DNA from: Flavobacteriaceae bacterium UJ101
GTDB lineage: Bacteria > Bacteroidota > Bacteroidia > Flavobacteriales > UJ101
Length of the DNA: 64,000 nucleotides
Assembly: GCA_001880285.1 (NCBI GenBank)
Contig: CP016269.1
Coordinates: forward strand, 1,002,501-1,066,500
Direction: 5' to 3'
Shown: in pieces, positions 1 to 64,000 of the stretch
How positions within the stretch are numbered: position 1 is the first letter of the stretch
Layout of the letters: every line of letters starts with the position of its first letter
Made by a program: the position numbers and the translations under genes
The notes under the pieces: generated by a model
What the model saw: only the letters and a program-made list of their open reading frames with translations
What the model was told of the DNA's origin: nothing
Databases searched by the model: none

Positions 1-773
<773 letters not shown>

Positions 774-925
774 AATATTTTCTTATCTGAAATACATACA
801 ACCAAAAGCACCCAACCCAAAAGAATTAACTTAGCATTTTTCTTGTCTCTCTTCTATATCATAATTTCAAACGAACTTCTAGCGTCTTACCTCTCGTAAA
901 ACCCCGATCTCTTTCAAACGGATTG

Positions 926-956
926 CAAACATACAACCTTTTTTATTCTTCACAAA
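926..956 (-). promoter_or_regulatory. rRNA promoter, proximal
   Basis: On the minus strand a TTTG (956-953) is followed after exactly 19 bases by TATGTTTG (933-926). This matches the Bacteroidota housekeeping consensus TTTG-N19-TAnnTTTG. Transcription would begin near 922, giving a leader of about 150 bases before mature 16S. The tRNA-Lys promoter in this window has the same architecture with the same 19-base spacer. Confidence 0.8.
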
Positions 957-1082
957 TATTTTTTTGATTTTTTTTAACTCCCCTCAAAACACTATCCGCT
1001 ACTACAATAAAACATCCTCTCTAAGACCGACTCTCTTACTCCTTATCCTATCCTTAATCCATAAAATAACCGCAAGCGAGCG

Positions 1083-1115
1083 CAAAAATAATACCTTTAT
1101 AACCTCTTATCCAAA
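1083..1115 (-). promoter_or_regulatory. possible second, distal rRNA promoter
   Basis: On the minus strand TTTG (1115-1112) and TATTTTTG (1090-1083) are separated by 21 bases. This is slightly longer than the proximal promoter's spacer but fits the same consensus. Tandem promoters are common for rRNA operons. There is no experimental support here. Confidence 0.45.
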
Positions 1116-1205
1116 TATTATCCAACCTTTTTTTAATAAATAAAAACTACATGTTTTTTCAACCTTGTAATTACATGAAAATCAAAGCGATTCATTCATA
1201 TAATT

Positions 1206-2180
1206 TTATAAGACTTTATTCCCAAAAAAGGAATCTACGAATTCATATTTATTAAATATCTGTAAATCATCAATACCTTCTCCTACGCCTATATAACGTA
1301 CAGGTATTTGAAATTCATTTGATATTCCAATAACTACACCTCCTTTTGCCGTTCCGTCAAGCTTTGTTACAGTTAATGATGAAATGTCGGTTGCAGCAGC
1401 AAATTGTTTTGCTTGTTCAAAAGCATTTTGACCTGTAGAACCATCTAAAACAAGCATAACATCATGTGGTGCATTAGGAATCACTTTCTGCATTACTCTT
1501 TTTATTTTTGACAATTCATTCATCAAATTAACTTTATTATGCAATCTTCCGGCTGTATCAATTAAAACAACATCTGCATTTTGAGCTTTAGCACTTTGTA
1601 ATGTATCGAATGCTACTGAAGCAGGATCTGAGCCCATATCTTGTTTAACTATATTAACTCCAACTCTTTCAGACCAAATAACTAATTGATCAACTGCAGC
1701 TGCTCGGAACGTATCTGCTGCTCCTAGCACTACTTTTTTACCTTCTTTTTTGAATTGAGCAGCTAATTTTCCTATGGTTGTTGTTTTCCCAACTCCATTT
1801 ACTCCTACAATCATGATAACATGTGGCACACCATTTTGGTGTACAGGTACTGAAAATGTATCGGTTGATTCTTCTGATTCATTTTCTGACAAAAGTCCCA
1901 TTATTTCTTCTTTCAGAATTTTATTCAATTCTGAAGTACCTACGTATTTATCTCTTTCTACACGTTTTTCAATACGTTCAATAATTTTCAGTGTTGTATC
2001 CACCCCTACATCTGAAGTGATCAATACTTCTTCTAAATCATCCAAAACTTCATCATCCACTTTTGACTTTCCAGCTACTGCACGAGAAATCTTCCCGAAA
2101 AATGAAGTTTGTGATTTTTCTAACCCTTTATCTAATGTTTCTTTTTTTTCTTTTGAAAAAATATTTTTAAACCAAGTCAT
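1206..2180 (-). CDS. ftsY: Signal recognition particle receptor FtsY
   Basis: This is the SRP-receptor GTPase that docks ribosome-SRP complexes at the inner membrane for cotranslational insertion. A short charged N-terminal region leads into the NG domain. The P-loop GVNGVGKT is at residues 126-133; the G3 motif DTAGR and the G4/G5 stretch TKLDGTAKGG follow. At 324 residues it is a short-type FtsY without a long acidic A domain. The ATG at 2178-2180 (MTWFKNIF) is chosen over an in-frame codon ten residues upstream, because a promoter and a terminator lie directly before it. It is the last gene of the rpmB-rpmG-DUF4295-ftsY series, a common flavobacterial order. Confidence 0.95.
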   Translation of the reverse strand: MTWFKNIFSKEKKETLDKGLEKSQTSFFGKISRAVAGKSKVDDEVLDDLEEVLITSDVGVDTTLKIIERIEKRVERDKYVGTSELNKILKEEIMGLLSENESEESTDTFSVPVHQNGVPHVIMIVGVNGVGKTTTIGKLAAQFKKEGKKVVLGAADTFRAAAVDQLVIWSERVGVNIVKQDMGSDPASVAFDTLQSAKAQNADVVLIDTAGRLHNKVNLMNELSKIKRVMQKVIPNAPHDVMLVLDGSTGQNAFEQAKQFAAATDISSLTVTKLDGTAKGGVVIGISNEFQIPVRYIGVGEGIDDLQIFNKYEFVDSFFGNKVL

Positions 2181-2183
2181 ACG

Positions 2184-2191
2184 CAAATATA
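2184..2191 (-). promoter_or_regulatory. ftsY -7 element, almost leaderless
   Basis: TATATTTG on the minus strand ends only three bases before the ftsY ATG (2178-2180). With the usual spacing the transcript would start at or next to the start codon. No good TTTG is seen 19 bases upstream. A TTTG at 2211-2208 gives a spacer of only 16. Confidence 0.45.
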
Positions 2192-2197
2192 CTAAAA

Positions 2198-2223
2198 AAA
2201 GCCACCTCAAAAGAAGTAGCTTT
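2198..2223 (-). terminator. Terminator between DUF4295 and ftsY
   Basis: Read on the minus strand, an 11-base arm (AAAGCTACTTC) pairs with GAGGTGGCTTT using two G-U pairs, with a loop of four T. It is followed by a run of seven T overlapping the arm. It lies between the DUF4295 stop (2254) and the ftsY start. On the plus strand the same arms have two mismatches, so it is oriented for minus-strand transcripts. Confidence 0.7.
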
Positions 2224-2253
2224 ATGATATTAGTCTTTTAAATTTAGAACTAA

Positions 2254-2406
2254 TTATTTTTTAGCGAAGTAATCTTTTACTTCATCTCCGTTCATTATTT
2301 TTTCTTCAAAAACATATGCTCCTGTTTTTGGAGACTTCACCATTTTAATGGCTTTAGTCATTTTTTTTGTCCCTGTCTGTAATGACGCTACTGCTTTCTT
2401 TGCCAT
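2254..2406 (-). CDS. DUF4295 family small basic protein
   Basis: This is a 50-residue lysine-rich protein beginning MAKKAVASLQTGTKK and ending in YFAKK. The sequence and the position directly after rpmG match the DUF4295 family of Bacteroidota, which is nearly always encoded beside rpmB and rpmG. Its exact function is not known to me; the context and basic charge suggest a ribosome-associated role (inference). It starts nine bases after the L33 stop, so the three genes are co-transcribed, and a terminator follows before ftsY. Confidence 0.85.
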   Translation of the reverse strand: MAKKAVASLQTGTKKMTKAIKMVKSPKTGAYVFEEKIMNGDEVKDYFAKK

Positions 2407-2415
2407 GGTAAATAA

Positions 2416-2598
2416 TTATTTAATTTCTTTATGTATGGTATACTTCTTCATGATCGGATTATATTTTTTTAATTCAATACGATCTGGAGTATTTTTTTTA
2501 TTCTTTGTTGTAATATAACGAGATGTACCACCTAGACCACTGTCTTTATGTTCTGTACATTCTAAAATAACTTGAATTCTATTTCCTTTTTTAGCCAT
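2416..2598 (-). CDS. rpmG: 50S ribosomal protein L33
   Basis: This 60-residue large-subunit protein sits near the E site. It starts [17 protein letters not shown] and contains [17 protein letters not shown], the hallmark of L33. It lacks the cysteine pairs of zinc-binding L33 forms (only one Cys is visible), so it is the zinc-free type. It lies 13 bases after rpmB and is followed closely by DUF4295. Confidence 0.97.
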
Positions 2599-2611
2599 TT
2601 TGAATCAGCTT

Positions 2612-2845
2612 TTACATTAAACCTTTTTCTTTTGCTCTTTTTAGAGCTTCATTTATCCCTACTTTGTTCACTAATTTAATACCAGCGGCAGATACTTTTA
2701 GAGTAATCCACTTATCTTCAGAAGGAACATAAAAACGCTTTTTTGTAATATTTACATTAAAGCTTCTCTTGGTTCTATTTTTAGCGTGAGAAACATTGTT
2801 TCCCACCATTACTTTTTTACCTGTTAGTTGACAAATTCTTGACAT
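2612..2845 (-). CDS. rpmB: 50S ribosomal protein L28
   Basis: This is a 77-residue large-subunit protein. It starts MSRICQLTGKKVMVGNNVSHA, continues with NRTKRSFNVN and ends in LKRAKEKGLM, all typical of bacterial L28 at normal length. It is the first gene of the rpmB-rpmG-DUF4295(-ftsY) transcription unit. The 200-base divergent gap to the next gene probably holds its promoter, but I see only a weak -7 match there. Confidence 0.97.
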   Translation of the reverse strand: MSRICQLTGKKVMVGNNVSHAKNRTKRSFNVNITKKRFYVPSEDKWITLKVSAAGIKLVNKVGINEALKRAKEKGLM

Positions 2846-3026
2846 CTCTCTTCTTTTTAACGGAGTGCAAAGTAAAGAAATATATTTTGATTACACAAAA
2901 TAAATAAACGTAAATCTTTTATTTTTATTCTTTTTTAATAACATTTCTATTACCACAGGACATTATTGAGTAAAGTTTCATGTAAAATTAATGCTTACAA
3001 ATTCATGTAAAACAATTATATTTTTC

Positions 3027-3034
3027 TACATTTG
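3027..3034 (+). promoter_or_regulatory. -7 element for the thioredoxin-like lipoprotein gene
   Basis: TACATTTG fits TAnnTTTG and would start transcription near 3038, 15 bases before the ATG at 3053. It overlaps an upstream in-frame TTG at 3032, which argues against using that codon as the start. No TTTG is present at the -33 position. Confidence 0.45.
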
Positions 3035-3052
3035 CTCATCAATTTTTTGAAT

Positions 3053-4663
3053 ATGAAAAATAGAATATTAACATTATTAGCTTTAACAGGGATTTTATAT
3101 TCTTGTGGTGATAAAGGTGCAAAAGAAAAAAAAGAAGAACCAAAAAAGGATTATGTAGTGCTCAACGGTCATATTAAAACTGATGGAAGTGAGGCTCAAG
3201 ACTTATATTTATTAGTTGATCCTTTAGCAGTAGAAAATAATATCATTAAGAAAATCTTTTTGAATAAAGAAGGGTATTTTAGAGATTCTATTCAAAATAT
3301 AAAAGAAGGATATTATATTTTAATGAATGGGGACAATAAAGCTGTTAATCTTTACCTAAAAGATGGTGATGTTATCAATGTTAAAACTAATGCGCTATCA
3401 AATGAATCTTTTTTAGACTCATTAACTGTAAAAGGAAATGTTGAAACTACATTTTTAACAGATTATGAAAAATTCAAGCAAACTAATTTTGATTCTAACA
3501 TTCAAGAGCTTTTTTCTTTAAACGAAGCTCCTTTTAAAGCTAAATTAGATAGTTTAAAACAACGTTCTATAGATTATGTAGATCAATACAAAGGATTATC
3601 TGACACTGCTAAAAAAGTAGCTAAAGATGACATTTTATATGGTTGGGGACTTGTTTTAAATAGTTACCCTATGGCTCATGCTCAAATTAAACAAGATCGT
3701 AATTACAAGCCTTCAGATTCTTATTATGATTTTGCTAAAGACATCGATATCAACAATGTAGATTTATTTAAAAGTAATGCTAAATATAAAAACTACGTTG
3801 CTCAAGAACTTAACAGACGAATTGCAAAAGATTACAAACCTAATAAAGATGAAGATCAAATTGATTACTTTATCAAAAGATTAAAACAAGATAGTATTAG
3901 CCCTTATATTAAGGATTTTATGTTAGTTCAAATGGCTAACCAAGGGATTTTCCAACCTGCACCTCCTTATGAGCAATATCAACAAGGTGTATTACAAAAT
4001 GTTCAAGCTCAGATTCAAGCATTTAAAAAGAAAAATCCTAATGTTAAAATTCCAGCTTCAGCAACTCCTACTAAAGAACAGATTCAAAAAGAGTACAAAA
4101 AATACCTTGCAGAGTACAATAAATTTTACGATAAGAGTTATAATAAAGTTTTAACTAGTGTTGAAACTCCTGAATTTAAAAAAATATTAGAGGAAAATAA
4201 TCTTATTATTAAAGGATTGAAAAAAGGTGATCCTGCACCAGCAATTGAAATCACTAAAGATGGACAAGTGACGAATTTAATTGACCTTTATAAAGGAAAA
4301 AATCTTTTGGTTTATTTCTGGTCTGCTAGTTCTGAAAACACTTCTTCTTTCTTTGAAGATTATAATAAATTAGTTGATGAATTTGCTAAGCATAATATTG
4401 CATTTGCAACTGTAAATATTGATCTTTTAAATAAGAAAGATAAATGGGATCTTACAATTAAAGAAAAACAATTAAAAGGAGATCATTATTTAGCGGCTGA
4501 TGATTGGGATACAGGATTTTTAAAATCATATGGTTTTGATATTCGTCCTTTCCCAAGATTTATCATTATAAATAGCGAAGGAAATATTTATAATTTCGAT
4601 GCACCAACTCCTAAAGATAAAAATCTTAAAAAGATTTTATCTGAGTTAACAAAAACTAAATAA
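3053..4663 (+). CDS. Lipoprotein with a thioredoxin-like (TlpA/AhpC) C-terminal domain lacking CxxC
   Basis: This predicted envelope lipoprotein has a signal peptide with lipobox LYSC (Cys18), then a charged linker. An N-terminal beta domain of about 100 residues resembles DUF4369-like modules, and a long helical middle follows. The last 130 residues form a TlpA-like thioredoxin fold: KGDPAPAIEITKDG, the strand LLVYFW, and the cis-proline region RPFPRFIII. Where redox-active members have WCxxC, this protein has S-E-N-T, so it should not catalyse thiol exchange. Bacteroidota encode many such DUF4369-thioredoxin lipoproteins; substrates are unknown. A hairpin terminator follows at 4722. Confidence 0.8.
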   Translation: MKNRILTLLALTGILYSCGDKGAKEKKEEPKKDYVVLNGHIKTDGSEAQDLYLLVDPLAVENNIIKKIFLNKEGYFRDSIQNIKEGYYILMNGDNKAVNLYLKDGDVINVKTNALSNESFLDSLTVKGNVETTFLTDYEKFKQTNFDSNIQELFSLNEAPFKAKLDSLKQRSIDYVDQYKGLSDTAKKVAKDDILYGWGLVLNSYPMAHAQIKQDRNYKPSDSYYDFAKDIDINNVDLFKSNAKYKNYVAQELNRRIAKDYKPNKDEDQIDYFIKRLKQDSISPYIKDFMLVQMANQGIFQPAPPYEQYQQGVLQNVQAQIQAFKKKNPNVKIPASATPTKEQIQKEYKKYLAEYNKFYDKSYNKVLTSVETPEFKKILEENNLIIKGLKKGDPAPAIEITKDGQVTNLIDLYKGKNLLVYFWSASSENTSSFFEDYNKLVDEFAKHNIAFATVNIDLLNKKDKWDLTIKEKQLKGDHYLAADDWDTGFLKSYGFDIRPFPRFIIINSEGNIYNFDAPTPKDKNLKKILSELTKTK

Positions 4664-4721
4664 ATATAAAATTATCTTAATAAGATAACCTTTTATCTTA
4701 ATAAAATTACCTTTTATCATA

Positions 4722-4747
4722 AAAAACTTGTCAAATGGCAAGTTTTT
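4722..4747 (+). terminator. Terminator after the thioredoxin-like lipoprotein
   Basis: A nine-base stem, AAAAACTTG with CAAGTTTTT around an eight-base loop, lies 60 bases after the stop codon. The right arm carries the T tract. A second AT-only inverted repeat (TTATCTTAATAAGATAA) sits closer to the stop, at about 4672-4688. Confidence 0.6.
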
Positions 4748-4821
4748 CTGTTAAAATTCACTATCTTAGGTCAAAAGATTATATCTTTATTTTTTAATTG
4801 AATAATGAAAAAATTTTGAAT

Positions 4822-5304
4822 ATGAAAAAAGTATTACTTTTAAGTGCAATTTTAATTTCTGCATTTAGTTTTTCACAAAGTAGATACTCACAAGGGAATA
4901 AGAGTTACGAAAACGGTAAATTAAAGGAATTTAGAATTACTCAAAACGGAATAGAAAAAACCTTAAAGTTTGATTACAATACAAATGGATTAAGAACCAA
5001 TAGTGAGATTTTTAATGCTTCTGGTTCTAAATTATTTGAAGCAACTAAATCATACACTGATTCTAAAGATTTAAATCAAACTTGGTATAATGCAGCTGGA
5101 AATATTGCTGATCGATTGGTTTATAAATACGATTCAAATAATCGACTTAATCAAATTTATAATTATTTTGGTGATTCAAACGATTATTTCATAACAAATT
5201 ATGATTATAGTGGTAATCGAATCATTTCAGCCAATTCTTATTTTATGATAGGTGGTAAGAAATATGATTTATCACAAATTGATGATATTATTGCTCAGTT
5301 TTAA
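4822..5304 (+). CDS. Small secreted protein with YD-like repeats
   Basis: This predicted exported protein has 160 residues. It has a Sec signal peptide (KKVLLLSAILISAFSFSQ) with cleavage expected after SFS or FSQ. The mature part holds several short Tyr/Asn/Gly-rich beta units of the type FDYNTNGLRTNS, YKYDSNNRLNQIY and NYDYSGNRI. These resemble RHS/YD or MORN-like repeats. I know no function for it. The ATG at 4822 is chosen over an in-frame codon at 4798 because it places the signal peptide at the N-terminus. The gene stands alone between two terminators. Confidence 0.7.
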   Translation: MKKVLLLSAILISAFSFSQSRYSQGNKSYENGKLKEFRITQNGIEKTLKFDYNTNGLRTNSEIFNASGSKLFEATKSYTDSKDLNQTWYNAAGNIADRLVYKYDSNNRLNQIYNYFGDSNDYFITNYDYSGNRIISANSYFMIGGKKYDLSQIDDIIAQF

Positions 5305-5326
5305 AAATTTTAATATTAGATTTATA

Positions 5327-5356
5327 AATAAAGCCTATTTTTTAATAGGCTTTATT
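5327..5356. terminator. Bidirectional terminator between convergent genes
   Basis: An 11-base perfect stem (AATAAAGCCTA / TAGGCTTTATT) separates the plus-strand secreted-protein gene from the minus-strand GHMP kinase. It overlaps the first bases of the kinase stop codon. A and T tracts on both sides allow it to work in either direction. Confidence 0.75.
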
Positions 5357-6254
5357 ATTTTATCATATCTACAAAGGGGACTATGGTTTGATATCCTTTC
5401 GAGTTAAAATAAGAATGCATTTCTTCTCGAAAAGTAACTAAAACAAAATCACCTCCCCAAGCTCCAAGACTTTTTACTACACCTTCATATTCTAAAAATA
5501 AACGATTTTGAACCTTCTCCATTGCTAATGATTCTGAAATAACATCTTCATGTTCTATCAATCCTTGCTCAAATTCTTCTAATGTTTTCGATTTTAAAAT
5601 CCTTTTTGTGATACCATTCAGCTTTTGTATTACTTCTTTTTTATCTATTTGAAACGATCTATAATGATTGATTCCTTCCCTACTATTTTGCTTTTGATTT
5701 AAATGAATAAAATACAACTTATCCTTAAAACATGGCATAAACTCAACTTCTTTTACAATGGGCTTATTATCCTCAAGACTATATATAATAGGGGTATCAC
5801 ACGAAGCATTTGCTATATCATAACCACTACCTGAGAAAGAGTTCCATAATAATTCAAATGGATTAATTAATGCCCATTGAGCTAAATTATTAATGAGAGT
5901 CGAACTACTTCCTAACCCCCAATCCGTAGGAAATTCTAAAAAAGTTTCCACTTTCTTCCCAAAAGGATTAAATATAGGGTTCATTTCCCTACACTTTTTT
6001 AAAATTTCAATTAATGTAGTAGCGATTCTTTCATCAGAAGAAATTACTATTTTAAAATCATTGCCAAATTCGGCTTCAAACCATACTTTATTTTGATCAT
6101 CAAAACTTTTCCACACTAAAAAATCAGTATCATTAGGTCTTACGATTAAAGTCTGTCCTTTCTTAGTTGGCAAAGCTAAAGCTTCGGCTCCATCTAAGAC
6201 AAAATATTCACTGGTTAATAATAATTTACCATTACTTCGAAATATTTTCTTCAT
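5355..6254 (-). CDS. GYDIA-type GHMP kinase (mevalonate-pathway-like)
   Basis: This 299-residue cytoplasmic small-molecule kinase belongs to the GHMP superfamily. The N-terminus SNGKLLLTSEYFVLDG is the substrate-side strand of the fold. GLGSSST (about residue 115) is the phosphate-binding motif 2. GSGYDIANA (about residue 145) is the signature that names the Bacteroidota GYDIA subfamily. Flavobacteria use the mevalonate route to isoprenoids, and this subfamily is usually assigned there (mevalonate or phosphomevalonate kinase). The exact substrate cannot be read from the sequence. No other mevalonate gene is adjacent, although an HMG-CoA lyase-like gene occurs at 24311. Confidence 0.82.
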   Translation of the reverse strand: MKKIFRSNGKLLLTSEYFVLDGAEALALPTKKGQTLIVRPNDTDFLVWKSFDDQNKVWFEAEFGNDFKIVISSDERIATTLIEILKKCREMNPIFNPFGKKVETFLEFPTDWGLGSSSTLINNLAQWALINPFELLWNSFSGSGYDIANASCDTPIIYSLEDNKPIVKEVEFMPCFKDKLYFIHLNQKQNSREGINHYRSFQIDKKEVIQKLNGITKRILKSKTLEEFEQGLIEHEDVISESLAMEKVQNRLFLEYEGVVKSLGAWGGDFVLVTFREEMHSYFNSKGYQTIVPFVDMIK

Positions 6255-6269
6255 TTTCTCGATAAACTG

Positions 6270-6277
6270 TATTTTTG
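6270..6277 (+). promoter_or_regulatory. -7 element for the methyltransferase-like gene
   Basis: TATTTTTG lies in the divergent gap and would start transcription near 6281, about 26 bases before the TTG start at 6307. No convincing -33 box is seen. Confidence 0.35.
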
Positions 6278-6306
6278 TGTAAAGATAATATTCTAAAACA
6301 AACCTT

Positions 6307-6777
6307 TTGAATTACTTTATAATTAAAGAACATATAAAATTTTGGTGGACTGCACGTACAGCTCATGGAATCCACTCACCTTTTGTTTACACTATGGTAA
6401 CAAAATGTTTACGAAACCCTAACGTTTTCATCCAAACTAAGTTTTACACAGAATCTATACCAAAGAAATACAATAAGCTATTAAATCGTATTTTAAGTTT
6501 TTATGATATAAAGCGTGTTAGCACAAATTATCAACATAATTTTGATGCCCTAATTACCCAAAATTTTCAAAATTCAGATGAAATTATTCAAAAACTTGAA
6601 AACAATCAATTTTGGTTTATTTTAAACATCAGAAAAGATTCAACTACTTTAAAGAAATGGGAGAAATTAATTCAGCATACTGATATTGAATTAACTATAG
6701 ATTTATTTATTATAGGAATTGTTTTAAAAAGAGAAGAACAAGCAAAAGAAAACTTCCAATTGAAAACAAAATTTTAA
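6307..6777 (+). CDS. Shortened class I methyltransferase-like protein lacking the SAM-binding core
   Basis: This protein has 156 residues. Its N-terminus (KFWWTARTAHGIHSPFVY) and C-terminus (ELTIDLFIIGIVLKREEQAKENF) match, from memory, the ends of a flavobacterial O-methyltransferase-like family of about 235 residues. In that family the middle carries the glycine motif (ELGTSLG-type) and the following Rossmann strands. Here RILSFYDIKRVSTN leads directly to NNQFWFILNIRKDST, so roughly 80 residues including the glycine loop appear to be missing. The reading frame is intact, so this is a compacted protein, not a simple frameshift. The start is TTG; no ATG occurs before the conserved HSPF motif. 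Function is unknown, and SAM binding seems unlikely. Confidence 0.6.
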   Translation: MNYFIIKEHIKFWWTARTAHGIHSPFVYTMVTKCLRNPNVFIQTKFYTESIPKKYNKLLNRILSFYDIKRVSTNYQHNFDALITQNFQNSDEIIQKLENNQFWFILNIRKDSTTLKKWEKLIQHTDIELTIDLFIIGIVLKREEQAKENFQLKTKF

Positions 6778-6838
6778 GGTTTTTTATGATTTTTTCACAA
6801 AACTACAATACTTAACCTTTTTTTTACACTATAATAAG

Positions 6839-6846
6839 TACTTTTG
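6839..6846 (+). promoter_or_regulatory. -7 element for the phosphate transporter gene
   Basis: TACTTTTG, a full TAnnTTTG match, sits 29 bases before the ATG at 6876. The expected transcription start is about 6850. The -33 region is T-rich without a clear TTTG. Confidence 0.45.
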
Positions 6847-6875
6847 AAACGTATAAATTTTACACTTATCAAATA

Positions 6876-9131
6876 ATGGAAACATTTTATTTAATTGCAG
6901 TCGTTCTATTAGCTTGTTTAGCTATTTTAGACCTAGTGGTAGGGGTTAGTAATGATGCAGTAAACTTTTTAAATTCATCAATTGGATCAAAAGTTGCGTC
7001 AAGAAAAACCATCATGATCATTGCCAGCTTTGGTATATTATTAGGTGCTATATCTTCTAGTGGGATGATGGAAGTTGCTCGTAAAGGAATCATGAACCCT
7101 GAGTTTTTTACTTTTGCTGAAATCATGGTTATCTTTTTAGCAGTAATGCTAACGGATATTCTTCTTTTAGATGTATTCAATACATTAGGAATGCCTACAT
7201 CTACAACGGTATCAATTGTTTTTGAATTATTAGGAGCTTCTGTTTTTGTTTCCATTCTAAAATTATTTGATAGTCACCAAGACATAAATTTATTAGGACA
7301 ATATGTAAACAGTGGAAATGCTTTACTCATTATTTCAGGAATCTTATTATCTGTAGTGGTAGCTTTCTCTGTAGGAGCTTTTGTTCAATATTTTTCACGT
7401 TTACTCTTTAGTTTTGATTATATGAAAAAAATCAAAACAGTAGGTGTTATATGGTGTGGACTTGCACTTACAGCCATGCTCTATTTTTTAATTTTCAAAG
7501 GGTTAAAGCAAGTACCAAAAGATATTCAAGCTTTATTATATTTCGATTACATAAAAGATCATATTGCATTATCCTTACTGGTTATTTTTGTGATTTCCAC
7601 TATTTTAATGCAAATTTTAGTTCTATTAAAAATTAATATTTTTAAAATCATTGTATTATCAGGAACTTTTGCCTTGGCGATGGCTTTCTCAGGAAATGAC
7701 TTAGTAAACTTTATTGGAGTTCCTGTTGCTGGTTTCCAAGCGTGGGAAGCATGGACCGCTTCTGGCTTGCCTGCTGATCAATTCACAATGGAAAGTATGG
7801 CAGGAAAAGTACCTACACCTTACTTTTTACTTGTATTAGCAGGAGGTATTATGGTCTTAACCTTATGGTTTTCTAAGAAAGCACGTAGTGTAACAGAAAC
7901 TGAAGTGAATTTAGGTCGTCAAGATGAAGGTGCAGAACGTTTTGCTCCTAACCCTATGGCTCGTAATTTAGTACGTAGTTTTAGAGAAGCAGGAACTGGA
8001 ATTTTCAAGCTTTTCCCAAAAAGAACTTTAGCTAAAATGGAACGTAATTTTAAGCAAACAGAAGAACAAGATCCTGATGTAGCTTTTGATTTGATTCGAG
8101 CAGCTGTGAACTTAACGGTAGCTTCAATATTAATTGCTATTGCATCTAATTTAAAACTACCACTATCTACTACCTATGTATCTTTTATGGTAGCCATGGG
8201 TACTTCATTATCTGATAGAGCTTGGGATAGGGAAAGTGCTGTATACCGTGTTTCAGGTGTTATGCATGTAATTGGAGGATGGTTTTTAACAGCCTTTATT
8301 GCCTTTTTTACTGCTGGTATTTTTGCTACTTTAATCTATTATTTAAACTTCTGGGCAGTTGGAGCTTTAGTTATTTTAGCAGGCTACGCTTTATATCATA
8401 GTTCAAAAAGTCACAAAGAAAAAGAAACCAAGAAAGTTAAAAAAGCTATTGAAAAACAAGCTCATGATGAATTTGATTCTTTAACCATTACTAAAAGTAT
8501 TGAAAAATCATCTTCTCATATTGAAAATATTATCAATCAAATTGAAACTACTTATCAACTTGCTTTAGATGGTCTATTTACTGAAAACACTAAAAAGGTT
8601 AAAAAAGCTGAAAAACAATTATTCAATTTGAAAGAAGAGTTTTTTGATTTAGAAGATTCATTAATTAAAGTAATTAAGAAAACTAAAACAGAAGATCCTA
8701 CCGCAGGAAGGGTTTATATCAAGGTATTTGATCGACTAGATGATGCTATTAATTCGTTAGAATTAATTAATGGTAAAATTGTAAATCATGTTGTGAATAG
8801 TCATAAACCTTTAAAACCAGTTCAAGCTAAAAATTTAACACGAATTTCTACTTTAATCACACAATATTTTGATCAGGTAAGAAAACATATTGATGAAAAA
8901 TCATTTACCGATATTGCTGATATAAAGGCTACAAAGGCTGAAATCAGATCCATTGTAGATGATCAATTAAATTATCAAGTAAATGGAATTGTACAAAAAC
9001 ATTATGGAAATAAAAACAGTCGACTGAGTTTGGTTATTTTATTAGAGAGTAAAGATTTTGTAGAAGATATTGACAGTTTAATGGATTTATATCATGATGT
9101 TCAATCTAAATCTAATTTAGAAGAGAATTAA
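6876..9131 (+). CDS. Inorganic phosphate transporter (Pit family) with C-terminal PhoU-like domain
   Basis: This 751-residue inner-membrane phosphate permease shows the duplicated Pit signatures. The first is VGVSNDAVNFLNSSIGSKVASRKT near the N-terminus, and the second is AMAFSGNDLVNFIGVPVAGF near residue 270. Each is followed by a conserved loop (GMPTSTTVSIVF and KLPLSTTYVSFMVAMG). About ten hydrophobic helices fill residues 1-500. The last 230 residues are charged and helical and resemble a PhoU/DUF47 domain fused to the permease, which explains the extra length over E. coli PitA (about 500). It is monocistronic and ends in a bidirectional terminator. Confidence 0.88.
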   Translation: METFYLIAVVLLACLAILDLVVGVSNDAVNFLNSSIGSKVASRKTIMIIASFGILLGAISSSGMMEVARKGIMNPEFFTFAEIMVIFLAVMLTDILLLDVFNTLGMPTSTTVSIVFELLGASVFVSILKLFDSHQDINLLGQYVNSGNALLIISGILLSVVVAFSVGAFVQYFSRLLFSFDYMKKIKTVGVIWCGLALTAMLYFLIFKGLKQVPKDIQALLYFDYIKDHIALSLLVIFVISTILMQILVLLKINIFKIIVLSGTFALAMAFSGNDLVNFIGVPVAGFQAWEAWTASGLPADQFTMESMAGKVPTPYFLLVLAGGIMVLTLWFSKKARSVTETEVNLGRQDEGAERFAPNPMARNLVRSFREAGTGIFKLFPKRTLAKMERNFKQTEEQDPDVAFDLIRAAVNLTVASILIAIASNLKLPLSTTYVSFMVAMGTSLSDRAWDRESAVYRVSGVMHVIGGWFLTAFIAFFTAGIFATLIYYLNFWAVGALVILAGYALYHSSKSHKEKETKKVKKAIEKQAHDEFDSLTITKSIEKSSSHIENIINQIETTYQLALDGLFTENTKKVKKAEKQLFNLKEEFFDLEDSLIKVIKKTKTEDPTAGRVYIKVFDRLDDAINSLELINGKIVNHVVNSHKPLKPVQAKNLTRISTLITQYFDQVRKHIDEKSFTDIADIKATKAEIRSIVDDQLNYQVNGIVQKHYGNKNSRLSLVILLESKDFVEDIDSLMDLYHDVQSKSNLEEN

Positions 9132-9162
9132 ACGATTTTAATAACCTAAGATAACAAAATAG

Positions 9163-9189
9163 CCCTATTAAGTTTAAAACTTGATAGGG
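9163..9189. terminator. Bidirectional terminator between phosphate transporter and acyltransferase genes
   Basis: CCCTATTAAGTTT pairs with AAACTTGATAGGG (one G-U or mismatch depending on strand) around a one-base centre, with flanking A and T tracts. It lies between two convergent stop codons. Confidence 0.7.
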
Positions 9190-9191
9190 TT

Positions 9192-10166
9192 TTAAAATAA
9201 TAATAAATTACATCCTCTAACATCTGAATGGTCAAATCGACCTAGAATTTCATACTGATTTTCACTGTATTTTTTTCCTAAATCATCTGTTGCAATAAAC
9301 GATATAGAATTATAGTTAGCCAAATCAATCACATTAATACCTCCTACTTTACCATTCGACAAATATGAAAAAGGGTCTTCTGCATTACGAATTCGTAATT
9401 GCATCCAATTAGGGCATTGAAAAACACTATCTCTTTTTGAATAGGCCTGACTTAGTAACTCTGTCATTCCATATTCAGAGTGAATTTTATCAACTCCAAA
9501 TCCATTCTTTAATAAGCTATGCAATTCTTCACGAATCATCTCTTTTCTACGCCCTTTCATTCCTCCTGTTTCCATAATGATTAGTTGAGGGTAATCCATT
9601 GAAAACTGTTCAATAAAATCTAATAAAGCGAAACTTACTCCTATTAAAAGTACTTTTTTATTTGTTTGTTTTAATTGAAGTAATATATGGTATAAATCTT
9701 CTAAATTATTTAAATAAAAACCACTTTCGACATGTTTTGACTTCTGAATAAAATCTTCTACCATAAAGATTAATGAAGACCCTTCACGTTCTAAATAAGA
9801 GGGTAATAACGCTAAGATCACATAATCTTCAATAGGTCCATAAAATTGTTCAAATCCTTTTACATAACTTTCCTGATAAAAAGATAAATCATTTACATAA
9901 TGTTTACTTTGATTGCTCCCAGTTGTTCCACTACTTGTAAAAATAATTTCTTCATTATTTGAACCTACAATTAGTTTTTGTGTTTTAAAAAACTGTATAG
10001 GCAAAAACGGAATAGCCTCTAAGGATGAAATCGAAGAAGGATTTTTATTTAATAGAGCGAGGTACTCTTTATATACCTTATTATTTTCAGCTTGATACTG
10101 AAATACTTCTAAGGCAACTTCCTCAAATTGAGCTGGATGATGTATGTTGAATATCTTTTCTTTCAA
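9192..10166 (-). CDS. LuxE/PaaK-like acyl-protein synthetase (acyltransferase)
   Basis: This 324-residue protein belongs to the ANL adenylating superfamily, LuxE branch. The phosphate-binding loop FTSSGTTGSNQSKH is near residue 80. A second motif, HSEYGMTELLSQAY, is near residue 240, and the A8-like stretch EILGRFDHSDVRGCNLLLF is at the end. LuxE proteins activate an acyl group as acyl-AMP and hold it as a thioester. Flavobacteria carry a stand-alone copy whose substrate is not established, and there are no lux genes nearby. It lies 36 bases after the NdpA-like gene on the same strand, so the two may be co-transcribed. Confidence 0.78.
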   Translation of the reverse strand: MKEKIFNIHHPAQFEEVALEVFQYQAENNKVYKEYLALLNKNPSSISSLEAIPFLPIQFFKTQKLIVGSNNEEIIFTSSGTTGSNQSKHYVNDLSFYQESYVKGFEQFYGPIEDYVILALLPSYLEREGSSLIFMVEDFIQKSKHVESGFYLNNLEDLYHILLQLKQTNKKVLLIGVSFALLDFIEQFSMDYPQLIIMETGGMKGRRKEMIREELHSLLKNGFGVDKIHSEYGMTELLSQAYSKRDSVFQCPNWMQLRIRNAEDPFSYLSNGKVGGINVIDLANYNSISFIATDDLGKKYSENQYEILGRFDHSDVRGCNLLLF

Positions 10167-10202
10167 ATTTTGAGAATTGATCTATTTAACAAAACGTGAA
10201 GT

Positions 10203-11258
10203 TTATTCCATTTCTTGATCAAAATAAACTTTATAATAATTCATTTTCTTAGTATCGTCAAAACCTTTTTCAATATTTTCAGCAGCTTCTTCTAAAGAAT
10301 TATTATCTAGTATAATTTTAATTTTTGTATCTAATTTAATCTCTGTTTTGATTTTCTTTCGTTTACTTTTATAAACAGGTTGTGCTACTTCAAAAGAATC
10401 CCAAAACTGAACTTCATTAGCTTCTGAGTAATCTTCTTTATATTCATTAAAAGCTTCTAACAATTCTTTATTTTCTCCCAAAACCTCTTCTTTAAACGAC
10501 AAATCTTCAAGCATAGGATTATCATTAAAATAACGCAATGTATTTCCTAAAAACTCGGTTTGCTTTTCTTTTCCATAATCATTAGCAATTACTGAATCTG
10601 AGAAATTTGTACACAATTCTAAATATTGATCCGTTTGAAAATTATTATTATTTACATACTCTAATTTTAAAAAGTGTTTCTTCCAATAAGCTGCATCGTA
10701 ATTATTATTATCAATTGAAAGCACTTTCAAACCACTCCCTTCATCTATATTTAGTACCAAAGCACCTTTATCTAATTTTTGAATACTAAAACCATTTTGA
10801 AGTTCTAATTCTAACCCTTCATCTCCATTAATAAATTTAAAAAATTTATTTTTTCGTTCTACTTTAAAAATACCTATTGCATCTACAATTTGTTCTTGAT
10901 ACGCTATATCTCCAAAATGAACAACAAATAATTCTCCTAATTTAATAGACGGATGAGTCGATTGCTCATATAAAGCATTTAAAATATTTTGGGAAGCATC
11001 TAAAAACAAACTTTCATCTTCAAAAACTTCTTTACAATAATTATAGACTTCGTTCAATGATAAATCAGCATGATGTGTAAACTGATACAAGGTATTTTCT
11101 CTTTTAAAGGAATTTAGAAAATAATTCTTCAATACCTCATCTAAGGTTTCTGTTAAAGGCATCAAATTCTCTGCTATGATATTTTTTTCCTCTCTAACTT
11201 TATGTCCTACTCGATGTAACGTTACTTTTGATATATATGCTCTATTTATATTGATCAT
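10203..11258 (-). CDS. NdpA/YejK-family nucleoid-associated protein
   Basis: This 351-residue protein resembles the 37-kDa nucleoid-associated family. It starts MININRAYISKVTLHRVGHK. It contains HPSIKLGELFVVHFGDI and the following IVDAIGIFKVERKNKFFKF, a strand pattern typical of the family, and ends in a charged tail. E. coli YejK is nucleoid-bound, but its molecular role is poorly defined. Some relatives sit in phage-defence loci; I see no such partner here. The upstream gap holds a hairpin at 11285-11310 that ends the neighbouring amidohydrolase transcript. Confidence 0.75.
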   Translation of the reverse strand: MININRAYISKVTLHRVGHKVREEKNIIAENLMPLTETLDEVLKNYFLNSFKRENTLYQFTHHADLSLNEVYNYCKEVFEDESLFLDASQNILNALYEQSTHPSIKLGELFVVHFGDIAYQEQIVDAIGIFKVERKNKFFKFINGDEGLELELQNGFSIQKLDKGALVLNIDEGSGLKVLSIDNNNYDAAYWKKHFLKLEYVNNNNFQTDQYLELCTNFSDSVIANDYGKEKQTEFLGNTLRYFNDNPMLEDLSFKEEVLGENKELLEAFNEYKEDYSEANEVQFWDSFEVAQPVYKSKRKKIKTEIKLDTKIKIILDNNSLEEAAENIEKGFDDTKKMNYYKVYFDQEME

Positions 11259-11284
11259 CTTTTCTAAATTTCATCAAAAATAAC

Positions 11285-11310
11285 AAAGTCACTTCAAAAG
11301 AAGTGACTTT
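11285..11310 (-). terminator. Hairpin after the amidohydrolase gene
   Basis: A perfect 11-base stem (AAAGTCACTTC / GAAGTGACTTT) has a four-base AAAA loop. On the minus strand it is followed by an interrupted T tract (TTTGTTATTTTT). It is probably the terminator of the argH-amidohydrolase unit, and it lies between that unit and the NdpA-like gene. Its sequence is similar to the ftsY-upstream terminator. Confidence 0.6.
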
Positions 11311-11444
11311 ATGAAAAAAATTTATTGTTGGTGTACTAAAAGTGGGGCTTTTTAGTTATGCTAATTTAATTTTTTTTAGCTTAAATAAAAATTATTTTAT
11401 GATTTCTTTAACAAATGCATGACAATTGTCATGTTTTGATCTTT

Positions 11445-12407
11445 TTATTTTTCGATCCCTAATACTTTTAATCCATTAACCGTAGCAATTTTCACCAATT
11501 CATCTACGTTATAATAATGACAAGCTTCTAACATTACACGCATCTCTGTCCATAAATCACCATCAGAAAAGGGTTTATAAATATCACAAATATTATCTGT
11601 ACCAAAAGCTACTGTAATTCCTGCAGGTACCATTTCATCAACTGGAGTCATCGAGTTGTGAGAAACCGTCATCTTTTCAGTACGATCATGATCAATCCAT
11701 GCTGTAGGACAAGAAATCACATGCATATTTGCTTCCTTAATCAATTTATATACTTCTTCACGATAAGCTCTTGGATGTGCCGCAACTGAAATTGAATGAA
11801 CAGCTGTTACTTTTCCTTGCATTCCATGTTCAATTGTTTTACGAGCTAATTGTTCCGTTTCTTTTTCATCACTTGAATTAAACTGATCTACATGAACATG
11901 AACCAATTTATTGTTATCTTTTGCTGTTTGCATTAAAATATCCAAATGTTTTTCTTCATTTGGGTGATCTTTTAAAGGTAATCCTCCAATAATATCTACA
12001 AAATCTACTGACATATCAAACCAGTAGCGTGCTTTTGGATCAATAACTCCTTTTAAAACCTGATTAGCAAAACGAATTTCAATATCTTTACCATATTCAT
12101 CTTTTAATTTTTGAGCAGCTTTAATAGAACGATCCTCAATCACTTCATCAACATCAATAAAAGAACCTATTGCTTGAGCACCTTGTTCAATCATGTGTTC
12201 TGTTGCTTTTGCCATTCTTCTGAATACATCATCTACAGATGAATTACTCTTCATATCATCTACTAACGACCATTTATCTTTTAAATAAGAGTTCGTATAT
12301 TTAAATGTATCTTCTGTTAAACTATAAGCACGATCTAGATGAGCATGAGTATTAACCCATCCCCCATTCTGCATAATTTTGTCTACTACTAATTTCTTTG
12401 GATTCAT
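11445..12407 (-). CDS. Cytosine-deaminase-like amidohydrolase
   Basis: This is a 320-residue metal-dependent hydrolase of the CodA/AtzC-like branch of the amidohydrolase superfamily. Visible ligand motifs are THAHLD (His21, His23), HVHVD (His172), TAVHS (His204) and FGTDN (Asp271). They lie in the same order and with the same surroundings as in E. coli cytosine deaminase. The catalytic Glu that follows HxD in CodA (HCDE) is Gln175 here (HVDQ). At 320 residues it lacks most of the flanking beta-sandwich of CodA (about 427). The substrate cannot be named. It follows argH by 56 bases on the same strand, so it is likely co-transcribed. Confidence 0.7.
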   Translation of the reverse strand: MNPKKLVVDKIMQNGGWVNTHAHLDRAYSLTEDTFKYTNSYLKDKWSLVDDMKSNSSVDDVFRRMAKATEHMIEQGAQAIGSFIDVDEVIEDRSIKAAQKLKDEYGKDIEIRFANQVLKGVIDPKARYWFDMSVDFVDIIGGLPLKDHPNEEKHLDILMQTAKDNNKLVHVHVDQFNSSDEKETEQLARKTIEHGMQGKVTAVHSISVAAHPRAYREEVYKLIKEANMHVISCPTAWIDHDRTEKMTVSHNSMTPVDEMVPAGITVAFGTDNICDIYKPFSDGDLWTEMRVMLEACHYYNVDELVKIATVNGLKVLGIEK

Positions 12408-12463
12408 GTTCTTTATTATTAATGATGAATTATTAATTATGATTTATATTTTCTTTATTATCC

Positions 12464-13810
12464 TTATTTCTTATACTGATCACCTAAAAGATTTGATAAA
12501 GCGTTATCTATTTTACTAAAATTGAATTCTTTTATCACTTCTGACATCATATTTTCTATTTTATCATTACATAAATTTCCAATACTTCCTTCATGAACGT
12601 GATTTACCTCTGTTATAGGTTCAAAATTTCCCTTTTCAATTTCCATTCCAATATGTTTGTAAGCATCTCTGAATGACATTCCGTTTAACACTTTATCATT
12701 CACAACTTCAACACTAAAAACATATTTATATTTTTCATCGTTTATCACATCTTCATTTACGATAATATTCTCTAACATATAGGTTGTAATTCCAATACAA
12801 GACTTAATATCTTCAAAAACTGGCAAGAAACTTTCTTTAATCGTTTGTAAATCTCTGTGATACCCAGAAGCTAAATTGGATGTAATCATAGCTATTTCAT
12901 TAGGCAAAGCCATAATTTTATTACTTTTTGAACGAATCAATTCAAACACATCAGGATTCTTCTTATGTGGCATAATACTAGATCCTGTAGTTAAATGACT
13001 TGGAAATGACACAAAATCAAAGTTTTGACTATTATATAAACATACATCCTGTGCCATTTTTCCTAAAGTTGAAGCAATGGCTGCTAAACTTTGTGCTACC
13101 ATCATTTCTGTTTTCCCTCTTCCCATTTGAGCATATACAACGTTAAAGTTCAAATTATCAAAACCTAACAATTCGGTAGTCATGGTTCTATTTAATGGGA
13201 ATGAAGATCCATAACCAGCTGCTGAACCTAATGGGTTTTTATTGGAAACTTTGAATGAAGCTTGTAGAGAGATCATATCGTCTACCAAAGCTTCAGCATA
13301 GGCACCAAACCATAATCCAAAAGAAGATGGCATCGCTACTTGATAATGTGTATAACCTGGAATTAAAATATCTTTATGCTGGTTACTCAATTTGATTAAT
13401 TGGGCAAACAGAGGTTCTACTAACTCTACTATTTCACGAATTTGCGTTCGAATAAATAACTTAAGATCTAATAAAACTTGATCGTTACGAGAACGCCCAC
13501 TATGAATTTTCTTACCCATCTCTCCTAAACGTTCTGTTAGAATCATTTCTACTTGAGAATGAACATCTTCTACTCCGTCTTGAATTTCAAAATTACCTTC
13601 AGCAATTTCTCCATAGATTTTTTGTAATTCAAGGGTTAAAGTTTCTAATTCACTTTTTTCTAATAAGTCAATACTTTCTAACATTTTAATGTGAGCTAAA
13701 GTTCCTGTCACATCATGTGGTGCTAATAAAACATCTAATTCTCGATCTTTACCTACGGTAAACTTTTCGATTTCTTTACTAATTTCAAAATCTTTTGCCC
13801 AAAGTTTCAT
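12464..13810 (-). CDS. argH: Argininosuccinate lyase
   Basis: This enzyme splits argininosuccinate into arginine and fumarate, the last step of arginine synthesis. It has 448 residues, a normal length. The fumarase/aspartase superfamily signature GSSIMPHKKNPDVFE (about residue 275) carries the catalytic serine loop. HSGRSRNDQ and GYTHYQVAMP are the other two conserved substrate regions. No other arg gene is present in the window; its only partner is the downstream amidohydrolase. The leader contains a strong terminator-like hairpin about 60 bases before the ATG, suggesting attenuation. Confidence 0.95.
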   Translation of the reverse strand: MKLWAKDFEISKEIEKFTVGKDRELDVLLAPHDVTGTLAHIKMLESIDLLEKSELETLTLELQKIYGEIAEGNFEIQDGVEDVHSQVEMILTERLGEMGKKIHSGRSRNDQVLLDLKLFIRTQIREIVELVEPLFAQLIKLSNQHKDILIPGYTHYQVAMPSSFGLWFGAYAEALVDDMISLQASFKVSNKNPLGSAAGYGSSFPLNRTMTTELLGFDNLNFNVVYAQMGRGKTEMMVAQSLAAIASTLGKMAQDVCLYNSQNFDFVSFPSHLTTGSSIMPHKKNPDVFELIRSKSNKIMALPNEIAMITSNLASGYHRDLQTIKESFLPVFEDIKSCIGITTYMLENIIVNEDVINDEKYKYVFSVEVVNDKVLNGMSFRDAYKHIGMEIEKGNFEPITEVNHVHEGSIGNLCNDKIENMMSEVIKEFNFSKIDNALSNLLGDQYKK

Positions 13811-13867
13811 TTTTATGATTCTTATTTTAGTTGTTACTTAAATATATCTAAATTTATTTTCAAAAAA

Positions 13868-13897
13868 AAGCCTCGAATATAAAAATATTCGAGGCTT
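13868..13897 (-). terminator. Terminator-like hairpin in the argH leader (possible attenuator)
   Basis: On the minus strand a perfect 13-base stem (AAGCCTCGAATAT / ATATTCGAGGCTT) with a four-base loop is followed by a run of eight T. It meets every criterion of an intrinsic terminator but lies upstream of argH (ATG at 13808-13810), not behind a gene. It either controls argH by attenuation or ends a short RNA starting near 13970. Confidence 0.75.
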
Positions 13898-13973
13898 ATA
13901 TATTAAAAAATATAGTTTTTTCCTATGTTCTCGTGTCCAAATATGTAAACGCTATTTATTACCATTTGGAATG

Positions 13974-13981
13974 CAAATTTA
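13974..13981 (-). promoter_or_regulatory. -7 element upstream of the argH leader
   Basis: TAAATTTG on the minus strand would start a transcript near 13970. This RNA would contain a possible CCAAAT...ATTTGG stem and then the strong terminator hairpin before reaching argH. The -33 position reads TTCTG, a weak match. Confidence 0.4.
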
Positions 13982-14083
13982 CATATTATTTTTCAGTTTC
14001 AGAAATATTTTTATTATTTATTCTACTCATATTCCGATGAAGAATTCCTTTTTAAAATCATATTTTCATACTAAAACCTTTCC

Positions 14084-14091
14084 TATATTTG
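14084..14091 (+). promoter_or_regulatory. -7 element for the two-component operon
   Basis: TATATTTG lies 19 bases before the GTG start of the response-regulator gene, giving an expected start near 14095. A T-rich stretch occupies -33 without a clean TTTG. Confidence 0.45.
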
Positions 14092-14110
14092 TGTAATAAG
14101 CATCAACACT

Positions 14111-14788
14111 GTGAAAATTTTAATTATAGAAGATAATCAAGAACTTTTACAAACATTATCTCATTCTTTTGTAGAAGATGATATGGTTTGTGAACTATGC
14201 CAAACTTATGATCATGCTTTAGAAAAAATAATGTTGTATCACTATGATATTGTTATTTTAGATATTAACCTTCCTGATGGAAATGGTTTAAATATCTTAA
14301 AAAAACTAAAGTCTGAAAACACCAATACAGGAACAATTATTATTTCAGCACGGGATTCAGTTCAAAACAAAATAGAAGGACTTGAACTTGGTGCGGATGA
14401 TTATTTAGCAAAACCTTTTGATGTAGCAGAGTTAATCGCGCGTGTAAAATCTTTATACAGAAGGCAAAATTTTGAAGGAAAGAAAAGTATTACCTATTCT
14501 AATATTACCTTCAATTCTCAAAATGGAAAAATTTATATCCATGATAATGAACTCATTTTAACTAAAAGTGAGTATAAAATTCTGTTATTCTTTTTTTCCA
14601 ATAGAAATCGTGTGTTAACAAAAGAAACTATTGCAGAACACATCATGGGAGATGATATGGATCTCATCGATTCTTTTGATTTTATCTATTCACATATAAA
14701 AAACTTACGAAAAAAAATTATCAATACGAATATTAAAGATCCTATCAAAGTTATTTACGGCATTGGATATCAATTCATTGAAACATGA
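14111..14788 (+). CDS. OmpR/PhoB-family response regulator
   Basis: This 225-residue cytoplasmic transcription regulator has a receiver domain at residues 1-120. The acidic pair is E7/D8, the phospho-acceptor is Asp51 (ILDINLP), the Thr/Ser switch is in IIISARDS, and the conserved Lys is in LAKPFD. A winged-helix DNA-binding domain follows at about residues 130-225, with LTKSEYKILLFF and the recognition region FDFIYSHIKNLRKKI. The start codon is GTG, with MKILIIEDN immediately following. It overlaps its kinase by four bases (ATGA), so the pair is translationally coupled. The downstream YgiW-like gene recalls the E. coli ygiW-qseBC locus. Confidence 0.93.
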   Translation: MKILIIEDNQELLQTLSHSFVEDDMVCELCQTYDHALEKIMLYHYDIVILDINLPDGNGLNILKKLKSENTNTGTIIISARDSVQNKIEGLELGADDYLAKPFDVAELIARVKSLYRRQNFEGKKSITYSNITFNSQNGKIYIHDNELILTKSEYKILLFFFSNRNRVLTKETIAEHIMGDDMDLIDSFDFIYSHIKNLRKKIINTNIKDPIKVIYGIGYQFIET

Positions 14789-16020
14789 AATTAATTAAAA
14801 AAACATATAATAATGCTCTTTTCTATTTATTCCCTTTTCTTGCTTTAGGTGTTTTTTTCACATTCTATATCATAGAACATGTTAATTACGAAGAAACAGA
14901 TGAATATTTAACCTACAAAATGGGGCATTTAAAAGCCTACTATCAAAAAAATAACGTTCTTCCTAGATTCCCTCAAAGTGTTGATCGAATTCAATATAAT
15001 GTTAAACCTATACAACCCTTTTTTAAGGATACCTTAATTCTAGAAACAGCAGATAATGAATGGATTCCTTACAGAGAATTACACTTTACATTACCCCATG
15101 GCAATCAATATCACAAAATTGTTTTACAACATGTTCTATTAGGAAAAGATGATGTTTTAGAAGGGACCTTTTTCATTACTATTATCCTCATCCTAGCATT
15201 TATTATTATTTTAGTTATTATTATAAATACTACTTATACCTTATGGAACCCTTTTACAGATACCCTTTCAAAAATTGAAAATTTCGATTTAAAAAAAGAA
15301 TTACCTCATTTTTCAGAAACCAATATTGATGAATTTCAATCATTAAATCATACACTAAATAAACTTTTAGTTAAAATCAAATCTGACTATAATCAAACGA
15401 AAGAATTTAATGAAAATGCTTCTCATGAATTACAAACTTATTTGTCCATTATTCGTCATTCTCATGAAAAACTTTTTAATTCACTTGATAATCCCAAAAC
15501 TCTACAAGAAGTTCAAAAAGCCCATTCTGCAACCTTAAAACTTTCTCAAATACAAAAATCACTATTATTATTAAGTAAAATTAGAAATCAAGAATTTACT
15601 CAAATTGATACGATTCCTCTAAAAATCATTATACAAGAAACGATAATCCAGTTTGAAGAATTAATTGAATTTAGGAATATAGCAACACTTATTCATCTTG
15701 AAGATGTAACAGTACAAATGGATTCCGGTTTGGCACAGACTCTTATTACAAACCTTATCAAAAATGCCATACGACACAATATACAAGGTGGGTATATCAA
15801 AATAGAACTTAAAAATCAACTACTTATTATTGAAAATTCAGGGCTTCCATTAAATAGAAGTTCAAAAGAAATGTTTCAACGTTTCACAAAGGGACAGCAA
15901 GGTCATTTAGGTATTGGATTAGCTATTGTATATGAGATTTGTTCTTTCTACAACTACTCATTGGACTATACTAATCAAAAAGAAAAACATTTTTTCTCTT
16001 TAAATTTTTCTAAAAAATAG
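14785..16020 (+). CDS. Membrane sensor histidine kinase
   Basis: This 411-residue inner-membrane kinase is the partner of the upstream regulator. TM1 is at about residues 11-30, a periplasmic sensor of about 95 residues follows, and TM2 is at about 128-148. A short HAMP-like linker leads to the H-box NASHELQTYLSIIRHS with His214. The N-box is LIKNAIRHN and the G-box GHLGIGLAIVYEIC, with a rather short C-terminus. The H-box has ASHELQTYL where most HisKA proteins have SHELRTPL. The signal is unknown; linked PepSY-like and OB-fold periplasmic proteins suggest envelope or oxidative stress (inference). Confidence 0.92.
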   Translation: MKLIKKTYNNALFYLFPFLALGVFFTFYIIEHVNYEETDEYLTYKMGHLKAYYQKNNVLPRFPQSVDRIQYNVKPIQPFFKDTLILETADNEWIPYRELHFTLPHGNQYHKIVLQHVLLGKDDVLEGTFFITIILILAFIIILVIIINTTYTLWNPFTDTLSKIENFDLKKELPHFSETNIDEFQSLNHTLNKLLVKIKSDYNQTKEFNENASHELQTYLSIIRHSHEKLFNSLDNPKTLQEVQKAHSATLKLSQIQKSLLLLSKIRNQEFTQIDTIPLKIIIQETIIQFEELIEFRNIATLIHLEDVTVQMDSGLAQTLITNLIKNAIRHNIQGGYIKIELKNQLLIIENSGLPLNRSSKEMFQRFTKGQQGHLGIGLAIVYEICSFYNYSLDYTNQKEKHFFSLNFSKK

Positions 16021-16042
16021 TTTCTCCAAAATTTCTCCAAAA
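16021..16042 (+). repeat. Perfect tandem 11-bp repeat, probable response-regulator operator
   Basis: TTTCTCCAAAA occurs twice head to tail without a spacer (16021-16031 and 16032-16042), starting at the base after the kinase stop codon. It lies 41 bases before the PepSY-like lipoprotein gene. Two same-direction half-sites at 11-bp pitch are the standard binding geometry of OmpR/PhoB-family dimers. The likely ligand is therefore the regulator encoded just upstream. Confidence 0.55.
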
Positions 16043-16082
16043 TTGTGTTTTTATTTTATTTCAAATTTAAAAATATAATAAT

Positions 16083-16631
16083 ATGAAAAATTTAAATGTA
16101 ATACTTGTTTTAATTGGAATTTTAGCTTTATGCTCTTGTAGTAACGATGATGATTCAATATCAGTTCCTAGTGAAGTAGCTACTGCATTTCAACAAAAAT
16201 ATCCTAATGCACATACTATTGAGTGGGAATTAAAATCGAACAATATTTATGAAGTTGAATTTATTAGTCCTGACACATATGAATCGGGGGATAGTAATTT
16301 AGACAGTTATTTCAAAGCAGATGGTACTTGGATTTATACAAGTGAAGAAATTTCATATCAAAACCTTCCAACTACTGTTCAAGATGCCTACAGTAATTCA
16401 AATTATACTCCTTCAAATGGCTGGATTCTTGACACTACAGATATTTATTATATAACACTTGACAATACTATTACCTCATACAACGGTCATAATGGTCCTC
16501 TTTATGGTTTAGAAGTAGATCACAGTACTCAAGATGATCGTGAATTACGATATGATGAAACAGGTACTTTAGTTTCAGATAATCCAGATAGTGTAAATGA
16601 TTTTGACATTATCGTTTCCAATTTAAAATAA
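16083..16631 (+). CDS. PepSY-like domain lipoprotein
   Basis: This 182-residue predicted lipoprotein has a signal peptide ending ALCSC with the lipidated Cys19. After an acidic linker, SVPSEVATAFQQKYPNAHT and the following IEWELKSNNIYEVEF match the opening of PepSY-like (BLIP-related) domains. A second related unit follows: LPTTVQDAYSNSNYTP, then DIYYITLDN. Such proteins are common in the Bacteroidota periplasm, often beside two-component systems. They may bind a ligand or inhibit a protease; the role is not established. It lies behind the tandem 11-bp repeat and 32 bases before the OB-fold gene. Confidence 0.75.
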   Translation: MKNLNVILVLIGILALCSCSNDDDSISVPSEVATAFQQKYPNAHTIEWELKSNNIYEVEFISPDTYESGDSNLDSYFKADGTWIYTSEEISYQNLPTTVQDAYSNSNYTPSNGWILDTTDIYYITLDNTITSYNGHNGPLYGLEVDHSTQDDRELRYDETGTLVSDNPDSVNDFDIIVSNLK

Positions 16632-16663
16632 TCACTTTTTAATTAAATCTTATATAAAACATT

Positions 16664-17047
16664 ATGAAAAAAACATTTTTGTGGAGTTTATTGGTAGGAC
16701 TTGGATTCTTTACTTACTCTCATGCTCAAAACACCATAGAAGGGTTCAACAATCCAATTCAACCTCAACCCAAAACTATTAAAGAAGTCATAAAAGATGC
16801 TTCAAGTCTTGATAAAAAAGACACTTTAGTTCAAATTACCGGATTTTTTGTTGAACAAATTAACCATGAAGATTATTGGTTTAGTGATTCTAAAGATCGT
16901 ATACATGTTTCTCTAGATGATGATATCCAATTTCCTTCATTCAATAAAAATCAAAAGGTAACTATTGTAGGTGAAGTTGACTATGATTTTATGAATGGAA
17001 CTGAGATTGAAATAGAGCAAATTATTACAAAGCCTACAATCAATTAA
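16664..17047 (+). CDS. YgiW/YdeI-like periplasmic OB-fold (BOF) stress protein
   Basis: This 127-residue exported protein has a signal peptide KKTFLWSLLVGLGFFTYSHA with cleavage after SHA. The mature part has the BOF pattern: TIKEVIKDASSLDKKDTLVQITGFF, an acidic YWFSDSKDRIHVSLD strand and KVTIVGEVDYDFMNGTEIEIEQI. In enterobacteria YgiW is linked to qseBC and contributes to stress tolerance, which parallels the kinase-regulator pair just upstream. It is the last gene of the unit and is followed by a perfect hairpin terminator. Confidence 0.8.
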   Translation: MKKTFLWSLLVGLGFFTYSHAQNTIEGFNNPIQPQPKTIKEVIKDASSLDKKDTLVQITGFFVEQINHEDYWFSDSKDRIHVSLDDDIQFPSFNKNQKVTIVGEVDYDFMNGTEIEIEQIITKPTIN

Positions 17048-17071
17048 TTAACACACCTTACTTTTCACTAA

Positions 17072-17097
17072 AAAGCTCCAATTTAAATTGGAGCTTT
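17072..17097. terminator. Bidirectional terminator between the two-component unit and ilvA
   Basis: This is a perfect 26-base palindrome (AAAGCTCCAATTT / AAATTGGAGCTTT) between two convergent genes, with T-rich sequence following on the plus strand. Confidence 0.75.
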
Positions 17098-17139
17098 CTT
17101 ATTTTTCTCTATTCATTTAATTACTTTATACTAAACACA

Positions 17140-18387
17140 TTATATTATATACTGAAATAATTGAGGTTTTTCATTCAAATACTCTCCATAATATCCTTTT
17201 TCTTTCATTCTTTTCACTAAAAGATTAAAATCTTTAGAGTCTTTTACTTCAATTCCTACTACTGCTGGGGCCTGAAATCGACTATTCTTTTTAGTATATT
17301 GAAAATGTGTAATATCATCATTAGGTCCTAAAACTTCAATTAAAAATTCTTTCAATGCTCCTGCTCGTTGTGGAAAATCTACAATAAAATAATGTAAAAC
17401 ACCTTCGTAAAGTAAGGCACGTTCTTTCATTTCTTCCATTCGCGTAATATCATTATTCCCTCCACTAATAATACAAACCACATTTTTTCCTTGAATTTCT
17501 TTTTTATAAAAATCTAATGCTGAAACTGAAAGAACCCCAGCTGGCTCAACAACCATAGCGTTTTCATTATATACTTTTAGTATATTCTTACAAACCAATC
17601 CTTCTGGTATTAGTTTATTATCTTCCAACGATTTACAATACTCAAAAGTAATTTCTCCCATTTGTTGAACAGCTGCTCCATCCACAAATTTTTCAATCTG
17701 TTCTATTCTTGTATTTTGACCTTCCTTTAAAGAGGTATCTAAAGAAGGAGCTCCTTCTGGCTCTACCCCTATAATTTTAGTATGTGGGCTTAATAATTCA
17801 AATGCTCTAATAACTCCTGATGCTAGACCTCCTCCTCCAACAGGTAAAAAAATATAATCAATACGATCGCTTGTTTGTTCTAATAATTCCAACCCTATTG
17901 TTCCTTGTCCTGCTATTATTTTTTCATCATCAAAAGGGTGTATAAACGTTTTTCTTTTTTCATTACAAAATTGCATGGCAAACTGATAACTATCATCAAA
18001 AGTATCACCTGTTAAAACAACCTCAACAAAATCTCCTCCAAACATTTTAACAGAATCTACTTTTTGTTTTGGAGTTGTTTGAGGCATGAATATAGTTCCA
18101 AAAACTTGTAAATGCGCACATGAAAAGGCTACTCCTTGAGCATGATTCCCTGCACTAGCACACACAATTCCCTTTTCTAAAGATTCCTTTGATAACGATT
18201 TAATTTTATTAAAAGCACCTCTAATTTTATATGATCTAACGGTTTGTAAATCTTCTCTTTTAAAATAAATATTGGCTTTATATTCTTCAGAAAAATTAGG
18301 CATTAAAGTCAATGGAGTATTCATTACCATACCTTTTATATTTTCCTGTGCTTGTTGAATTTCTTTTAATGAAATACGTTCTTTCAT
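17140..18387 (-). CDS. ilvA: Threonine ammonia-lyase (threonine deaminase)
   Basis: This PLP enzyme converts threonine to 2-oxobutanoate and ammonia. The PLP lysine is Lys54 in RSYKIRGAFN. CASAGNHAQGVAF binds substrate, and the glycine loop PVGGGGLASGV binds the cofactor phosphate. At 415 residues it has one C-terminal ACT-like regulatory domain, starting LHYFIVDFPQRAGALKEF. This is shorter than the E. coli biosynthetic enzyme (514, two ACT-like units). No ilvBCDE genes are adjacent, so biosynthetic and degradative roles cannot be separated by context. It starts 36 bases after the MmcQ-like gene on the same strand. Confidence 0.9.
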   Translation of the reverse strand: MKERISLKEIQQAQENIKGMVMNTPLTLMPNFSEEYKANIYFKREDLQTVRSYKIRGAFNKIKSLSKESLEKGIVCASAGNHAQGVAFSCAHLQVFGTIFMPQTTPKQKVDSVKMFGGDFVEVVLTGDTFDDSYQFAMQFCNEKRKTFIHPFDDEKIIAGQGTIGLELLEQTSDRIDYIFLPVGGGGLASGVIRAFELLSPHTKIIGVEPEGAPSLDTSLKEGQNTRIEQIEKFVDGAAVQQMGEITFEYCKSLEDNKLIPEGLVCKNILKVYNENAMVVEPAGVLSVSALDFYKKEIQGKNVVCIISGGNNDITRMEEMKERALLYEGVLHYFIVDFPQRAGALKEFLIEVLGPNDDITHFQYTKKNSRFQAPAVVGIEVKDSKDFNLLVKRMKEKGYYGEYLNEKPQLFQYII

Positions 18388-18423
18388 CTTTACAATGGTT
18401 TAAAAATTCAAAGATATCATTCT

Positions 18424-18783
18424 TTATAACTCGAATCCTAATTCTTTTTGAACCTTTTTTGAAAAACCTTTTACTACCAAATTAAAGGAATGATCTATTA
18501 ATTCTTTCAAAAATTCTTCTGATAATTTCCCTTCAAAAGATATAGTATTCCAATGTTTTTTATTCATATGATAACCAGGCTGAACTTCTTCATATTTTTC
18601 TCTTAACTCAACCGCTCGTTCAGGATCACACTTCAAATTCACTGTAAAAACTTCATTATTTAAACCCGTTATAGCAAATACTTTTCCTCCAACTTTAAAA
18701 ACCAATGTAACTTCATCAAAAGGGAAACTTTCTGTTACATGTTTTTTTGATAAACAATAGTTTCTAAAATCTTCTATATTCAT
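18424..18783 (-). CDS. MmcQ/YjbR family protein
   Basis: This 119-residue cytoplasmic protein has the pattern of the MmcQ/YjbR (CyaY-like fold) family. It begins MNIEDFRNYCLSKKHVTESFPF. It has the strand TLVFKVGGKVFAITGL, NLKCDPERAVELREKYEEVQPGY, and MNKKHWNTISFEG near residue 85. The family is often annotated as DNA-binding, but its function is not settled. It sits between xerD and ilvA on the same strand with gaps of about 40 bases. Confidence 0.82.
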   Translation of the reverse strand: MNIEDFRNYCLSKKHVTESFPFDEVTLVFKVGGKVFAITGLNNEVFTVNLKCDPERAVELREKYEEVQPGYHMNKKHWNTISFEGKLSEEFLKELIDHSFNLVVKGFSKKVQKELGFEL

Positions 18784-18824
18784 ATTTTTAATTTTTCAAC
18801 ATTATTCACTATTATTAATCTATA

Positions 18825-19712
18825 CTATGCTCTAGGATGATATTCTACAATCGTTTTTCGCAAATGTTCTTGATCTACATGCGTGTAAATTTCAGTTGTT
18901 GTAATACTTTCATGCCCCAACATTTGCTGAATAGCACGTAAATCAGCGCCATTTTGAAGTAAGTGGGTAGCAAAAGAGTGACGAAATGTATGTGGACTTA
19001 TCTTTTTTCTCAATCCAATTTTTTCAGTCAAACGTTTGATAATAGTAAAAATCATCACACGTGTTAAACGATTACCTCTTCGATTTAAAAAAAGAATATC
19101 TTCTTCTCCTATTTTAGGTGATTGATGTATTCGAACCTCATTTTTATACAAATCTATAATTTTAATGGTATAAGAATTAATGGGGACTAAACGTTGTTTA
19201 TCTCCTTTACCTAAAACACGTATAAAACCTTCTTCAAAAAACAAATCAGATAATTTTAAATTGACTAACTCTGAAACACGTAAACCACAACTATACAAGG
19301 TTTCTAAAATAGCACGATTACGTTCTCCTTCAGCACTACCTAAATCAATAGCTTCAATTAATTGATCAATATCTTCCATCGATAAAGTTTCAGGTAATTT
19401 TCTACCAATTTTAGGTGCTTCTAGAAGGTTTGTAGGATCATTTTCTAATTCATTTTCTAATAAAAGATATTTATAAAAACTTTTTAAACTTGAAATCATT
19501 CGTGCTTGAGATCGAGCACCTAAACCTAATTTTGCTAATTCATAAATATAATATTGAATTTGTTCAGAAGTAATATTTTCAGGTTCTTGATCTTCATAAA
19601 AATGAGCCAATTTTTCTAAATCACGACCATAACTTTCTAATGTATTTTCAGAGAGTCCTTTTTCTAATTTCAGGTAGTTTTTATAATCTCGCAACTTAAT
19701 TTTCCAGCTCAT
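18825..19712 (-). CDS. xerD: Tyrosine recombinase XerD/XerC (chromosome dimer resolution)
   Basis: This 295-residue site-specific recombinase resolves chromosome dimers at dif. The N-terminal SAM-like domain (LEKGLSENTLESYGRDL) is followed by the catalytic domain. Visible catalytic residues are Arg in YSCGLRVSELVNL, the HxxR of SPHTFRHSFATHL, His in LGHESITTT and the nucleophile Tyr in EIYTHV. Length and motifs are those of the housekeeping protein, not a phage or transposon integrase, and no mobile element surrounds it. It is divergent from aroQ, an arrangement I recall from other flavobacteria. Confidence 0.9.
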   Translation of the reverse strand: MSWKIKLRDYKNYLKLEKGLSENTLESYGRDLEKLAHFYEDQEPENITSEQIQYYIYELAKLGLGARSQARMISSLKSFYKYLLLENELENDPTNLLEAPKIGRKLPETLSMEDIDQLIEAIDLGSAEGERNRAILETLYSCGLRVSELVNLKLSDLFFEEGFIRVLGKGDKQRLVPINSYTIKIIDLYKNEVRIHQSPKIGEEDILFLNRRGNRLTRVMIFTIIKRLTEKIGLRKKISPHTFRHSFATHLLQNGADLRAIQQMLGHESITTTEIYTHVDQEHLRKTIVEYHPRA

Positions 19713-19730
19713 AATTTCAAAAATACAACT

Positions 19731-19758
19731 TCTAAATTTTAAATTCTAAATTTTAAAT
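19731..19758. repeat. Tandem 14-bp AT-rich repeat between xerD and aroQ
   Basis: TCTAAATTTTAAAT is present twice head to tail (19731-19744, 19745-19758), followed by a partial third copy ending TTTAAATTGG. It fills most of the 60-base divergent gap and probably overlaps both promoters. Confidence 0.6.
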
Positions 19759-19772
19759 TTTAAATTGGCTCT

Positions 19773-20198
19773 ATGAAAGTTATCATTATTAATGGTCCAA
19801 ATTTAAATCTTTTAGGAAAAAGAGAACCTGAAATCTATGGAAACCAAACATTTGAAGATTATTTTAAAGAATTAAAATCCATCTTCCCACTAATCAATTT
19901 AGTCTACTTTCAAAGTAATCACGAGGGTTTACTAATTGACAAAATCCAAGAAGTTGGTTTTGATTATGATGCCATTATTTTAAATGCAGCTGCTTATACC
20001 CATACTTCTATTGCATTACATGATTGCATTAAAGCCATTACAACACCTGTAATCGAAGTACATATCTCCAACATTGAACAGCGAGAAGATTTTCGTAAAC
20101 ATTCTTACATCACCCCTGTTGCTCAAAAACTTATCATGGGTCATGGTTTAAAAGGATATGAAATAGCACTTCAATGGTTAGTCAAAAGTGAAAAGTGA
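19773..20198 (+). CDS. aroQ: 3-dehydroquinate dehydratase, type II
   Basis: This is the third enzyme of the shikimate pathway, removing water from 3-dehydroquinate in a dodecameric type II enzyme. It has 141 residues. NGPNLNLLGKREPEIYG carries the catalytic Arg/Tyr loop. FQSNHEG, NAAAYTHTSIAL and EVHISN with the following REDFRKHS complete the active site. The last codons (KSEK, stop) lie inside a tandem AAAAGTG repeat, so the exact C-terminus depends on repeat number. A shikimate kinase (aroK) is at 32897. Confidence 0.94.
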   Translation: MKVIIINGPNLNLLGKREPEIYGNQTFEDYFKELKSIFPLINLVYFQSNHEGLLIDKIQEVGFDYDAIILNAAAYTHTSIALHDCIKAITTPVIEVHISNIEQREDFRKHSYITPVAQKLIMGHGLKGYEIALQWLVKSEK

Positions 20199-20204
20199 AA
20201 AGTG
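20184..20204 (+). repeat. Tandem heptamer repeat at the aroQ stop codon
   Basis: AAAAGTG is repeated three times exactly, spanning the last two aroQ codons, the TGA stop (20196-20198) and six bases beyond. Gain or loss of a unit would shift the frame and change only the extreme C-terminus. Confidence 0.8.
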
Positions 20205-20219
20205 AAAAATATGTAGTCA

Positions 20220-20429
20220 CTATTCTAATTTATCCAATATTTCAATCGCTCTTTCTACATCTTTTTCATCAACTACCAATTTATACTGCTCTAACATAGA
20301 TACTCCTATAGTAGCTGTAACATTTTCGTTACGTGTATAACTTGTAATATTTTGTTCTTCCAATTTGTGTTTCATTAAATACACATCATGTAAAAATTGT
20401 GATTTATAAACCACGACTAAATCACCCAT
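20220..20429 (-). CDS. DUF2007-like small protein (putative signal-transducing protein)
   Basis: This is about 69 residues from the ATG at 20427-20429 (MGDLVVVYKSQFLHD). The pattern KSQFLHDVYLMKHKLEEQNI, then SYTRNENV and YKLVVDEKDVERAIEIL, resembles DUF2007 proteins: a ferredoxin-like fold of about 70 residues with no settled function. An upstream in-frame ATG (20489) would give 89 residues, but a TATTTTTG promoter element overlaps that codon and family length favours the shorter form. It is convergent with aroQ. Confidence 0.6.
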   Translation of the reverse strand: MGDLVVVYKSQFLHDVYLMKHKLEEQNITSYTRNENVTATIGVSMLEQYKLVVDEKDVERAIEILDKLE

Positions 20430-20486
20430 ATCATATACTTTTAAATTATAAACTTCTTTATTCTTGATTCCTGGCTCGTTTAATAT

Positions 20487-20494
20487 CAAAAATA
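20487..20494 (-). promoter_or_regulatory. -7 element for the DUF2007-like gene
   Basis: TATTTTTG on the minus strand with CTTG 20 bases upstream (20518-20515) forms a reasonable promoter. The expected start is about 20483, inside the longer reading frame, which supports the downstream start codon. Confidence 0.45.
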
Positions 20495-20544
20495 GACTAG
20501 TTTTTAATCCAAAGCAAGTTTATTCATTACTTAAAAACACAAAC

Positions 20545-20559
20545 TAATGATTATCATTA
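20545..20559. promoter_or_regulatory. Fur-box-like inverted repeat
   Basis: TAATGAT-T-ATCATTA is a perfect 7-1-7 inverted repeat and matches the core of the classical Fur consensus (GATAATGATAATCATTATC). It lies about 27 bases upstream of the minus-strand -33 box and about 140 bases upstream of the TolC-like gene promoter. Iron control of either gene is a guess from this site alone. Confidence 0.4.
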
Positions 20560-20700
20560 AGTTACATTTTAAACATAAAATTAACCTCATAAATTATTCA
20601 TAATTAAAAATATTCTATTCCCTTTAACGTTTTATAAAAAAAATCATAAGTAAATCATCTATTATTTTAACTTTACTACCTTCTAATTACTACTTAATCA

Positions 20701-20730
20701 TTGCTAATTACTAATTAATAATTATCTTTG
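20701..20730 (+). promoter_or_regulatory. Promoter of the TolC-like gene
   Basis: TTG (20701-20703) and TATCTTTG (20723-20730) are separated by 19 bases, a close match to the Bacteroidota consensus. The expected start is about 20734, 15 bases before the ATG at 20749. Confidence 0.65.
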
Positions 20731-20748
20731 TCAAAACCTGCCAGTTAA

Positions 20749-22074
20749 ATGAAACTACAGTATCTATTTCTATTTTTACTACCTATTTTCTCACTTTCTC
20801 AAGAAAGGTGGGATTTAAAGCGTTGCTTGGAATATGCTTTAGAAAACAACATTTCTATAAAGCAGGCTGAAGTAAATGCTAAAATACAAGAACAAGTTGT
20901 TAAAGGAAATCACGGAGCATTTTTACCAAATTTAAACGGATCAGTCAGTCAGAATTTTACAATATCGAAGGGTTTCACTAATCCGACTTTAGGAACAACA
21001 GCCTCTGGAAATAGTAGTAATTTCAATTTAGGGCTATCTTCTAATTGGACCGTATTCAATGGATTTCAAAATTTAAATACTTATAAAAAAGGTAAAATTG
21101 ATCAAGATTATGCTAATACAAACCTAGAAGTTTTAAAAAATGATATCTCTCTAAATATTGTCAATGCTTATTTACAACTGTTATTTGCTAAAGAGCAAGA
21201 AAATGTATCAAAAAGTAGTTTAGAGCTCAATCAATTACAATACAACCGTGTCAATACTATGTTTAAACACGGAGCTGAAGCAAAAGCTTCTGTTTATGAA
21301 GCAGAAGCCAATGTAGCAAGAGCTGAACAAACCTTAGTACAAGCCAAAAATACAATACGATCTTCAAAACTAAATTTATCACAAATTTTACAACTACCCT
21401 TTACCAATACATTTGATATTCAAAGTGTTTCATTAGATAATATAGCAAGTGAACTCGTTTTACAAACTCCTGAAGAAATTTATAAAGAAGCTTTAGAAGT
21501 ACGCCCTGAGATTAAATATGCAGGATTGGCTATTCAAAGTGCTGAAAAAGATATTGACATTGCAAAAGGGGCTTATTTACCTTCTTTAAATTTAGGTTAT
21601 AACTGGGGAGATAATTATTATAATGTTTATGAGCAGCATGACCCCAATTTCATCGATCAATTAAATGATAATTACCAACATCAATTCAGCCTATCTTTAA
21701 ATGTTCCTTTATTTAACCGTTGGGCTACTAAAACAGCTGTACAACGTGCTAAATTATCTAAAGAAAACCAAGAGTTAAATTTAGAAAGCTCTAAATTTAC
21801 TTTACGTCAAAATATTGAAACTTCTTATATAGATGCTTTAAATGCAGAAGAAACCTATATGGCTGCACAAAAATCAGTTAAAGCTACCAAAATTGCTTTA
21901 GATTACGCTGAAAAACGTTTTAAAATTGGTTCAGCGAATAGTTATGATTTTGAACAGGCCAAAAACAACTATATTTCTGCGCAAGTTGATTTAATCAATG
22001 CCAAATATGATTATGTATTCAAAGTAAAAGTCATGGAATTCTATGCAGGGAAACCATTTGTTGAGTTAGATTAG
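20749..22074 (+). CDS. TolC-family outer membrane efflux protein
   Basis: This 441-residue outer-membrane channel belongs to the TolC/OEP family, the exit duct for tripartite pumps or type I secretion. It has a signal peptide (KLQYLFLFLLPIFSLSQ). It then shows the family opening WDLKRCLEYALENNISIKQAE, and internally duplicated helical hairpins separated by strands such as NFNLGLSSNWTVFNGF and HQFSLSLNVPLFNRW. Partner HlyD and pump genes, which often follow in flavobacteria, are absent here; the next gene is tsaB after 116 bases. It probably acts with pumps encoded elsewhere. Confidence 0.88.
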   Translation: MKLQYLFLFLLPIFSLSQERWDLKRCLEYALENNISIKQAEVNAKIQEQVVKGNHGAFLPNLNGSVSQNFTISKGFTNPTLGTTASGNSSNFNLGLSSNWTVFNGFQNLNTYKKGKIDQDYANTNLEVLKNDISLNIVNAYLQLLFAKEQENVSKSSLELNQLQYNRVNTMFKHGAEAKASVYEAEANVARAEQTLVQAKNTIRSSKLNLSQILQLPFTNTFDIQSVSLDNIASELVLQTPEEIYKEALEVRPEIKYAGLAIQSAEKDIDIAKGAYLPSLNLGYNWGDNYYNVYEQHDPNFIDQLNDNYQHQFSLSLNVPLFNRWATKTAVQRAKLSKENQELNLESSKFTLRQNIETSYIDALNAEETYMAAQKSVKATKIALDYAEKRFKIGSANSYDFEQAKNNYISAQVDLINAKYDYVFKVKVMEFYAGKPFVELD

Positions 22075-22175
22075 CAGTAAGCATAAATATAAAATCTGTA
22101 ATCAATATCATGGTTCGTTATTTTATTCTTTTTTCATTACGCCTTACTACTTTATAATTAGTACTTATTATTACT

Positions 22176-22183
22176 TATATTTG
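22176..22183 (+). promoter_or_regulatory. tsaB -7 element, nearly leaderless
   Basis: TATATTTG ends seven bases before the tsaB ATG (22191), so the predicted leader is only about three to five bases. The -33 region (TTAT) is weak. Confidence 0.45.
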
Positions 22184-22190
22184 CAGACCA

Positions 22191-22871
22191 ATGGCATTAA
22201 TATTACACATAGAAACCGCTACAAAAAATTGTTCTGTTGCTTTAGCAAAAGATGGCATTATATTAGATTCAATCGACGAATATTCTGAACAATATTCTCA
22301 TGCTGAACGTTTGCATGTTTTTATTGAGCAACTTTTTGAAAATAGCATCTATACATTACAAGATTTAGATGCTATCGCTGTTGGAAAAGGGCCTGGATCT
22401 TATACAGGCCTCCGTATTGGAGTTTCTTCTGCTAAAGGGCTATGTTTTGGTTTGAAAATTCCTTTAATTTCAATTGACACCTTAACCATTTTAGCAAACA
22501 GTCAAAAAACAACAGAATTTGACTATTTAATTCCCATGATTGATGCTAGAAGAATGGAAGTCTATACAGCTATTTTTAATCCTGATTTATCTTTTCAGAA
22601 AGAAATACATGCTTTAATAGTTGAAGAAAATTCATTCGAAAGATATACTGATAAAAAAATACTGTGTTTTGGTAATGGTGCCTCTAAATGTAAAGAGATT
22701 ATTCATGATAAAAATTTCACCTATTTAGACCATTGTCATCCTTCTGCAAAAGATATGGTGAATTTAAGTTTTGATAAATTTCAAAAAAAAGAATTTGAAG
22801 ATGTTGCCTATTTTGAACCTTTTTACTTAAAAGATTTTGTTGCTCTAAAATCTAAAAAATCGTTATTTTAA
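22191..22871 (+). CDS. tsaB: tRNA threonylcarbamoyladenosine biosynthesis protein TsaB
   Basis: This is the partner of TsaD in forming t6A37 on ANN-decoding tRNAs. It has 226 residues. The ASKHA opening ILHIETATKNCSVAL, the dimer region YSHAERLH and the signature VGKGPGSYTGLRIGVSSAKG (residues about 65-85) are all TsaB hallmarks. IPLISIDTLTILA follows. It shares its last base with the first base of the downstream flavoprotein gene (TAATG), indicating coupled translation. Confidence 0.94.
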   Translation: MALILHIETATKNCSVALAKDGIILDSIDEYSEQYSHAERLHVFIEQLFENSIYTLQDLDAIAVGKGPGSYTGLRIGVSSAKGLCFGLKIPLISIDTLTILANSQKTTEFDYLIPMIDARRMEVYTAIFNPDLSFQKEIHALIVEENSFERYTDKKILCFGNGASKCKEIIHDKNFTYLDHCHPSAKDMVNLSFDKFQKKEFEDVAYFEPFYLKDFVALKSKKSLF

Positions 22872-24070
22872 TGAAAAAGGTAGTGGTTATCGGAGGAGGT
22901 GCTGCAGGATTCTTTTTCGCAGCCAATTATCAAGAAAAAAATCCTCAAACTGAAGTTATTGTACTTGAAAAAGCCAAATTACCTTTACAGAAAGTAAAAA
23001 TATCTGGAGGAGGCCGTTGTAATGTAACCAATGCTACTTTTATTCCTCGTGAACTAGTTAAAAATTATCCTCGAGGAAGTAAAGAATTGATGAGTGTTTT
23101 CTCACAATTTCAGCCTGCTGATACTTTTGATTGGTTCAATTCAAGAGGTGTAGAATTCCTAATTCAAGAAGACAACCGTGTTTTTCCTGAAACCAATGAT
23201 TCTCAAACCATTATAGATTGTTTGTATAATACTGCAATTCATGCTGGAGTAAAATTTTACAATGAGCAAGCTGTTAAAAATATATCAAAAACAGCTACTA
23301 CTTGGATTATAGAAACAAAGACGCATACCTTCAAAGCAGACAAAGTGGTTGTAACAACAGGAAATTCTAAAGTAATTTGGAATGTTTTAGAAGGCTTAAA
23401 TCATACGATTATAAAACCTGTTCCCTCTTTATTTACTTTTAATTGTAATGACCCTCGAATAGAAGGAATGATGGGACTCGCACTACCCTATTGTGAAACT
23501 AAAATTAAAGAGTTAAAAGCAAAAGATTTTGGTCCTGTTTTAATAACTCACTGGGGATTTTCTGGACCAGGAATTTTAAAACTCTCTGCTTGGCAAGCTC
23601 GTGAATTAGCTAAGCTAAACTATCATTTTACTTTGCAAATCAATTGGCTTTCTGAAGATTTTAATCACGTATTAGAAGAATTAAGAGAATTTAAAATACA
23701 ACATTCCAAAACACAAATCAAAACCTACAACCCTTACGAAATCCCCAAACGTTTGTGGGCTAAATTTCTGGAGGCCTCTGCGATCAAAGAAGAAAATAAT
23801 TGGGCAGATCTCAATAAAAAACAATTAAACAAATTGGCTACAGAGCTAACTCAAGCAGAATATCATATTACAGGTAAAAGTACTTATAAAGATGAATTTG
23901 TAACAGCTGGAGGTATTGATTTAAAAGAAATCGATTTGAAGACTATGCAAAGTAAAATTCATCCTGGCTTATATTTTGCAGGAGAAGTTATTAATGTTGA
24001 CGCTATAACTGGAGGGTATAATTTCCAAAATGCTTGGAGTACTGCTTGGATTGCAAGTGAACATGTTTAA
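22871..24070 (+). CDS. BaiN/RdsA-like (HI0933 family) NAD(P)/FAD-dependent oxidoreductase
   Basis: This 399-residue flavoprotein has an FAD-binding Rossmann motif at the N-terminus (VVIGGGAAGFFFA), then KVKISGGGRCNVTNA, a signature of the HI0933-like family. YFAGEVINVDAITGGYNFQNAW near the C-terminus is the second FAD-binding segment. Homologues have been tied to bile-acid reduction (BaiN) and to rRNA dihydrouridine formation (RdsA-type). The latter is an appealing role next to the tRNA-modification gene tsaB, but that is inference. Translation is coupled to tsaB. Confidence 0.88.
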   Translation: MKKVVVIGGGAAGFFFAANYQEKNPQTEVIVLEKAKLPLQKVKISGGGRCNVTNATFIPRELVKNYPRGSKELMSVFSQFQPADTFDWFNSRGVEFLIQEDNRVFPETNDSQTIIDCLYNTAIHAGVKFYNEQAVKNISKTATTWIIETKTHTFKADKVVVTTGNSKVIWNVLEGLNHTIIKPVPSLFTFNCNDPRIEGMMGLALPYCETKIKELKAKDFGPVLITHWGFSGPGILKLSAWQARELAKLNYHFTLQINWLSEDFNHVLEELREFKIQHSKTQIKTYNPYEIPKRLWAKFLEASAIKEENNWADLNKKQLNKLATELTQAEYHITGKSTYKDEFVTAGGIDLKEIDLKTMQSKIHPGLYFAGEVINVDAITGGYNFQNAWSTAWIASEHV

Positions 24071-24100
24071 TTTTTTTAGTATCTTGACCAAAAGAATCTT

Positions 24101-24250
24101 ATGTATACTTTATTAGCTAAAATTAACAAAATAGTATTACCCTCATATACCAAAAAACGTTTGGATCTTGCTCATGCAACAAAACTACAAAAAGCTATTA
24201 TTGGTTGGCGGTATTTCATTACAACTAAAGCCTTAGGGGAAAAGAAATAA
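24101..24250 (+). CDS. Small conserved basic protein (49 residues)
   Basis: This short reading frame starts MYTLLAKINKIVLPSYTKKR and ends TTKALGEKK. It closely resembles a small flavobacterial protein of about 50 residues that I recall (pattern LLAKINK..LPSY.KK.LDL..ATK.QKALIGWRYYVT..AL). Databases have sometimes labelled that protein 'SsrA-binding protein', although it has no SmpB fold. It lies 30 bases after the flavoprotein gene and 60 before the HMG-CoA lyase gene. The protein is basic and has no signal peptide. Function is unknown. Confidence 0.7.
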   Translation: MYTLLAKINKIVLPSYTKKRLDLAHATKLQKAIIGWRYFITTKALGEKK

Positions 24251-24310
24251 GGATTTCTCAATCTCCTTTAAAAATTGTATCTTTAAACAATAAATTTCTA
24301 AAAGAGAATT

Positions 24311-25168
24311 GTGATAAAAATTATTGAATGTCCACGTGATGCTATGCAAGGAATTAAAACTTTTATTCCTACAGAAGAAAAAGCACAATATATCAACCAC
24401 TTACTTCAAGTTGGATTTGATACGTTGGATTTCACCAGTTTTGTATCTCCTAAAGCTATTCCACAAATGCGTGATGCTCACGATTTAATGAAATTAATCG
24501 ACTTTGAAAATTCAAAATCTAAACATTTAGCCATTGTAGCCAATATAAGAGGGGCAAAAGACGCATGTGAATATAAACAGATTGATTATATAGGTTATCC
24601 TTTTTCTATATCTGAAACCTTTCAAAAACGAAATGCAAACGCAACTATTGAAGATGCTTTTAAAACAGTAAAAGAAATTCAAAATCTTGTACAACAAAAA
24701 GGAAAAACATTGGTTATTTATTTTTCAATGGCTTTTGGAAATCCCTATGGAGAAGATTGGAATACGGAAATTTTAAATTATTGGGCTAAACGAATGCATG
24801 AAATCGAAATTAAAATTATTTCACTTTCTGATACTGTAGGAGTTGCCAAAACAAAAGATGTACAAAACGTTTTCACCTCTTTAATTCAACAATATCCTAC
24901 TATTGAATTTGGGGCGCATTTTCACACAAAACCACATTATTATTGGGAAAACCTCACAGCTGCTTATGATGCAGGATGTAGAAGATTTGATGCAGCAATG
25001 AAAGGCTTTGGAGGATGCCCAATGGCTGAAGATGAATTAATAGGTAATGTTCCTACTGAAAAGGTAGTTACTTTTGTTGAAGCTCAACAAGAACAACATA
25101 ATTTAAATATGCCTCGCTTTGAAACTTCTTTTAATGAAGCCATGAAATTATTTGGAAAATATAGTTAA
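24311..25168 (+). CDS. Hydroxymethylglutaryl-CoA lyase-like enzyme
   Basis: This 285-residue TIM-barrel enzyme of the HMG-CoA lyase family cleaves HMG-CoA to acetoacetate and acetyl-CoA, the end of leucine catabolism. Catalytic Arg-Asp are present in ECPRDAMQG (usually GPRDGLQ). The metal-binding HxH is in FGAHFHTKPH, and the active-site Cys loop is GFGGCPMAEDELIGN with VPTEKV following. FTSFVSPKAIPQMRDA is the substrate-binding strand. The start is GTG (24311), because the first ATG would lose the catalytic RD. It could compete with the mevalonate pathway for HMG-CoA. Confidence 0.85.
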   Translation: MIKIIECPRDAMQGIKTFIPTEEKAQYINHLLQVGFDTLDFTSFVSPKAIPQMRDAHDLMKLIDFENSKSKHLAIVANIRGAKDACEYKQIDYIGYPFSISETFQKRNANATIEDAFKTVKEIQNLVQQKGKTLVIYFSMAFGNPYGEDWNTEILNYWAKRMHEIEIKIISLSDTVGVAKTKDVQNVFTSLIQQYPTIEFGAHFHTKPHYYWENLTAAYDAGCRRFDAAMKGFGGCPMAEDELIGNVPTEKVVTFVEAQQEQHNLNMPRFETSFNEAMKLFGKYS

Positions 25169-25220
25169 ATGAAAAATTAAAAATGATTATTCATTTTTAG
25201 CTTTTCACTATTTAGTTCAG

Positions 25221-25228
25221 TATATTTG
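25221..25228 (+). promoter_or_regulatory. -7 element for the DUF4254 gene
   Basis: TATATTTG lies 21 bases before the ATG at 25249. No clear -33 box is visible. Confidence 0.4.
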
Positions 25229-25248
25229 TTAAATTAATTTATAACAAC

Positions 25249-25857
25249 ATGAAGTTTACAGAATTAGCATGGAAGATTTTTAATCAATCCATTGAAGATT
25301 ATCATAAAGAAGATAGCGTTTATACAAAAATTAATAATCCTTATTCAAAAGAACAAGAAATTGAACACTTGTTATATATGAAAAACTGGATTGATGCTGT
25401 ACAGTGGCATTTAGAAGATATTATTCGTGATCCTAATATAGATCCTGTAAAAGCATTAGAAATTAAACGTTGGATCGATCAATCTAACCAAGAACGTACT
25501 GATACAGTAGAATACATTGACTCATGGTTTTTACAACAATATAAAGATGTTAATAAACAAAATGGAGCTACCATAAATACAGAAAGTCCTGCATGGGGAA
25601 TTGACCGTTTTTCTATTTTAGCATTGAAAGTATATCATATGCGTGAAGAAGCAAACCGTACAGATGCTAGCCCTAGCCATATTGAAGCTTGTTCTAAAAA
25701 ATTAGCTATTTTAGAAGAGCAACATGAAGATTTAGGTACTGCAATTGAACAATTAATTGAAGATATTAAAACAGGTAACAAATACATGAAGGTTTATAAA
25801 CAAATGAAAATGTATAACGATGATGAATTAAACCCTGTTTTAAGAGCTCAAAAATAA
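25249..25857 (+). CDS. DUF4254 domain protein
   Basis: This 202-residue soluble protein matches DUF4254 as I remember it: an N-terminal FTELAWKIFNQSIEDYHK, then LLYMKNWIDAVQWHLEDIIRDPNIDP, a conserved IDQSNQERTDTVEYID and the late SRL/SRFSILALKVYHMREEANR block. It is all-helical. Bacteroidota often carry it near lipopolysaccharide or glycosyltransferase genes, but none are adjacent here. Function is unknown. A hairpin terminator follows. Confidence 0.82.
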   Translation: MKFTELAWKIFNQSIEDYHKEDSVYTKINNPYSKEQEIEHLLYMKNWIDAVQWHLEDIIRDPNIDPVKALEIKRWIDQSNQERTDTVEYIDSWFLQQYKDVNKQNGATINTESPAWGIDRFSILALKVYHMREEANRTDASPSHIEACSKKLAILEEQHEDLGTAIEQLIEDIKTGNKYMKVYKQMKMYNDDELNPVLRAQK

Positions 25858-25881
25858 TCGAAATTACATCATAATTTTAGT

Positions 25882-25917
25882 AAAAAAGTGTATGATATAA
25901 ACTTCATACGCTTTTTT
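25882..25917 (+). terminator. Terminator after the DUF4254 gene
   Basis: AAAAAAGTGTATGA pairs with TCATACGCTTTTTT (one G-U or mismatch) around an eight-base loop, 25 bases after the stop codon. The right arm ends in a T run. Confidence 0.75.
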
Positions 25918-25966
25918 CATTCTGTTAAAAATCAACTATTTAATAGAGTTATCAAGAATGTAAGAC

Positions 25967-26016
25967 AAAAAAATTAGATCAAGATATTTTTAACTACATC
26001 TTGATCTAATTTTTTT
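25967..26016 (-). terminator. Terminator after the M2 peptidase gene
   Basis: A perfect 19-base stem (AAAAAAATTAGATCAAGAT / its complement) around a 12-base loop lies 18 bases beyond the minus-strand stop codon. It could also act on plus-strand readthrough behind the DUF4254 terminator. Confidence 0.75.
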
Positions 26017-26033
26017 AATACTATATTAATAGA

Positions 26034-27884
26034 TTAAATACTTTCCGGCAATGTATACTCTCTATCTTTATTTTCTTCTTTTAAATACTTCATTAAAGGC
26101 TCAAAATATTCTAACATAGGTTTAGCACTCATATCACTTCCAACATTTTCTATAAGCAATTCATGCCAATCACAATTAGCTCCCGGATATAAAATATTCT
26201 TCAAAAAGTCTCCTACTTCTTTATTTCCATAATAATTGGTTGCATGCGGATCTTGCTTTAAGATTTTTTTAGCAATATGATCATGCAATTGAAATAACAA
26301 TATATACGAAATAGCATAGTCATAATATTGGGCTGCATCATTGTTAATATGTGTTTTTGCTGTAGCATCACAATATTCCTCTCCTCTCTCAGTAGGAGGA
26401 ACAATTCCCTGGTACTTTTTCTTTAGTTCCCACCATTTTTTATTGAATTGATCTTTTGGTAAGTCTTGAGCATATAATTCATGTTCAAAACTGTTCATTA
26501 CACCAGCTGAAAAAGGTAAAAACACGACATAATTCATAGCTTCTTTTAATAAAATTTGCATTTCATCTGTCTGAGCATCTTTATTAATCAAACCTCTATT
26601 TACAAGAAAAGGTTTTTGCATCGCGGCTAAACCTAATAAACTTCCAACACCTTCATGAAACCCTCGATTAGCTCCACCTCTCAATAATGGAGGAACATCA
26701 GGATTGGTATACGTTAAATAATAATAAATATGCCCTAATTCATGATGTACCGTTTCATAATATTCAGGAGTTGGTGACACACTCATTAAACAACGCACAT
26801 CATTTTCTAAATTCATATGCCAAGCTGATGCATGATTATTTTTCTTGTGATCTGCATTTTTTGGTAAGGGATACATACTCCCCTTTTCGTAAAAAGATTG
26901 AGGTAACGCTTCAAATCCAATACTTTTGTAAAAATTTTCTCCTTCTTTTACAATCCATTCTGCTGATTTATCTTTCAATGCTTTTGATAAGTCCAATCCT
27001 TGTACTTGTATTTCAGGGCTCCAATCTTGTCCCCAACGATTCGGTAACCAATGAGCTGGTAACATATCAGGAACATCTGTATTGTATTTCTTAGCCAATT
27101 CATAACGCATATACGTATGTAATTCTCTATACAAAGGCCAAATATCACGAATCATTTGATCATTTAACTCTTGCATTTCATTACGTGTCATTCCATAGTC
27201 TGAAACTTGGTATGAATAATAATCGTCATAGCCTAAAGCTTGTACCGTTTGGTTACGTAATTTTTTTAGATTATCCAATCCCTCTTTTAATGTTTTACCT
27301 ACATCTTTTGATGATTCCCAATATTTTAAACGTTCATTTAAATCTTTACTAGAGGTTAGTTTCTCATCAATATCACCCGTACTCACTTCATTATCATCTA
27401 CTTTAAAGGTATACCCAAACAATGCTGCATTTTGTGCATTTTCTGCTTCAATTCGTTTTGAGACTAAATCTGCTACAATTTCTGGATTATTAGCAGCACC
27501 ATAAATAATGGCTTTTAATTGACGTACTTGAACAGGTTTTAATTTGTCTTCTTTTTCTAGAAATTTTTGTGCTTGCTCAATATTTTGCTTATTACCTGTA
27601 AATTTAGCAAAAGCTTCATCTGCTTCTTGTACTAGTTTTTCCGTTTCTTCATCCCCTTTTACAATATAAGTATTTGCTTTCCATTGTGCTTCAGAAGAGG
27701 CAGTATATAAAGCTACATATTCTTTTGTATAAGTATCTAAAAAAGATTGCACTTCCTTTTCTAAAGTACTATCAATTTCTTTTTGGGTAACTTCAACATT
27801 ATTGGATTGGGATTTTTCTGTCTTACATCCCATTATCACAAAAATTGTTGTCATTACGGTAGGTAATAACATTCTTGTTCTCAT
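26034..27884 (-). CDS. M2-family (ACE-like) peptidyl-dipeptidase lipoprotein
   Basis: This 616-residue envelope lipoprotein has a signal peptide with lipobox VIMGC (about residue 19-20). The large helical catalytic domain carries the zinc motif HHELGHIYYYL (HExxH). A downstream Glu lies in NRGFHEGVGSLLGLA, as in angiotensin-converting-enzyme-like M2 peptidases, which remove C-terminal dipeptides. Family length is about 600, so it is complete. It probably trims peptides in the periplasm or at the cell surface. It follows apt by only 12 bases, so they share a transcript. Confidence 0.9.
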   Translation of the reverse strand: MRTRMLLPTVMTTIFVIMGCKTEKSQSNNVEVTQKEIDSTLEKEVQSFLDTYTKEYVALYTASSEAQWKANTYIVKGDEETEKLVQEADEAFAKFTGNKQNIEQAQKFLEKEDKLKPVQVRQLKAIIYGAANNPEIVADLVSKRIEAENAQNAALFGYTFKVDDNEVSTGDIDEKLTSSKDLNERLKYWESSKDVGKTLKEGLDNLKKLRNQTVQALGYDDYYSYQVSDYGMTRNEMQELNDQMIRDIWPLYRELHTYMRYELAKKYNTDVPDMLPAHWLPNRWGQDWSPEIQVQGLDLSKALKDKSAEWIVKEGENFYKSIGFEALPQSFYEKGSMYPLPKNADHKKNNHASAWHMNLENDVRCLMSVSPTPEYYETVHHELGHIYYYLTYTNPDVPPLLRGGANRGFHEGVGSLLGLAAMQKPFLVNRGLINKDAQTDEMQILLKEAMNYVVFLPFSAGVMNSFEHELYAQDLPKDQFNKKWWELKKKYQGIVPPTERGEEYCDATAKTHINNDAAQYYDYAISYILLFQLHDHIAKKILKQDPHATNYYGNKEVGDFLKNILYPGANCDWHELLIENVGSDMSAKPMLEYFEPLMKYLKEENKDREYTLPESI

Positions 27885-27896
27885 CGGTTAAAAGTT

Positions 27897-28421
27897 TTAG
27901 TAGTTAATTAATGATATTCTATCCTCAGTATATTTTTTAATTTTTTCATCACCATTTAAAAACTCAATAGCAGCCAAAAAACTAAATTGAGCAGGAACAG
28001 CACCTACTTGCTTTATTAATTCAGCACATGCTTCAGCGGTTCCTCCCGTTGCTAAAACATCATCATGAATTAAAACACGCTGCCCTTCTTTTATATAATG
28101 CTTGTTCATTTCAATTTCAGCAGTACCATATTCTAAATCATATTTTTGAGAAATCGTTTCTCCTGGTAACTTACCTGCTTTACGAATTAATACAAAAGGT
28201 ACCCCTAATTTATTTGCAATCCCCATCCCAAAAAGGAAACCTCTACTTTCAATACCACAAACGACATCCACTTTCCCTTTTGCTTTTTCTACAAAAGCAT
28301 CAACAATATCATTACATAGTTGAGCATCTAAAAAAATAGGTGTGATGTCTTTAAAAATAACCCCTTCTTGGGGAAAATCAGGAACATCGACGATGGTTTC
28401 CTTGATTCTGTTCTCTAACAT
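27897..28421 (-). CDS. apt: Adenine phosphoribosyltransferase
   Basis: This is the purine salvage enzyme that joins adenine and PRPP to give AMP. It has 174 residues from the ATG at 28419-28421 (MLENRIKETIVDVPDFP). The PRPP loop is LIHDDVLATGGTAEA, and ESRGFLFGMGIA and VLIRKAGKLPGET are Apt-specific. A longer in-frame start at 28466 is rejected because a TAAATTTG promoter element lies between it and the chosen ATG. It is the first gene of a unit with the M2 peptidase. Confidence 0.95.
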   Translation of the reverse strand: MLENRIKETIVDVPDFPQEGVIFKDITPIFLDAQLCNDIVDAFVEKAKGKVDVVCGIESRGFLFGMGIANKLGVPFVLIRKAGKLPGETISQKYDLEYGTAEIEMNKHYIKEGQRVLIHDDVLATGGTAEACAELIKQVGAVPAQFSFLAAIEFLNGDEKIKKYTEDRISLINY

Positions 28422-28447
28422 GATCAATTTTAATTTATTGTTACTTT

Positions 28448-28455
28448 CAAATTTA
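28448..28455 (-). promoter_or_regulatory. -7 element for apt
   Basis: TAAATTTG on the minus strand would start transcription near 28444, 23 bases before the chosen apt ATG. No clear -33 box is visible. Confidence 0.4.
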
Positions 28456-28537
28456 TTAAAATTCAATTAAACCATCTCTATTTTAATTTATTAGTTATCC
28501 ACAATAGACCTTTTATCGGTTTTAAAATAATATTCTG

Positions 28538-28545
28538 TATTTTTG
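28538..28545 (+). promoter_or_regulatory. -7 element for the ABC exporter gene
   Basis: TATTTTTG lies 21 bases before the ATG at 28566. It supports the ATG over a TTG at 28557, which would leave only about eight bases of leader. Confidence 0.4.
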
Positions 28546-28565
28546 TTCATTCAAGTTTGAAAAAT

Positions 28566-30395
28566 ATGAGCGCATTAAAACGAGCTATTAGTTATACAAA
28601 ACCTTATACAGGTTCCTTTTCTCTTTCTATTTTATTCAATACTGTTTATGCTATTTTAAATGTTTTAGCAATGGCCATGATGATGCCTGTATTAGGCATT
28701 ATGTTTGATGAAGAATACCAAGAAGTTAAAAAACCAATTTATGATGGTTTCTCTTCCTTAGGTGATTATGCAAAAGAATCCGTTTATTATCTTGCACAAA
28801 ATATTAAAGAGGAGCGTGGTGTTTTATATACATTAGCCTTTTTTTGTATTGCTTTTCTAATCATATTTTTTCTTCGTAATTTCTTTCGTTTTTTAGGACA
28901 AATTTTTCTTATTTCTTTAAAAACAGGTGTTACTAAAGATTTTAGAAATGCTATTCATCAAAAAATATTAGATCTTCCTGTTTCTTTTTTTACTGAAAAA
29001 AGAAAAGGGGATATGATGTCACGTATTTCAAGTGATGTCTCAGAAGTAGAAAGTTCTATTTTAGGGTCTATTATTGAGATTGTTCGATCTCCTATCATGA
29101 TTATTATTTATTTGGTTTCTTTATTTTTAATGAATCCTCAATTAACTTTATTTGCTCTTTTAATCTTCCCTGCTTTAGGTACTTTTATTTCCTTATTAGG
29201 AAAAAGTTTAAAAAGAGGATCTAAACGTACACAAGATCAATTGGGAAAAGTTATTTCAAACGTTGAGGAGACTTTATCAGGACTAAAAATTATTAAAATA
29301 TTCAATGCTGACAAACAAGTACAAGGTAAATTTGAGGAATCAACCAGTTTACATCAAAATTTTCTAGCACGTGTTCTTCGTAGAAATGAGTTGGCATCTC
29401 CTGTGAGTGAATTTTTAGGAGCAATCTTATTAGTTATTATTATTTATTACGGAGGTCGTTTACAAATTAGTGGTGAAGGAATGAAAGGATCTGAATTTGT
29501 AGCTTATATTGGATTATTTTATACGTTATTAGATCCTATTAAACGTTTTTCTAAAGGTTTTTCTAATATTAATAAGGGAAGAGCATCTGCAGAACGTATT
29601 TTTGAAATTATTGATACCGATGTTTCGATTAAAGATCATGAAAATGCACTTTCTAAACAATCATTTGATTCTAACATAACATTTGAAAATGTTTACTTTC
29701 AATATGATGAAAAAGAAGTTATTCAAAACTTTAACCTAACCTTACCAAAAGGAAAAACAATTGCTCTTGTAGGAAGTAGTGGTAGTGGTAAAAGTACCTT
29801 GGCCAATTTAATCACTCGCTTTTATGATGTAACCAAAGGTTCTATTAACATTGATCAACAGAATATAAAAGATATCAAATTAAATGATTATCGTCAATTA
29901 TTCGGAATGGTAACCCAAGAAAGTATTCTATTTAACGATACTGTTTTCAATAATTTAATTTTAGGAAAACCTGATGCTACTTTAGAAGAAGTAACACAAG
30001 CTGCTAAAATAGCAAATGCTCATGAATTCATCATGAAATTAGAAAATGGATATCAAACTAACATTGGAGAAGGTGGAGGAAAACTTTCAGGTGGACAAAA
30101 ACAACGAATGAGTATAGCCCGCGCTGTCTTAGCCAATCCACCTATTATGATTTTAGATGAAGCTACCTCGGCACTAGACTCTCATTCTGAAAAATTAGTA
30201 CAAGAAGCATTAGACAACATGATGAAAGATCGTACTTCACTGGTTATTGCACATCGATTATCTACTATTCAAAATGCTGATTTAATAGTTGTCATGGAAG
30301 AAGGGAAAATTATAGAACAAGGTTCTCATTCTGAACTTATAGATCAAAAAGGAGCTTATAAAAAACTAATAGAATTGCAAAATATTGCAAGTTAA
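28566..30395 (+). CDS. MsbA-like ABC exporter (membrane and ATPase domains fused)
   Basis: This 609-residue inner-membrane half-transporter works as a homodimer. Six transmembrane helices span about residues 15-320. The ATPase domain follows, with Walker A GSSGSGKST, Q-loop in GMVTQESILF, signature LSGGQKQRMSIARA, Walker B IMILDEATSALD and the H-loop in LVIAHRLSTI. The order and length match lipid A or drug exporters such as MsbA. Substrate cannot be assigned, though lipid export is the usual guess for the single conserved flavobacterial copy. DUF1294 follows after six bases. Confidence 0.9.
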   Translation: MSALKRAISYTKPYTGSFSLSILFNTVYAILNVLAMAMMMPVLGIMFDEEYQEVKKPIYDGFSSLGDYAKESVYYLAQNIKEERGVLYTLAFFCIAFLIIFFLRNFFRFLGQIFLISLKTGVTKDFRNAIHQKILDLPVSFFTEKRKGDMMSRISSDVSEVESSILGSIIEIVRSPIMIIIYLVSLFLMNPQLTLFALLIFPALGTFISLLGKSLKRGSKRTQDQLGKVISNVEETLSGLKIIKIFNADKQVQGKFEESTSLHQNFLARVLRRNELASPVSEFLGAILLVIIIYYGGRLQISGEGMKGSEFVAYIGLFYTLLDPIKRFSKGFSNINKGRASAERIFEIIDTDVSIKDHENALSKQSFDSNITFENVYFQYDEKEVIQNFNLTLPKGKTIALVGSSGSGKSTLANLITRFYDVTKGSINIDQQNIKDIKLNDYRQLFGMVTQESILFNDTVFNNLILGKPDATLEEVTQAAKIANAHEFIMKLENGYQTNIGEGGGKLSGGQKQRMSIARAVLANPPIMILDEATSALDSHSEKLVQEALDNMMKDRTSLVIAHRLSTIQNADLIVVMEEGKIIEQGSHSELIDQKGAYKKLIELQNIAS

Positions 30396-30401
30396 TACAC
30401 T

Positions 30402-30659
30402 ATGAATTACTTATTTTATAGTTGTTCCGTTTTAAATTTAATAAGCTTTTTACTTTTTGGTATAGATAAATTCAAAGCCCGAAAACAACTTTGGCGTATT
30501 TCAGAATTAACTTTACTAGTTTTTGCTTTTTTGGGGCCTCTAGGTGCATTATTAGGCATGAATATTTTTAGACATAAAACTCAAAAATGGAAATTTAAAA
30601 TACTAATTCCATTATTTTTAATTATTCAATTAACACTTTTTTACTTTACTCAATTCTAA
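30402..30659 (+). CDS. DUF1294 small membrane protein
   Basis: This 85-residue inner-membrane protein has three hydrophobic segments. The family marker FLLFGIDKFKARKQLWRISE is followed by LLVFAFLGPLGALLGM and NIFRHKTQKWKF, as in DUF1294 proteins (YdzA-like). Function is unknown. The six-base gap to the ABC exporter gene shows they are co-transcribed. Confidence 0.85.
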   Translation: MNYLFYSCSVLNLISFLLFGIDKFKARKQLWRISELTLLVFAFLGPLGALLGMNIFRHKTQKWKFKILIPLFLIIQLTLFYFTQF

Positions 30660-30730
30660 TTACATTTGAATAATGTAACGATACAAAAATATCATAATAA
30701 AAAACGTATCTTTACCAAAAAATTTATTTA

Positions 30731-31600
30731 ATGAATTACAAAAAGTTTACAAAACTTATTTTAGGGGTAATAATAAGTTGTGGTACAAATTCTGTTTTAG
30801 CAAACACAATTAATATTTCTAGTTTAAAAACAAATCATTCTTTAAAAAATACAGACTGGGATGGAGATGGAATCCCTGATTATCGTGATTTAGATAGCGA
30901 TAATGATGGTATTTCTGATTTAATAGAAGGAGGTATTAATCCTAAATTAGATCAAAATAATGATGGTAAAATTGACAACCCTACAGACACAAATCATAAT
31001 GGTTTAGCTGACTCTGTAGACCCTGACAATGGAGGTGCTCCTGCTTCTATTCCTGATACAGATGGGGATTCTGTTCCTGACTTTAGAGATTTAGATTCGG
31101 ATAATGATGGAATTAATGATATTGATGAAAGTGGTCATTTCAATTCAAATGAAAGAGGTTTTATGGAATCTAATGGTTCTTTTATTAACCCAAAAGACTT
31201 ACCTGATACCGATCAAGATGGTATACCAGATGTTCTGGACCCTAATATTGACACCTCTAATTTAAATAAAAAAGACTCCGATGGAGACGGCATCTTGGAT
31301 ATCTATGATGGGAAACCGTATGAATTTGGTGATGCACCAATGAATACTACACCTGAAATTCCTATTAATTCTATTGAAGAAACTAATAATTCTCGCATAA
31401 CAATTTATCCAAACCCAACTGCAGATGAATTAAATGTTACTCCATTAACAAAAGCAAATAAATACGTTATTTATAATAGCAATGGAAATGTTATTAAAAA
31501 AGGTAAGATTAGAAAAAATATAAACGTGAGCCAATTACCTACAGGGCTTTATATCATTAAATTTTCTGATGGTAGTTCTCATAAATTTATAAAAAAATAA
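30731..31600 (+). CDS. Secreted protein with thrombospondin-type-3 (Ca-binding) repeats and type IX sorting domain
   Basis: This 289-residue protein has a signal peptide ending SVLA. It then carries several Asp-rich units of the TSP3 type (DWDGDGIPDYRDLDSDNDGI; DTDGDSVPDFRDLDSDNDGI; DTDQDGIPDVLDP; DSDGDGILDIYD), which bind calcium in other proteins. The last 75 residues form a type A C-terminal domain. ITIYPNPTADELNV leads through KYVIYNSNGNVIKKG and LPTGLYIIKF to a terminal KFIKK. This marks cargo of the type IX secretion system. No enzymatic domain is present. A TACATTTG at 30661-30668 may be its promoter. Confidence 0.85.
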   Translation: MNYKKFTKLILGVIISCGTNSVLANTINISSLKTNHSLKNTDWDGDGIPDYRDLDSDNDGISDLIEGGINPKLDQNNDGKIDNPTDTNHNGLADSVDPDNGGAPASIPDTDGDSVPDFRDLDSDNDGINDIDESGHFNSNERGFMESNGSFINPKDLPDTDQDGIPDVLDPNIDTSNLNKKDSDGDGILDIYDGKPYEFGDAPMNTTPEIPINSIEETNNSRITIYPNPTADELNVTPLTKANKYVIYNSNGNVIKKGKIRKNINVSQLPTGLYIIKFSDGSSHKFIKK

Positions 31601-31617
31601 TAACATTTAAACCTCAT

Positions 31618-31653
31618 AAAAAAGAGCATTATAAATTTATAATGCTCTTTTTT
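31618..31653 (+). terminator. Terminator after the TSP3-repeat gene
   Basis: A perfect 18-base stem centred at 31635/31636 (AAAAAAGAGCATTATAAA and its complement) lies 18 bases after the stop codon, with a T run in the right arm. Confidence 0.8.
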
Positions 31654-31731
31654 ATTTTATAGTTTTGAAATACGTTAATCCTAATTTCAAAATAACACTA
31701 TTCTATTTTCTAACTCTTCCCAAGCTACTTC

Positions 31732-32043
31732 TTATACTAAAATAGGATCATTTGAAATTTCAAATACAGATGTATCAATAACTTGTTGTAAAATACAATT
31801 CCATGTCGAATTCGTATAAACCTCAATGCAGTCAGTTGTTTTATTATAAATTAACCATTCTTTCCCAGAAGTATAAATATCAACTCTTTCAATTACAGTT
31901 AAGCTGGACATTAAAAATCTTTGACTTGTAGAAGCTGAATCTAATATTGTAGATGTATGTAGAGTGTTTGCTCCAATCTCTACTTGAGAGAACATAGCTA
32001 GAGGGAATATGAATAAAATCCATGTAGAATAAAAGTATTTCAT
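31732..32043 (-). CDS. Small secreted protein, head-module only
   Basis: This 103-residue protein has a signal peptide ending AMFSQ. The mature part (QVEIGANTLHTSTILDSAS, RFLMSSLT, EWLIYNKTTDCIEVYTNSTW) follows the pattern of the N-terminal head found on many flavobacterial surface proteins: VGIGT..P...LD..S...G.L.P.M...R. It stops right after the W(N) motif, where others continue into long repeats or a C1q-like domain (compare 54141-54872). Function is unknown; it may be a truncated relative or a natural short form. Confidence 0.6.
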   Translation of the reverse strand: MKYFYSTWILFIFPLAMFSQVEIGANTLHTSTILDSASTSQRFLMSSLTVIERVDIYTSGKEWLIYNKTTDCIEVYTNSTWNCILQQVIDTSVFEISNDPILV

Positions 32044-32152
32044 AAATATTAAGCTATTAAAATTTATATAAAAATACCTATTCTCGTTATTTTTTACTTT
32101 TTAATATCGATAACCCCTTTTAATTTCTCGTTCAATTTTTTGTGTTTGGCGG

Positions 32153-32641
32153 TTACAATCCTATTCCTACTCCTACATAAGGACGAAATCCTGAACTATA
32201 TAATGAATCATCATTATGTAAGACATCATACATTGCACCTGCATACATGGTTACACCTCCTAGATTTGTTCTATAGCCACCTCCTAACCATAATTCATCT
32301 ACTGTACGGTCATCTTCTCGAGTTCCTCCTCCTATAAGATCAATATCTGTATTTACTTGATTTATTTTATAAGATCCGTATCCAAAAAAGTTACCAAAAT
32401 AGGGTCTAGCAAAAACACCACCTCCATAAGCATTTTGCTTAAAATTGTCATCTTTATTATATGTATAATTTGCTTCAACACCTACATCTACATTAGGTAA
32501 AATTCGGTAAGCAACATTTGGAGCTATTTCAATAGTAGTTTGATCCCCAAAACCTAATCCTAATCCTCCACCTATTTGCACTTTACTTTGTGAAAACATA
32601 AAAGTTCCCATTAAAAAGAATAATCCAACAATTTTTTTCAT
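32153..32641 (-). CDS. Small outer-membrane beta-barrel protein
   Basis: This 162-residue protein has a signal peptide (KKIVGLFFLMGTFMFSQS). The glycine- and aromatic-rich mature part has alternating strands, for example VQIGGGLGLGFGDQTTIEIAP, YRILPNVDVGVEANYTYN, and a final PYVGVGIGL strand. This predicts an eight-stranded barrel of the OmpA/OmpW-like size class. The role is unknown. TATTTTTG at 32664-32657 (minus) is a possible -7 element just before the ATG. Confidence 0.7.
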   Translation of the reverse strand: MKKIVGLFFLMGTFMFSQSKVQIGGGLGLGFGDQTTIEIAPNVAYRILPNVDVGVEANYTYNKDDNFKQNAYGGGVFARPYFGNFFGYGSYKINQVNTDIDLIGGGTREDDRTVDELWLGGGYRTNLGGVTMYAGAMYDVLHNDDSLYSSGFRPYVGVGIGL

Positions 32642-32700
32642 AAATTATATTTTTAACAAAAATACTAATTATATTTTGAGGAAAAGTTTATAAATAAAAA

Positions 32701-32723
32701 AATCCCGAAACAAGTTCGGGATT
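32701..32723 (-). terminator. Terminator of tRNA-Lys
   Basis: AATCCCGAA / TTCGGGATT form a nine-base stem with a five-base loop directly after the tRNA on the minus strand, followed by a run of T. Confidence 0.8.
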
Positions 32724-32724
32724 G

Positions 32725-32797
32725 TGACCTGGCTGGGGCTCGAACCCAGGACCCTCTCCTTAAAAGGGAGATGCTCTACCAACTGAGCTACCAGGTC
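32725..32797 (-). tRNA. trnK: tRNA-Lys (anticodon UUU)
   Basis: This is a 73-base cloverleaf on the minus strand. The acceptor stem is GACCTGG/CCAGGTC with discriminator A. The D arm is GCTCAGTTGGTAGAGC. The anticodon arm TCTCC-CTTTTAA-GGAGA has anticodon TTT, and the T arm carries GGTTCGAGCCCC. The 3' CCA is not encoded. A consensus promoter lies upstream and a hairpin terminator directly downstream, so it is a single-gene unit. Confidence 0.97.
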
Positions 32798-32816
32798 TCC
32801 TGCATAATTGCGATTG

Positions 32817-32847
32817 CAAATATAATAGGTATTTTCGTTTCTACAAA
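32817..32847 (-). promoter_or_regulatory. tRNA-Lys promoter
   Basis: On the minus strand TTTG (32847-32844) and TATATTTG (32824-32817) are separated by exactly 19 bases, the full Bacteroidota consensus. Transcription should start about 16 bases before the tRNA. Confidence 0.8.
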
Positions 32848-32870
32848 CGTTTTTTTGATTTTTTATTCGT

Positions 32871-32878
32871 TATTTTTG
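32871..32878 (+). promoter_or_regulatory. -7 element for aroK
   Basis: TATTTTTG lies 18 bases before the aroK ATG at 32897 in the divergent gap shared with tRNA-Lys. The -33 position is weak. Confidence 0.45.
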
Positions 32879-32896
32879 TTCTATATACAAAAAACA

Positions 32897-33424
32897 ATGA
32901 TTATCACATTAATAGGCTATATGGGAAGTGGGAAAAGTTTTATCGGAAACCTACTTTCAAACCAGTTATCACTCCCATTTTATGATTTAGATACATTAAT
33001 TGAAAAAAAAGAAGGGAAAACTATTTCTACTCTATTTAAAGAAAAGGGTGAAATTTATTTTAGAAAAACAGAACATATAGTTTTATTGGAAACTTTAAAA
33101 CAAAAAGATAATTGTATTTTGTCTCTTGGAGGGGGTACACCTTGTTTTTATGATAATATGGATTGGGTCAATCAAAATAGTATTTCCATCTATCTTCAAA
33201 ATTCTATACCAACTCTTTCCAATCGACTAGTAAAAGAAAAAGAGCAGCGCCCTATCATCTCACATTTACAAAATGAGCAATTACCTGAATTCATTGCAAA
33301 ACATCTTTTTGAGCGTAGACCTTTTTATGATAAAGCAATTCATACTGTTAATACGGATAAACAAAATATAGAAGAAACGTTAAATATCATTCAAGAAAAA
33401 ATCGGATTATCAAAATTACCTTGA
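32897..33424 (+). CDS. aroK: Shikimate kinase
   Basis: This enzyme phosphorylates shikimate with ATP in the aromatic amino-acid pathway. It has 175 residues. The P-loop is GYMGSGKS (residues 7-14), the shikimate-binding DLDTLIEKKEGKTIS follows, then GEIYFRKTE, LGGGTPC and the lid region EKEQRPIIS with FERRPFYDKA. An in-frame upstream start would run back through tRNA-Lys and is rejected in favour of the ATG at 32897. A weak hairpin without a T run overlaps its stop codon (33416-33452). Confidence 0.94.
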   Translation: MIITLIGYMGSGKSFIGNLLSNQLSLPFYDLDTLIEKKEGKTISTLFKEKGEIYFRKTEHIVLLETLKQKDNCILSLGGGTPCFYDNMDWVNQNSISIYLQNSIPTLSNRLVKEKEQRPIISHLQNEQLPEFIAKHLFERRPFYDKAIHTVNTDKQNIEETLNIIQEKIGLSKLP

Positions 33425-33463
33425 CAAAGTTTTTGAACCTTTATCAAGGTAATTATGTTAAAT

Positions 33464-34648
33464 TTATTTACTTGCAAATTTTTTCACTTCTACTTCGGAA
33501 ACTTCTTCTCCACTTAGTATAATCAGACGCTCTATAACATTTCGTAATTCACGAATATTTCCTGTCCAATCGTAATCTTGTAACTCTTTAATCGCTTCCT
33601 TTGTAAAAGATTTAACCACAGTTCCTTGTTCTTCTGCCACCTTTTGTGCAAAATGATCTACTAACATAGGTATATCTTCTTTTCTATCATTTAAAGAAGG
33701 AACTTTTATTACAATAACCGCTAAACGATGGTATAAATCTTCTCGAAATTTTCCTTCTTCGATTTCTTTACGTAAATCCTTATTGGTTGCCGCAATTACA
33801 CGAACATCAACTGAAATTTCTTTATCACCACCAACTCTCGAAATTTTACCTTCTTGTAGAGCCCGAAGTACTTTTGCTTGAGCAGAAAGACTCATATCAC
33901 CAATTTCATCTAAAAAGATAGTTCCTTTATTGGCCTGCTCAAATTTTCCACTTTTTTGTTTATGTGCCCCTGTAAAAGAACCTTTTTCATGCCCAAAAAG
34001 CTCACTTTCAATCAATTCAGATGGAATCGCAGCACAATTAACTTCTACTAAAGGTGATTTTGCTCGATCACTCTTTTCATGAATCCAGTGTGAAACTAAT
34101 TCTTTTCCTGTTCCATTTGGCCCGGTAACTAAAACTCTTGCATCAGTTGGAGCTACTTTTTCAATCATCTCTTTAATATCAGAAATAGCAGTAGAAGTTC
34201 CTATCATTTCATATTTTTTTGAAACTTTCTTCTTCAAACGCTTATTTTCTTGAGTCAGCGTTTTATTTTCTACAACTAAATTTTTTCTATCTAAAGCGTT
34301 TCGAACTGTATTTAATAATCTATTTAAATCAGGTGGTTTTGATATATAATCAAACGCTCCTAATTTTATGGTTCCTACTGCAGTATCAATATCACCATGC
34401 CCAGAAATCATTATAAAAGGGGTTTCTGGTTTTATTTTCATTGTTGCTTCTAATACTTCTACTCCATCAAACTTGGGCATTTTAATATCAGAAATAACAA
34501 GATCATAATTATGATCTTTTATTTTTTCAAGTCCTTCTAATCCATCGTTTGCTTCATCTATTTCATATTCTTTATTTTCTTCAGAAAGAATATTTCGAAG
34601 GACATTTCGAATGGCTTGTTCATCTTCAATGATTAAAATTTTTGGCAT
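33464..34648 (-). CDS. NtrC-type sigma-54 response regulator without a DNA-binding domain
   Basis: This 394-residue protein has a receiver domain at residues 1-120 with phospho-acceptor Asp54 (VISDIKMP). An AAA+ domain follows: Walker A GPNGTGKE, the sigma-54-contacting GSFTGAHKQKSGKFEQA, Walker B GTIFLDEIGD, and the arginine-finger region FREDLYHRLAVI. The protein ends just after the AAA+ lid (WTGNIRELRNVIERLIIL, then about 15 residues) with no Fis-type helix-turn-helix. It may act from solution or through a partner. No histidine kinase is adjacent. It is the last gene of a run with NatAB-like, MscS and barrel genes. Confidence 0.88.
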   Translation of the reverse strand: MPKILIIEDEQAIRNVLRNILSEENKEYEIDEANDGLEGLEKIKDHNYDLVISDIKMPKFDGVEVLEATMKIKPETPFIMISGHGDIDTAVGTIKLGAFDYISKPPDLNRLLNTVRNALDRKNLVVENKTLTQENKRLKKKVSKKYEMIGTSTAISDIKEMIEKVAPTDARVLVTGPNGTGKELVSHWIHEKSDRAKSPLVEVNCAAIPSELIESELFGHEKGSFTGAHKQKSGKFEQANKGTIFLDEIGDMSLSAQAKVLRALQEGKISRVGGDKEISVDVRVIAATNKDLRKEIEEGKFREDLYHRLAVIVIKVPSLNDRKEDIPMLVDHFAQKVAEEQGTVVKSFTKEAIKELQDYDWTGNIRELRNVIERLIILSGEEVSEVEVKKFASK

Positions 34649-34665
34649 TATATTAGTTTGTTTTG

Positions 34666-35538
34666 TTAGAAATTAAACCCTAAACCAACTCCAAAGTTAA
34701 GATTATTTTCCATATTGAACTCATAAGCCGTTTCATTATTTGAATCTTGAAGTTCAAAATTTCGATTTACAGTATAACCTCCATTCACTCTCAATTCAAA
34801 TTTCTTAATTTGATAACGGTATTCAATTCCTGTAATAATATCGCGATAACTAACACGTTCTGCTTCTATATTTGATTGACTATTTGGATTCGGTATATTC
34901 TCACTTATATTACCATTATAACCCTGTAATTCAGCATACCCAACCAATTTCGATTTTAGACTCAATGTTCTTGTAACACTAGTTCTTGGGAATCCTAACC
35001 CCATTTCCCATTTTTCATTAAACCGTTTCCAATAACTTACAACAGGTATTGGTGCTGGATAACCTAGTGTATTAGAGTATGCTAATCCAAATGATAATCG
35101 TGAATCCTTAGATCGAGTATAATTTAATATACCAAAAGCATTTAAATAAAAATCATCTCCTTTTATTCCATCTGTAAAATTAGAGTTAAGTTGTGGATTT
35201 AATCGCCCGATTAGACTCCATTTCGCACTTAATTTTCTAAAATAATTTATGTTTAATCCAATATTATGAAGATTTTCAATTTTTTCAAGCACTTCATTAT
35301 CAGCTTTAAAATTCACATGAGCATAGTCATAATCTATTCCTATACTGATAACGCCTTTCTTTCCTTTTTTTAAAGGAAATTTGAAAATATTTTTACTAAT
35401 TCCAGCAGTATAAAATGAGGCATCACTATTGTTATCACCTACCATTCTACCTCGAATATTTAGATCATACTGGTTCCCAAATTGCGCAAAAATTACCGCA
35501 CTCATAAAGAGTGTACTTATCAAAAAAAATGTTCTCAT
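34666..35538 (-). CDS. DUF6268-like outer-membrane beta-barrel protein
   Basis: This 290-residue protein has a signal peptide (RTFFLISTLFMSAVIFAQ). The mature part is rich in alternating strands such as GVISIGIDYDYAHVNF, SRLSFGLAYSNTLGYPAPIP and the terminal NLNFGVGLGFNF, whose last residue is the aromatic expected of a BAM substrate. The pattern resembles DUF6268 barrels (tentative name). The role is unknown. It lies 17 bases before the sigma-54-type regulator and 42 after mscS on the same strand. Confidence 0.65.
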   Translation of the reverse strand: MRTFFLISTLFMSAVIFAQFGNQYDLNIRGRMVGDNNSDASFYTAGISKNIFKFPLKKGKKGVISIGIDYDYAHVNFKADNEVLEKIENLHNIGLNINYFRKLSAKWSLIGRLNPQLNSNFTDGIKGDDFYLNAFGILNYTRSKDSRLSFGLAYSNTLGYPAPIPVVSYWKRFNEKWEMGLGFPRTSVTRTLSLKSKLVGYAELQGYNGNISENIPNPNSQSNIEAERVSYRDIITGIEYRYQIKKFELRVNGGYTVNRNFELQDSNNETAYEFNMENNLNFGVGLGFNF

Positions 35539-35580
35539 CCTATATAATTTAAAGGTAAAATTAAGAGTCTTTGTATCTAT

Positions 35581-36438
35581 TTAGAAATTTATTCGATGAT
35601 CTGAATCAGAAGCCGATGGTGAAATAATATGCAAATCTCTTTGAGGAAAAGGAATTGACACATTATGAGCTCTAAATTCCTTATCAATCATAAAACGTAA
35701 ATCACTTTTTATTTTAGGAGATTGTAATGGTTGATCTGTATAAAAGTATAATTGAAAATTTAATGAGTTATCACCAAATTCACTAAAAATAATCACAGGA
35801 TCGGGTCTATTTTCTACATGAGGGTGCTCCATTGCAACTTTTTTTAATAAATCAGCTACTAACTTTGTATCAGAACCATATGCTACCCCCACAGATAAAT
35901 GAAATCGTGTAATATCTGAATTTTGTGTCCAATTATATAGATATTCAGACAAAAACTTATGATTTGGGATAATAACAACACGATCATCACGTGTAATCAT
36001 TACAGTCGTTCTAAAATTAATTTGTTCTACTCTTCCAACTTGATCTTCTATTTGAATAATATCACCTGCTGCTAAAGTCTCATCAAATAATATCATAATT
36101 CCAGAAATAAAATCCATAAAGAATTGTTGCATCCCCATCCCTAATCCTACAAATAAGGCTGCTGAACCTGCCAAAAGCATATCGATATTAATTCCGAAAC
36201 TTCTTAAGATTGCTAAGATAACAACAACATATACTATATATTTAACGATCTTATATAAAGTCTTAAATTTAGCATAATTTTCAGGAGCTAAACTACCAAA
36301 CTTTTTTTCCATAAAGGATTTTAACCCTTTAAAAAACAGCACGGTTACTCCCATTGTTAAACAAGCCATTATAATTTTCCAAACCGTAATTTTTGTTTCC
36401 CCATTAACAAGGATCACGTGTCCTAAAAAATCTTCCAT
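35581..36438 (-). CDS. MscS-family mechanosensitive ion channel
   Basis: This 285-residue inner-membrane channel relieves turgor on osmotic downshock. It has about three N-terminal helices. The pore helix is GSAALFVGLGMGMQQFFMDFISG, followed by the beta domain signature GDIIQIEDQVGRVEQINFRTT with IPNHKFLSEYLYNWT. An alpha-beta C-terminal domain ends the protein. The size matches E. coli MscS (286). It lies 21 bases after the ABC permease gene in the same unit. Confidence 0.9.
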   Translation of the reverse strand: MEDFLGHVILVNGETKITVWKIIMACLTMGVTVLFFKGLKSFMEKKFGSLAPENYAKFKTLYKIVKYIVYVVVILAILRSFGINIDMLLAGSAALFVGLGMGMQQFFMDFISGIMILFDETLAAGDIIQIEDQVGRVEQINFRTTVMITRDDRVVIIPNHKFLSEYLYNWTQNSDITRFHLSVGVAYGSDTKLVADLLKKVAMEHPHVENRPDPVIIFSEFGDNSLNFQLYFYTDQPLQSPKIKSDLRFMIDKEFRAHNVSIPFPQRDLHIISPSASDSDHRINF

Positions 36439-36459
36439 ATTTCTGTGTTAAAATGTTAT

Positions 36460-37761
36460 TTAATATTTAAGCCATTTATAAATTTCTTTAAAGGAAGCTT
36501 TTTTCCCATACATTAATATTCCTGTTCTATAGATTTTTGCTGCAATATAAATCATTCCAACCGTCGCTCCAACTAATAATACAATAGCTAAAATCCATTG
36601 CCAAACAGGAACTTCATATGGACTTCGAATAACCATTGCAACAGGTGATGTCATAGGAAATATTGACAAAGCTGCTAAAATATTCCCTTCAGGATTCGTC
36701 ATTAACGAAGTAAAACTTCCATATCCTCCAATCATTAAAGGTGCTATTGCTAAAAATGTAAATTGCTGGGTTTCAGTTTCATTATCTACTGCAGAACCAA
36801 TTGCCGCAAAAAAAGAACTGAAAAACAAATAACCTAATGTGAAAAATAGTAAAAAAGTTGCAATAATAAAAGGGTAATTTAAATTAAACAATACTTCTAT
36901 TGTTTGATTCAAGTTATCAGGGTTTGGTATTTTGTCCATCCCTTGTTGGAAAGTTTGAATGGATTCTATATCATTCATTGTAAATGTTTGATAGATTGTC
37001 ATCAAAAATAAAGTCAATGCAATCCATATAACAAACTGAGTTAAAGCAACTAGTGCTGTACCCACTATTTTTCCAATCATTAGCTGCATAGGCTTCACTG
37101 AGGATATAATAACCTCTACTACACGACTATTTTTTTCTTCAATTACACTTCTCATTACACGTACACCATAGATCATAATAAACATAAACACAATATAAGC
37201 CAATCCTGATGCTAAACTTAATTTGATTAACGATGCGTCTCCTCTTTGATTACTTGATAAACTCAACACGTTAAAATCTACTTTCGATTTCGATTGTGCT
37301 AAATGATCTGGTGAAATCCCTAGAACCTCTAATCGTTTTTCTTCTAAAACATCACGAAAGGTTTTTGTTAGGTACTCTTTTGTATGAATATCTACATCAT
37401 TTTTAACGATCAAACTAATTTCATGATCTAAGTTAGAGAACAAACTGTCCTTCGCATATGGAATTTCGATTAGTAGATTAATTGTTTCGGTATTAAAAAC
37501 AGAATCTTTTAAATTCATCGATTCTTTTGGGTTAAAGAAATGAAAAGAAAGATCTTGCGTATTTTTTAATTTATTTTGAAAAAGTCCACTCTCATCAATA
37601 ACTGCTATTTTCTTTTCAGTATTATTGGCCTGTCCAATGTAGACTACAACAGCTAAAAAAAGAACCATTAAAAACGGAGCTAACAATGTCATAATCAAAA
37701 AAGATTTCTTTTTTACATTGACTAAATACTCTCGCTTTATTATTAAAAATACTTTATCCAT
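36460..37761 (-). CDS. ABC-2 type permease (NatB-like)
   Basis: This 433-residue membrane component starts IIKREYLVNVKKKSFLIMTL, the common opening of NatB/ABC-2 permeases. A first TM segment is followed by a large periplasmic domain (about residues 45-180). Five or six helices follow, with YGVRVMRSVIEEKNSRVVEVIISSVKP, the cytoplasmic coupling segment of the family. It starts inside the ATPase gene (eight-base overlap). Na+ export is the role of the namesake; the substrate here is not known. Confidence 0.86.
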   Translation of the reverse strand: MDKVFLIIKREYLVNVKKKSFLIMTLLAPFLMVLFLAVVVYIGQANNTEKKIAVIDESGLFQNKLKNTQDLSFHFFNPKESMNLKDSVFNTETINLLIEIPYAKDSLFSNLDHEISLIVKNDVDIHTKEYLTKTFRDVLEEKRLEVLGISPDHLAQSKSKVDFNVLSLSSNQRGDASLIKLSLASGLAYIVFMFIMIYGVRVMRSVIEEKNSRVVEVIISSVKPMQLMIGKIVGTALVALTQFVIWIALTLFLMTIYQTFTMNDIESIQTFQQGMDKIPNPDNLNQTIEVLFNLNYPFIIATFLLFFTLGYLFFSSFFAAIGSAVDNETETQQFTFLAIAPLMIGGYGSFTSLMTNPEGNILAALSIFPMTSPVAMVIRSPYEVPVWQWILAIVLLVGATVGMIYIAAKIYRTGILMYGKKASFKEIYKWLKY

Positions 37762-38677
37762 TTTTAGCCTTATTTACTGCATTAATAAAAACTTCATTCA
37801 TTGTTGGCAATATCTCTGCATAAGTTGAAATAGTTCCTATTTGAGACGCTTCTGACAATAAATTGGTTGTCGTTTTCTGTTTCACTTTTAATGATAACTC
37901 CAATCCTTCTTCCTTTGCCTCTAATATTTCTACATGATTTCTAAACTTTTCAAATTTAGATCGATCAAAATCTTTAAATATGATTTGGTATTCGTTATTT
38001 TTAAATCTATTTTTAATTTCTTTTACTTTTCCTTCTAAAATGATTTCTCCATGATTCATTAATGCTATCTTATCACACATTTCTTCAACAGATTCCATAC
38101 GATGCGTTGAAAAAATGACCGAAGTCCCTTGTTCTTTCAAATATAAAATTTCATTCTTTATAACTTCTGCATTTACAGGATCAAAGCCACTAAAAGGTTC
38201 ATCAAAAATTAACAATTTTGGTTGATGTAAAACGGTCGTCACAAATTGAACTTTTTGTGCCATTCCTTTTGATAATTCAGACAGTTTTTTGTCCCACCAT
38301 GATGAAATTTCCAAACGGTCAAACCAAAAATCCAATCTTTTTTTAGCTTCCTTTTTTGAAAGGCCTTTTAATTGAGCAAAATATAATGCTTGCTCTCCTA
38401 CCTTCATATTTTTATACAAACCTCTCTCTTCAGGTAAATAACCAATCTCTGCTATATGCCCGGGTTTTAAAATAGTCCCATCAAAAAACACTTTGCCAGT
38501 ATCAGGCATTGTAATTTGATTGATGATTCGTATAAAGGTTGTTTTTCCTGCTCCATTAGGGCCTAAAAGTCCAAAAATTTCACCTTTAGGAATATCTAAA
38601 CTTAGATATTTTAAAGCTCTATAATTACCATATGTTTTGGATATCTTCTGTGTGGATACTATATATTCTTGACTCAT
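37754..38677 (-). CDS. ABC transporter ATP-binding protein (NatA-like)
   Basis: This 307-residue ATPase is the partner of the NatB-like permease. It carries Walker A GPNGAGKTT, a Q-loop near IGYLPEERGLYKNMKV, signature LSKGMAQKVQ, Walker B LLIFDEPFSGFDPVN and switch His in STHRMES. A C-terminal domain of about 90 residues follows the ATPase core, as in NatA and drug-resistance relatives. It is the first gene of a five-gene run that also includes mscS, a barrel protein and a sigma-54-type regulator. The upstream 250-base gap shows no clear promoter for it. Confidence 0.9.
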   Translation of the reverse strand: MSQEYIVSTQKISKTYGNYRALKYLSLDIPKGEIFGLLGPNGAGKTTFIRIINQITMPDTGKVFFDGTILKPGHIAEIGYLPEERGLYKNMKVGEQALYFAQLKGLSKKEAKKRLDFWFDRLEISSWWDKKLSELSKGMAQKVQFVTTVLHQPKLLIFDEPFSGFDPVNAEVIKNEILYLKEQGTSVIFSTHRMESVEEMCDKIALMNHGEIILEGKVKEIKNRFKNNEYQIIFKDFDRSKFEKFRNHVEILEAKEEGLELSLKVKQKTTTNLLSEASQIGTISTYAEILPTMNEVFINAVNKAKNG

Positions 38678-38895
38678 CTTTTACCAAAATCTGTGCAAAT
38701 ATCATCAAAAAATATGAGTTTTAACTTAAATTTTATTTTAAGCCTTATTTATTAAAAGCATTTTCAGACCCAAAAGCAATAAAATCATCACTAAACCCTT
38801 TTAAAATATCTCTTAAATTTACTTAATTGAATAAGTAACTTAATCATCTTTTCAAGAAACTATTTATTTTAACAAAAAGCTATGTAGAAGTTTGC

Positions 38896-38903
38896 TATAT
38901 TTG
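38896..38903 (+). promoter_or_regulatory. -7 element for the LOG-family gene
   Basis: TATATTTG lies 23 bases before the ATG at 38927. The remaining part of the 249-base divergent gap (38678-38895) is AT-rich, with nothing else recognisable. Confidence 0.45.
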
Positions 38904-38926
38904 TTTTTCATCATTAATACAATACA

Positions 38927-39640
38927 ATGACACAGGACGAGAACGATAAAAGAATTCGAGAAAAATTTAGAGCTAAAGATTGGAACGAAATTAAATCAAA
39001 TGACTCATGGGCTTTATTTAAAATCATGGGAGAATTTGTTAATGGATTTGAAAAAATGGCAAAAATTGGACCTTGTGTTTCTATTTTCGGATCTGCTAGA
39101 ACGAAGCCTGACAATCCATATTACAAATATGCAGAAGAAATTGGACGCCTTTTAACCGAAAAAGGTTTTGGTATCATCACAGGAGGTGGTCCCGGAATCA
39201 TGGAAGCAGGAAATAAAGGAGCAAAAGAAGGGCAAGGAAAATCGGTTGGATTAGGAATTGAATTACCTTTTGAAGCTGGACTCAATCAATATGTTGATTT
39301 CGACAAGGGTATTGAATTTGATTATTTTTTCATTCGTAAGGTTATGTTTGTTAAATATTCCCAAGGATTTATCGTAATGCCTGGAGGATTGGGAACTATG
39401 GATGAACTTTTTGAAGCTTTAACTTTAATCCAAACACAAAAAATTGGACGTTTTCCTATCGTTCTTTTTGGATCGGCATTTTGGAATGGTCTAATTGACT
39501 GGCTAAAAGATACTTTGCTTAAAGAAGGAAATATTTCTGAAAAAGATTTTAATCTTTTTAGGATTGTAGACACTCCTGAAGAAGCCGTTTTTCATATCGA
39601 AAGTTTTTATAATAAATATGCTATTAAAGAAAATTTCTAA
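38927..39640 (+). CDS. LOG-family protein (TIGR00730; nucleoside 5'-monophosphate phosphoribohydrolase-like)
   Basis: This 237-residue Rossmann-fold protein has both LOG signatures: GGGPGIMEAGNKGA (about residue 85) and PGGLGTMDELFEALTLIQT (about residue 150). VSIFGSARTKPDN lies near the N-terminus. Family members hydrolyse cytokinin riboside or other nucleoside monophosphates to base and ribose phosphate. The long N-terminal extension before the Rossmann strand is usual for the longer bacterial branch. The M1-like barrel gene follows after eight bases. Confidence 0.9.
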   Translation: MTQDENDKRIREKFRAKDWNEIKSNDSWALFKIMGEFVNGFEKMAKIGPCVSIFGSARTKPDNPYYKYAEEIGRLLTEKGFGIITGGGPGIMEAGNKGAKEGQGKSVGLGIELPFEAGLNQYVDFDKGIEFDYFFIRKVMFVKYSQGFIVMPGGLGTMDELFEALTLIQTQKIGRFPIVLFGSAFWNGLIDWLKDTLLKEGNISEKDFNLFRIVDTPEEAVFHIESFYNKYAIKENF

Positions 39641-39648
39641 TTTTATAG

Positions 39649-42483
39649 TTGAAAGAACATTATCCTTATATCGTTTTTGTCTTTTTAGGTTTCTTTTTGT
39701 ATTCACAAGAGCCTTCTAATACTATAAAAATTAAAGCTAAACTCAATGTAGAAAAACGCTCAATCAAAGTTAACCAAACCGTTACTTTTCATAATCCAAC
39801 AGATCAAATGTTAGATAAAATCTATTTAACTATTTGGCTAAATGGACATCAATCTAAACATTCTAAACTAACAAAATCTAGACTTGAAAAACGTAAAACA
39901 AAACTCTATTTTCAAAAAAATAAAGAACGCGGTGGCATCTATGATTTAGAAGTTTCGGAAGCATATCAATTCATCGATTATGATATCATTGAAATATTTC
40001 CTCAGAAACCTCTAGCTCCACATGATTCATTAAAAATAGTACTTGATTTTAGAGCTAAAATACCTGATTACGATATTACCCGATATGGAAATCAGGGAGA
40101 TTATTTTCATCTTAAAAATTGGTTTTTTACTATACCAGCATTTGAAAACAACAAGCAAATAACCTATTCAAGCAAAGATTTTGATGATGAATTTAATAGT
40201 TTCACAGATTATTCTATTTATCTACAATATCCTTTCTATTTGCAATCCATCTCAAACTTAAAAATAAAAGATGATTATTATTTTATTGGGAAAAACATAA
40301 CCAATGCTGAAATTCTTCTAAAAAATAAAGTTTCCAATAAATATCATCATGATTTTTATTCTCAAAATCTGAAAAAAAAGAATGGAACTCATCTACTCAT
40401 TGAATCTGAAGCCCCTATAAACCAAGAATTAGCACAAAAACAACTCGATTTCTTAGAAAACCATTTAGGAGACTCCCCTAAAGATAAATTATTGTTAACC
40501 AAACGAAATCAACATAAAAATTCATTTGTGGGGATTGATGATATTAAAGGTTTTGGAGTAAACATTACATTATTTCCAAAAGAAGTTCAAAACGAATTGA
40601 ATTTATTTAATCAATTTTCCAATCAATTTATTGAAAACAAGGTTTTACTTAACAAAAGAAAAGATCATTGGATTTTAAATGGTACCGAAATATATATGCA
40701 ATTAAAATATTTGCAAACCTATTTTCCTAATCTAAAATTACTTGGTGATGCTCCAGAAAACTTTAAAGTACTCTGGACAAAACCTTTAAAAGCATTTCAT
40801 GTCTCAAAGCTTAATTTACAAGATCGATATAATCTGATGAATTTATTCATCATCAGGAAAAATGTTGACCAAAAAATCACCACTCCTTTGGATTCTCTTA
40901 GAAACCTTAACCATTCTATTATTAGTGGAGTTCAAACTGGAATGGGGTTTAATTACCTCAATGATTATACTGAAAATCAATTTGATAAAGGACTCAAAAC
41001 ATTTTTCACTCAATACAATAATCAATATGCTACAGCTAAAGATTTTGAAAATAGTATAAAATCTAATAGTACATCAAATAATATTGATTGGTTTTTTGAT
41101 GAATATTTAAATTCTAGAAAACCTTATGATTTCCAGTTAAAAAAATTTAAAAAAATTCATGATGATTCTATCAAATTGACGGTTAAGAATAAATACAATT
41201 CAAAAGGCCCATTTAAGATTTCAGCCTATAAAAATGATACTGTTATGTTTGAGAAATGGTTTGAATCACATGATGGGAAGCAATCTTATTTTATTCCAAA
41301 TCATGATTATACTCGTATTGAAATTAATGATCATCATATTGTTCCTGAAATAAACGATTTGAATAATCATATTAACACAAAAGGGTTATTTAAAAACAAA
41401 AAGACTCCTCAACTAAAATTTTTGATGGATGTTCAAAATCCAGAATATGCTCAACTTTTTTATCAACCTATATTAAATTGGAATAATTATGATGGGCTTC
41501 TATTAGGATTACGCTTATACAATTCAACCTTAATCAACAAACGTTTTCATTTTGCTTTTGCTCCTCAATATAGTTTTGAAACCAATACATTAACAGGAAG
41601 TGCAAAAGGAAATTATTCTATTTATCCTCGAAAATCCTCTAGTATATTTGAACGAATTCGCTTTGGAGGTGGTATTGCATATTATCACTATGACCAAGAT
41701 TTATCCTACTTTCAAATGAGTCCTAGTATCTCTTTTAAATTTAAGAGAAGATACCAACGAGCCGAAATTAATAATACTTTGAGTTTTAGGTTAAATTATT
41801 TAGATAAAGAAACTCCTTTAAATATACCCGTTAATAATGATGAATATCAATACACTATATTCAATCCTATCTTTAGACATAGTAACAACCACAAAATAAA
41901 TGAGTTTTCTTATTTTGCAAGTTTACATCAAAATAAGACTTTTGGGAAACTTTTTGGAGAAGTTTATTATCGTAAACGATTCGCACCAAGAAAAGTCTTA
42001 GGAGCAAGACTTTTTGGAGGTTATTTTTACTTTAATGATACGGAAAGTAATTATTTCGATTTCGGTCTTGATCGAGTAAATGATTATATGTTTGATTATC
42101 AATTATACGGTAGATCAGAAACAACTGGTTTACTGAGTCAAGAATATGTTTTAGCCGAAGGAGGTTTCAAATCTGCTTTTGGGGAGAAAGCGAATCAATG
42201 GATGATCACTTCTAATTTAGAAGCCGATGTTTGGTGGCGATTTTCTCTTTATGGAGATCTTGGTTTTTTTAAAAATAAATACGAATCAACTCAATTTCGT
42301 TATGATACAGGATTTCGATTAAAATTAATTCCTGATTTTCTAGAGTTTTACTTTCCAATTCAATCTAGTCTAGGTTTTGAACCTTCTTTAGAAGATGAGA
42401 AAAATTATTTTGAGCGAATTCGCTTTGTCTTCAAACCTAATTTTGGTAAAGCCATTAGTTACTTAAGACGAGGATGGTATTAA
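39649..42483 (+). CDS. M1-peptidase-like protein without zinc ligands, fused to an outer-membrane barrel
   Basis: This 944-residue exported protein starts at TTG with a signal peptide ending LYSQ. Residues about 20-230 form the beta-saddle of M1 aminopeptidases (TIKIKAKLNVEKRSIKVNQT, IYLTIWLNGH). Residues about 230-500 correspond to the gluzincin region. Where active M1 enzymes have HELxH and a later WLNEG, this one reads NQFSN (about 320) and WILNG (about 340). Both His, the catalytic Glu and the third ligand are therefore all replaced. From about residue 610 the sequence is a transmembrane beta-barrel (YDGLLLGLRLYNSTL, RFHFAFAPQYSFE) ending in an aromatic residue (RRGWY). It lies eight bases after the LOG gene. 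Confidence 0.75.
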   Translation: MKEHYPYIVFVFLGFFLYSQEPSNTIKIKAKLNVEKRSIKVNQTVTFHNPTDQMLDKIYLTIWLNGHQSKHSKLTKSRLEKRKTKLYFQKNKERGGIYDLEVSEAYQFIDYDIIEIFPQKPLAPHDSLKIVLDFRAKIPDYDITRYGNQGDYFHLKNWFFTIPAFENNKQITYSSKDFDDEFNSFTDYSIYLQYPFYLQSISNLKIKDDYYFIGKNITNAEILLKNKVSNKYHHDFYSQNLKKKNGTHLLIESEAPINQELAQKQLDFLENHLGDSPKDKLLLTKRNQHKNSFVGIDDIKGFGVNITLFPKEVQNELNLFNQFSNQFIENKVLLNKRKDHWILNGTEIYMQLKYLQTYFPNLKLLGDAPENFKVLWTKPLKAFHVSKLNLQDRYNLMNLFIIRKNVDQKITTPLDSLRNLNHSIISGVQTGMGFNYLNDYTENQFDKGLKTFFTQYNNQYATAKDFENSIKSNSTSNNIDWFFDEYLNSRKPYDFQLKKFKKIHDDSIKLTVKNKYNSKGPFKISAYKNDTVMFEKWFESHDGKQSYFIPNHDYTRIEINDHHIVPEINDLNNHINTKGLFKNKKTPQLKFLMDVQNPEYAQLFYQPILNWNNYDGLLLGLRLYNSTLINKRFHFAFAPQYSFETNTLTGSAKGNYSIYPRKSSSIFERIRFGGGIAYYHYDQDLSYFQMSPSISFKFKRRYQRAEINNTLSFRLNYLDKETPLNIPVNNDEYQYTIFNPIFRHSNNHKINEFSYFASLHQNKTFGKLFGEVYYRKRFAPRKVLGARLFGGYFYFNDTESNYFDFGLDRVNDYMFDYQLYGRSETTGLLSQEYVLAEGGFKSAFGEKANQWMITSNLEADVWWRFSLYGDLGFFKNKYESTQFRYDTGFRLKLIPDFLEFYFPIQSSLGFEPSLEDEKNYFERIRFVFKPNFGKAISYLRRGWY

Positions 42484-42490
42484 ATAAAAC

Positions 42491-43288
42491 TTAAACTACT
42501 TTTACAGAAAATGCTTTTACTTTCATATCTGCATTATTATATTCTATCTCATTTTTTGTTCCAAATTCTAAAACATCAAATCCTGCATATTTACAAATAG
42601 CATGTCCAGCAGCAAGATCCCATTCTTTTAATGAAAATAAACGTGTATATTCAGAAGCCTTCCCTTCTGCAAAATAACCTAGTTTTAGACATGACCCTAA
42701 AGCATGTTCTTTAAAATTAGGATGTTTTTTTTGAACTTCTGCTACATAAGCTTTAGTTAACTTATCATAAAAAGAAACACTAGTTAAAAAGATATAATTC
42801 TGTAAAACTTCTTTTTGTAAAGGCAAGCGTAGAGATTTCGAAAGATACTTTTCTAATTTATTTTCTTTTTGAGGATTTAGAAGTAAAAAAGACCCTGTTT
42901 CTTCAGAAGCAAAATATAGTTTTTGTAAGGCAGGAGCGTATAATACTCCCAAAATAGGCTTCCTTTTATGAATAAGGGCTATACATATACAAAATTCATC
43001 TGTTTTATTAATAAATTCTTTAGTACCATCTATAGGATCGATAAGCCAATAGGTTTCCCATTGTGTTCGTTCTTCTTTTGAAAAATGATGCCCTTCTTCG
43101 CTTAAAACAGGAAAACCAGTCTTTTGTAAGACTGGTTCTATAATTTGATGAGCTCTTAAATCAGCTTCTGTAACAGGAGATTGATCTTTTTTTATTGTTA
43201 TTTCAAAATCCTGATTATAAATAGTTAAAATTTCTTTTCCTGCTTCTAGAACAGTTTGAATAGTATTGAAAAGAAATTTTTTAACCAT
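42491..43288 (-). CDS. cysQ: 3'(2'),5'-bisphosphate nucleotidase CysQ
   Basis: This inositol-phosphatase-fold enzyme removes the 3'-phosphate from PAP, a product of sulfate assimilation and other sulfotransfer. It has 265 residues from the ATG at 43286-43288 (MVKKFLFNTIQTV). The metal site is WLIDPIDGTKEF, an earlier Glu lies in VLSEEGHHF, and EWDLAAGHAI is the C-terminal metal/phosphate motif. The chosen start leaves four bases to the deoC stop; a longer start would overlap deoC. It is the last gene of the long minus-strand run that begins with the cbb3 genes. Confidence 0.9.
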   Translation of the reverse strand: MVKKFLFNTIQTVLEAGKEILTIYNQDFEITIKKDQSPVTEADLRAHQIIEPVLQKTGFPVLSEEGHHFSKEERTQWETYWLIDPIDGTKEFINKTDEFCICIALIHKRKPILGVLYAPALQKLYFASEETGSFLLLNPQKENKLEKYLSKSLRLPLQKEVLQNYIFLTSVSFYDKLTKAYVAEVQKKHPNFKEHALGSCLKLGYFAEGKASEYTRLFSLKEWDLAAGHAICKYAGFDVLEFGTKNEIEYNNADMKVKAFSVKVV

Positions 43289-43292
43289 AATT

Positions 43293-44036
43293 TTAATAAT
43301 TACTTTCAGATTCAACACCCTGAGTTAAAGAAAGTGCTGAAGAGGTACCAATGCGTGTAACACCTAATTCAATCATTTTCTTTGCATCGTCAGCGGTACG
43401 TACTCCTCCAGCTGCCTTAATAGGAAGAGGTCCTGAATTATCTTTCATAATTTGAATTCCTTCAAAAGTTGCACCTGCTGGCTTCCCATTTTCAGTTGGA
43501 TAAAACCCTGTTGAAGATTTTACAAAAACCTTTTCAGCATCTTTATTTCCAAAATTGGAAATTACTACATTTCGAATTAATGAAGTAATAGAGGCGATTT
43601 GTTCATCTTTTAAAGCTGCAATTTCAATAATCCATTTGGCAACTTTACCATTTTCTAAACAGATTTTAGTTCCTTGGTATATTTCGTCTTTAACTGTAAT
43701 TAAATCTTCTTTTTTAAATGCTTCATAATTAATGACAAAATCGAGTTCGTCAGCTCCATCATCAATAGCTTTTTGAGCTTCCTTTAATTTATTTGCAATA
43801 GAATCTGTCCCTTCATGAAAACCAATAACGGTTCCTACTAAAACATTGGATTCTGAGGTATCAATCATCTCACGACCTAATTTTACAAATTCAGGACGTA
43901 TCATGATTAATTTAAAATTATGTTCAATTGCTTCTTTAGTTAGTTCTTCTACTTTTTGTTGTGTTTGTGCTTGTGTTAGATTTGCCTGCTTAGGTGTTTT
44001 TAAATAAGTCGAATCTAAAAATTCGTTTAATTTCAT
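43293..44036 (-). CDS. deoC: Deoxyribose-phosphate aldolase
   Basis: This class I aldolase splits 2-deoxyribose 5-phosphate into glyceraldehyde 3-phosphate and acetaldehyde in deoxynucleoside catabolism. It has 247 residues. The Schiff-base lysine is in VFVKSSTGFYP, the second lysine is in PIKAAGGVRTADDA, and ELDFVINY carries the catalytic Asp. ILVGTVIGFHEG fits the substrate strand. It follows the Lrp-type regulator by three bases and precedes cysQ by four, so the three are co-transcribed. Confidence 0.93.
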   Translation of the reverse strand: MKLNEFLDSTYLKTPKQANLTQAQTQQKVEELTKEAIEHNFKLIMIRPEFVKLGREMIDTSESNVLVGTVIGFHEGTDSIANKLKEAQKAIDDGADELDFVINYEAFKKEDLITVKDEIYQGTKICLENGKVAKWIIEIAALKDEQIASITSLIRNVVISNFGNKDAEKVFVKSSTGFYPTENGKPAGATFEGIQIMKDNSGPLPIKAAGGVRTADDAKKMIELGVTRIGTSSALSLTQGVESESNY

Positions 44037-44039
44037 TTC

Positions 44040-44513
44040 CTAAAATTTTAATTGTCTATTAATTTTCTGATCTAATGATATAATGGTTTCTGTTCGAATA
44101 ATTCCTTTTATACTTTGTATAGAACCATTCAAAACATTCATTAAATGATTATTGTCTTTACATAAAACTTTTGCAAAGATAGCATAATTTCCGGTAGTAT
44201 AATGTGCTTCGATCACTTCTGAAATGTCTTTTATCGATGAAATGACATTAGCATAGCTACTCGATTTATCTAAATAAATTCCAATAAAAGCAATAGTTGA
44301 ATAACCTACTACATTGGGATTGAATTCCATACGACTTCCCGTTATCAATCCTGATTCTTCTAATTTTCTAATTCTTTGATGAATCGCAGTGGGAGAAACC
44401 CCTACAATTTTTGCTATCTGGGCAATGGATTGACGTGCATTATCTGATAAATTATTTAAAATAATTTTATCGATTCCATCTAATACGATTGTATGTTGAT
44501 CTTTATATTTCAT
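44040..44513 (-). CDS. Lrp/AsnC-family transcriptional regulator
   Basis: This 157-residue feast/famine regulator has an N-terminal helix-turn-helix (ILNNLSDNARQSIAQIAKIVGVSPTAIHQRIRKLEESGLI) and a C-terminal RAM domain. GYSTIAFIGIYLDKSS begins the RAM domain, and VIEAHYTTGNYAIFAKV is the effector region. The ATG at 44511-44513 is chosen; an upstream TTG would overlap the preceding gene by ten bases. It sits between cbb3 assembly genes and deoC-cysQ with almost no gaps. Whether it controls them is unknown. Confidence 0.88.
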   Translation of the reverse strand: MKYKDQHTIVLDGIDKIILNNLSDNARQSIAQIAKIVGVSPTAIHQRIRKLEESGLITGSRMEFNPNVVGYSTIAFIGIYLDKSSSYANVISSIKDISEVIEAHYTTGNYAIFAKVLCKDNNHLMNVLNGSIQSIKGIIRTETIISLDQKINRQLKF

Positions 44514-44515
44514 AT

Positions 44516-45214
44516 TTAATGACAACTTTGTCCATTTGAAAGAGCTGGAGAAATAAAGGGAATTCCTAAGTTTAATCCTCTCAATATAAATAAAACGCCT
44601 ACAAAAATTACGATAAAAGGTATGATACGTTCTATTTTATGTCTCCAATTCATACCTGCATAATTCCCTACTAAAACAGCAAAAAACATTAATGGAATGG
44701 TTCCCAAGCCAAATAATAACATAAAAATAGCAGAATTTAAAATGCTTCCTGCTACTATTGATGCTGTTAAAGCTGTATAAACCATACCGCAAGGTAATAA
44801 TCCATTTAATAAACCTATTGTTATAAAGCTCGAATAATTGGATCTTTTGATATAATGTGAAAGTTTAACTTTTAATTTTGCTACTAATATATTAATTGGA
44901 GTAAAAAAGCTTATTTTTTGAACTTTATTCAATGAAAAAACAACTGAAAGGATTAATAAGATACCTGTAATAATACTAATCTTACCTTGTAATCCAAGAA
45001 TATTAAAGCTTTTCCCTATGAACCCAGCAAAGATTCCTAATGTAAAATAGGTAATGACACGCCCTATTTGATATAATAGATTTTGAATAAGTAATTTATT
45101 CTTATAGCGTTTATCTATAGATAATGTGAAGGCAATAGGTCCACACATACCTAAACAGTGTAAACTCCCCCCCAATCCTAATAATAAGGCTGATGTTATG
45201 ATACTTATTTCCAT
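44516..45214 (-). CDS. TauE/SafE-like membrane protein of the cbb3 oxidase assembly type (COG2836)
   Basis: This 232-residue inner-membrane protein has about six helices and the duplicated signatures GLGGSLHCLGMCGPIAF (residues about 13-29) and GLLNGLLPCGMVYTAL (about 135). The paired Cys/His and Pro-Cys motifs resemble those of copper-delivery or DsbD-like transmembrane proteins. COG2836 proteins are regularly encoded with cbb3 oxidase, where a role in copper loading is assumed. The C-terminus GQSCH adds another possible metal ligand. The start overlaps the ccoH gene by ten bases. Confidence 0.82.
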   Translation of the reverse strand: MEISIITSALLLGLGGSLHCLGMCGPIAFTLSIDKRYKNKLLIQNLLYQIGRVITYFTLGIFAGFIGKSFNILGLQGKISIITGILLILSVVFSLNKVQKISFFTPINILVAKLKVKLSHYIKRSNYSSFITIGLLNGLLPCGMVYTALTASIVAGSILNSAIFMLLFGLGTIPLMFFAVLVGNYAGMNWRHKIERIIPFIVIFVGVLFILRGLNLGIPFISPALSNGQSCH

Positions 45215-45642
45215 TGGATATCTTGAACCGTTAAATAACTGTCTATTTTATTTTTCCATGAGACGGTAATTTTATATGTTCCAGAAGTTAAATCTTCTCG
45301 CGGAATGAGCATAAAATTTTCTCCAGAAAAGTTAATATCATATTTACGATCCTTTTTCGAATCAGAATAACGCATTAAAGAAATCACCCCTTCTGTATTT
45401 TCTTTTTTAAATTTAGAAGGAAAAATAACTTTCAACCCAAATTTATCACTTTCAAAACGAATTGGTTCCTTTAATTCTTTAGCATTTTTTGTTTGGCGAA
45501 GATCTTCCCGATTTGTAATATCTTTTTCATAATAATTCTCTTCTTCTATTTCACCAGGATTTGCAAAGATTACAATTGATGTAATAGTTATACAAAAAGC
45601 AGCTAAAATTAAACCTGCTCCAATGCCCCAATTTATTTTCAT
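45205..45642 (-). CDS. ccoH: FixH/CcoH-family cbb3 oxidase assembly protein
   Basis: This 145-residue protein has one N-terminal membrane anchor (INWGIGAGLILAAFCITITSIVIFA) and a periplasmic beta domain containing YYEKDITNREDLRQTKNA and FGLKVIFPSKF. It matches the FixH pattern in length and layout. CcoH is needed for stable assembly of the cbb3 complex. It lies nine bases after ccoG and overlaps the TauE-like gene by ten. Confidence 0.87.
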   Translation of the reverse strand: MKINWGIGAGLILAAFCITITSIVIFANPGEIEEENYYEKDITNREDLRQTKNAKELKEPIRFESDKFGLKVIFPSKFKKENTEGVISLMRYSDSKKDRKYDINFSGENFMLIPREDLTSGTYKITVSWKNKIDSYLTVQDIQWK

Positions 45643-45651
45643 ATTACTTTT

Positions 45652-47088
45652 TTAAGGTTTGTTATATTTAACTGTTTTTGTATCGATTAATTCGTTAGTA
45701 GTCTTATTATAAACTTCTATCTTCAATTCTTTTGCACCTAATAGGCGTGACTGTCGAATAGAGGCCTTAAACCTTCCTTTAATTGTTTCTTGAGGAATCA
45801 ATTCTACAATTTCATCATCATCGTTCATAACATTAATTCCACCTCTTGGTTCTACTAATTTAAATTTCAATTGTGCCGAATCGGCTGTTTTATTAGTGAC
45901 AACAAATTCATATGTATTGATAATTAAATTTCCTTTTGTTTCATAAGCTTTAGTGTTGCCACGCTGATGGAAAATTTTAACTTCATAACTACTTCTCATA
46001 AAAAGTAAGCTAGTTAATAGTCCAGTTAACATCACAAGTAAAACCGTATAAGCTTTAGATCTAAAAGTAAAACGAGGTTTGGTTTCATTTTTAATACTAA
46101 ATTCAGATGCATATCGAATCAGTCCTGTTTCAAAACCTACTTTCTCCATTACTTCATCACAGGCATCCATACAAGCAGTACAGTTTACACATTCCAATTG
46201 CGTTCCATTACGAATATCAATTCCTGTCGGACACACAACAACACATTGATTACAGTCAATACAATCTCCAATTCCTTCTGCTTTTCGGTCTACTGTTTTT
46301 CTAAATTTCGCACGTCCTTTAGTTCCTTCTCCTCTTTTGTAATCATAGGCTACTACAATGGTATCTTGATCAATTAAAACACTTTGTAATCTACCATATG
46401 GGCAAACCATCGTACAGGCTTGTTCTCTAAACCAAGCAAAAACAAAATAAAATATTCCAGTAAAAATGAGTAATCCAAAGAAAAGTTCAATATGTTCTAA
46501 AGGCCCCTCAGTAATATATTTTAAAACACGCTCCGTTCCAATAACATACATTAAGAATATATTGGCAATAATGAATGATATTAAAGCAAAAATAGACCAT
46601 TTCAAAGCTCTTTTCCATGTTTTTTCAGCATCCCATTCTTGGCGATCTAATTTCATTTGCTTGTTTCGATCACCTTCAATAGCATATTCAATTTTCCTAA
46701 AAACCATTTCCATAAAAATAGTTTGAGGACAAATCCACCCACAGAAAATACGTCCATAAACAACGGTAAAAAGTATGATAAACACTAAAGATGTAACCAT
46801 TCCTATCGCAAATAGGAAGAAATCTTGAGTGAAAAACATAAATCCAAAAATGGAGAATTTATTATCGATTATGTTAAGCATAAAAAATTGATTTTTTAAG
46901 CTGGGTATAATCAGATGTAAGAATGGGGTTATAAATAATATAAGCAGTAAAACATAACTCACATAAGTTCTATAATTAGTGTATTTACCTTTAGGCTTTC
47001 TAGGGTAAACCCAATTACGACTTCCTTCTGAGTCCATAGTAGAGACATGGTCTCTAAATGAATCTTCTTCAATGTGTTCTGGTTTCAT
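45652..47088 (-). CDS. ccoG: Cytochrome c oxidase accessory protein CcoG
   Basis: This 478-residue membrane iron-sulfur protein is involved in copper handling for cbb3 oxidase. It has four to five helices. CGWICPQTIF and CTMVCPYGRLQS occur between helices. A 2[4Fe-4S] ferredoxin domain follows with CIDCNQCVVVCPTG and CVNCTACMDACD. A last TM helix precedes a periplasmic Ig-like domain. It starts 35 bases after a terminator hairpin that separates it from ccoNQP, so it probably has its own promoter or depends on readthrough. Confidence 0.94.
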   Translation of the reverse strand: MKPEHIEEDSFRDHVSTMDSEGSRNWVYPRKPKGKYTNYRTYVSYVLLLILFITPFLHLIIPSLKNQFFMLNIIDNKFSIFGFMFFTQDFFLFAIGMVTSLVFIILFTVVYGRIFCGWICPQTIFMEMVFRKIEYAIEGDRNKQMKLDRQEWDAEKTWKRALKWSIFALISFIIANIFLMYVIGTERVLKYITEGPLEHIELFFGLLIFTGIFYFVFAWFREQACTMVCPYGRLQSVLIDQDTIVVAYDYKRGEGTKGRAKFRKTVDRKAEGIGDCIDCNQCVVVCPTGIDIRNGTQLECVNCTACMDACDEVMEKVGFETGLIRYASEFSIKNETKPRFTFRSKAYTVLLVMLTGLLTSLLFMRSSYEVKIFHQRGNTKAYETKGNLIINTYEFVVTNKTADSAQLKFKLVEPRGGINVMNDDDEIVELIPQETIKGRFKASIRQSRLLGAKELKIEVYNKTTNELIDTKTVKYNKP

Positions 47089-47123
47089 TTCTTTTGTTTG
47101 TCTTTATTAAGTAAAATTACAAA

Positions 47124-47150
47124 AAAAGCACTTCATGCAGAAGTGCTTTT
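47124..47150 (-). terminator. Terminator between ccoP and ccoG
   Basis: On the minus strand an 11-base perfect stem (AAAAGCACTTC / GAAGTGCTTTT) with a five-base loop is followed by seven T. It lies 72 bases after the ccoP stop and before ccoG. Confidence 0.78.
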
Positions 47151-47221
47151 AGAGTTTATTACTGTTAAAATTAAACGATTAATTTGTTCAAGCGTTCAAT
47201 CTTGTTTCTACTTTACATACT

Positions 47222-48088
47222 CTATTTAGCAGTATCTGCCCATGGAGCTAAAGTTCCTTCAGGAGATTTTGGTTTACTAGGTGGTTTTACACCTCTTAAA
47301 CTTTGTACATAAGCTGAAACTTGTTCGATTTCTTCTGGTGATAATTTTTGATCTTCACCCCATGCAACCATAGCTGTTCCATCTACACCTTTCCAGACAA
47401 CAGATGCGATATTGGTATATAAATCATCTGTAAATTGATTTTTCCAAAAATCATCTGTTAAATTTGGACCTGCTGCTCCGGCACCTCCTTTCATATGACA
47501 AGAAACACAGTTTCCTTCAAATAATGCTTGTCCTGCTGCAATCTTACCTTCATCTAAAACAGTTTCTGCAATGAATTGATCGTAAGTTGGTGGAACATAA
47601 TTTTTTTCAAAATCAGCTACAGCCGTTTCATACTCTACTGGTGGATTTGCAAAATCGGTAAAGACAACAAATACACTATAAATAGCCGCATACACCATTG
47701 TTACGTATAATATTCCTAACCACCATTTAGGTAAGTTATTATCTAATTCAGTAATCCCATCAAAACCATGATCAATAATCATTTCTTTTTCTTCTTGTTC
47801 CGATTGCTTTTGGAAAGCACTTTCGTATAATGATTGGAAGAATGATTTATCTTTTGTTTTTAATGCTTCTGCTCTTTCTTCTTCAGGTAGAACACTAATT
47901 TTGTAGTTTTCAATAACACGATCTAGTGCATCGATAATGAATAATAAAAGCGTCGCAATTGCCAAAGTTCCTATTAAATAAGTATTGGCTAGGTCAAACT
48001 CTTCTTTGTTATCTGAAACAAAATAAAATGCTCCAATAATTAATCCTAAAACAACTGGAATTAATATGTATAAAGGAATTCTTTTCAT
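47222..48088 (-). CDS. ccoP: cbb3 oxidase subunit III CcoP (single heme c)
   Basis: This 288-residue membrane-anchored c-type cytochrome has two N-terminal helices and a charged cytoplasmic loop. The FixP-type segment NNLPKWWLGILYVTMVYA follows, then a periplasmic cytochrome c domain with one heme site (CVSCH, about residue 193) and an axial Met in GTAMVAWG. Proteobacterial CcoP has two CxxCH sites; only one is visible here. It overlaps ccoQ by four bases and is followed by a terminator. Confidence 0.92.
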   Translation of the reverse strand: MKRIPLYILIPVVLGLIIGAFYFVSDNKEEFDLANTYLIGTLAIATLLLFIIDALDRVIENYKISVLPEEERAEALKTKDKSFFQSLYESAFQKQSEQEEKEMIIDHGFDGITELDNNLPKWWLGILYVTMVYAAIYSVFVVFTDFANPPVEYETAVADFEKNYVPPTYDQFIAETVLDEGKIAAGQALFEGNCVSCHMKGGAGAAGPNLTDDFWKNQFTDDLYTNIASVVWKGVDGTAMVAWGEDQKLSPEEIEQVSAYVQSLRGVKPPSKPKSPEGTLAPWADTAK

Positions 48089-48276
48089 AATTGTTCTTTT
48101 TTATTTTCGTCTTCTAAATCTAATGGTAGTTCACTCTCGTTTTTATAAAAACCTTTTGGTTTTGAAAAAACAGCGTATAATAATAATGAAAAGGTGATAA
48201 AAAATAATACTAATACGATGATTGATGTTATATCACCCCCACCTTCTACTAAATATCTTTGAACGTATTTTCCCAT
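48085..48276 (-). CDS. ccoQ: cbb3 oxidase subunit CcoQ
   Basis: This 63-residue single-helix membrane protein (ITSIIVLVLFFITFSLLLYAVF, then KPKGFYKNESELPLD) sits between the CcoNO fusion and CcoP. Size and position fit CcoQ, which stabilises the complex. It starts 11 bases after the CcoNO stop and overlaps ccoP by four. Confidence 0.85.
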   Translation of the reverse strand: MGKYVQRYLVEGGGDITSIIVLVLFFITFSLLLYAVFSKPKGFYKNESELPLDLEDENKKEQL

Positions 48277-48287
48277 TGTTATTAGAA

Positions 48288-50672
48288 TTAGTCTTTGAAT
48301 TCAATTTTAGTTCCTAAACTTCTAATATATGCAATCAATGCAATCACTTCACTGTTGGAAATCTGCTCTTTATATTCTTGAGCTAACTTATTAGTAAGTT
48401 TTTCCATTTCAATATTTTTAGCATCTAGTTTCTTATCGATAGCCTTGATTTCAGCTTCAACCTTTTTGTATTCAGGAGATCCTTCTTCTAATCCAGCTAG
48501 CTCATCCTCTAAATCAGCTTGAGGATCTACTAATGTTTCTATAATTTGATGCTCTAAATCTTTTATTTGAGTCAACCCAGCAGCCTCTTCGTAAAACTTA
48601 ACCGGTTCAGAAGTACCATCTGCCATTAATAAATTAAAGATTTCTTCTCTTTGTTCATCTATCCAAACTTCTGCATCTTGAATATCTTCGTCGGTATAAG
48701 GAACTCCAAGACTACGTAATGTTTCCATTTTGTCTTGTGCCTGACTTATATCCAACGTATTAGCTAACAACCACGGATATGCAGGCATAATAGATGCTTC
48801 TTCAACATAACGAGGATTAATAAAGTGTTTATAATGCCAAGCTGGATTCGGGTTACGAGCTCCTTCAAATCCTAAATCAGGTCCAGTTCTTCTTGATCCC
48901 CATAAGAATGGATGATCATAAATAAACATTTCTGATTTAGAGAAACCTAATTCTGGAGTAGAGTAACGTTTTACTTCGTCACGGAATGGACGAACCATCT
49001 GTGAATGACAAGCATTACATCCTTCTTTAATATAGATATCACGCCCTTCTACTTCTAAAGGTGTTAATGTGTTTACGATAACTTCATCACTTTTGAAATC
49101 ACTTAATAATGTAGGAGCAACTTCAATTAATGATCCTATCAATAATGCGATAGCAGAACCAATAGATAATTGAACTGGCATTCTTTCTAACCAAGTATGG
49201 AATCCTTCTCCAGATTGTCTTGGTGTTCCTTTATTAATAGCAGGAGCTTCAACTTCTTCATTTGATGTAAACGATCCTTTTGAAACTGTTTTCCATACGT
49301 TTACAATCATGATGATACTACCTGTCAAGTATAGTACACCTCCGATTGCACGTATAATATACATAGGCTTAACAATAGTTAAAGTTTCAAGGAAGTTTTT
49401 ATTTGCTAATGTTCCTTGTGGTGTAAATTCTGATAACATTTGATATTCTGCAAATCCAGCCCAATAGATTGGAATTACATATAAAATAATACCTAATGTT
49501 GCTAACCAGAAATGGGCATTAGCCATACCTACTGAATGTAGTTTAGTATTCCACATTTTTGGAACTAAGTAATACGTCATACCAAAAATAATCATACCAT
49601 TCCATCCAAGAGCACCAACGTGAACGTGTGCAATTACCCAGTTAGTAAAGTGTCCTATTGTATTTAATGTTTTTGTAGCTAATAATGGTCCTTCAAAAGT
49701 TGCCATACCATAACATGTTAAAGCTACAACAAAGAATTTTAAAATAGGATCTTTAGCTACTTTATCCCAAGCACCACGTAAAGTTAATAATCCGTTTAAC
49801 ATACCTCCCCAAGATGGAGCAATTAACATGATCGAGAATACAGTTCCTAGAACCTGTGTCCAGTTAGGTAATGCGGTATATAATAAGTGGTGAGGACCTG
49901 CCCAGATATAAATAAAAATTAATGACCAAAAGTGAATAATTGATAATTTATACGAGAATACAGGTCTATTAGCTGCTTTAGGTACAAAATAGTACATAAG
50001 ACCTAACACTGGAGTAGTTAAAAAGAAAGCTACTGCATTATGTCCATACCACCATTGCATTAAAGCATCTTGAACTCCAGCGTAAGCAGAGTATGATTTC
50101 CATAAAGAAACTGGTAATTCTAAATTATTAAATATATGTAAAATGGCTACAGCAAAGAATGTTGCAATGTAAAACCAAATAGCTACATATAAATGGTGTA
50201 CTCTTCTTTTAAAGATAGTACCAAACATGTTAATTCCAAAGATGACCCAAACCACTGTGATTAGGATATCAATTGGCCATTCGTGTTCAGCATATTCTTT
50301 AGAGGTATTGATTCCTAAAAAGAAGGTTACTACTACTAATACGATCATAATTTGCCATCCCCAGAAGTTTGCCCAACTCAAGGCATCACTATACATTCTG
50401 GTTTTAAGCAATCGTTGCATGGAGTAATAAACCCCTGCGAAAATAGCATTTCCAACGAATGCGAAAATTACGGCACTGGTATGCAACATTCTTAAACGAC
50501 CGTATCCTAACGGCGCTACGTTTTGACCAAAAATATCTTGCCATAAATCTGGGTAAAACAATAGAGAAGCGACTGTAACTCCTAGAAGGAATCCAACTAC
50601 TCCCCAAAAAATTGTGGCATACAAAAAATACTTGACAATCTTGTTGTCGTAACTAAATTTTTGAAGTTCCAT
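48288..50672 (-). CDS. ccoNO: Fused cbb3 cytochrome oxidase subunits I and II (CcoN-CcoO)
   Basis: This 794-residue protein joins the catalytic heme-copper subunit and the mono-heme subunit. Residues about 1-490 are CcoN with 12 or so helices. They include the heme-ligand stretch MLHTSAVIFAFVGNA, the copper-site WWYGHNAVAFFLTTPVLG and a later HVHVGALGWNG. After a further membrane helix (about 500-520), the CcoO domain has the heme c site GCNACHSQMVRP (about 550) with TGPDLGFEGARNP. Near residues 700-770 is a Glu/Lys-rich coiled-coil-like insertion before the final AYIRSLG helix. The fusion is known from Bacteroidota. Confidence 0.94.
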   Translation of the reverse strand: MELQKFSYDNKIVKYFLYATIFWGVVGFLLGVTVASLLFYPDLWQDIFGQNVAPLGYGRLRMLHTSAVIFAFVGNAIFAGVYYSMQRLLKTRMYSDALSWANFWGWQIMIVLVVVTFFLGINTSKEYAEHEWPIDILITVVWVIFGINMFGTIFKRRVHHLYVAIWFYIATFFAVAILHIFNNLELPVSLWKSYSAYAGVQDALMQWWYGHNAVAFFLTTPVLGLMYYFVPKAANRPVFSYKLSIIHFWSLIFIYIWAGPHHLLYTALPNWTQVLGTVFSIMLIAPSWGGMLNGLLTLRGAWDKVAKDPILKFFVVALTCYGMATFEGPLLATKTLNTIGHFTNWVIAHVHVGALGWNGMIIFGMTYYLVPKMWNTKLHSVGMANAHFWLATLGIILYVIPIYWAGFAEYQMLSEFTPQGTLANKNFLETLTIVKPMYIIRAIGGVLYLTGSIIMIVNVWKTVSKGSFTSNEEVEAPAINKGTPRQSGEGFHTWLERMPVQLSIGSAIALLIGSLIEVAPTLLSDFKSDEVIVNTLTPLEVEGRDIYIKEGCNACHSQMVRPFRDEVKRYSTPELGFSKSEMFIYDHPFLWGSRRTGPDLGFEGARNPNPAWHYKHFINPRYVEEASIMPAYPWLLANTLDISQAQDKMETLRSLGVPYTDEDIQDAEVWIDEQREEIFNLLMADGTSEPVKFYEEAAGLTQIKDLEHQIIETLVDPQADLEDELAGLEEGSPEYKKVEAEIKAIDKKLDAKNIEMEKLTNKLAQEYKEQISNSEVIALIAYIRSLGTKIEFKD

Positions 50673-50675
50673 TTC

Positions 50676-50864
50676 TTATAATTTGTCCTTTTTATTTTTC
50701 AAATTTGGTTGTTCTTTTTTTACAGGTTCATCGTCTAATAATATTCGAACAGCTGGTGCATGATCATCATCAAATTGTCCATTGCGAGCACTAACAATAA
50801 AAATGATTAAAAAAATTATTGCTAAACTTAAACTTGCTAATATCATTAAAAACAATATTTCCAT
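50676..50864 (-). CDS. ccoS: cbb3 oxidase maturation protein CcoS
   Basis: This 62-residue single-pass membrane protein (EILFLMILASLSLAIIFLIIF) is followed by the conserved SARNGQFDD and a short polar tail, the CcoS pattern. CcoS is required for cofactor insertion into cbb3 oxidase. It lies three bases before the ccoNO start and 59 after ccoI. Confidence 0.9.
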   Translation of the reverse strand: MEILFLMILASLSLAIIFLIIFIVSARNGQFDDDHAPAVRILLDDEPVKKEQPNLKNKKDKL

Positions 50865-50923
50865 AACTAGAACCGCAAAAATAACTTTTTTTATTAAAGA
50901 AAAGTTAATTTGTATCCATAAAA

Positions 50924-53305
50924 TTACTGAGTTTTTTCAAGTTTACCAACTAAATAAGTGGAAAGCGTTGCGAAAATTACTACCGAGATAGAACTTAGAG
51001 GCATCAAGATGGCTGCAACTAGAGGAGAAAGATAGCCCATAACCGCAAAACTTAACCCAATAACATTATAAAGTAAACTAATAACAAAGCTAGTTTTCAA
51101 AAGGGATACAGCGTATTTTGACATCTGTAATAAAGAAGGTAATTGTTTAAATGATTTTCCATCTAAAATAGCATCACAAGAAGGCGAAAAACTATTAATA
51201 TTATCAGCTATTGAAATACCTGCATCGCTTTGTTTAAGAGCTCCTGCATCGTTTAGCCCATCTCCAATCATCATCACTTTTTTATCCTCTTTTTGTAATT
51301 GTTGAATATAATTCAGTTTATCTTGAGGTGTTTGATTAAAAAAGAGAGGTGTTTTTTCTGACATGATTTTTGTCAGGTTTCCTTTTTCAGAATCATTATC
51401 ACCTGATAAAACAGCTAACTTGAAGTTTCTTTTAAGTCGATTGATTACTTGAGAAACAGAATTTCGATATTTATTTTCAATTTTAAAATAACCTTTGATT
51501 TCATCTTCCTTTTTCACATAAACTTTAGTCTGATTAATTTGAAAATCTAAATCAGTTTCAATAAAAGAGGCTGATCCTAGTTTCCAATTTTCAGAATTTA
51601 CAGTAGCTTGAGAACCTTTCCCAGGGTTTTCCTTAAAATTCTTAATTTCCTCAAGAGGGTTAATATCGTTTAAATGATTGTATACAATTCGGCTTAAAGG
51701 ATGATTGGAGTTTTTTGTAAGAGATTTTATAGCTATTTTGTCAGTTTGAGTTAATTCTTGACCTACAAAAACAACTTTTGCTGTTTCATTTTCAGTGATG
51801 GTTCCTGTTTTATCAAATATGATAGTATCAATTGTGGCCATATTTTCAATAGTAGAAGTATCTTTTACATAAAGACCTCTTTTTGCCATAATTCGCATCA
51901 TATTACCAAAAGTAAAAGGTGCAGAAAGGGCTAAAGCACATGGACATGCTACAATTAAAACTGCCGTTACAATTTCAAATACTCGTGAAGAATCAATAAA
52001 CCACCAAACAACTCCTGTTAGAATTGCAATTAAAATAACAGCAATAGTAAATTTTTTACTTATTCGATCTGTAATTATTTTAAAATTATCTCTTTTTTTG
52101 AAGGCTTTATTATTCCAAAGTTTGGTAAGATAACTTTGATCGATTTCCTTAATAGTTTCTACTTCTATGGCACCTCCTATTTGTTTTCCTCCAGCAAAAA
52201 TTTTATCTCCACTTTTTTTCTCAATTAGACGAGATTCTCCTGTAACAAAACTATTATCAATATTAGCTTCTCCTTTAATTAATATAGCATCTGCAGGTAT
52301 AATTTCTTCATTCCTAATTAAAATCCGATCTCCTTTTTTAAGATCAGATAATATAATATTTTCTTCTTTATCGTTTGAAATTCTTGTAATTGCAATAGGG
52401 TAAAACGATTTATAATCTCGATCAAATGAAAGAAAATTATAGGTGCTTTGTTGAAAATATTTTCCTATCAATAAAAAGAAAACAAAGCCTGCTAAACTAT
52501 CAAAGTATCCATACCCAATTCCTGTAATAACCTCATAACTACTACGAAAGAATAAGGTGAGAATTCCTATTGAAATCGGAACATCAATATTGAAATTATC
52601 ATGTTCAATTCCTTTAAAAGCTGATTTGAAATAATCTTGAGCAGAATATAAAACCACTGGTAAACTCAGAATGAGCATTAGCCAACTAAAGAAAGTTTTG
52701 AAATCACCTTCTAACCATTTAGAATCAGCTCCAACATAATCTGGGAAAGCTAATAACATAATATTTCCTGCACAGAAAAAGGCAACAGCTAGCTGTAACA
52801 TTAACCTTCGGTTAACAAAAATATTTTGCTTCTTCTCTACTGTTTCGAGAGAAACAATAGGTTTATAACCTAATTGTGTTAAAAATTTTGCCAAATCTGA
52901 TAACTGACAATGCTCATTTTCATAAGTAATTGTAATGGTTTTTTTAGTAAAATTTACTTGACACTGCGTAACATGTTCATGAAACTTAGGTAAACTCTCT
53001 AATAACCAAATACATGATGTACAATGAATAACAGGTATAAAAAAAGTCACTACAGTAAATCCACCATCAGAAAAATCTACGATTTGATTGAAAACTTTTT
53101 CAGTATCTAAAAAATTGAATTGTTGAAGGCTTTTTTTATCAGGTTCAATTCCAGGATGTTGATTTAAAGAATAGAATTCAGAAAGGTTATGTTCATTCAA
53201 AATTTCATAAACAGTCTTACAGCCATTGCAACAAAATGCTTTCTCATCTATAAAAAAAAGGTCGTTTTCAGACTCTTTACCACAATGGTAACATGTTTTA
53301 TTCAT
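50924..53305 (-). CDS. ccoI: Copper-type P1B ATPase CcoI/FixI
   Basis: This 793-residue membrane ATPase delivers copper for the cbb3 active site. An N-terminal cysteine-rich zinc-ribbon-like region (CYHCG...FCCNGC) precedes a HMA-like domain with HCTSCIWLLE. The transmembrane metal site is IVACPCALALSAPF, the phosphorylation site is FDKTGTITENE and the hinge is MIGDGLNDAGALKQSD. The extra N-terminal cysteines and position before ccoS-ccoNO identify the FixI type. It is divergent from the Crp/Fnr gene. TAATTTTG at 53359-53352 (minus) is a candidate promoter element. Confidence 0.92.
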   Translation of the reverse strand: MNKTCYHCGKESENDLFFIDEKAFCCNGCKTVYEILNEHNLSEFYSLNQHPGIEPDKKSLQQFNFLDTEKVFNQIVDFSDGGFTVVTFFIPVIHCTSCIWLLESLPKFHEHVTQCQVNFTKKTITITYENEHCQLSDLAKFLTQLGYKPIVSLETVEKKQNIFVNRRLMLQLAVAFFCAGNIMLLAFPDYVGADSKWLEGDFKTFFSWLMLILSLPVVLYSAQDYFKSAFKGIEHDNFNIDVPISIGILTLFFRSSYEVITGIGYGYFDSLAGFVFFLLIGKYFQQSTYNFLSFDRDYKSFYPIAITRISNDKEENIILSDLKKGDRILIRNEEIIPADAILIKGEANIDNSFVTGESRLIEKKSGDKIFAGGKQIGGAIEVETIKEIDQSYLTKLWNNKAFKKRDNFKIITDRISKKFTIAVILIAILTGVVWWFIDSSRVFEIVTAVLIVACPCALALSAPFTFGNMMRIMAKRGLYVKDTSTIENMATIDTIIFDKTGTITENETAKVVFVGQELTQTDKIAIKSLTKNSNHPLSRIVYNHLNDINPLEEIKNFKENPGKGSQATVNSENWKLGSASFIETDLDFQINQTKVYVKKEDEIKGYFKIENKYRNSVSQVINRLKRNFKLAVLSGDNDSEKGNLTKIMSEKTPLFFNQTPQDKLNYIQQLQKEDKKVMMIGDGLNDAGALKQSDAGISIADNINSFSPSCDAILDGKSFKQLPSLLQMSKYAVSLLKTSFVISLLYNVIGLSFAVMGYLSPLVAAILMPLSSISVVIFATLSTYLVGKLEKTQ

Positions 53306-53336
53306 AAATAATACCTGTTATTATCAACAATTTTTG

Positions 53337-53344
53337 TATTTTTG
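53337..53344 (+). promoter_or_regulatory. -7 element for the Crp/Fnr gene
   Basis: TATTTTTG lies 32 bases before the ATG at 53377 in the 71-base divergent gap. No clear TTTG box and no FNR-type TTGAT-N4-ATCAA palindrome is visible in the gap. Confidence 0.4.
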
Positions 53345-53376
53345 ACATACCCAAAATTACAAATAGTTATTTTATA

Positions 53377-54075
53377 ATGACCAAATATACGAAAGTTACA
53401 TGTCGGATGTGTCAAAATTTTAATAATAGCATCTTTAATAAATTAACAGACACTGAAATGGAAGAGTTTAGCGGTTTGAAAAAATCTATATTCTTTCGTA
53501 AGGGTGAGGCTATCTTAGAAGAAGGCCAAAATCCAAAGGGTGTTTTTTGTTTAAAAACAGGGAAATGTAAATTATTTACAAGAGGATTTAATGGAAAAGA
53601 ACAAATACTTCGAATTGTACAATCAGGTGATGTTATCGGATATCGTTCCTTATTAAGTGAAGAACAATTTTCTGCATCAGCTGTTGCTTTAGAAGATACT
53701 TGGGCATGCTTTATTCCTGAGGTATATTTTACAAAAGTCCTAACTCATAACCCTAAATTGAACAAAGAAATCATGAAGGTAGCTATGCACGAACTAGGTG
53801 AAGCTGGTAAACAAATTACAAGCTTAGCACAAAAAACAGTACGTGAAAGATTAGCTGATGAATTTTTACATTTAGAAGATCGAATGGGATTGGATGAGGA
53901 AGGTTTTATTAATATTTCATTGACAAGAGAAGAAATTGCCAATGTGATAGGAACTGCAACTGAATCTGCTATTCGATTAATTTCTGAATTTAAATCAGAT
54001 GGTTTAATTGAGGTAAAAGGAAGGCGTTTTCGACTACTGGATAGGGAAAAACTAAGAAAAATAAGTACATTTTAA
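53377..54075 (+). CDS. Crp/Fnr-family transcriptional regulator next to the cbb3 genes
   Basis: This 232-residue regulator has a cyclic-nucleotide-binding-like beta barrel (FRKGEAILEEGQNPKGVFCL; GDVIGYRSLLSEE), a long dimer helix, and a winged helix-turn-helix (ISLTREEIANVIGTATESAIRLISEFKSDGLIEV). The N-terminal CRMC pair (Cys9, Cys12) recalls FNR, but the third and fourth cluster cysteines of E. coli FNR are not evident. Placement divergent from ccoI suggests it controls the oxidase in response to oxygen or redox state (inference). Confidence 0.88.
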   Translation: MTKYTKVTCRMCQNFNNSIFNKLTDTEMEEFSGLKKSIFFRKGEAILEEGQNPKGVFCLKTGKCKLFTRGFNGKEQILRIVQSGDVIGYRSLLSEEQFSASAVALEDTWACFIPEVYFTKVLTHNPKLNKEIMKVAMHELGEAGKQITSLAQKTVRERLADEFLHLEDRMGLDEEGFINISLTREEIANVIGTATESAIRLISEFKSDGLIEVKGRRFRLLDREKLRKISTF

Positions 54076-54089
54076 AAAGTTAAAAATAA

Positions 54090-54124
54090 AAAAATACCTT
54101 GTAGAATATCTACAAGGTATTTTT
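54090..54124. terminator. Bidirectional terminator between the Crp/Fnr and C1q-like genes
   Basis: A 16-base perfect stem (AAAAATACCTTGTAGA and its complement) with a three-base loop lies between two convergent stops, with A and T tracts on both sides. Confidence 0.82.
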
Positions 54125-54140
54125 TATAGTAATAATTTTC

Positions 54141-54872
54141 TTATAATGTTTGAGAATTAAATTGAACTCTAAATTCGTTAATAATAATATTCTTATCCTC
54201 TAATTCAAATGGTTGTAAAGGAAGCATTTCAAAACGAATAACATCTCCTTTCTTTAAATCTAAAGCTGTAGTTGTTGAAGGACTTTGTAAGTTTACAGCA
54301 GCTGTTACAATAGTACTAGCCAATACAGAATCATTTACATAAACATAAAAAATAGCAGGAGATAATGCTAAAATTGTAGTGGAAAGTGTTACCTCATAAA
54401 TTGAAGTTTCAGGGGCTGTAAAAGTACCCGCAGCTTCATCAAACGCTCCTCCATCTCCAATATTATCAATAACTTCAATATAGTCTTGGAATTTATAAGG
54501 AAATGTTCCGTCAGGATCTCCAAAACGAAGGTTTTCAATTTTTGCTTCACTTAATTGAGTCGTTCTTATATAATTCACAGAGTTCCATTTGGTTCCATCA
54601 TGGAAAAAAATTCCTTTACCATAATTAATCCCACTCTCCGTTAAAGATTCATTTGAATTATACACAAAAAAACCTTCTTTTGGATTTTTTACAGGATTTA
54701 AATCATTATCAATTAATGAATTAAGTTCAACCACAGGTAATCCCATAGCCATATTCTGATCTTCTGATTTTAGATCCAGAAGTGTCTCTGCATCTGGATT
54801 TGCTGTACCAATCCCCACTTGTGCTTTTCCTATTATCCCCATAATAGAAAAGGCTAAAAATAAATTTTTCAT
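54141..54872 (-). CDS. Secreted protein with flavobacterial head module and C1q/TNF-like domain
   Basis: This 243-residue protein has a signal peptide (KNLFLAFSIMGIIGKA). The head module follows: QVGIGTANPDAETLLDLKS, GLPVVEL, KEGFFVYNSN, FFHDGTKWNSV. The last 130 residues show the C1q jelly-roll pattern: AFDEAAGTFTAPETSIYEVT, VYVNDSVLAS, and DLKKGDVIRFEM. Such proteins are abundant and secreted or surface-attached in flavobacteria; roles are mostly unknown. There is no type IX C-terminal domain. It stands alone. Confidence 0.72.
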   Translation of the reverse strand: MKNLFLAFSIMGIIGKAQVGIGTANPDAETLLDLKSEDQNMAMGLPVVELNSLIDNDLNPVKNPKEGFFVYNSNESLTESGINYGKGIFFHDGTKWNSVNYIRTTQLSEAKIENLRFGDPDGTFPYKFQDYIEVIDNIGDGGAFDEAAGTFTAPETSIYEVTLSTTILALSPAIFYVYVNDSVLASTIVTAAVNLQSPSTTTALDLKKGDVIRFEMLPLQPFELEDKNIIINEFRVQFNSQTL

Positions 54873-54996
54873 AACAATATAATTTTTTGATGCAATTATA
54901 TACTCTTTCTGTTATAAAAAAAATTTCACAAAAGTGTTTAACGTAAGTTTAACTGTATTTATAATGTTTCGTTAATGATATTTGAAATAATGTGAA

Positions 54997-55875
54997 TTAT
55001 CCGTTAATTGCTTCCACACTTTCAATTTTTTCAGGAAGAAATTGTTTTAACATAGTTTCAATTCCATTTTTCAATGTAATCGTAGAAGAAGGGCATCCAG
55101 AACAAGCTCCTTGTAATAGTACTTGAACTGTTTTCGACTCCGGAACATATTCAATTAATTCTATATTTCCTCCATCCGCAACAACAGCAGGTTTAACATA
55201 TTCATCTAAAAGTGCCTTTATTGCTTCTTCATCTGAAGTATATTTTTTAGTAGAATTAGAATTATTTTTTACTGTAGGATTTTCTAATTTAACATTTTCT
55301 TTTAAAACCGCTATTCCATCTCTTAATAATTTTGAAATTTCTTCTCTTAATTCTAAAGATACTTCATTCCATTCTACAGTATTGTTTTTAGTAATGGAGA
55401 TATAATTTTCTGTAATAAAAAGTTCCTTCACAAAAGGGAAAATAAATAGTTGTGTTGCAACAGGAGAGATCGAAGCTTCTTCTTTATTCTTAATTTCAAC
55501 CATTCCTTCTATAAGCATTTTATTTGCTACAAATTTCATTACCTCAGGATTTGGTGTCATTTCAGCATAAATAGAAATAGGAATTTGTATGGTTGAATTT
55601 GAAAATAGTCTATTACTTGAAATAGCTTCGTTGATGATATCTTTTAATTCTTCAACAACGTCCTCCCACTTAATTGTATTGGTCTTTTCTAAAGCAATAA
55701 AATTAGCTGTAATATATACTTTTTGTATAAAAGGGAATTGTAATAAAGTTGTCGCTAAAGGAGATTTTGAAGCTTCGTCTTGTGTTGAAAATTCAAAACT
55801 ATCTTTTGTTAAGAGTTCATCATTAACAAATTTTACTATGTTGGGAACAGTTGTGGTTTCGATATATACTGCCAT
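54997..55875 (-). CDS. Nfu-type iron-sulfur scaffold with duplicated N-terminal domain
   Basis: This 292-residue cytoplasmic protein has two tandem Nfu_N-like domains: TTVPNIVKFVNDELL with SPLATTLLQFPFIQKVYIT, then MTPNPEVMKFVANKML with SPVATQLFIFPFVKELFIT. A linker leads to the NifU C-terminal domain VKPAVVADGGNIELIEY with the cluster-binding pair GACSGCPSST. Nfu proteins transfer 4Fe-4S clusters to client enzymes. The two N-terminal units are clearly related to each other, showing internal duplication. It lies 27 bases after murI on the same strand. Confidence 0.9.
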   Translation of the reverse strand: MAVYIETTTVPNIVKFVNDELLTKDSFEFSTQDEASKSPLATTLLQFPFIQKVYITANFIALEKTNTIKWEDVVEELKDIINEAISSNRLFSNSTIQIPISIYAEMTPNPEVMKFVANKMLIEGMVEIKNKEEASISPVATQLFIFPFVKELFITENYISITKNNTVEWNEVSLELREEISKLLRDGIAVLKENVKLENPTVKNNSNSTKKYTSDEEAIKALLDEYVKPAVVADGGNIELIEYVPESKTVQVLLQGACSGCPSSTITLKNGIETMLKQFLPEKIESVEAING

Positions 55876-55902
55876 TCTATTTTTATTAGTGTGTGATTAT
55901 TA

Positions 55903-56718
55903 TTACAAAGATAGTTGTTCTAAATTGATTTTTTTACCAAAAAAGTTCTTAGCCATATTTTCAAAGCTTTTTGTATAGTCAGAAACGTAAAACAAATCTT
56001 CTTCCAAGGAGTACTGGTTATTTAGTAAGTTATTCTTATTCAATTGGTATTTAATATCATTAGCTACAATTAACGGAGAATTAATAATATTAACCTTTCC
56101 TTGATAAAAATTATTTACTTGATTATAGATAATAGGATAATGTGTACATCCCAAAATTAATGAATCAATGTTTTGTAAAGATTTATTAGTCAAGTAGTGC
56201 TCAATAGTCACCTTAGCAATCTCGCTTTTAGCCAAACCTTCTTCTATAATAGGAACTAATAAAGGTGTCGCTAAAGAAGAAACTTTTATATGTTTGTTTA
56301 GTTTTTTGAGTTTCTTATTATAGAATTTTGAATTGACGGTTGCTTGTGTAGCAATAACTCCCATATTAGAATGTAGTTCATAGGCTACTTTGTTTACAAC
56401 AGGATCAATTACATTAAATAATAAAGCTTTATTTCCAACACGTTCTACAATTTCATCCCAAGCATTTGAAGTTGCAGAATTACAAGCAACAACGATAGCT
56501 TTCGCTCCTTGTTTCAAAAAGAAATCAACAATATCAAGTGAATACTTCACCAAGGTTTCTTTTGATTTATCTCCGTAAGGCAAATGGGCTGTATCACCAA
56601 AATAGATAGCTTTTTCGTTTGGCATACATTTTTTTATCGATTGCATAACCGTTAAACCTCCCATACCGGAATCAAATATTCCTATAGGTGCTTGTTGATC
56701 GTTTTGAAGTGTTGACAT
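55903..56718 (-). CDS. murI: Glutamate racemase
   Basis: This enzyme makes D-glutamate for peptidoglycan. It has 271 residues. The two catalytic cysteines are in VVACNSATSNAW and ILGCTHYPI. IGIFDSGMGGLTV opens the first domain, and YFGDTAHLPYGDKS binds substrate. Its ATG (56716-56718) directly follows the T tract of the terminator of the bamA-ompH unit, so expression may rely on readthrough. Nfu follows. Confidence 0.94.
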   Translation of the reverse strand: MSTLQNDQQAPIGIFDSGMGGLTVMQSIKKCMPNEKAIYFGDTAHLPYGDKSKETLVKYSLDIVDFFLKQGAKAIVVACNSATSNAWDEIVERVGNKALLFNVIDPVVNKVAYELHSNMGVIATQATVNSKFYNKKLKKLNKHIKVSSLATPLLVPIIEEGLAKSEIAKVTIEHYLTNKSLQNIDSLILGCTHYPIIYNQVNNFYQGKVNIINSPLIVANDIKYQLNKNNLLNNQYSLEEDLFYVSDYTKSFENMAKNFFGKKINLEQLSL

Positions 56719-56724
56719 AAAAAA

Positions 56725-56748
56725 ACCGTTCCTTTTGTAAAGAACGGT
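56725..56748 (-). terminator. Terminator of the bamA-ompH unit, abutting murI
   Basis: On the minus strand ACCGTTC pairs with GAACGGT around a ten-base loop and is followed by a run of T that ends at the murI ATG. It lies 25 bases after the ompH stop. Confidence 0.75.
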
Positions 56749-56772
56749 AAATTTAATTATTTTAAACTAATT

Positions 56773-57273
56773 TTATTGAATTCCTAATTCTTTTTTCACA
56801 GCAGGTGTTAAATCGTTACCTCCACTTTGAAAAATAATAACACCTTCTCTTGATGAATCTAATACATAATTGATTCCTTGTGCTCTTGCTACTTTATCAA
56901 TTGCAGCTTGTGCTTTATCTAAGATCGGTTGTAATAATTCTCCTCTCTTTTTTTCTACTGCTTGGTAAGCTTGAGCTCTTAATTTTTCAATAGCTTGACC
57001 TTCTGTTTGCATTTCTTGTTGCCATTGAGCTATTTGGTCTTGAGAAGCTGTTTTAGCTTTTTCTTGCAATCCTTTAAACTTTGTTTGTAAAGCTGTTTCT
57101 TTTGCTTTTATATCAGCTTCATATTTTTTTGTTAAAGCTTCCATTTGAGTATCGGCGCTTTTCTTTTCTGGCATGCTTGCGATTACTTCTAAAGCCGACA
57201 CATGTCCTATCTTTTGAGCGAAAGCTCCAATACCTACTAATAAAAACGCTGTTGCTAATACTAATTTTTTCAT
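56773..57273 (-). CDS. OmpH/Skp-family periplasmic chaperone (second copy)
   Basis: This 166-residue protein, from the ATG at 57271-57273, has a signal peptide (KKLVLATAFLLVGIGAFAQ). The mature part begins KIGHVSALEVIASMPE and is mostly a long charged coiled coil, with the strand INYVLDSSREGVIIF near the end, the Skp architecture. Skp trimers hold unfolded outer-membrane proteins on the way to BamA. It lies 29 bases after a related ompH gene downstream of bamA, the usual flavobacterial order. Confidence 0.9.
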   Translation of the reverse strand: MKKLVLATAFLLVGIGAFAQKIGHVSALEVIASMPEKKSADTQMEALTKKYEADIKAKETALQTKFKGLQEKAKTASQDQIAQWQQEMQTEGQAIEKLRAQAYQAVEKKRGELLQPILDKAQAAIDKVARAQGINYVLDSSREGVIIFQSGGNDLTPAVKKELGIQ

Positions 57274-57302
57274 ATTCAAATTTTAATTATTCTTAATTTA
57301 TT

Positions 57303-57872
57303 TTATCTTCTTCTTTTACTACTTGTTTTTTTCTTTGAACTACTACTCGTTGATTTTCCTTTTAGTTCATTAATCACTAAATTACTAATATCAAATTTAG
57401 GATTTGTGTACACCATAATCAAATCACTTGATTTATCTAATACAATACCAATACTCTTCTTCTTGGCTACTTTATTAATGGCATTCCAAATTTGGTCTTG
57501 AATTGGACGAACTAATGACTGTCTTGTTCGAATGATATCACCTGCTGTTCCAAATCGTTTTATTTTTAATTCCTGTAGCTTTTCTTTTGCTTCTTGAATT
57601 TCTTTTTGTTTTTCTTTGATTTGGTTTTCGGTAAATAAAACTTTTTGACTTTCAAATTTCATTTCCAATTGGTCTACTTTTTCTTTTTCCGCATTCAATT
57701 CTGTCTCCCATTGTTCAACCATGGTTTCAAGCTGTTTCTGGGCTTGTTGATACTTTGGCATTTGTTTTAAAATATATTGTGTATCAACATAATGAACTTT
57801 CTGGGAAAAAACGAATGATAAACCTGCAAATAACGCCAGAAATATAAATTGTATCTTCTTTGTACTAACCAT
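57303..57872 (-). CDS. OmpH/Skp-family periplasmic chaperone (first copy)
   Basis: This 189-residue exported protein has a signal peptide ending FVFSQ. KVHYVDTQYILKQMPKYQQAQ opens the mature part, a long Glu/Lys coiled coil follows, and IGIVLDKSSDLIMVYTNPKFD ends the fold. A Ser/Lys/Arg-rich tail (SSSSKKKTSSKRRR) of about 18 residues extends beyond the usual Skp end. It lies 22 bases after bamA and 29 before a second ompH. The two paralogues differ in length and tail and may hold different clients (inference). Confidence 0.9.
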   Translation of the reverse strand: MVSTKKIQFIFLALFAGLSFVFSQKVHYVDTQYILKQMPKYQQAQKQLETMVEQWETELNAEKEKVDQLEMKFESQKVLFTENQIKEKQKEIQEAKEKLQELKIKRFGTAGDIIRTRQSLVRPIQDQIWNAINKVAKKKSIGIVLDKSSDLIMVYTNPKFDISNLVINELKGKSTSSSSKKKTSSKRRR

Positions 57873-57894
57873 AATACTAATATTGTGCCAAATG

Positions 57895-60462
57895 TTAAAA
57901 CTGTTGTCCTAAAATAAAATGTGTTACCCAACCTGAAGCTTCGTTTTGATCTGGATAAGGATCCATTCCATATCCAAAATCAAGACCTAATAGACCAAAG
58001 GCAGGCATAAATACTCTCAATCCTACACCCATTGAACGTTTTAGTTCAAATGGTTGAAACTTTTCTTTATCATCCCAAACGTTACCAGCTTCAAAAAATC
58101 CTAAAGCATATATTTTTGCAGCTTGTCCCATCGAAATTGGGTAACGAAGTTCCGAAATAAATTTATTATATACAACTCCTCCTCCAACTGGTGTTATATC
58201 ATCTGCTGATCCACCATTATTGGAAGCATCCTCATAACCTCTTAAAGGGATTTGTTCTCTACCATCAAAATTGTTTCCTAATAGACCTGTACCTCCCATA
58301 TAAAAACGCTCAAATTGAGAAATACCTATATCTTTATCATATGCACCAAGGAATCCGAATTCACCTCCTAAACGTAAAACCAATTTTCCTGCTACTTGTT
58401 TATAGAAATCCGTTTTAAATTTAATTTTATAATATTCTAACCATTTGTATTTATCTGCTTCTTCAATTCCTGCTATATATTGATCTGCTGTGGCAGAATT
58501 AGGTGCATTAGGAAATTGTTCTTCACGAATTCTTGTTTCTTCTTCTGCAGATAATTTATACCAATCCTTTTCTTTAAACATTGAGAAAGGAGGTGTAAAA
58601 CTAGCTGAGATATTAATATCAGAACCATTCGTAGGAAATATAGGGTCTGGACCTGCTGAAAAACGTCCAAAACTAATATTATAGTTAATATTGTTTGATG
58701 TACCTTCTGTAAAGTTAAAAACAGAACCTAAATCATAATTATTTAAATCATATCGCTTATAACCAATAGAGTGAGATAATCTAAAATAGCTGTCAGGCCA
58801 ATTTAAAGTGTGATTTAAACCTAATGTTGCTCCTGTAATTTTCACATCTCCATTAGTTACATTGTTTTCATAGATCGAGTGATAAATACTAGCTGTTAAA
58901 GCAGTAGGTCTCTTTCCAAAAATCCAAGGTTCTGTAAAAGATAAACTATATGTTTGATAACCACTACCTGCACTTGCTCTTAAAGATACCTGTTGTCCAT
59001 CTCCTTGTGGAAATGGTTTCCAAGCTTCACCATTAAACAGGTTACGCAATGAGAAGTTATTCAATGTTAATCCCAATGTTCCAATGAAACGTCCTCCTCC
59101 GTATCCTCCTTGTAATTCTATTTGAGAAGCTCCTTGTTCTGCTAATTTCCAGTTAACATCAACCGTGTTATCTTGTGGATTGGGTTGCACATCAGGTTCT
59201 ATTTGTTGTGGATCAAAATAACCTAATTGTCCTAAACGATAATACCCTTGTTTTAAACCTGATTTAGAAAACTTTTCTCCTGGTTTTGTAGGAATATTTC
59301 GTGCTACGACTCGGTCAAACGTTGTCGTATTCCCTTCAAAGGTAATTCGTTTATAAAATGCTTGTTCTCCTTCATTGATTCGAACTTCTAAATCAATAGA
59401 GTCTCCTACAACATTTACTTCGTAAGGTGTAATTCTGGAGAAAATATAACCATCATCATAATATAACGTGGAAATATCTTGTTCTTTAGGGTCACCTGAG
59501 ATTTTATTTTGGAATCCTACAGCATCATAAGGATCTCCAGGTAAATATCCTACTAACTTTTTAAGTCCTTCTGTTGAGAATTTTGTATTTCCAACAAAGT
59601 CTATATTTCGAATATAATAACGTTTTCCCTCTGATACACCAACTTTAATGTCAACTGATTTCTCATCATGATTATAAACAGTATCAAATGTTAAATTAGC
59701 ATCACGAAAACCAAATGATCGGTAAAAATCTACCAAGTTTTTTTTATCAGTTTCGAATTGTTCTGGGTTGAATTTATGACTTTGTAAAAGGTTTAAATTT
59801 TTACGTTTGGTTTTCTTAAATCCTTTTTTACGTAATTGAGCATCGCGAAATTCTTCATTCCCTTCAAAAATGATATCGTGGATTTTAATTTTATTTCCTT
59901 TGTTAACATCAATCGTTAATTTTACACGATTGGCAGAATCAGGCTCAGATAAAGAAGTTTTTGCATTAGCATAAAGAAAACCTTTGTCTTTATATTGTTT
60001 TTCAATTTTACTTCGAGTAGAACTCAATAGATGCTCTGTAACACGTTCACCTGTTTTTAAATCATTTTCTTTTATGATTTCTTCTACTTTATTTTTCTTT
60101 ACACCTTTAACCTCTACATCCGATAATGTTGGCAAGCCTTCTAATTGTAATCGAAGGGTTATTTGGTCTCCTTCTATTTTGTCTACATAAACTTCAACAT
60201 CATTAAAAAGACCTGTATCCATTAATCTTTTGATAGCAAAAGAAACATCATTGCCTGGAATGGTAATTTCATCACCTACCTTAAGTTTTGTAAAACTCAT
60301 GATAGCTCCTTTTTTATACTTAGTGTAACCTGTAACTTTTAAATCAGTTAATTTATAAGTTTTTCGCTCTTCTTGTATTTGTTGTGAAAACACAAAAACT
60401 GAAAAAATGGAATAAATAAAGGTTAGATATATTTTTTTCATATTACTTTTAGTCATCATCAT
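57895..60462 (-). CDS. bamA: Outer-membrane assembly factor BamA
   Basis: This 855-residue outer-membrane protein is the core of the barrel-insertion machine. After the signal peptide, five POTRA-like units fill residues about 30-430 (TDLKVTGYTKYKKGAI; VEVKGVKKNKVEEIIKENDLKTG; IIFEGNEEFRD; IDFVGNTKFSTEGL; ITFEGNTTTFDRV). The Omp85 barrel follows, with the terminal strand WVTHFILGQQF. The start is uncertain: ATGs occur at 60462, 60459, 60456 and 60441. The last (MKKIYLTFIY) gives the most typical signal peptide. It lies five bases after uppS and before two ompH genes. Confidence 0.94.
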   Translation of the reverse strand: MMMTKSNMKKIYLTFIYSIFSVFVFSQQIQEERKTYKLTDLKVTGYTKYKKGAIMSFTKLKVGDEITIPGNDVSFAIKRLMDTGLFNDVEVYVDKIEGDQITLRLQLEGLPTLSDVEVKGVKKNKVEEIIKENDLKTGERVTEHLLSSTRSKIEKQYKDKGFLYANAKTSLSEPDSANRVKLTIDVNKGNKIKIHDIIFEGNEEFRDAQLRKKGFKKTKRKNLNLLQSHKFNPEQFETDKKNLVDFYRSFGFRDANLTFDTVYNHDEKSVDIKVGVSEGKRYYIRNIDFVGNTKFSTEGLKKLVGYLPGDPYDAVGFQNKISGDPKEQDISTLYYDDGYIFSRITPYEVNVVGDSIDLEVRINEGEQAFYKRITFEGNTTTFDRVVARNIPTKPGEKFSKSGLKQGYYRLGQLGYFDPQQIEPDVQPNPQDNTVDVNWKLAEQGASQIELQGGYGGGRFIGTLGLTLNNFSLRNLFNGEAWKPFPQGDGQQVSLRASAGSGYQTYSLSFTEPWIFGKRPTALTASIYHSIYENNVTNGDVKITGATLGLNHTLNWPDSYFRLSHSIGYKRYDLNNYDLGSVFNFTEGTSNNINYNISFGRFSAGPDPIFPTNGSDINISASFTPPFSMFKEKDWYKLSAEEETRIREEQFPNAPNSATADQYIAGIEEADKYKWLEYYKIKFKTDFYKQVAGKLVLRLGGEFGFLGAYDKDIGISQFERFYMGGTGLLGNNFDGREQIPLRGYEDASNNGGSADDITPVGGGVVYNKFISELRYPISMGQAAKIYALGFFEAGNVWDDKEKFQPFELKRSMGVGLRVFMPAFGLLGLDFGYGMDPYPDQNEASGWVTHFILGQQF

Positions 60463-60467
60463 TTTTA

Positions 60468-61211
60468 TTACACTAATTGTTCACTTGTTTTACCATATCG
60501 TCTTTCACGATCTTGATAGTTTAAAACAGCCTCATAAAGATTTTCTCTTTGAAAATCAGGCCACAAAACATCGGTGAAATACAGTTCAGCATATGCTATT
60601 TGCCAAAGTAAAAAATTACTTATTCGTTGTTCACCACTCGTACGAATCAATAAATCAACGGGTGGTAAATTGTAAGTATATAAATTAGCTTCTAAAATTT
60701 CTTTATTGATATCTTGAATTGATAGTTTTTCATCTTTAACATCAGAAGCTATTTTTTTTACTGCTTCTAAAATCTCATCATGAGAACCATAACTCAATGC
60801 AATAGTTAAAATTGCTTTTGTATTATCCTTAGTTAGTTCTAAAGCCTCCTGTAACTCTTTTTGAACTTTAAGTGGTAGATCGTGTTTATTCCCTATAATA
60901 TTCAAACGAATATTATTTTTATTAAATTCGTCTACTTCTTTTCTTAAAGTGGAAACTAAAAGTTTCATAAGCATGTTTACCTCTTTCTTAGGTCTATTCC
61001 AATTTTCAGAAGAAAAAGCATACAAAGTAAGATATTTTACTCCTATTTGTTCACATGCCTCCATAGCATTTTTAACTGATTTAATACCATTTTTATGTCC
61101 ACTGGTTCTTAAAAGTCCACGTTTTTTTGCCCAACGTCCATTACCATCCATAATAATGGCAATATGTTGAGGTATATTATTAAAGTCTATTTTATCTAAC
61201 AATAAATTCAT
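60468..61211 (-). CDS. uppS: Isoprenyl transferase (undecaprenyl diphosphate synthase type)
   Basis: This cis-prenyltransferase makes the lipid carrier for cell-wall synthesis from isopentenyl and farnesyl diphosphate. It has 247 residues. HIAIIMDGNGRWAKKRG carries the catalytic Asp and P-loop-like region. LTLYAFSSENWNRP and the late DLLIRTSGEQRISNFLLWQ, then AYAELYFTDVLWPDF, are family signatures. It starts immediately after the DUF6089 stop and ends five bases before bamA, so all are co-transcribed. Confidence 0.95.
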   Translation of the reverse strand: MNLLLDKIDFNNIPQHIAIIMDGNGRWAKKRGLLRTSGHKNGIKSVKNAMEACEQIGVKYLTLYAFSSENWNRPKKEVNMLMKLLVSTLRKEVDEFNKNNIRLNIIGNKHDLPLKVQKELQEALELTKDNTKAILTIALSYGSHDEILEAVKKIASDVKDEKLSIQDINKEILEANLYTYNLPPVDLLIRTSGEQRISNFLLWQIAYAELYFTDVLWPDFQRENLYEAVLNYQDRERRYGKTSEQLV

Positions 61212-61979
61212 TTAATCACAATAACATGGTGGTCTTCCAAAAGTATAAGCTAAGGTTAAACCTGTGAAAACATACCAATCATTTGAGTTTGTATTTCCAA
61301 TTTTATAAGTGTCTGTTATTTGACGCTCTATAATATCAATTTCATCCTGTGATAGCGAATTATCTAATACATTTATAGCTATTTCAGGATCTCCTTTATC
61401 TAAATTATCTGTAAAAGTAGTTCTGAAACCAAGTTCAGCTCCTATAATCCAGTTATAATTAAATTTATATTTATATCCTATTCCAAAAGGTATAGTAGCA
61501 GCAAAATCATATCCTGATGTTGCGGTTGTGACCATATCTGTTCCTCCAAGATCGTTAGTTGATAAATCAATAGATAAATCTTGTTTTTTATAAGAAAAAC
61601 CTCCAATTCCTGCAAAAAGATAAGGTGTATGAGCATTTCGGTGAATTCCGTTAAAATCGAAGAAATTGAATTCAAAAATAAGAGATCCTTCCCCCACATA
61701 GTTGGTTCTAGTTAAATTTCGATCAATTTTATATTGCTCATCAGATTCTGCATCTTTCATTTTTAATTTTCCAAATGCAGCATTTAAACGTAATGAATAG
61801 CGTTCATTCAAATTTCGTTTATAAAAACCTCCTACAGCAATTTCTGTGGGTGCAATGTAAGTCTCGTTTCCTATGTCTGCAATAGCATTTGCCCCTCCTA
61901 AGAAGATTCCTACTTCATGTCGTTGAGCAAGTAAAAACGTACTGATAGCTATAGTTATGATACAAAAAAATCTCTTCAT
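61212..61979 (-). CDS. DUF6089-like outer-membrane beta-barrel protein
   Basis: This 255-residue protein has a signal peptide (KRFFCIITIAISTFLLAQ). The mature part starts RHEVGIFLGGANAIADIGN. Several barrel strands follow (YSLRLNAAFGKLKM, YLFAGIGGFSYKKQDL, YVFTGLTLAYTFG). It ends in RPPCYCD. Position directly before uppS and bamA, and the LGGANYxGDIG-like opening, fit the DUF6089 family of Bacteroidota. A role in envelope biogenesis is plausible but unproven. Confidence 0.8.
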   Translation of the reverse strand: MKRFFCIITIAISTFLLAQRHEVGIFLGGANAIADIGNETYIAPTEIAVGGFYKRNLNERYSLRLNAAFGKLKMKDAESDEQYKIDRNLTRTNYVGEGSLIFEFNFFDFNGIHRNAHTPYLFAGIGGFSYKKQDLSIDLSTNDLGGTDMVTTATSGYDFAATIPFGIGYKYKFNYNWIIGAELGFRTTFTDNLDKGDPEIAINVLDNSLSQDEIDIIERQITDTYKIGNTNSNDWYVFTGLTLAYTFGRPPCYCD

Positions 61980-62065
61980 TTTTTATATTTAATTCTATGA
62001 TTACAACTACTATAACGTAAAAAAAATAAAATAGTTGCGTTTAGAAAAATATTTTTAACGGATAC

Positions 62066-62073
62066 AAATATAA
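62066..62073 (-). promoter_or_regulatory. -7 element for the DUF6089-uppS-bamA-ompH unit
   Basis: TATATTTG on the minus strand lies 86 bases before the DUF6089 ATG in the 149-base gap behind nadK. No good -33 box is visible. Confidence 0.4.
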
Positions 62074-62128
62074 TCAATTATATATCTTATTAAACCATTT
62101 AACAAAATTTATAGACAAATAGCCATGT

Positions 62129-63016
62129 TTATGTATTGCGTTGATCAATCCCCCAGTATAATTTTTCTTTTAATGCTTGTAGATAAGAATGTTTATTAAA
62201 TTTAACAATTTTAGTTGTAAAAGATGCCTTTTTCACCTCTAATTCTACATTTACAGATAAGGAATCAATACGAGAATCTAATGTTAATAGATAATCATCT
62301 TCTCGACTATCAATTTTTAATCGAATAACATCTTTATCTGAAATAATGAAGGGGCGAACAAATAAATTATGAGGTGCTATAGGTGTAATTACAATATTAT
62401 CAGTTACCGGATCTATGATAGGACCTCCGCAACTTAAAGAATAACCTGTAGAACCTGTTGGAGTAGCAATGATTAACCCATCTGCCCAATAAGAATTTAA
62501 TTTTTCATTATTGATATACACATCCACTACAATCATAGAAGTTGTTTCTTTTCGGGTAATGGCTAACTCATTTAAAGCAAAATTGTTTTCAGGGTTTTCT
62601 TGGTTAATATAATCTACGCGAAGTAGTGATCTTTCATCTACTTCAAAATCTCCATTTAAAAGACGTTGAATACAACTTTTTGTAAAATCTTCTGTATTAA
62701 AATAGGCTAAAAAACCAAGTCTTCCCATATTAATTCCTACCAATGGAATATCATAATCTTGAATAAAAGTTTGAGCTCTTAACATTGTTCCATCTCCTCC
62801 AAATGCAAAAAACAATTGAGTATCTGATGGGAGATTACGATAATGATTAAATGTATGGAAAGAACTCTTTTCAAATCCTTCTATTTTTTGACAACTTACC
62901 AAAGTATTTTCTTCAAAATAAATAGTAGCGTCAAAATCCGAAGCCACTTTTATAATTCGATTAAAGTATTCAATGGTTTCAGAATTTATTTTATGTCCGT
63001 AAATCGCTATTTTCAT
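62129..63016 (-). CDS. nadK: NAD kinase
   Basis: This enzyme phosphorylates NAD to NADP. It has 295 residues. FAFGGDGTMLRA (about residue 70) is the GGDG motif with the catalytic Asp. NELAITRKET (about 150), then ADGLIIATPTGSTGYSLSCGGPI, is the second conserved block. The length is normal. It starts three bases after the CBS-domain gene and is followed by the DUF6089-uppS unit. Confidence 0.95.
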   Translation of the reverse strand: MKIAIYGHKINSETIEYFNRIIKVASDFDATIYFEENTLVSCQKIEGFEKSSFHTFNHYRNLPSDTQLFFAFGGDGTMLRAQTFIQDYDIPLVGINMGRLGFLAYFNTEDFTKSCIQRLLNGDFEVDERSLLRVDYINQENPENNFALNELAITRKETTSMIVVDVYINNEKLNSYWADGLIIATPTGSTGYSLSCGGPIIDPVTDNIVITPIAPHNLFVRPFIISDKDVIRLKIDSREDDYLLTLDSRIDSLSVNVELEVKKASFTTKIVKFNKHSYLQALKEKLYWGIDQRNT

Positions 63017-63019
63017 GAT

Positions 63020-63673
63020 TTATATATCTAAATAATTCATAAATTGATTATAACGATCTTGCATAAAGTCATCTTTTTCAGTTGAAGATGATTTAAAAAT
63101 CAGCAAATAATTAAAGCGTTCAAAAGTTTCAATCACAGAATCCACATTAGCATCACTTATTTTTAGAAGAATTTGAACACGATCTTCCATAAAACGATGA
63201 ATATTCATACCATAAATCCGTGTATTATTTGACTCTACTATTTTGGATATTTCACTCATTGAATAATCCTTTAAATTAGTTTCAACAATAAGTATAGCTC
63301 CAGGCTCAGAAATTGTAGGAGACTTTGACAATTCAGTTAAAACATCTTCAATAATGATATATCCTAAATATTGCTCAGTTTCAGAAACGACAGCAATAAA
63401 ATTCGCATCATATAACCGAAATAGATTAATTGCCTGAAAAATAGTTTGAGAAGGTGTTAGAGAAAATTTTTCTAATAAAGGAAGTAATTCTTTCAATGTT
63501 TTGTTTTCACTCTCTTCAAGGCATTCCTCACTTAACGCACCTTTAAAAATTCCCTTTTCAACTACCGGAACATGACTTAATTTATAATCATGTCCTAAAG
63601 TTTTAAAATCTTCCAATGATTCAGTAAAACCTAAAGGCTTAAAATCGTTATTTATTAAATTTTCTATAACCAT
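63020..63673 (-). CDS. CBS-domain protein
   Basis: This 217-residue cytoplasmic protein has two CBS-like motifs in its first 130 residues. The first has LSHVPVVEKGIFKGALSEE and the second has NFIAVVSETEQYLGYIIIEDV. The last 80 residues form an ACT-like alpha-beta region (PGAILIVETNLKDYSMSEIS, then RFMEDRVQILLKI). CBS pairs usually sense adenine nucleotides. It lies three bases before nadK, an arrangement I recall in other flavobacteria, so a link to nucleotide or NADP balance is possible (inference). It is divergent from pdxJ. Confidence 0.85.
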   Translation of the reverse strand: MVIENLINNDFKPLGFTESLEDFKTLGHDYKLSHVPVVEKGIFKGALSEECLEESENKTLKELLPLLEKFSLTPSQTIFQAINLFRLYDANFIAVVSETEQYLGYIIIEDVLTELSKSPTISEPGAILIVETNLKDYSMSEISKIVESNNTRIYGMNIHRFMEDRVQILLKISDANVDSVIETFERFNYLLIFKSSSTEKDDFMQDRYNQFMNYLDI

Positions 63674-63783
63674 ATTGAATTATTATAAGATTAACGATAG
63701 ATTTTTTTTCTTTATCTAAACAAAATCTACTTTTTAATCCTTTTCTTAATATCTCTAAATATAAAGCAAAGTTATAAATAGAT

Positions 63784-63791
63784 TATATTTG
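63784..63791 (+). promoter_or_regulatory. -7 element for pdxJ
   Basis: TATATTTG lies 44 bases before the pdxJ ATG (63836). On the opposite strand TAACTTTG (63774-63767) could serve the CBS gene. No good -33 boxes are visible. Confidence 0.4.
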
Positions 63792-63835
63792 TATGATTAT
63801 TTTTTATAAAATATTTAATTTTAAACCAAAAGATA

Positions 63836-64000
63836 ATGACTAAATTAAGTGTTAATATAAATAAAATTGCAACATTACGAAATGCAAGAGGAGGTGATTA
63901 TCCTAATGTAGTACAGGTTGCAAAAGATTGTGAAAAATTTGGAGCACAAGGAATTACAGTGCATCCAAGACCCGATGAGAGGCATATTCGTTACCAAGAC
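63836..64000 (+). CDS. pdxJ: Pyridoxine 5'-phosphate synthase, N-terminal part (runs off the window)
   Basis: This is the last step of the DXP-dependent route to vitamin B6: 3-amino-2-oxopropyl phosphate plus deoxyxylulose 5-phosphate. The 55 codons present read [20 protein letters not shown], then [20 protein letters not shown] and [14 protein letters not shown]. They match the PdxJ N-terminus, including the conserved HPRPDERHI loop. The remaining about 180 residues lie beyond the window end. Confidence 0.93.

Follow-up and report, generated by a model that had tools for sequence, protein, structure and literature searches.

An M1-peptidase-fold protein without its active site, joined to an Omp85-like outer-membrane barrel, in Flavobacteriaceae bacterium UJ101

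The protein described here is encoded in a 64,000-nucleotide stretch of the genome of Flavobacteriaceae bacterium UJ101 (this whole stretch is called the window below). It joins a domain with the fold of the M1 aminopeptidases, in which the zinc ligands and catalytic residues have been replaced, to an outer-membrane barrel that resembles those of Omp85 proteins (Table 1). Since relatives of the same architecture keep the active site, the protein, which occurs across flavobacteria, looks like an enzyme that has been turned into a part of the outer-membrane machinery. Proteins with and without the intact site are referred to as live and dead, respectively.

Table 1. Features of the pseudopeptidase-barrel gene (positions in the window; residue numbers of the encoded protein)
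Feature	Position	Strand	Basis or remark
Whole gene, M1-like pseudopeptidase plus outer-membrane barrel	39649..42483	+	944 aa, TTG start
Signal peptide (putative), residues 1-19	39649..39705	+	Gln20 conserved, whether the row is live or dead
M1 saddle (N-terminal) domain, about residues 21-226	39709..40326	+	Secondary structure of the model, M1 superposition
GxMEN-equivalent strand, residues 294-306, VGIDDIKG..	40528..40566	+	GGMEYP in live relatives
Degenerate HExxH, residues 321-325, NQFSN	40609..40623	+	Aligned to HE[VI]GH of live relatives
Degenerate third-ligand motif, residues 341-345, WILNG	40669..40683	+	Trp341 and Gly345 retained
Catalytic Tyr position, Gly427	40927..40929	+	Alignment with live rows
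Beta-sandwich (M1 domain III-like), about residues 495-560	41131..41328	+	Secondary structure; inside the M1-superposed range
Omp85-like barrel, residues 600-944 (16-strand model)	41446..42480	+	Last strand and C-terminus of low confidence
54-residue loop between strands 11 and 12 (L6 position), residues 797-850	42037..42198	+	Conserved LxGRSExxGxxSQQ and Arg822; partly pLDDT under 50
YGDLG in strand 13, residues 868-872	42250..42264	+	F/GxDxG position of Omp85 proteins, with Y or F for F/G

The gene and its M1-like domain

The genome searched (3.07 Mb) has a single copy of the gene, besides six further M1 genes, all six with HExxH. A gene for a Peptidase_M2 protein (angiotensin-converting-enzyme family) also lies in the window (26034-27884, minus strand). 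The signal peptide is likely to be cleaved before Gln20, which matches the 'Q-rule' for Bacteroidetes signal peptides as given in PMC5837995.

The open reading frame starts eight bases after a LOG-family gene (38927-39640; TIGR00730), as the sequence-only reading of this DNA had stated, and 48 of the 80 loci of relatives likewise have a LOG gene upstream in the same orientation (some contigs end too early to tell). The order uvrA-like gene, LOG gene, pseudopeptidase-barrel gene is frequent where open reading frames were read by eye, while the LOG neighbour is missing in Chryseobacterium and relatives. Because this synteny holds in part of the clade only, it gives no functional hint, and a functional link to the LOG gene was rejected. 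No partner gene was common to all of the loci examined (the 80 of the dead family and the live ones of family f18). The live f18 genes L151, L156, L159 and L160 have a Bac_transf sugar-transferase gene, an Acetyltransf_6 gene or both as neighbours, which hints that these live M1-barrel genes may belong to a surface-glycan locus. Further along the window a cbb3 oxidase cluster (45652-53305, minus strand) encodes a ferredoxin protein of the FixG-like type, a P-type ATPase for heavy metals and, at 48288-50672, a fusion of COX1 and FixO domains. The bamA gene (57895-60462, minus strand) is some 15 kb away from the pseudopeptidase-barrel gene, with POTRA repeats and an Omp85 domain, adjoined by an OmpH/Skp-like gene (57303-57872).

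In a Pfam search the protein gave one match, Peptidase_M1 (PF01433), at 18.5 bits and below the cut-off of 27.7; its NCBIfam search gave no match, and phmmer against PDB sequences returned nothing useful. With E<=1 as the limit, the Peptidase_M1 profile matches 18 of 22 members of the family, and all eight live relatives tested score above its cut-off, the barrel-less L035 included. An AlphaFold2 model made with 64 family sequences reached a pLDDT of 83.9 and a pTM of 0.85. When the best Foldseek PDB chains were aligned to it with VIA-align, M1 enzymes came out on top (PSA and ERAP1 among them), led by IRAP (8p0i_B; Z 21.8, rmsd 3.1, 448 residues aligned); the two-domain Deinococcus M1 enzyme 6iff gave a Z of 20.1, and the part superposed on M1 enzymes begins at residue 22-23. 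Superposition on solved M1 enzymes at a Z of about 20 upholds the earlier view that the M1 fold (saddle and gluzincin) is retained, and a predicted structure without that fold, which would have told against it, was not seen. With M1 aminopeptidases such as IRAP, ERAP1 and the two-domain M1 enzyme of Deinococcus radiodurans the dead family shares the three-domain fold, the order of elements and the helix register of HExxH and WxxEG, whereas it lacks the zinc ligands, the catalytic Glu, the GxMEN strand and the catalytic Tyr, and has a barrel.

The names of the M1 motifs (HExxH, GxMEN, third ligand, catalytic Tyr) follow the usage of the M1 literature. NQFSN and WILNG align without a gap with HE[VI]GH and W[ML]DEG of the live relatives, the first motif residue standing 20 before the Trp in both, so that the replacement of all ligands, as read from the window sequence, is found in the same register as the intact motifs. 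A search for HE..H over the whole length of the window protein and of 80 flavobacterial relatives found none in these 81 rows, i.e. no intact motif is present elsewhere in the window protein either. Position 321 is never His (Lys in 51 rows, Ser in 26, Gln in two, Asn and Gly in one each) and position 322 never Glu (mainly Thr, Ile, Val or Ala); at 325 Lys (32), His (13), Asn (10) and Arg (10) occur besides others, and at 344 Asp (44), Asn (30), Glu (six) and Gly (one). The question whether close homologues all lack the ligands can therefore be answered for the His-Glu pair (0 of 81 rows), and the loss of the catalytic elements belongs to the whole family and is not a peculiarity of one protein. 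By contrast, the suggestion that the changes keep size and polarity fails, because Asn-Gln-Asn is not a family pattern: it is peculiar to the window protein, and its near-isosteric character was dropped as evidence, since residues 321, 322 and 325 vary across the 81 rows.

The loss extends past what the sequence-only reading had noticed, to the GxMEN-equivalent strand and the catalytic Tyr. In a set of 72 M1-plus-barrel rows, the GMEY-type motif is present in 27 of 27 live and 0 of 45 dead rows, as is the catalytic Tyr, and the 45 rows without the four ligands are the same 45 that lack GMEY and Tyr. Judged from these alignments, the M1-fold domain is incapable of acting as a zinc peptidase. 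That another part of the domain has gained a new chemistry, catalytic or metal-binding, is very improbable: many members of the family carry His340 and an Asp, Glu or Asn at 344, and a hydrolytic pocket could be rebuilt, but no invariant set of His, Asp, Glu or Cys exists in the old cleft across the family, and the residues at 321, 322 and 325 are free to vary.

The barrel and its likeness to Omp85 proteins

The fusion to an outer-membrane barrel ending in Tyr is borne out, the M1 part being followed by a barrel region of about 340 residues. In a model of this region alone (pLDDT 78.0, pTM 0.76), 15 strands of good confidence and a weakly modelled last strand were counted by eye from DSSP. The best 50 PDB chains found with Foldseek are all of the TamA, BamA or Sam50 type (best E 1.1e-6, TM-scores 0.4-0.5), and VIA-align places BamA (8xnb) first at a Z of 17.3, with FhaC and CdiB also among the matches; 16-strand porins follow at 14.1-14.5, which is not far under the value for BamA. 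The earlier description of a peptidase-like domain on a membrane pore is to be refined accordingly: the likeness is to assembly and translocation barrels of the Omp85 type and not to a generic pore, although the margin over porins is modest.

Profile comparisons with hhalign depended on the set of barrels: those of live proteins match TamL-type barrels at 77% and all Omp85 barrels at 80.5%, with the Asp motifs mutually aligned, compared to 0.5-1.5% for FadL controls. The mixed set of dead and live barrels reaches 9-15% against Omp85, and alignment A3 0.2% against BamA-type and 6% against TamL-type barrels. The barrel profiles also match those of the DUF5686 outer-membrane proteins of Bacteroidota at 84-87% (hhalign), the N-terminal part of which differs. 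DUF5686 barrels (L243-L262) themselves align poorly with Omp85 barrels of the same genomes (0.3-4.9%), and DUF5686 was not found by name in the literature searched, whose coverage leaves out most subscription journals.

In Omp85 proteins the Arg of the VRGY/F motif in L6 pairs with the Asp of the strand-13 F/GxDxG motif, according to PMC5422565. The position of Asp870 holds Asp in all 45 dead and in 19 of 27 live rows, with Glu in six further live rows; at the position of Arg822, Arg is present in 24 of the 27 live rows, and among the 45 dead rows 33 have Arg and 11, mostly Weeksellaceae, have Gln. As modelled, the barrel has 16 strands, a long loop between strands 11 and 12 and a strand-13 Asp motif in common with Omp85 proteins (TamA/TamL, BamA, FhaC, PlpD). 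Unlike these, the protein has a peptidase-fold domain in the N-terminal place: Pfam found no POTRA in the 944-residue protein, whose N-terminal part is the M1 fold, and no Omp85 domain (PF01103) in the barrel, and VRGF/Y was not found in L6, where the window protein has LYGRSE. Since the VRGY/F wording, the POTRAs and the Pfam domain are missing, the barrel is called Omp85-like and is not filed as a member of Omp85.

With 16 strands and L6 outside, the N- and C-terminus would both face the periplasm. The M1-like domain could alternatively be a passenger that its own barrel moves to the surface, in the manner of patatin-type V secretion, for binding or adhesion there. For the patatin-Omp85 protein PlpD such delivery of an enzyme domain is described (PMC4104836), and the order of N-terminal domain and Omp85-type barrel is the same. 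PlpD, however, has a POTRA, which is absent here, the linker that leads from the domain to the barrel shows high conservation (Pro566, Glu567, Asn573 and Pro598), unlike a release site, and at 540 residues the M1 domain is large for a translocated passenger, which makes the passenger reading distinctly unlikely. The 'Metallo' subfamily of Omp85 (Heinz and Lithgow 2014) also combines an Omp85 barrel with an N-terminal metal-enzyme domain, which differs from the present one in being PF00149 and not M1, as PMC4104836 itself states. Identity with BamM of the F. johnsoniae BAM complex was rejected: BamM is described as a surface lipoprotein with a PPI fold and a calcium-binding C-terminal domain, against the M1 fold plus barrel found here.

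Live relatives, loss of catalysis and shift of constraint

Live forms were sought by a family-profile search of 395 genomes of the phylum and 26 hand-picked divergent genomes of the order, which yielded M1-plus-barrel proteins about 900-1060 aa long; a single-protein search of the genome contigs gave no match. Among the proteins fetched, the site is intact in those from families outside the order (f18-f23, f27) and from the families f4, f6, f11, f14 and f15 (L197) within it, and dead in families f1, f3, f5, f7, f12, f13 and f15 (L184, genome G053). HExxH, the Glu, GMEY and the Tyr are kept in register in 27 of 72 rows of the same architecture. These live proteins (L146-L162, L186, L197-L201, L203, L206; about 900-1020 aa) share with the dead ones the architecture and a barrel with a loop at the L6 position and (F/Y)xDxG, and are unlike them in keeping HE[VI]GH..W[ML]DEG, GMEY and Tyr and in having an M1 part that is conserved above the barrel. 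As live forms occur both inside and outside the order, the dead state is derived within the order, and the dead family descends from live proteins built in the same way.

For the number of losses of the site in flavobacteria, the trees point to one event (full-length) or up to four (barrel-only). In the full-length tree, computed with a quick method after dropping the active-site columns, all 45 dead rows lie on one side of a single branch (99% SH-aLRT), a result that may suffer from long-branch attraction because dead rows have a fast-evolving M1 part. A careful tree of the barrel alone needs four changes, with family f7 adjoining the live row L186, and an AU test on it with the 45 dead rows as one clade gave p 0.0489. 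Outside the flavobacteria, genome G737 (family f18, same class; L180/L288, at L288:1094 on the minus strand) encodes a protein that has HAMGC for HExxH and lacks GMEY but retains WMDEG and a barrel of full length. This is an independent loss with the barrel kept; catalysis has therefore been lost at least twice in this architecture. The G737 gene is adjoined by a live barrel-less M1 gene, and genome G097 (f7), which holds the dead L194, also has a second M1 copy with HEVGH that is split by a stop (L211).

The rows used were selected as follows. Alignment A2 holds 63 of the 80 loci, hand-picked to cut redundancy. From the search of the order L204, L205, L207 and L209-L212 were excluded (fragments, barrel-less M1 genes or the split L211), and L208 gave no row. 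Of the loci of the phylum 19 are in the tree, with L163, L164, L165, L168, L170 and L171 (about 1000 aa, all with HExxH), L166 and shorter barrel-less proteins excluded; L180/L288 was found after tree building and is in no tree. In other members of the phylum (L172, L173, L174, L182 and L183) the gene after a live M1 gene of 660-694 aa encodes a multi-pass membrane protein (about 256-303 aa; no Pfam match in the two tested); the two genes are possibly a conserved pair. That the 296-aa gene beside 660-aa live M1 genes is a split-off barrel was rejected, as it looks multi-pass by eye and has no hhalign match.

At a threshold of E<=1e-100, set by the analysts, a match is present in 143 of 149 genomes of family f3 and in 120 of 148 of family f5. 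In the remaining 28 genomes of f5, including most of genus g405, the gene is missing or, as in G908, decayed and is therefore dispensable there. A wider draw gave any match at E<=0.001 in 222 of 395 genomes of the order, weak matches to other M1 genes included.

Where it is kept, the dead protein remains under purifying selection: median dN/dS is 0.048 for the gluzincin domain, 0.087 for the saddle and 0.054 for the barrel in six independent pairs, taken from eight close-enough pairs among the 80 relatives. The distribution of constraint has nevertheless been swapped. Among pairs with 25-30% identity in the barrel, the live ones (n=60) share 53% identity in the saddle and 41% in the gluzincin domain, compared to 18% in each for the dead ones (n=108); in live proteins conservation of the M1 domain far exceeds that of the barrel, and in dead proteins it falls below it. 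On the fixed full-length topology, which presupposes one loss, the ratio of dead to live tree length is 3.63 for the saddle, 1.82 for the gluzincin domain and 0.75 for the barrel, and the stem of the dead clade measures 0.52, 0.60 and 0.03, respectively (the comparison covers these three parts; three live rows have no letters in domain III). Following these tree lengths and dN/dS values, the enzyme part shed its old constraint and changed fast, unlike the barrel, and yet has not decayed.

This pattern bears on the reading that the barrel is what works (a barrel of another kind, for assembly, transport or structure), with the dead domain a mere folding scaffold or lid that is tolerated given the other M1 enzymes of the cell. 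In its favour, the barrel of dead rows is better conserved than their M1 part, which evolves 2-5 times faster than the barrel in relative terms, and the other six M1 genes of the genome all carry HExxH. It is harder to reconcile with a gluzincin dN/dS as low as that of the barrel, with Trp341, Gly345, Tyr354, Gln408 and Asn421 being invariant or nearly so in 64 rows, and with a domain length that is kept, no deletion occurring in full-length relatives. On balance this reading is rather unlikely.

Proposed role and significance

The best explanation, put forward tentatively and with somewhat less than even confidence, is that the M1-fold domain serves as a non-catalytic periplasmic module for binding or gating on an Omp85-like barrel that acts in protein insertion or translocation. 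The protein would be exported by Sec and reside in the outer membrane, with the dead domain placed at the periplasmic mouth of its 16-strand barrel, where Omp85 proteins carry their POTRAs. The emptied cleft or the saddle might bind extended chains or a partner protein, which would thereby be positioned at the barrel, or the barrel might be gated, and the barrel would then insert or translocate outer-membrane or surface proteins. A new binding role for the dead domain, as proposed from the window sequence, is plausible.

An M1 fold that is thought to bind chains and not to cut them has a precedent in yeast Tma108, a member of the M1 family with a suspected non-enzymatic role and the M1 case named in a review of pseudo-metallopeptidases (PMC11266112). 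Tma108 differs in being eukaryotic and ribosome-associated, in keeping nearly all active-site residues and in having no barrel. A further case, that of TAF2, did not turn up in the literature search. No description of an M1-barrel protein, live or dead, was found in the literature searched, a coverage outside which most subscription journals lie. A bolder proposal, which is doubtful at present, would treat the M1-barrel proteins as an undescribed Omp85-like class in which a peptidase replaces the POTRAs; the flavobacterial form would be a non-catalytic client receptor and a near-universal assembly or secretion factor, and the loss would have been repeated because cells keep the barrel and not the proteolysis.

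Databases are prone to naming such genes peptidases, for which the sequence gives no support. With live and dead versions of one architecture coexisting in one order, the birth of a pseudoenzyme can be followed here as a natural experiment, in which the move of constraint away from the enzyme and onto the barrel is measurable. The outer membranes of Bacteroidota are unusually complex. Their assembly machinery is still being mapped, as newly found BAM subunits indicate (PMC12611786), and a near-core, single-copy protein that combines an Omp85-like barrel with a dead peptidase in the position of the POTRAs would make a candidate for a factor of assembly or export that is still missing.
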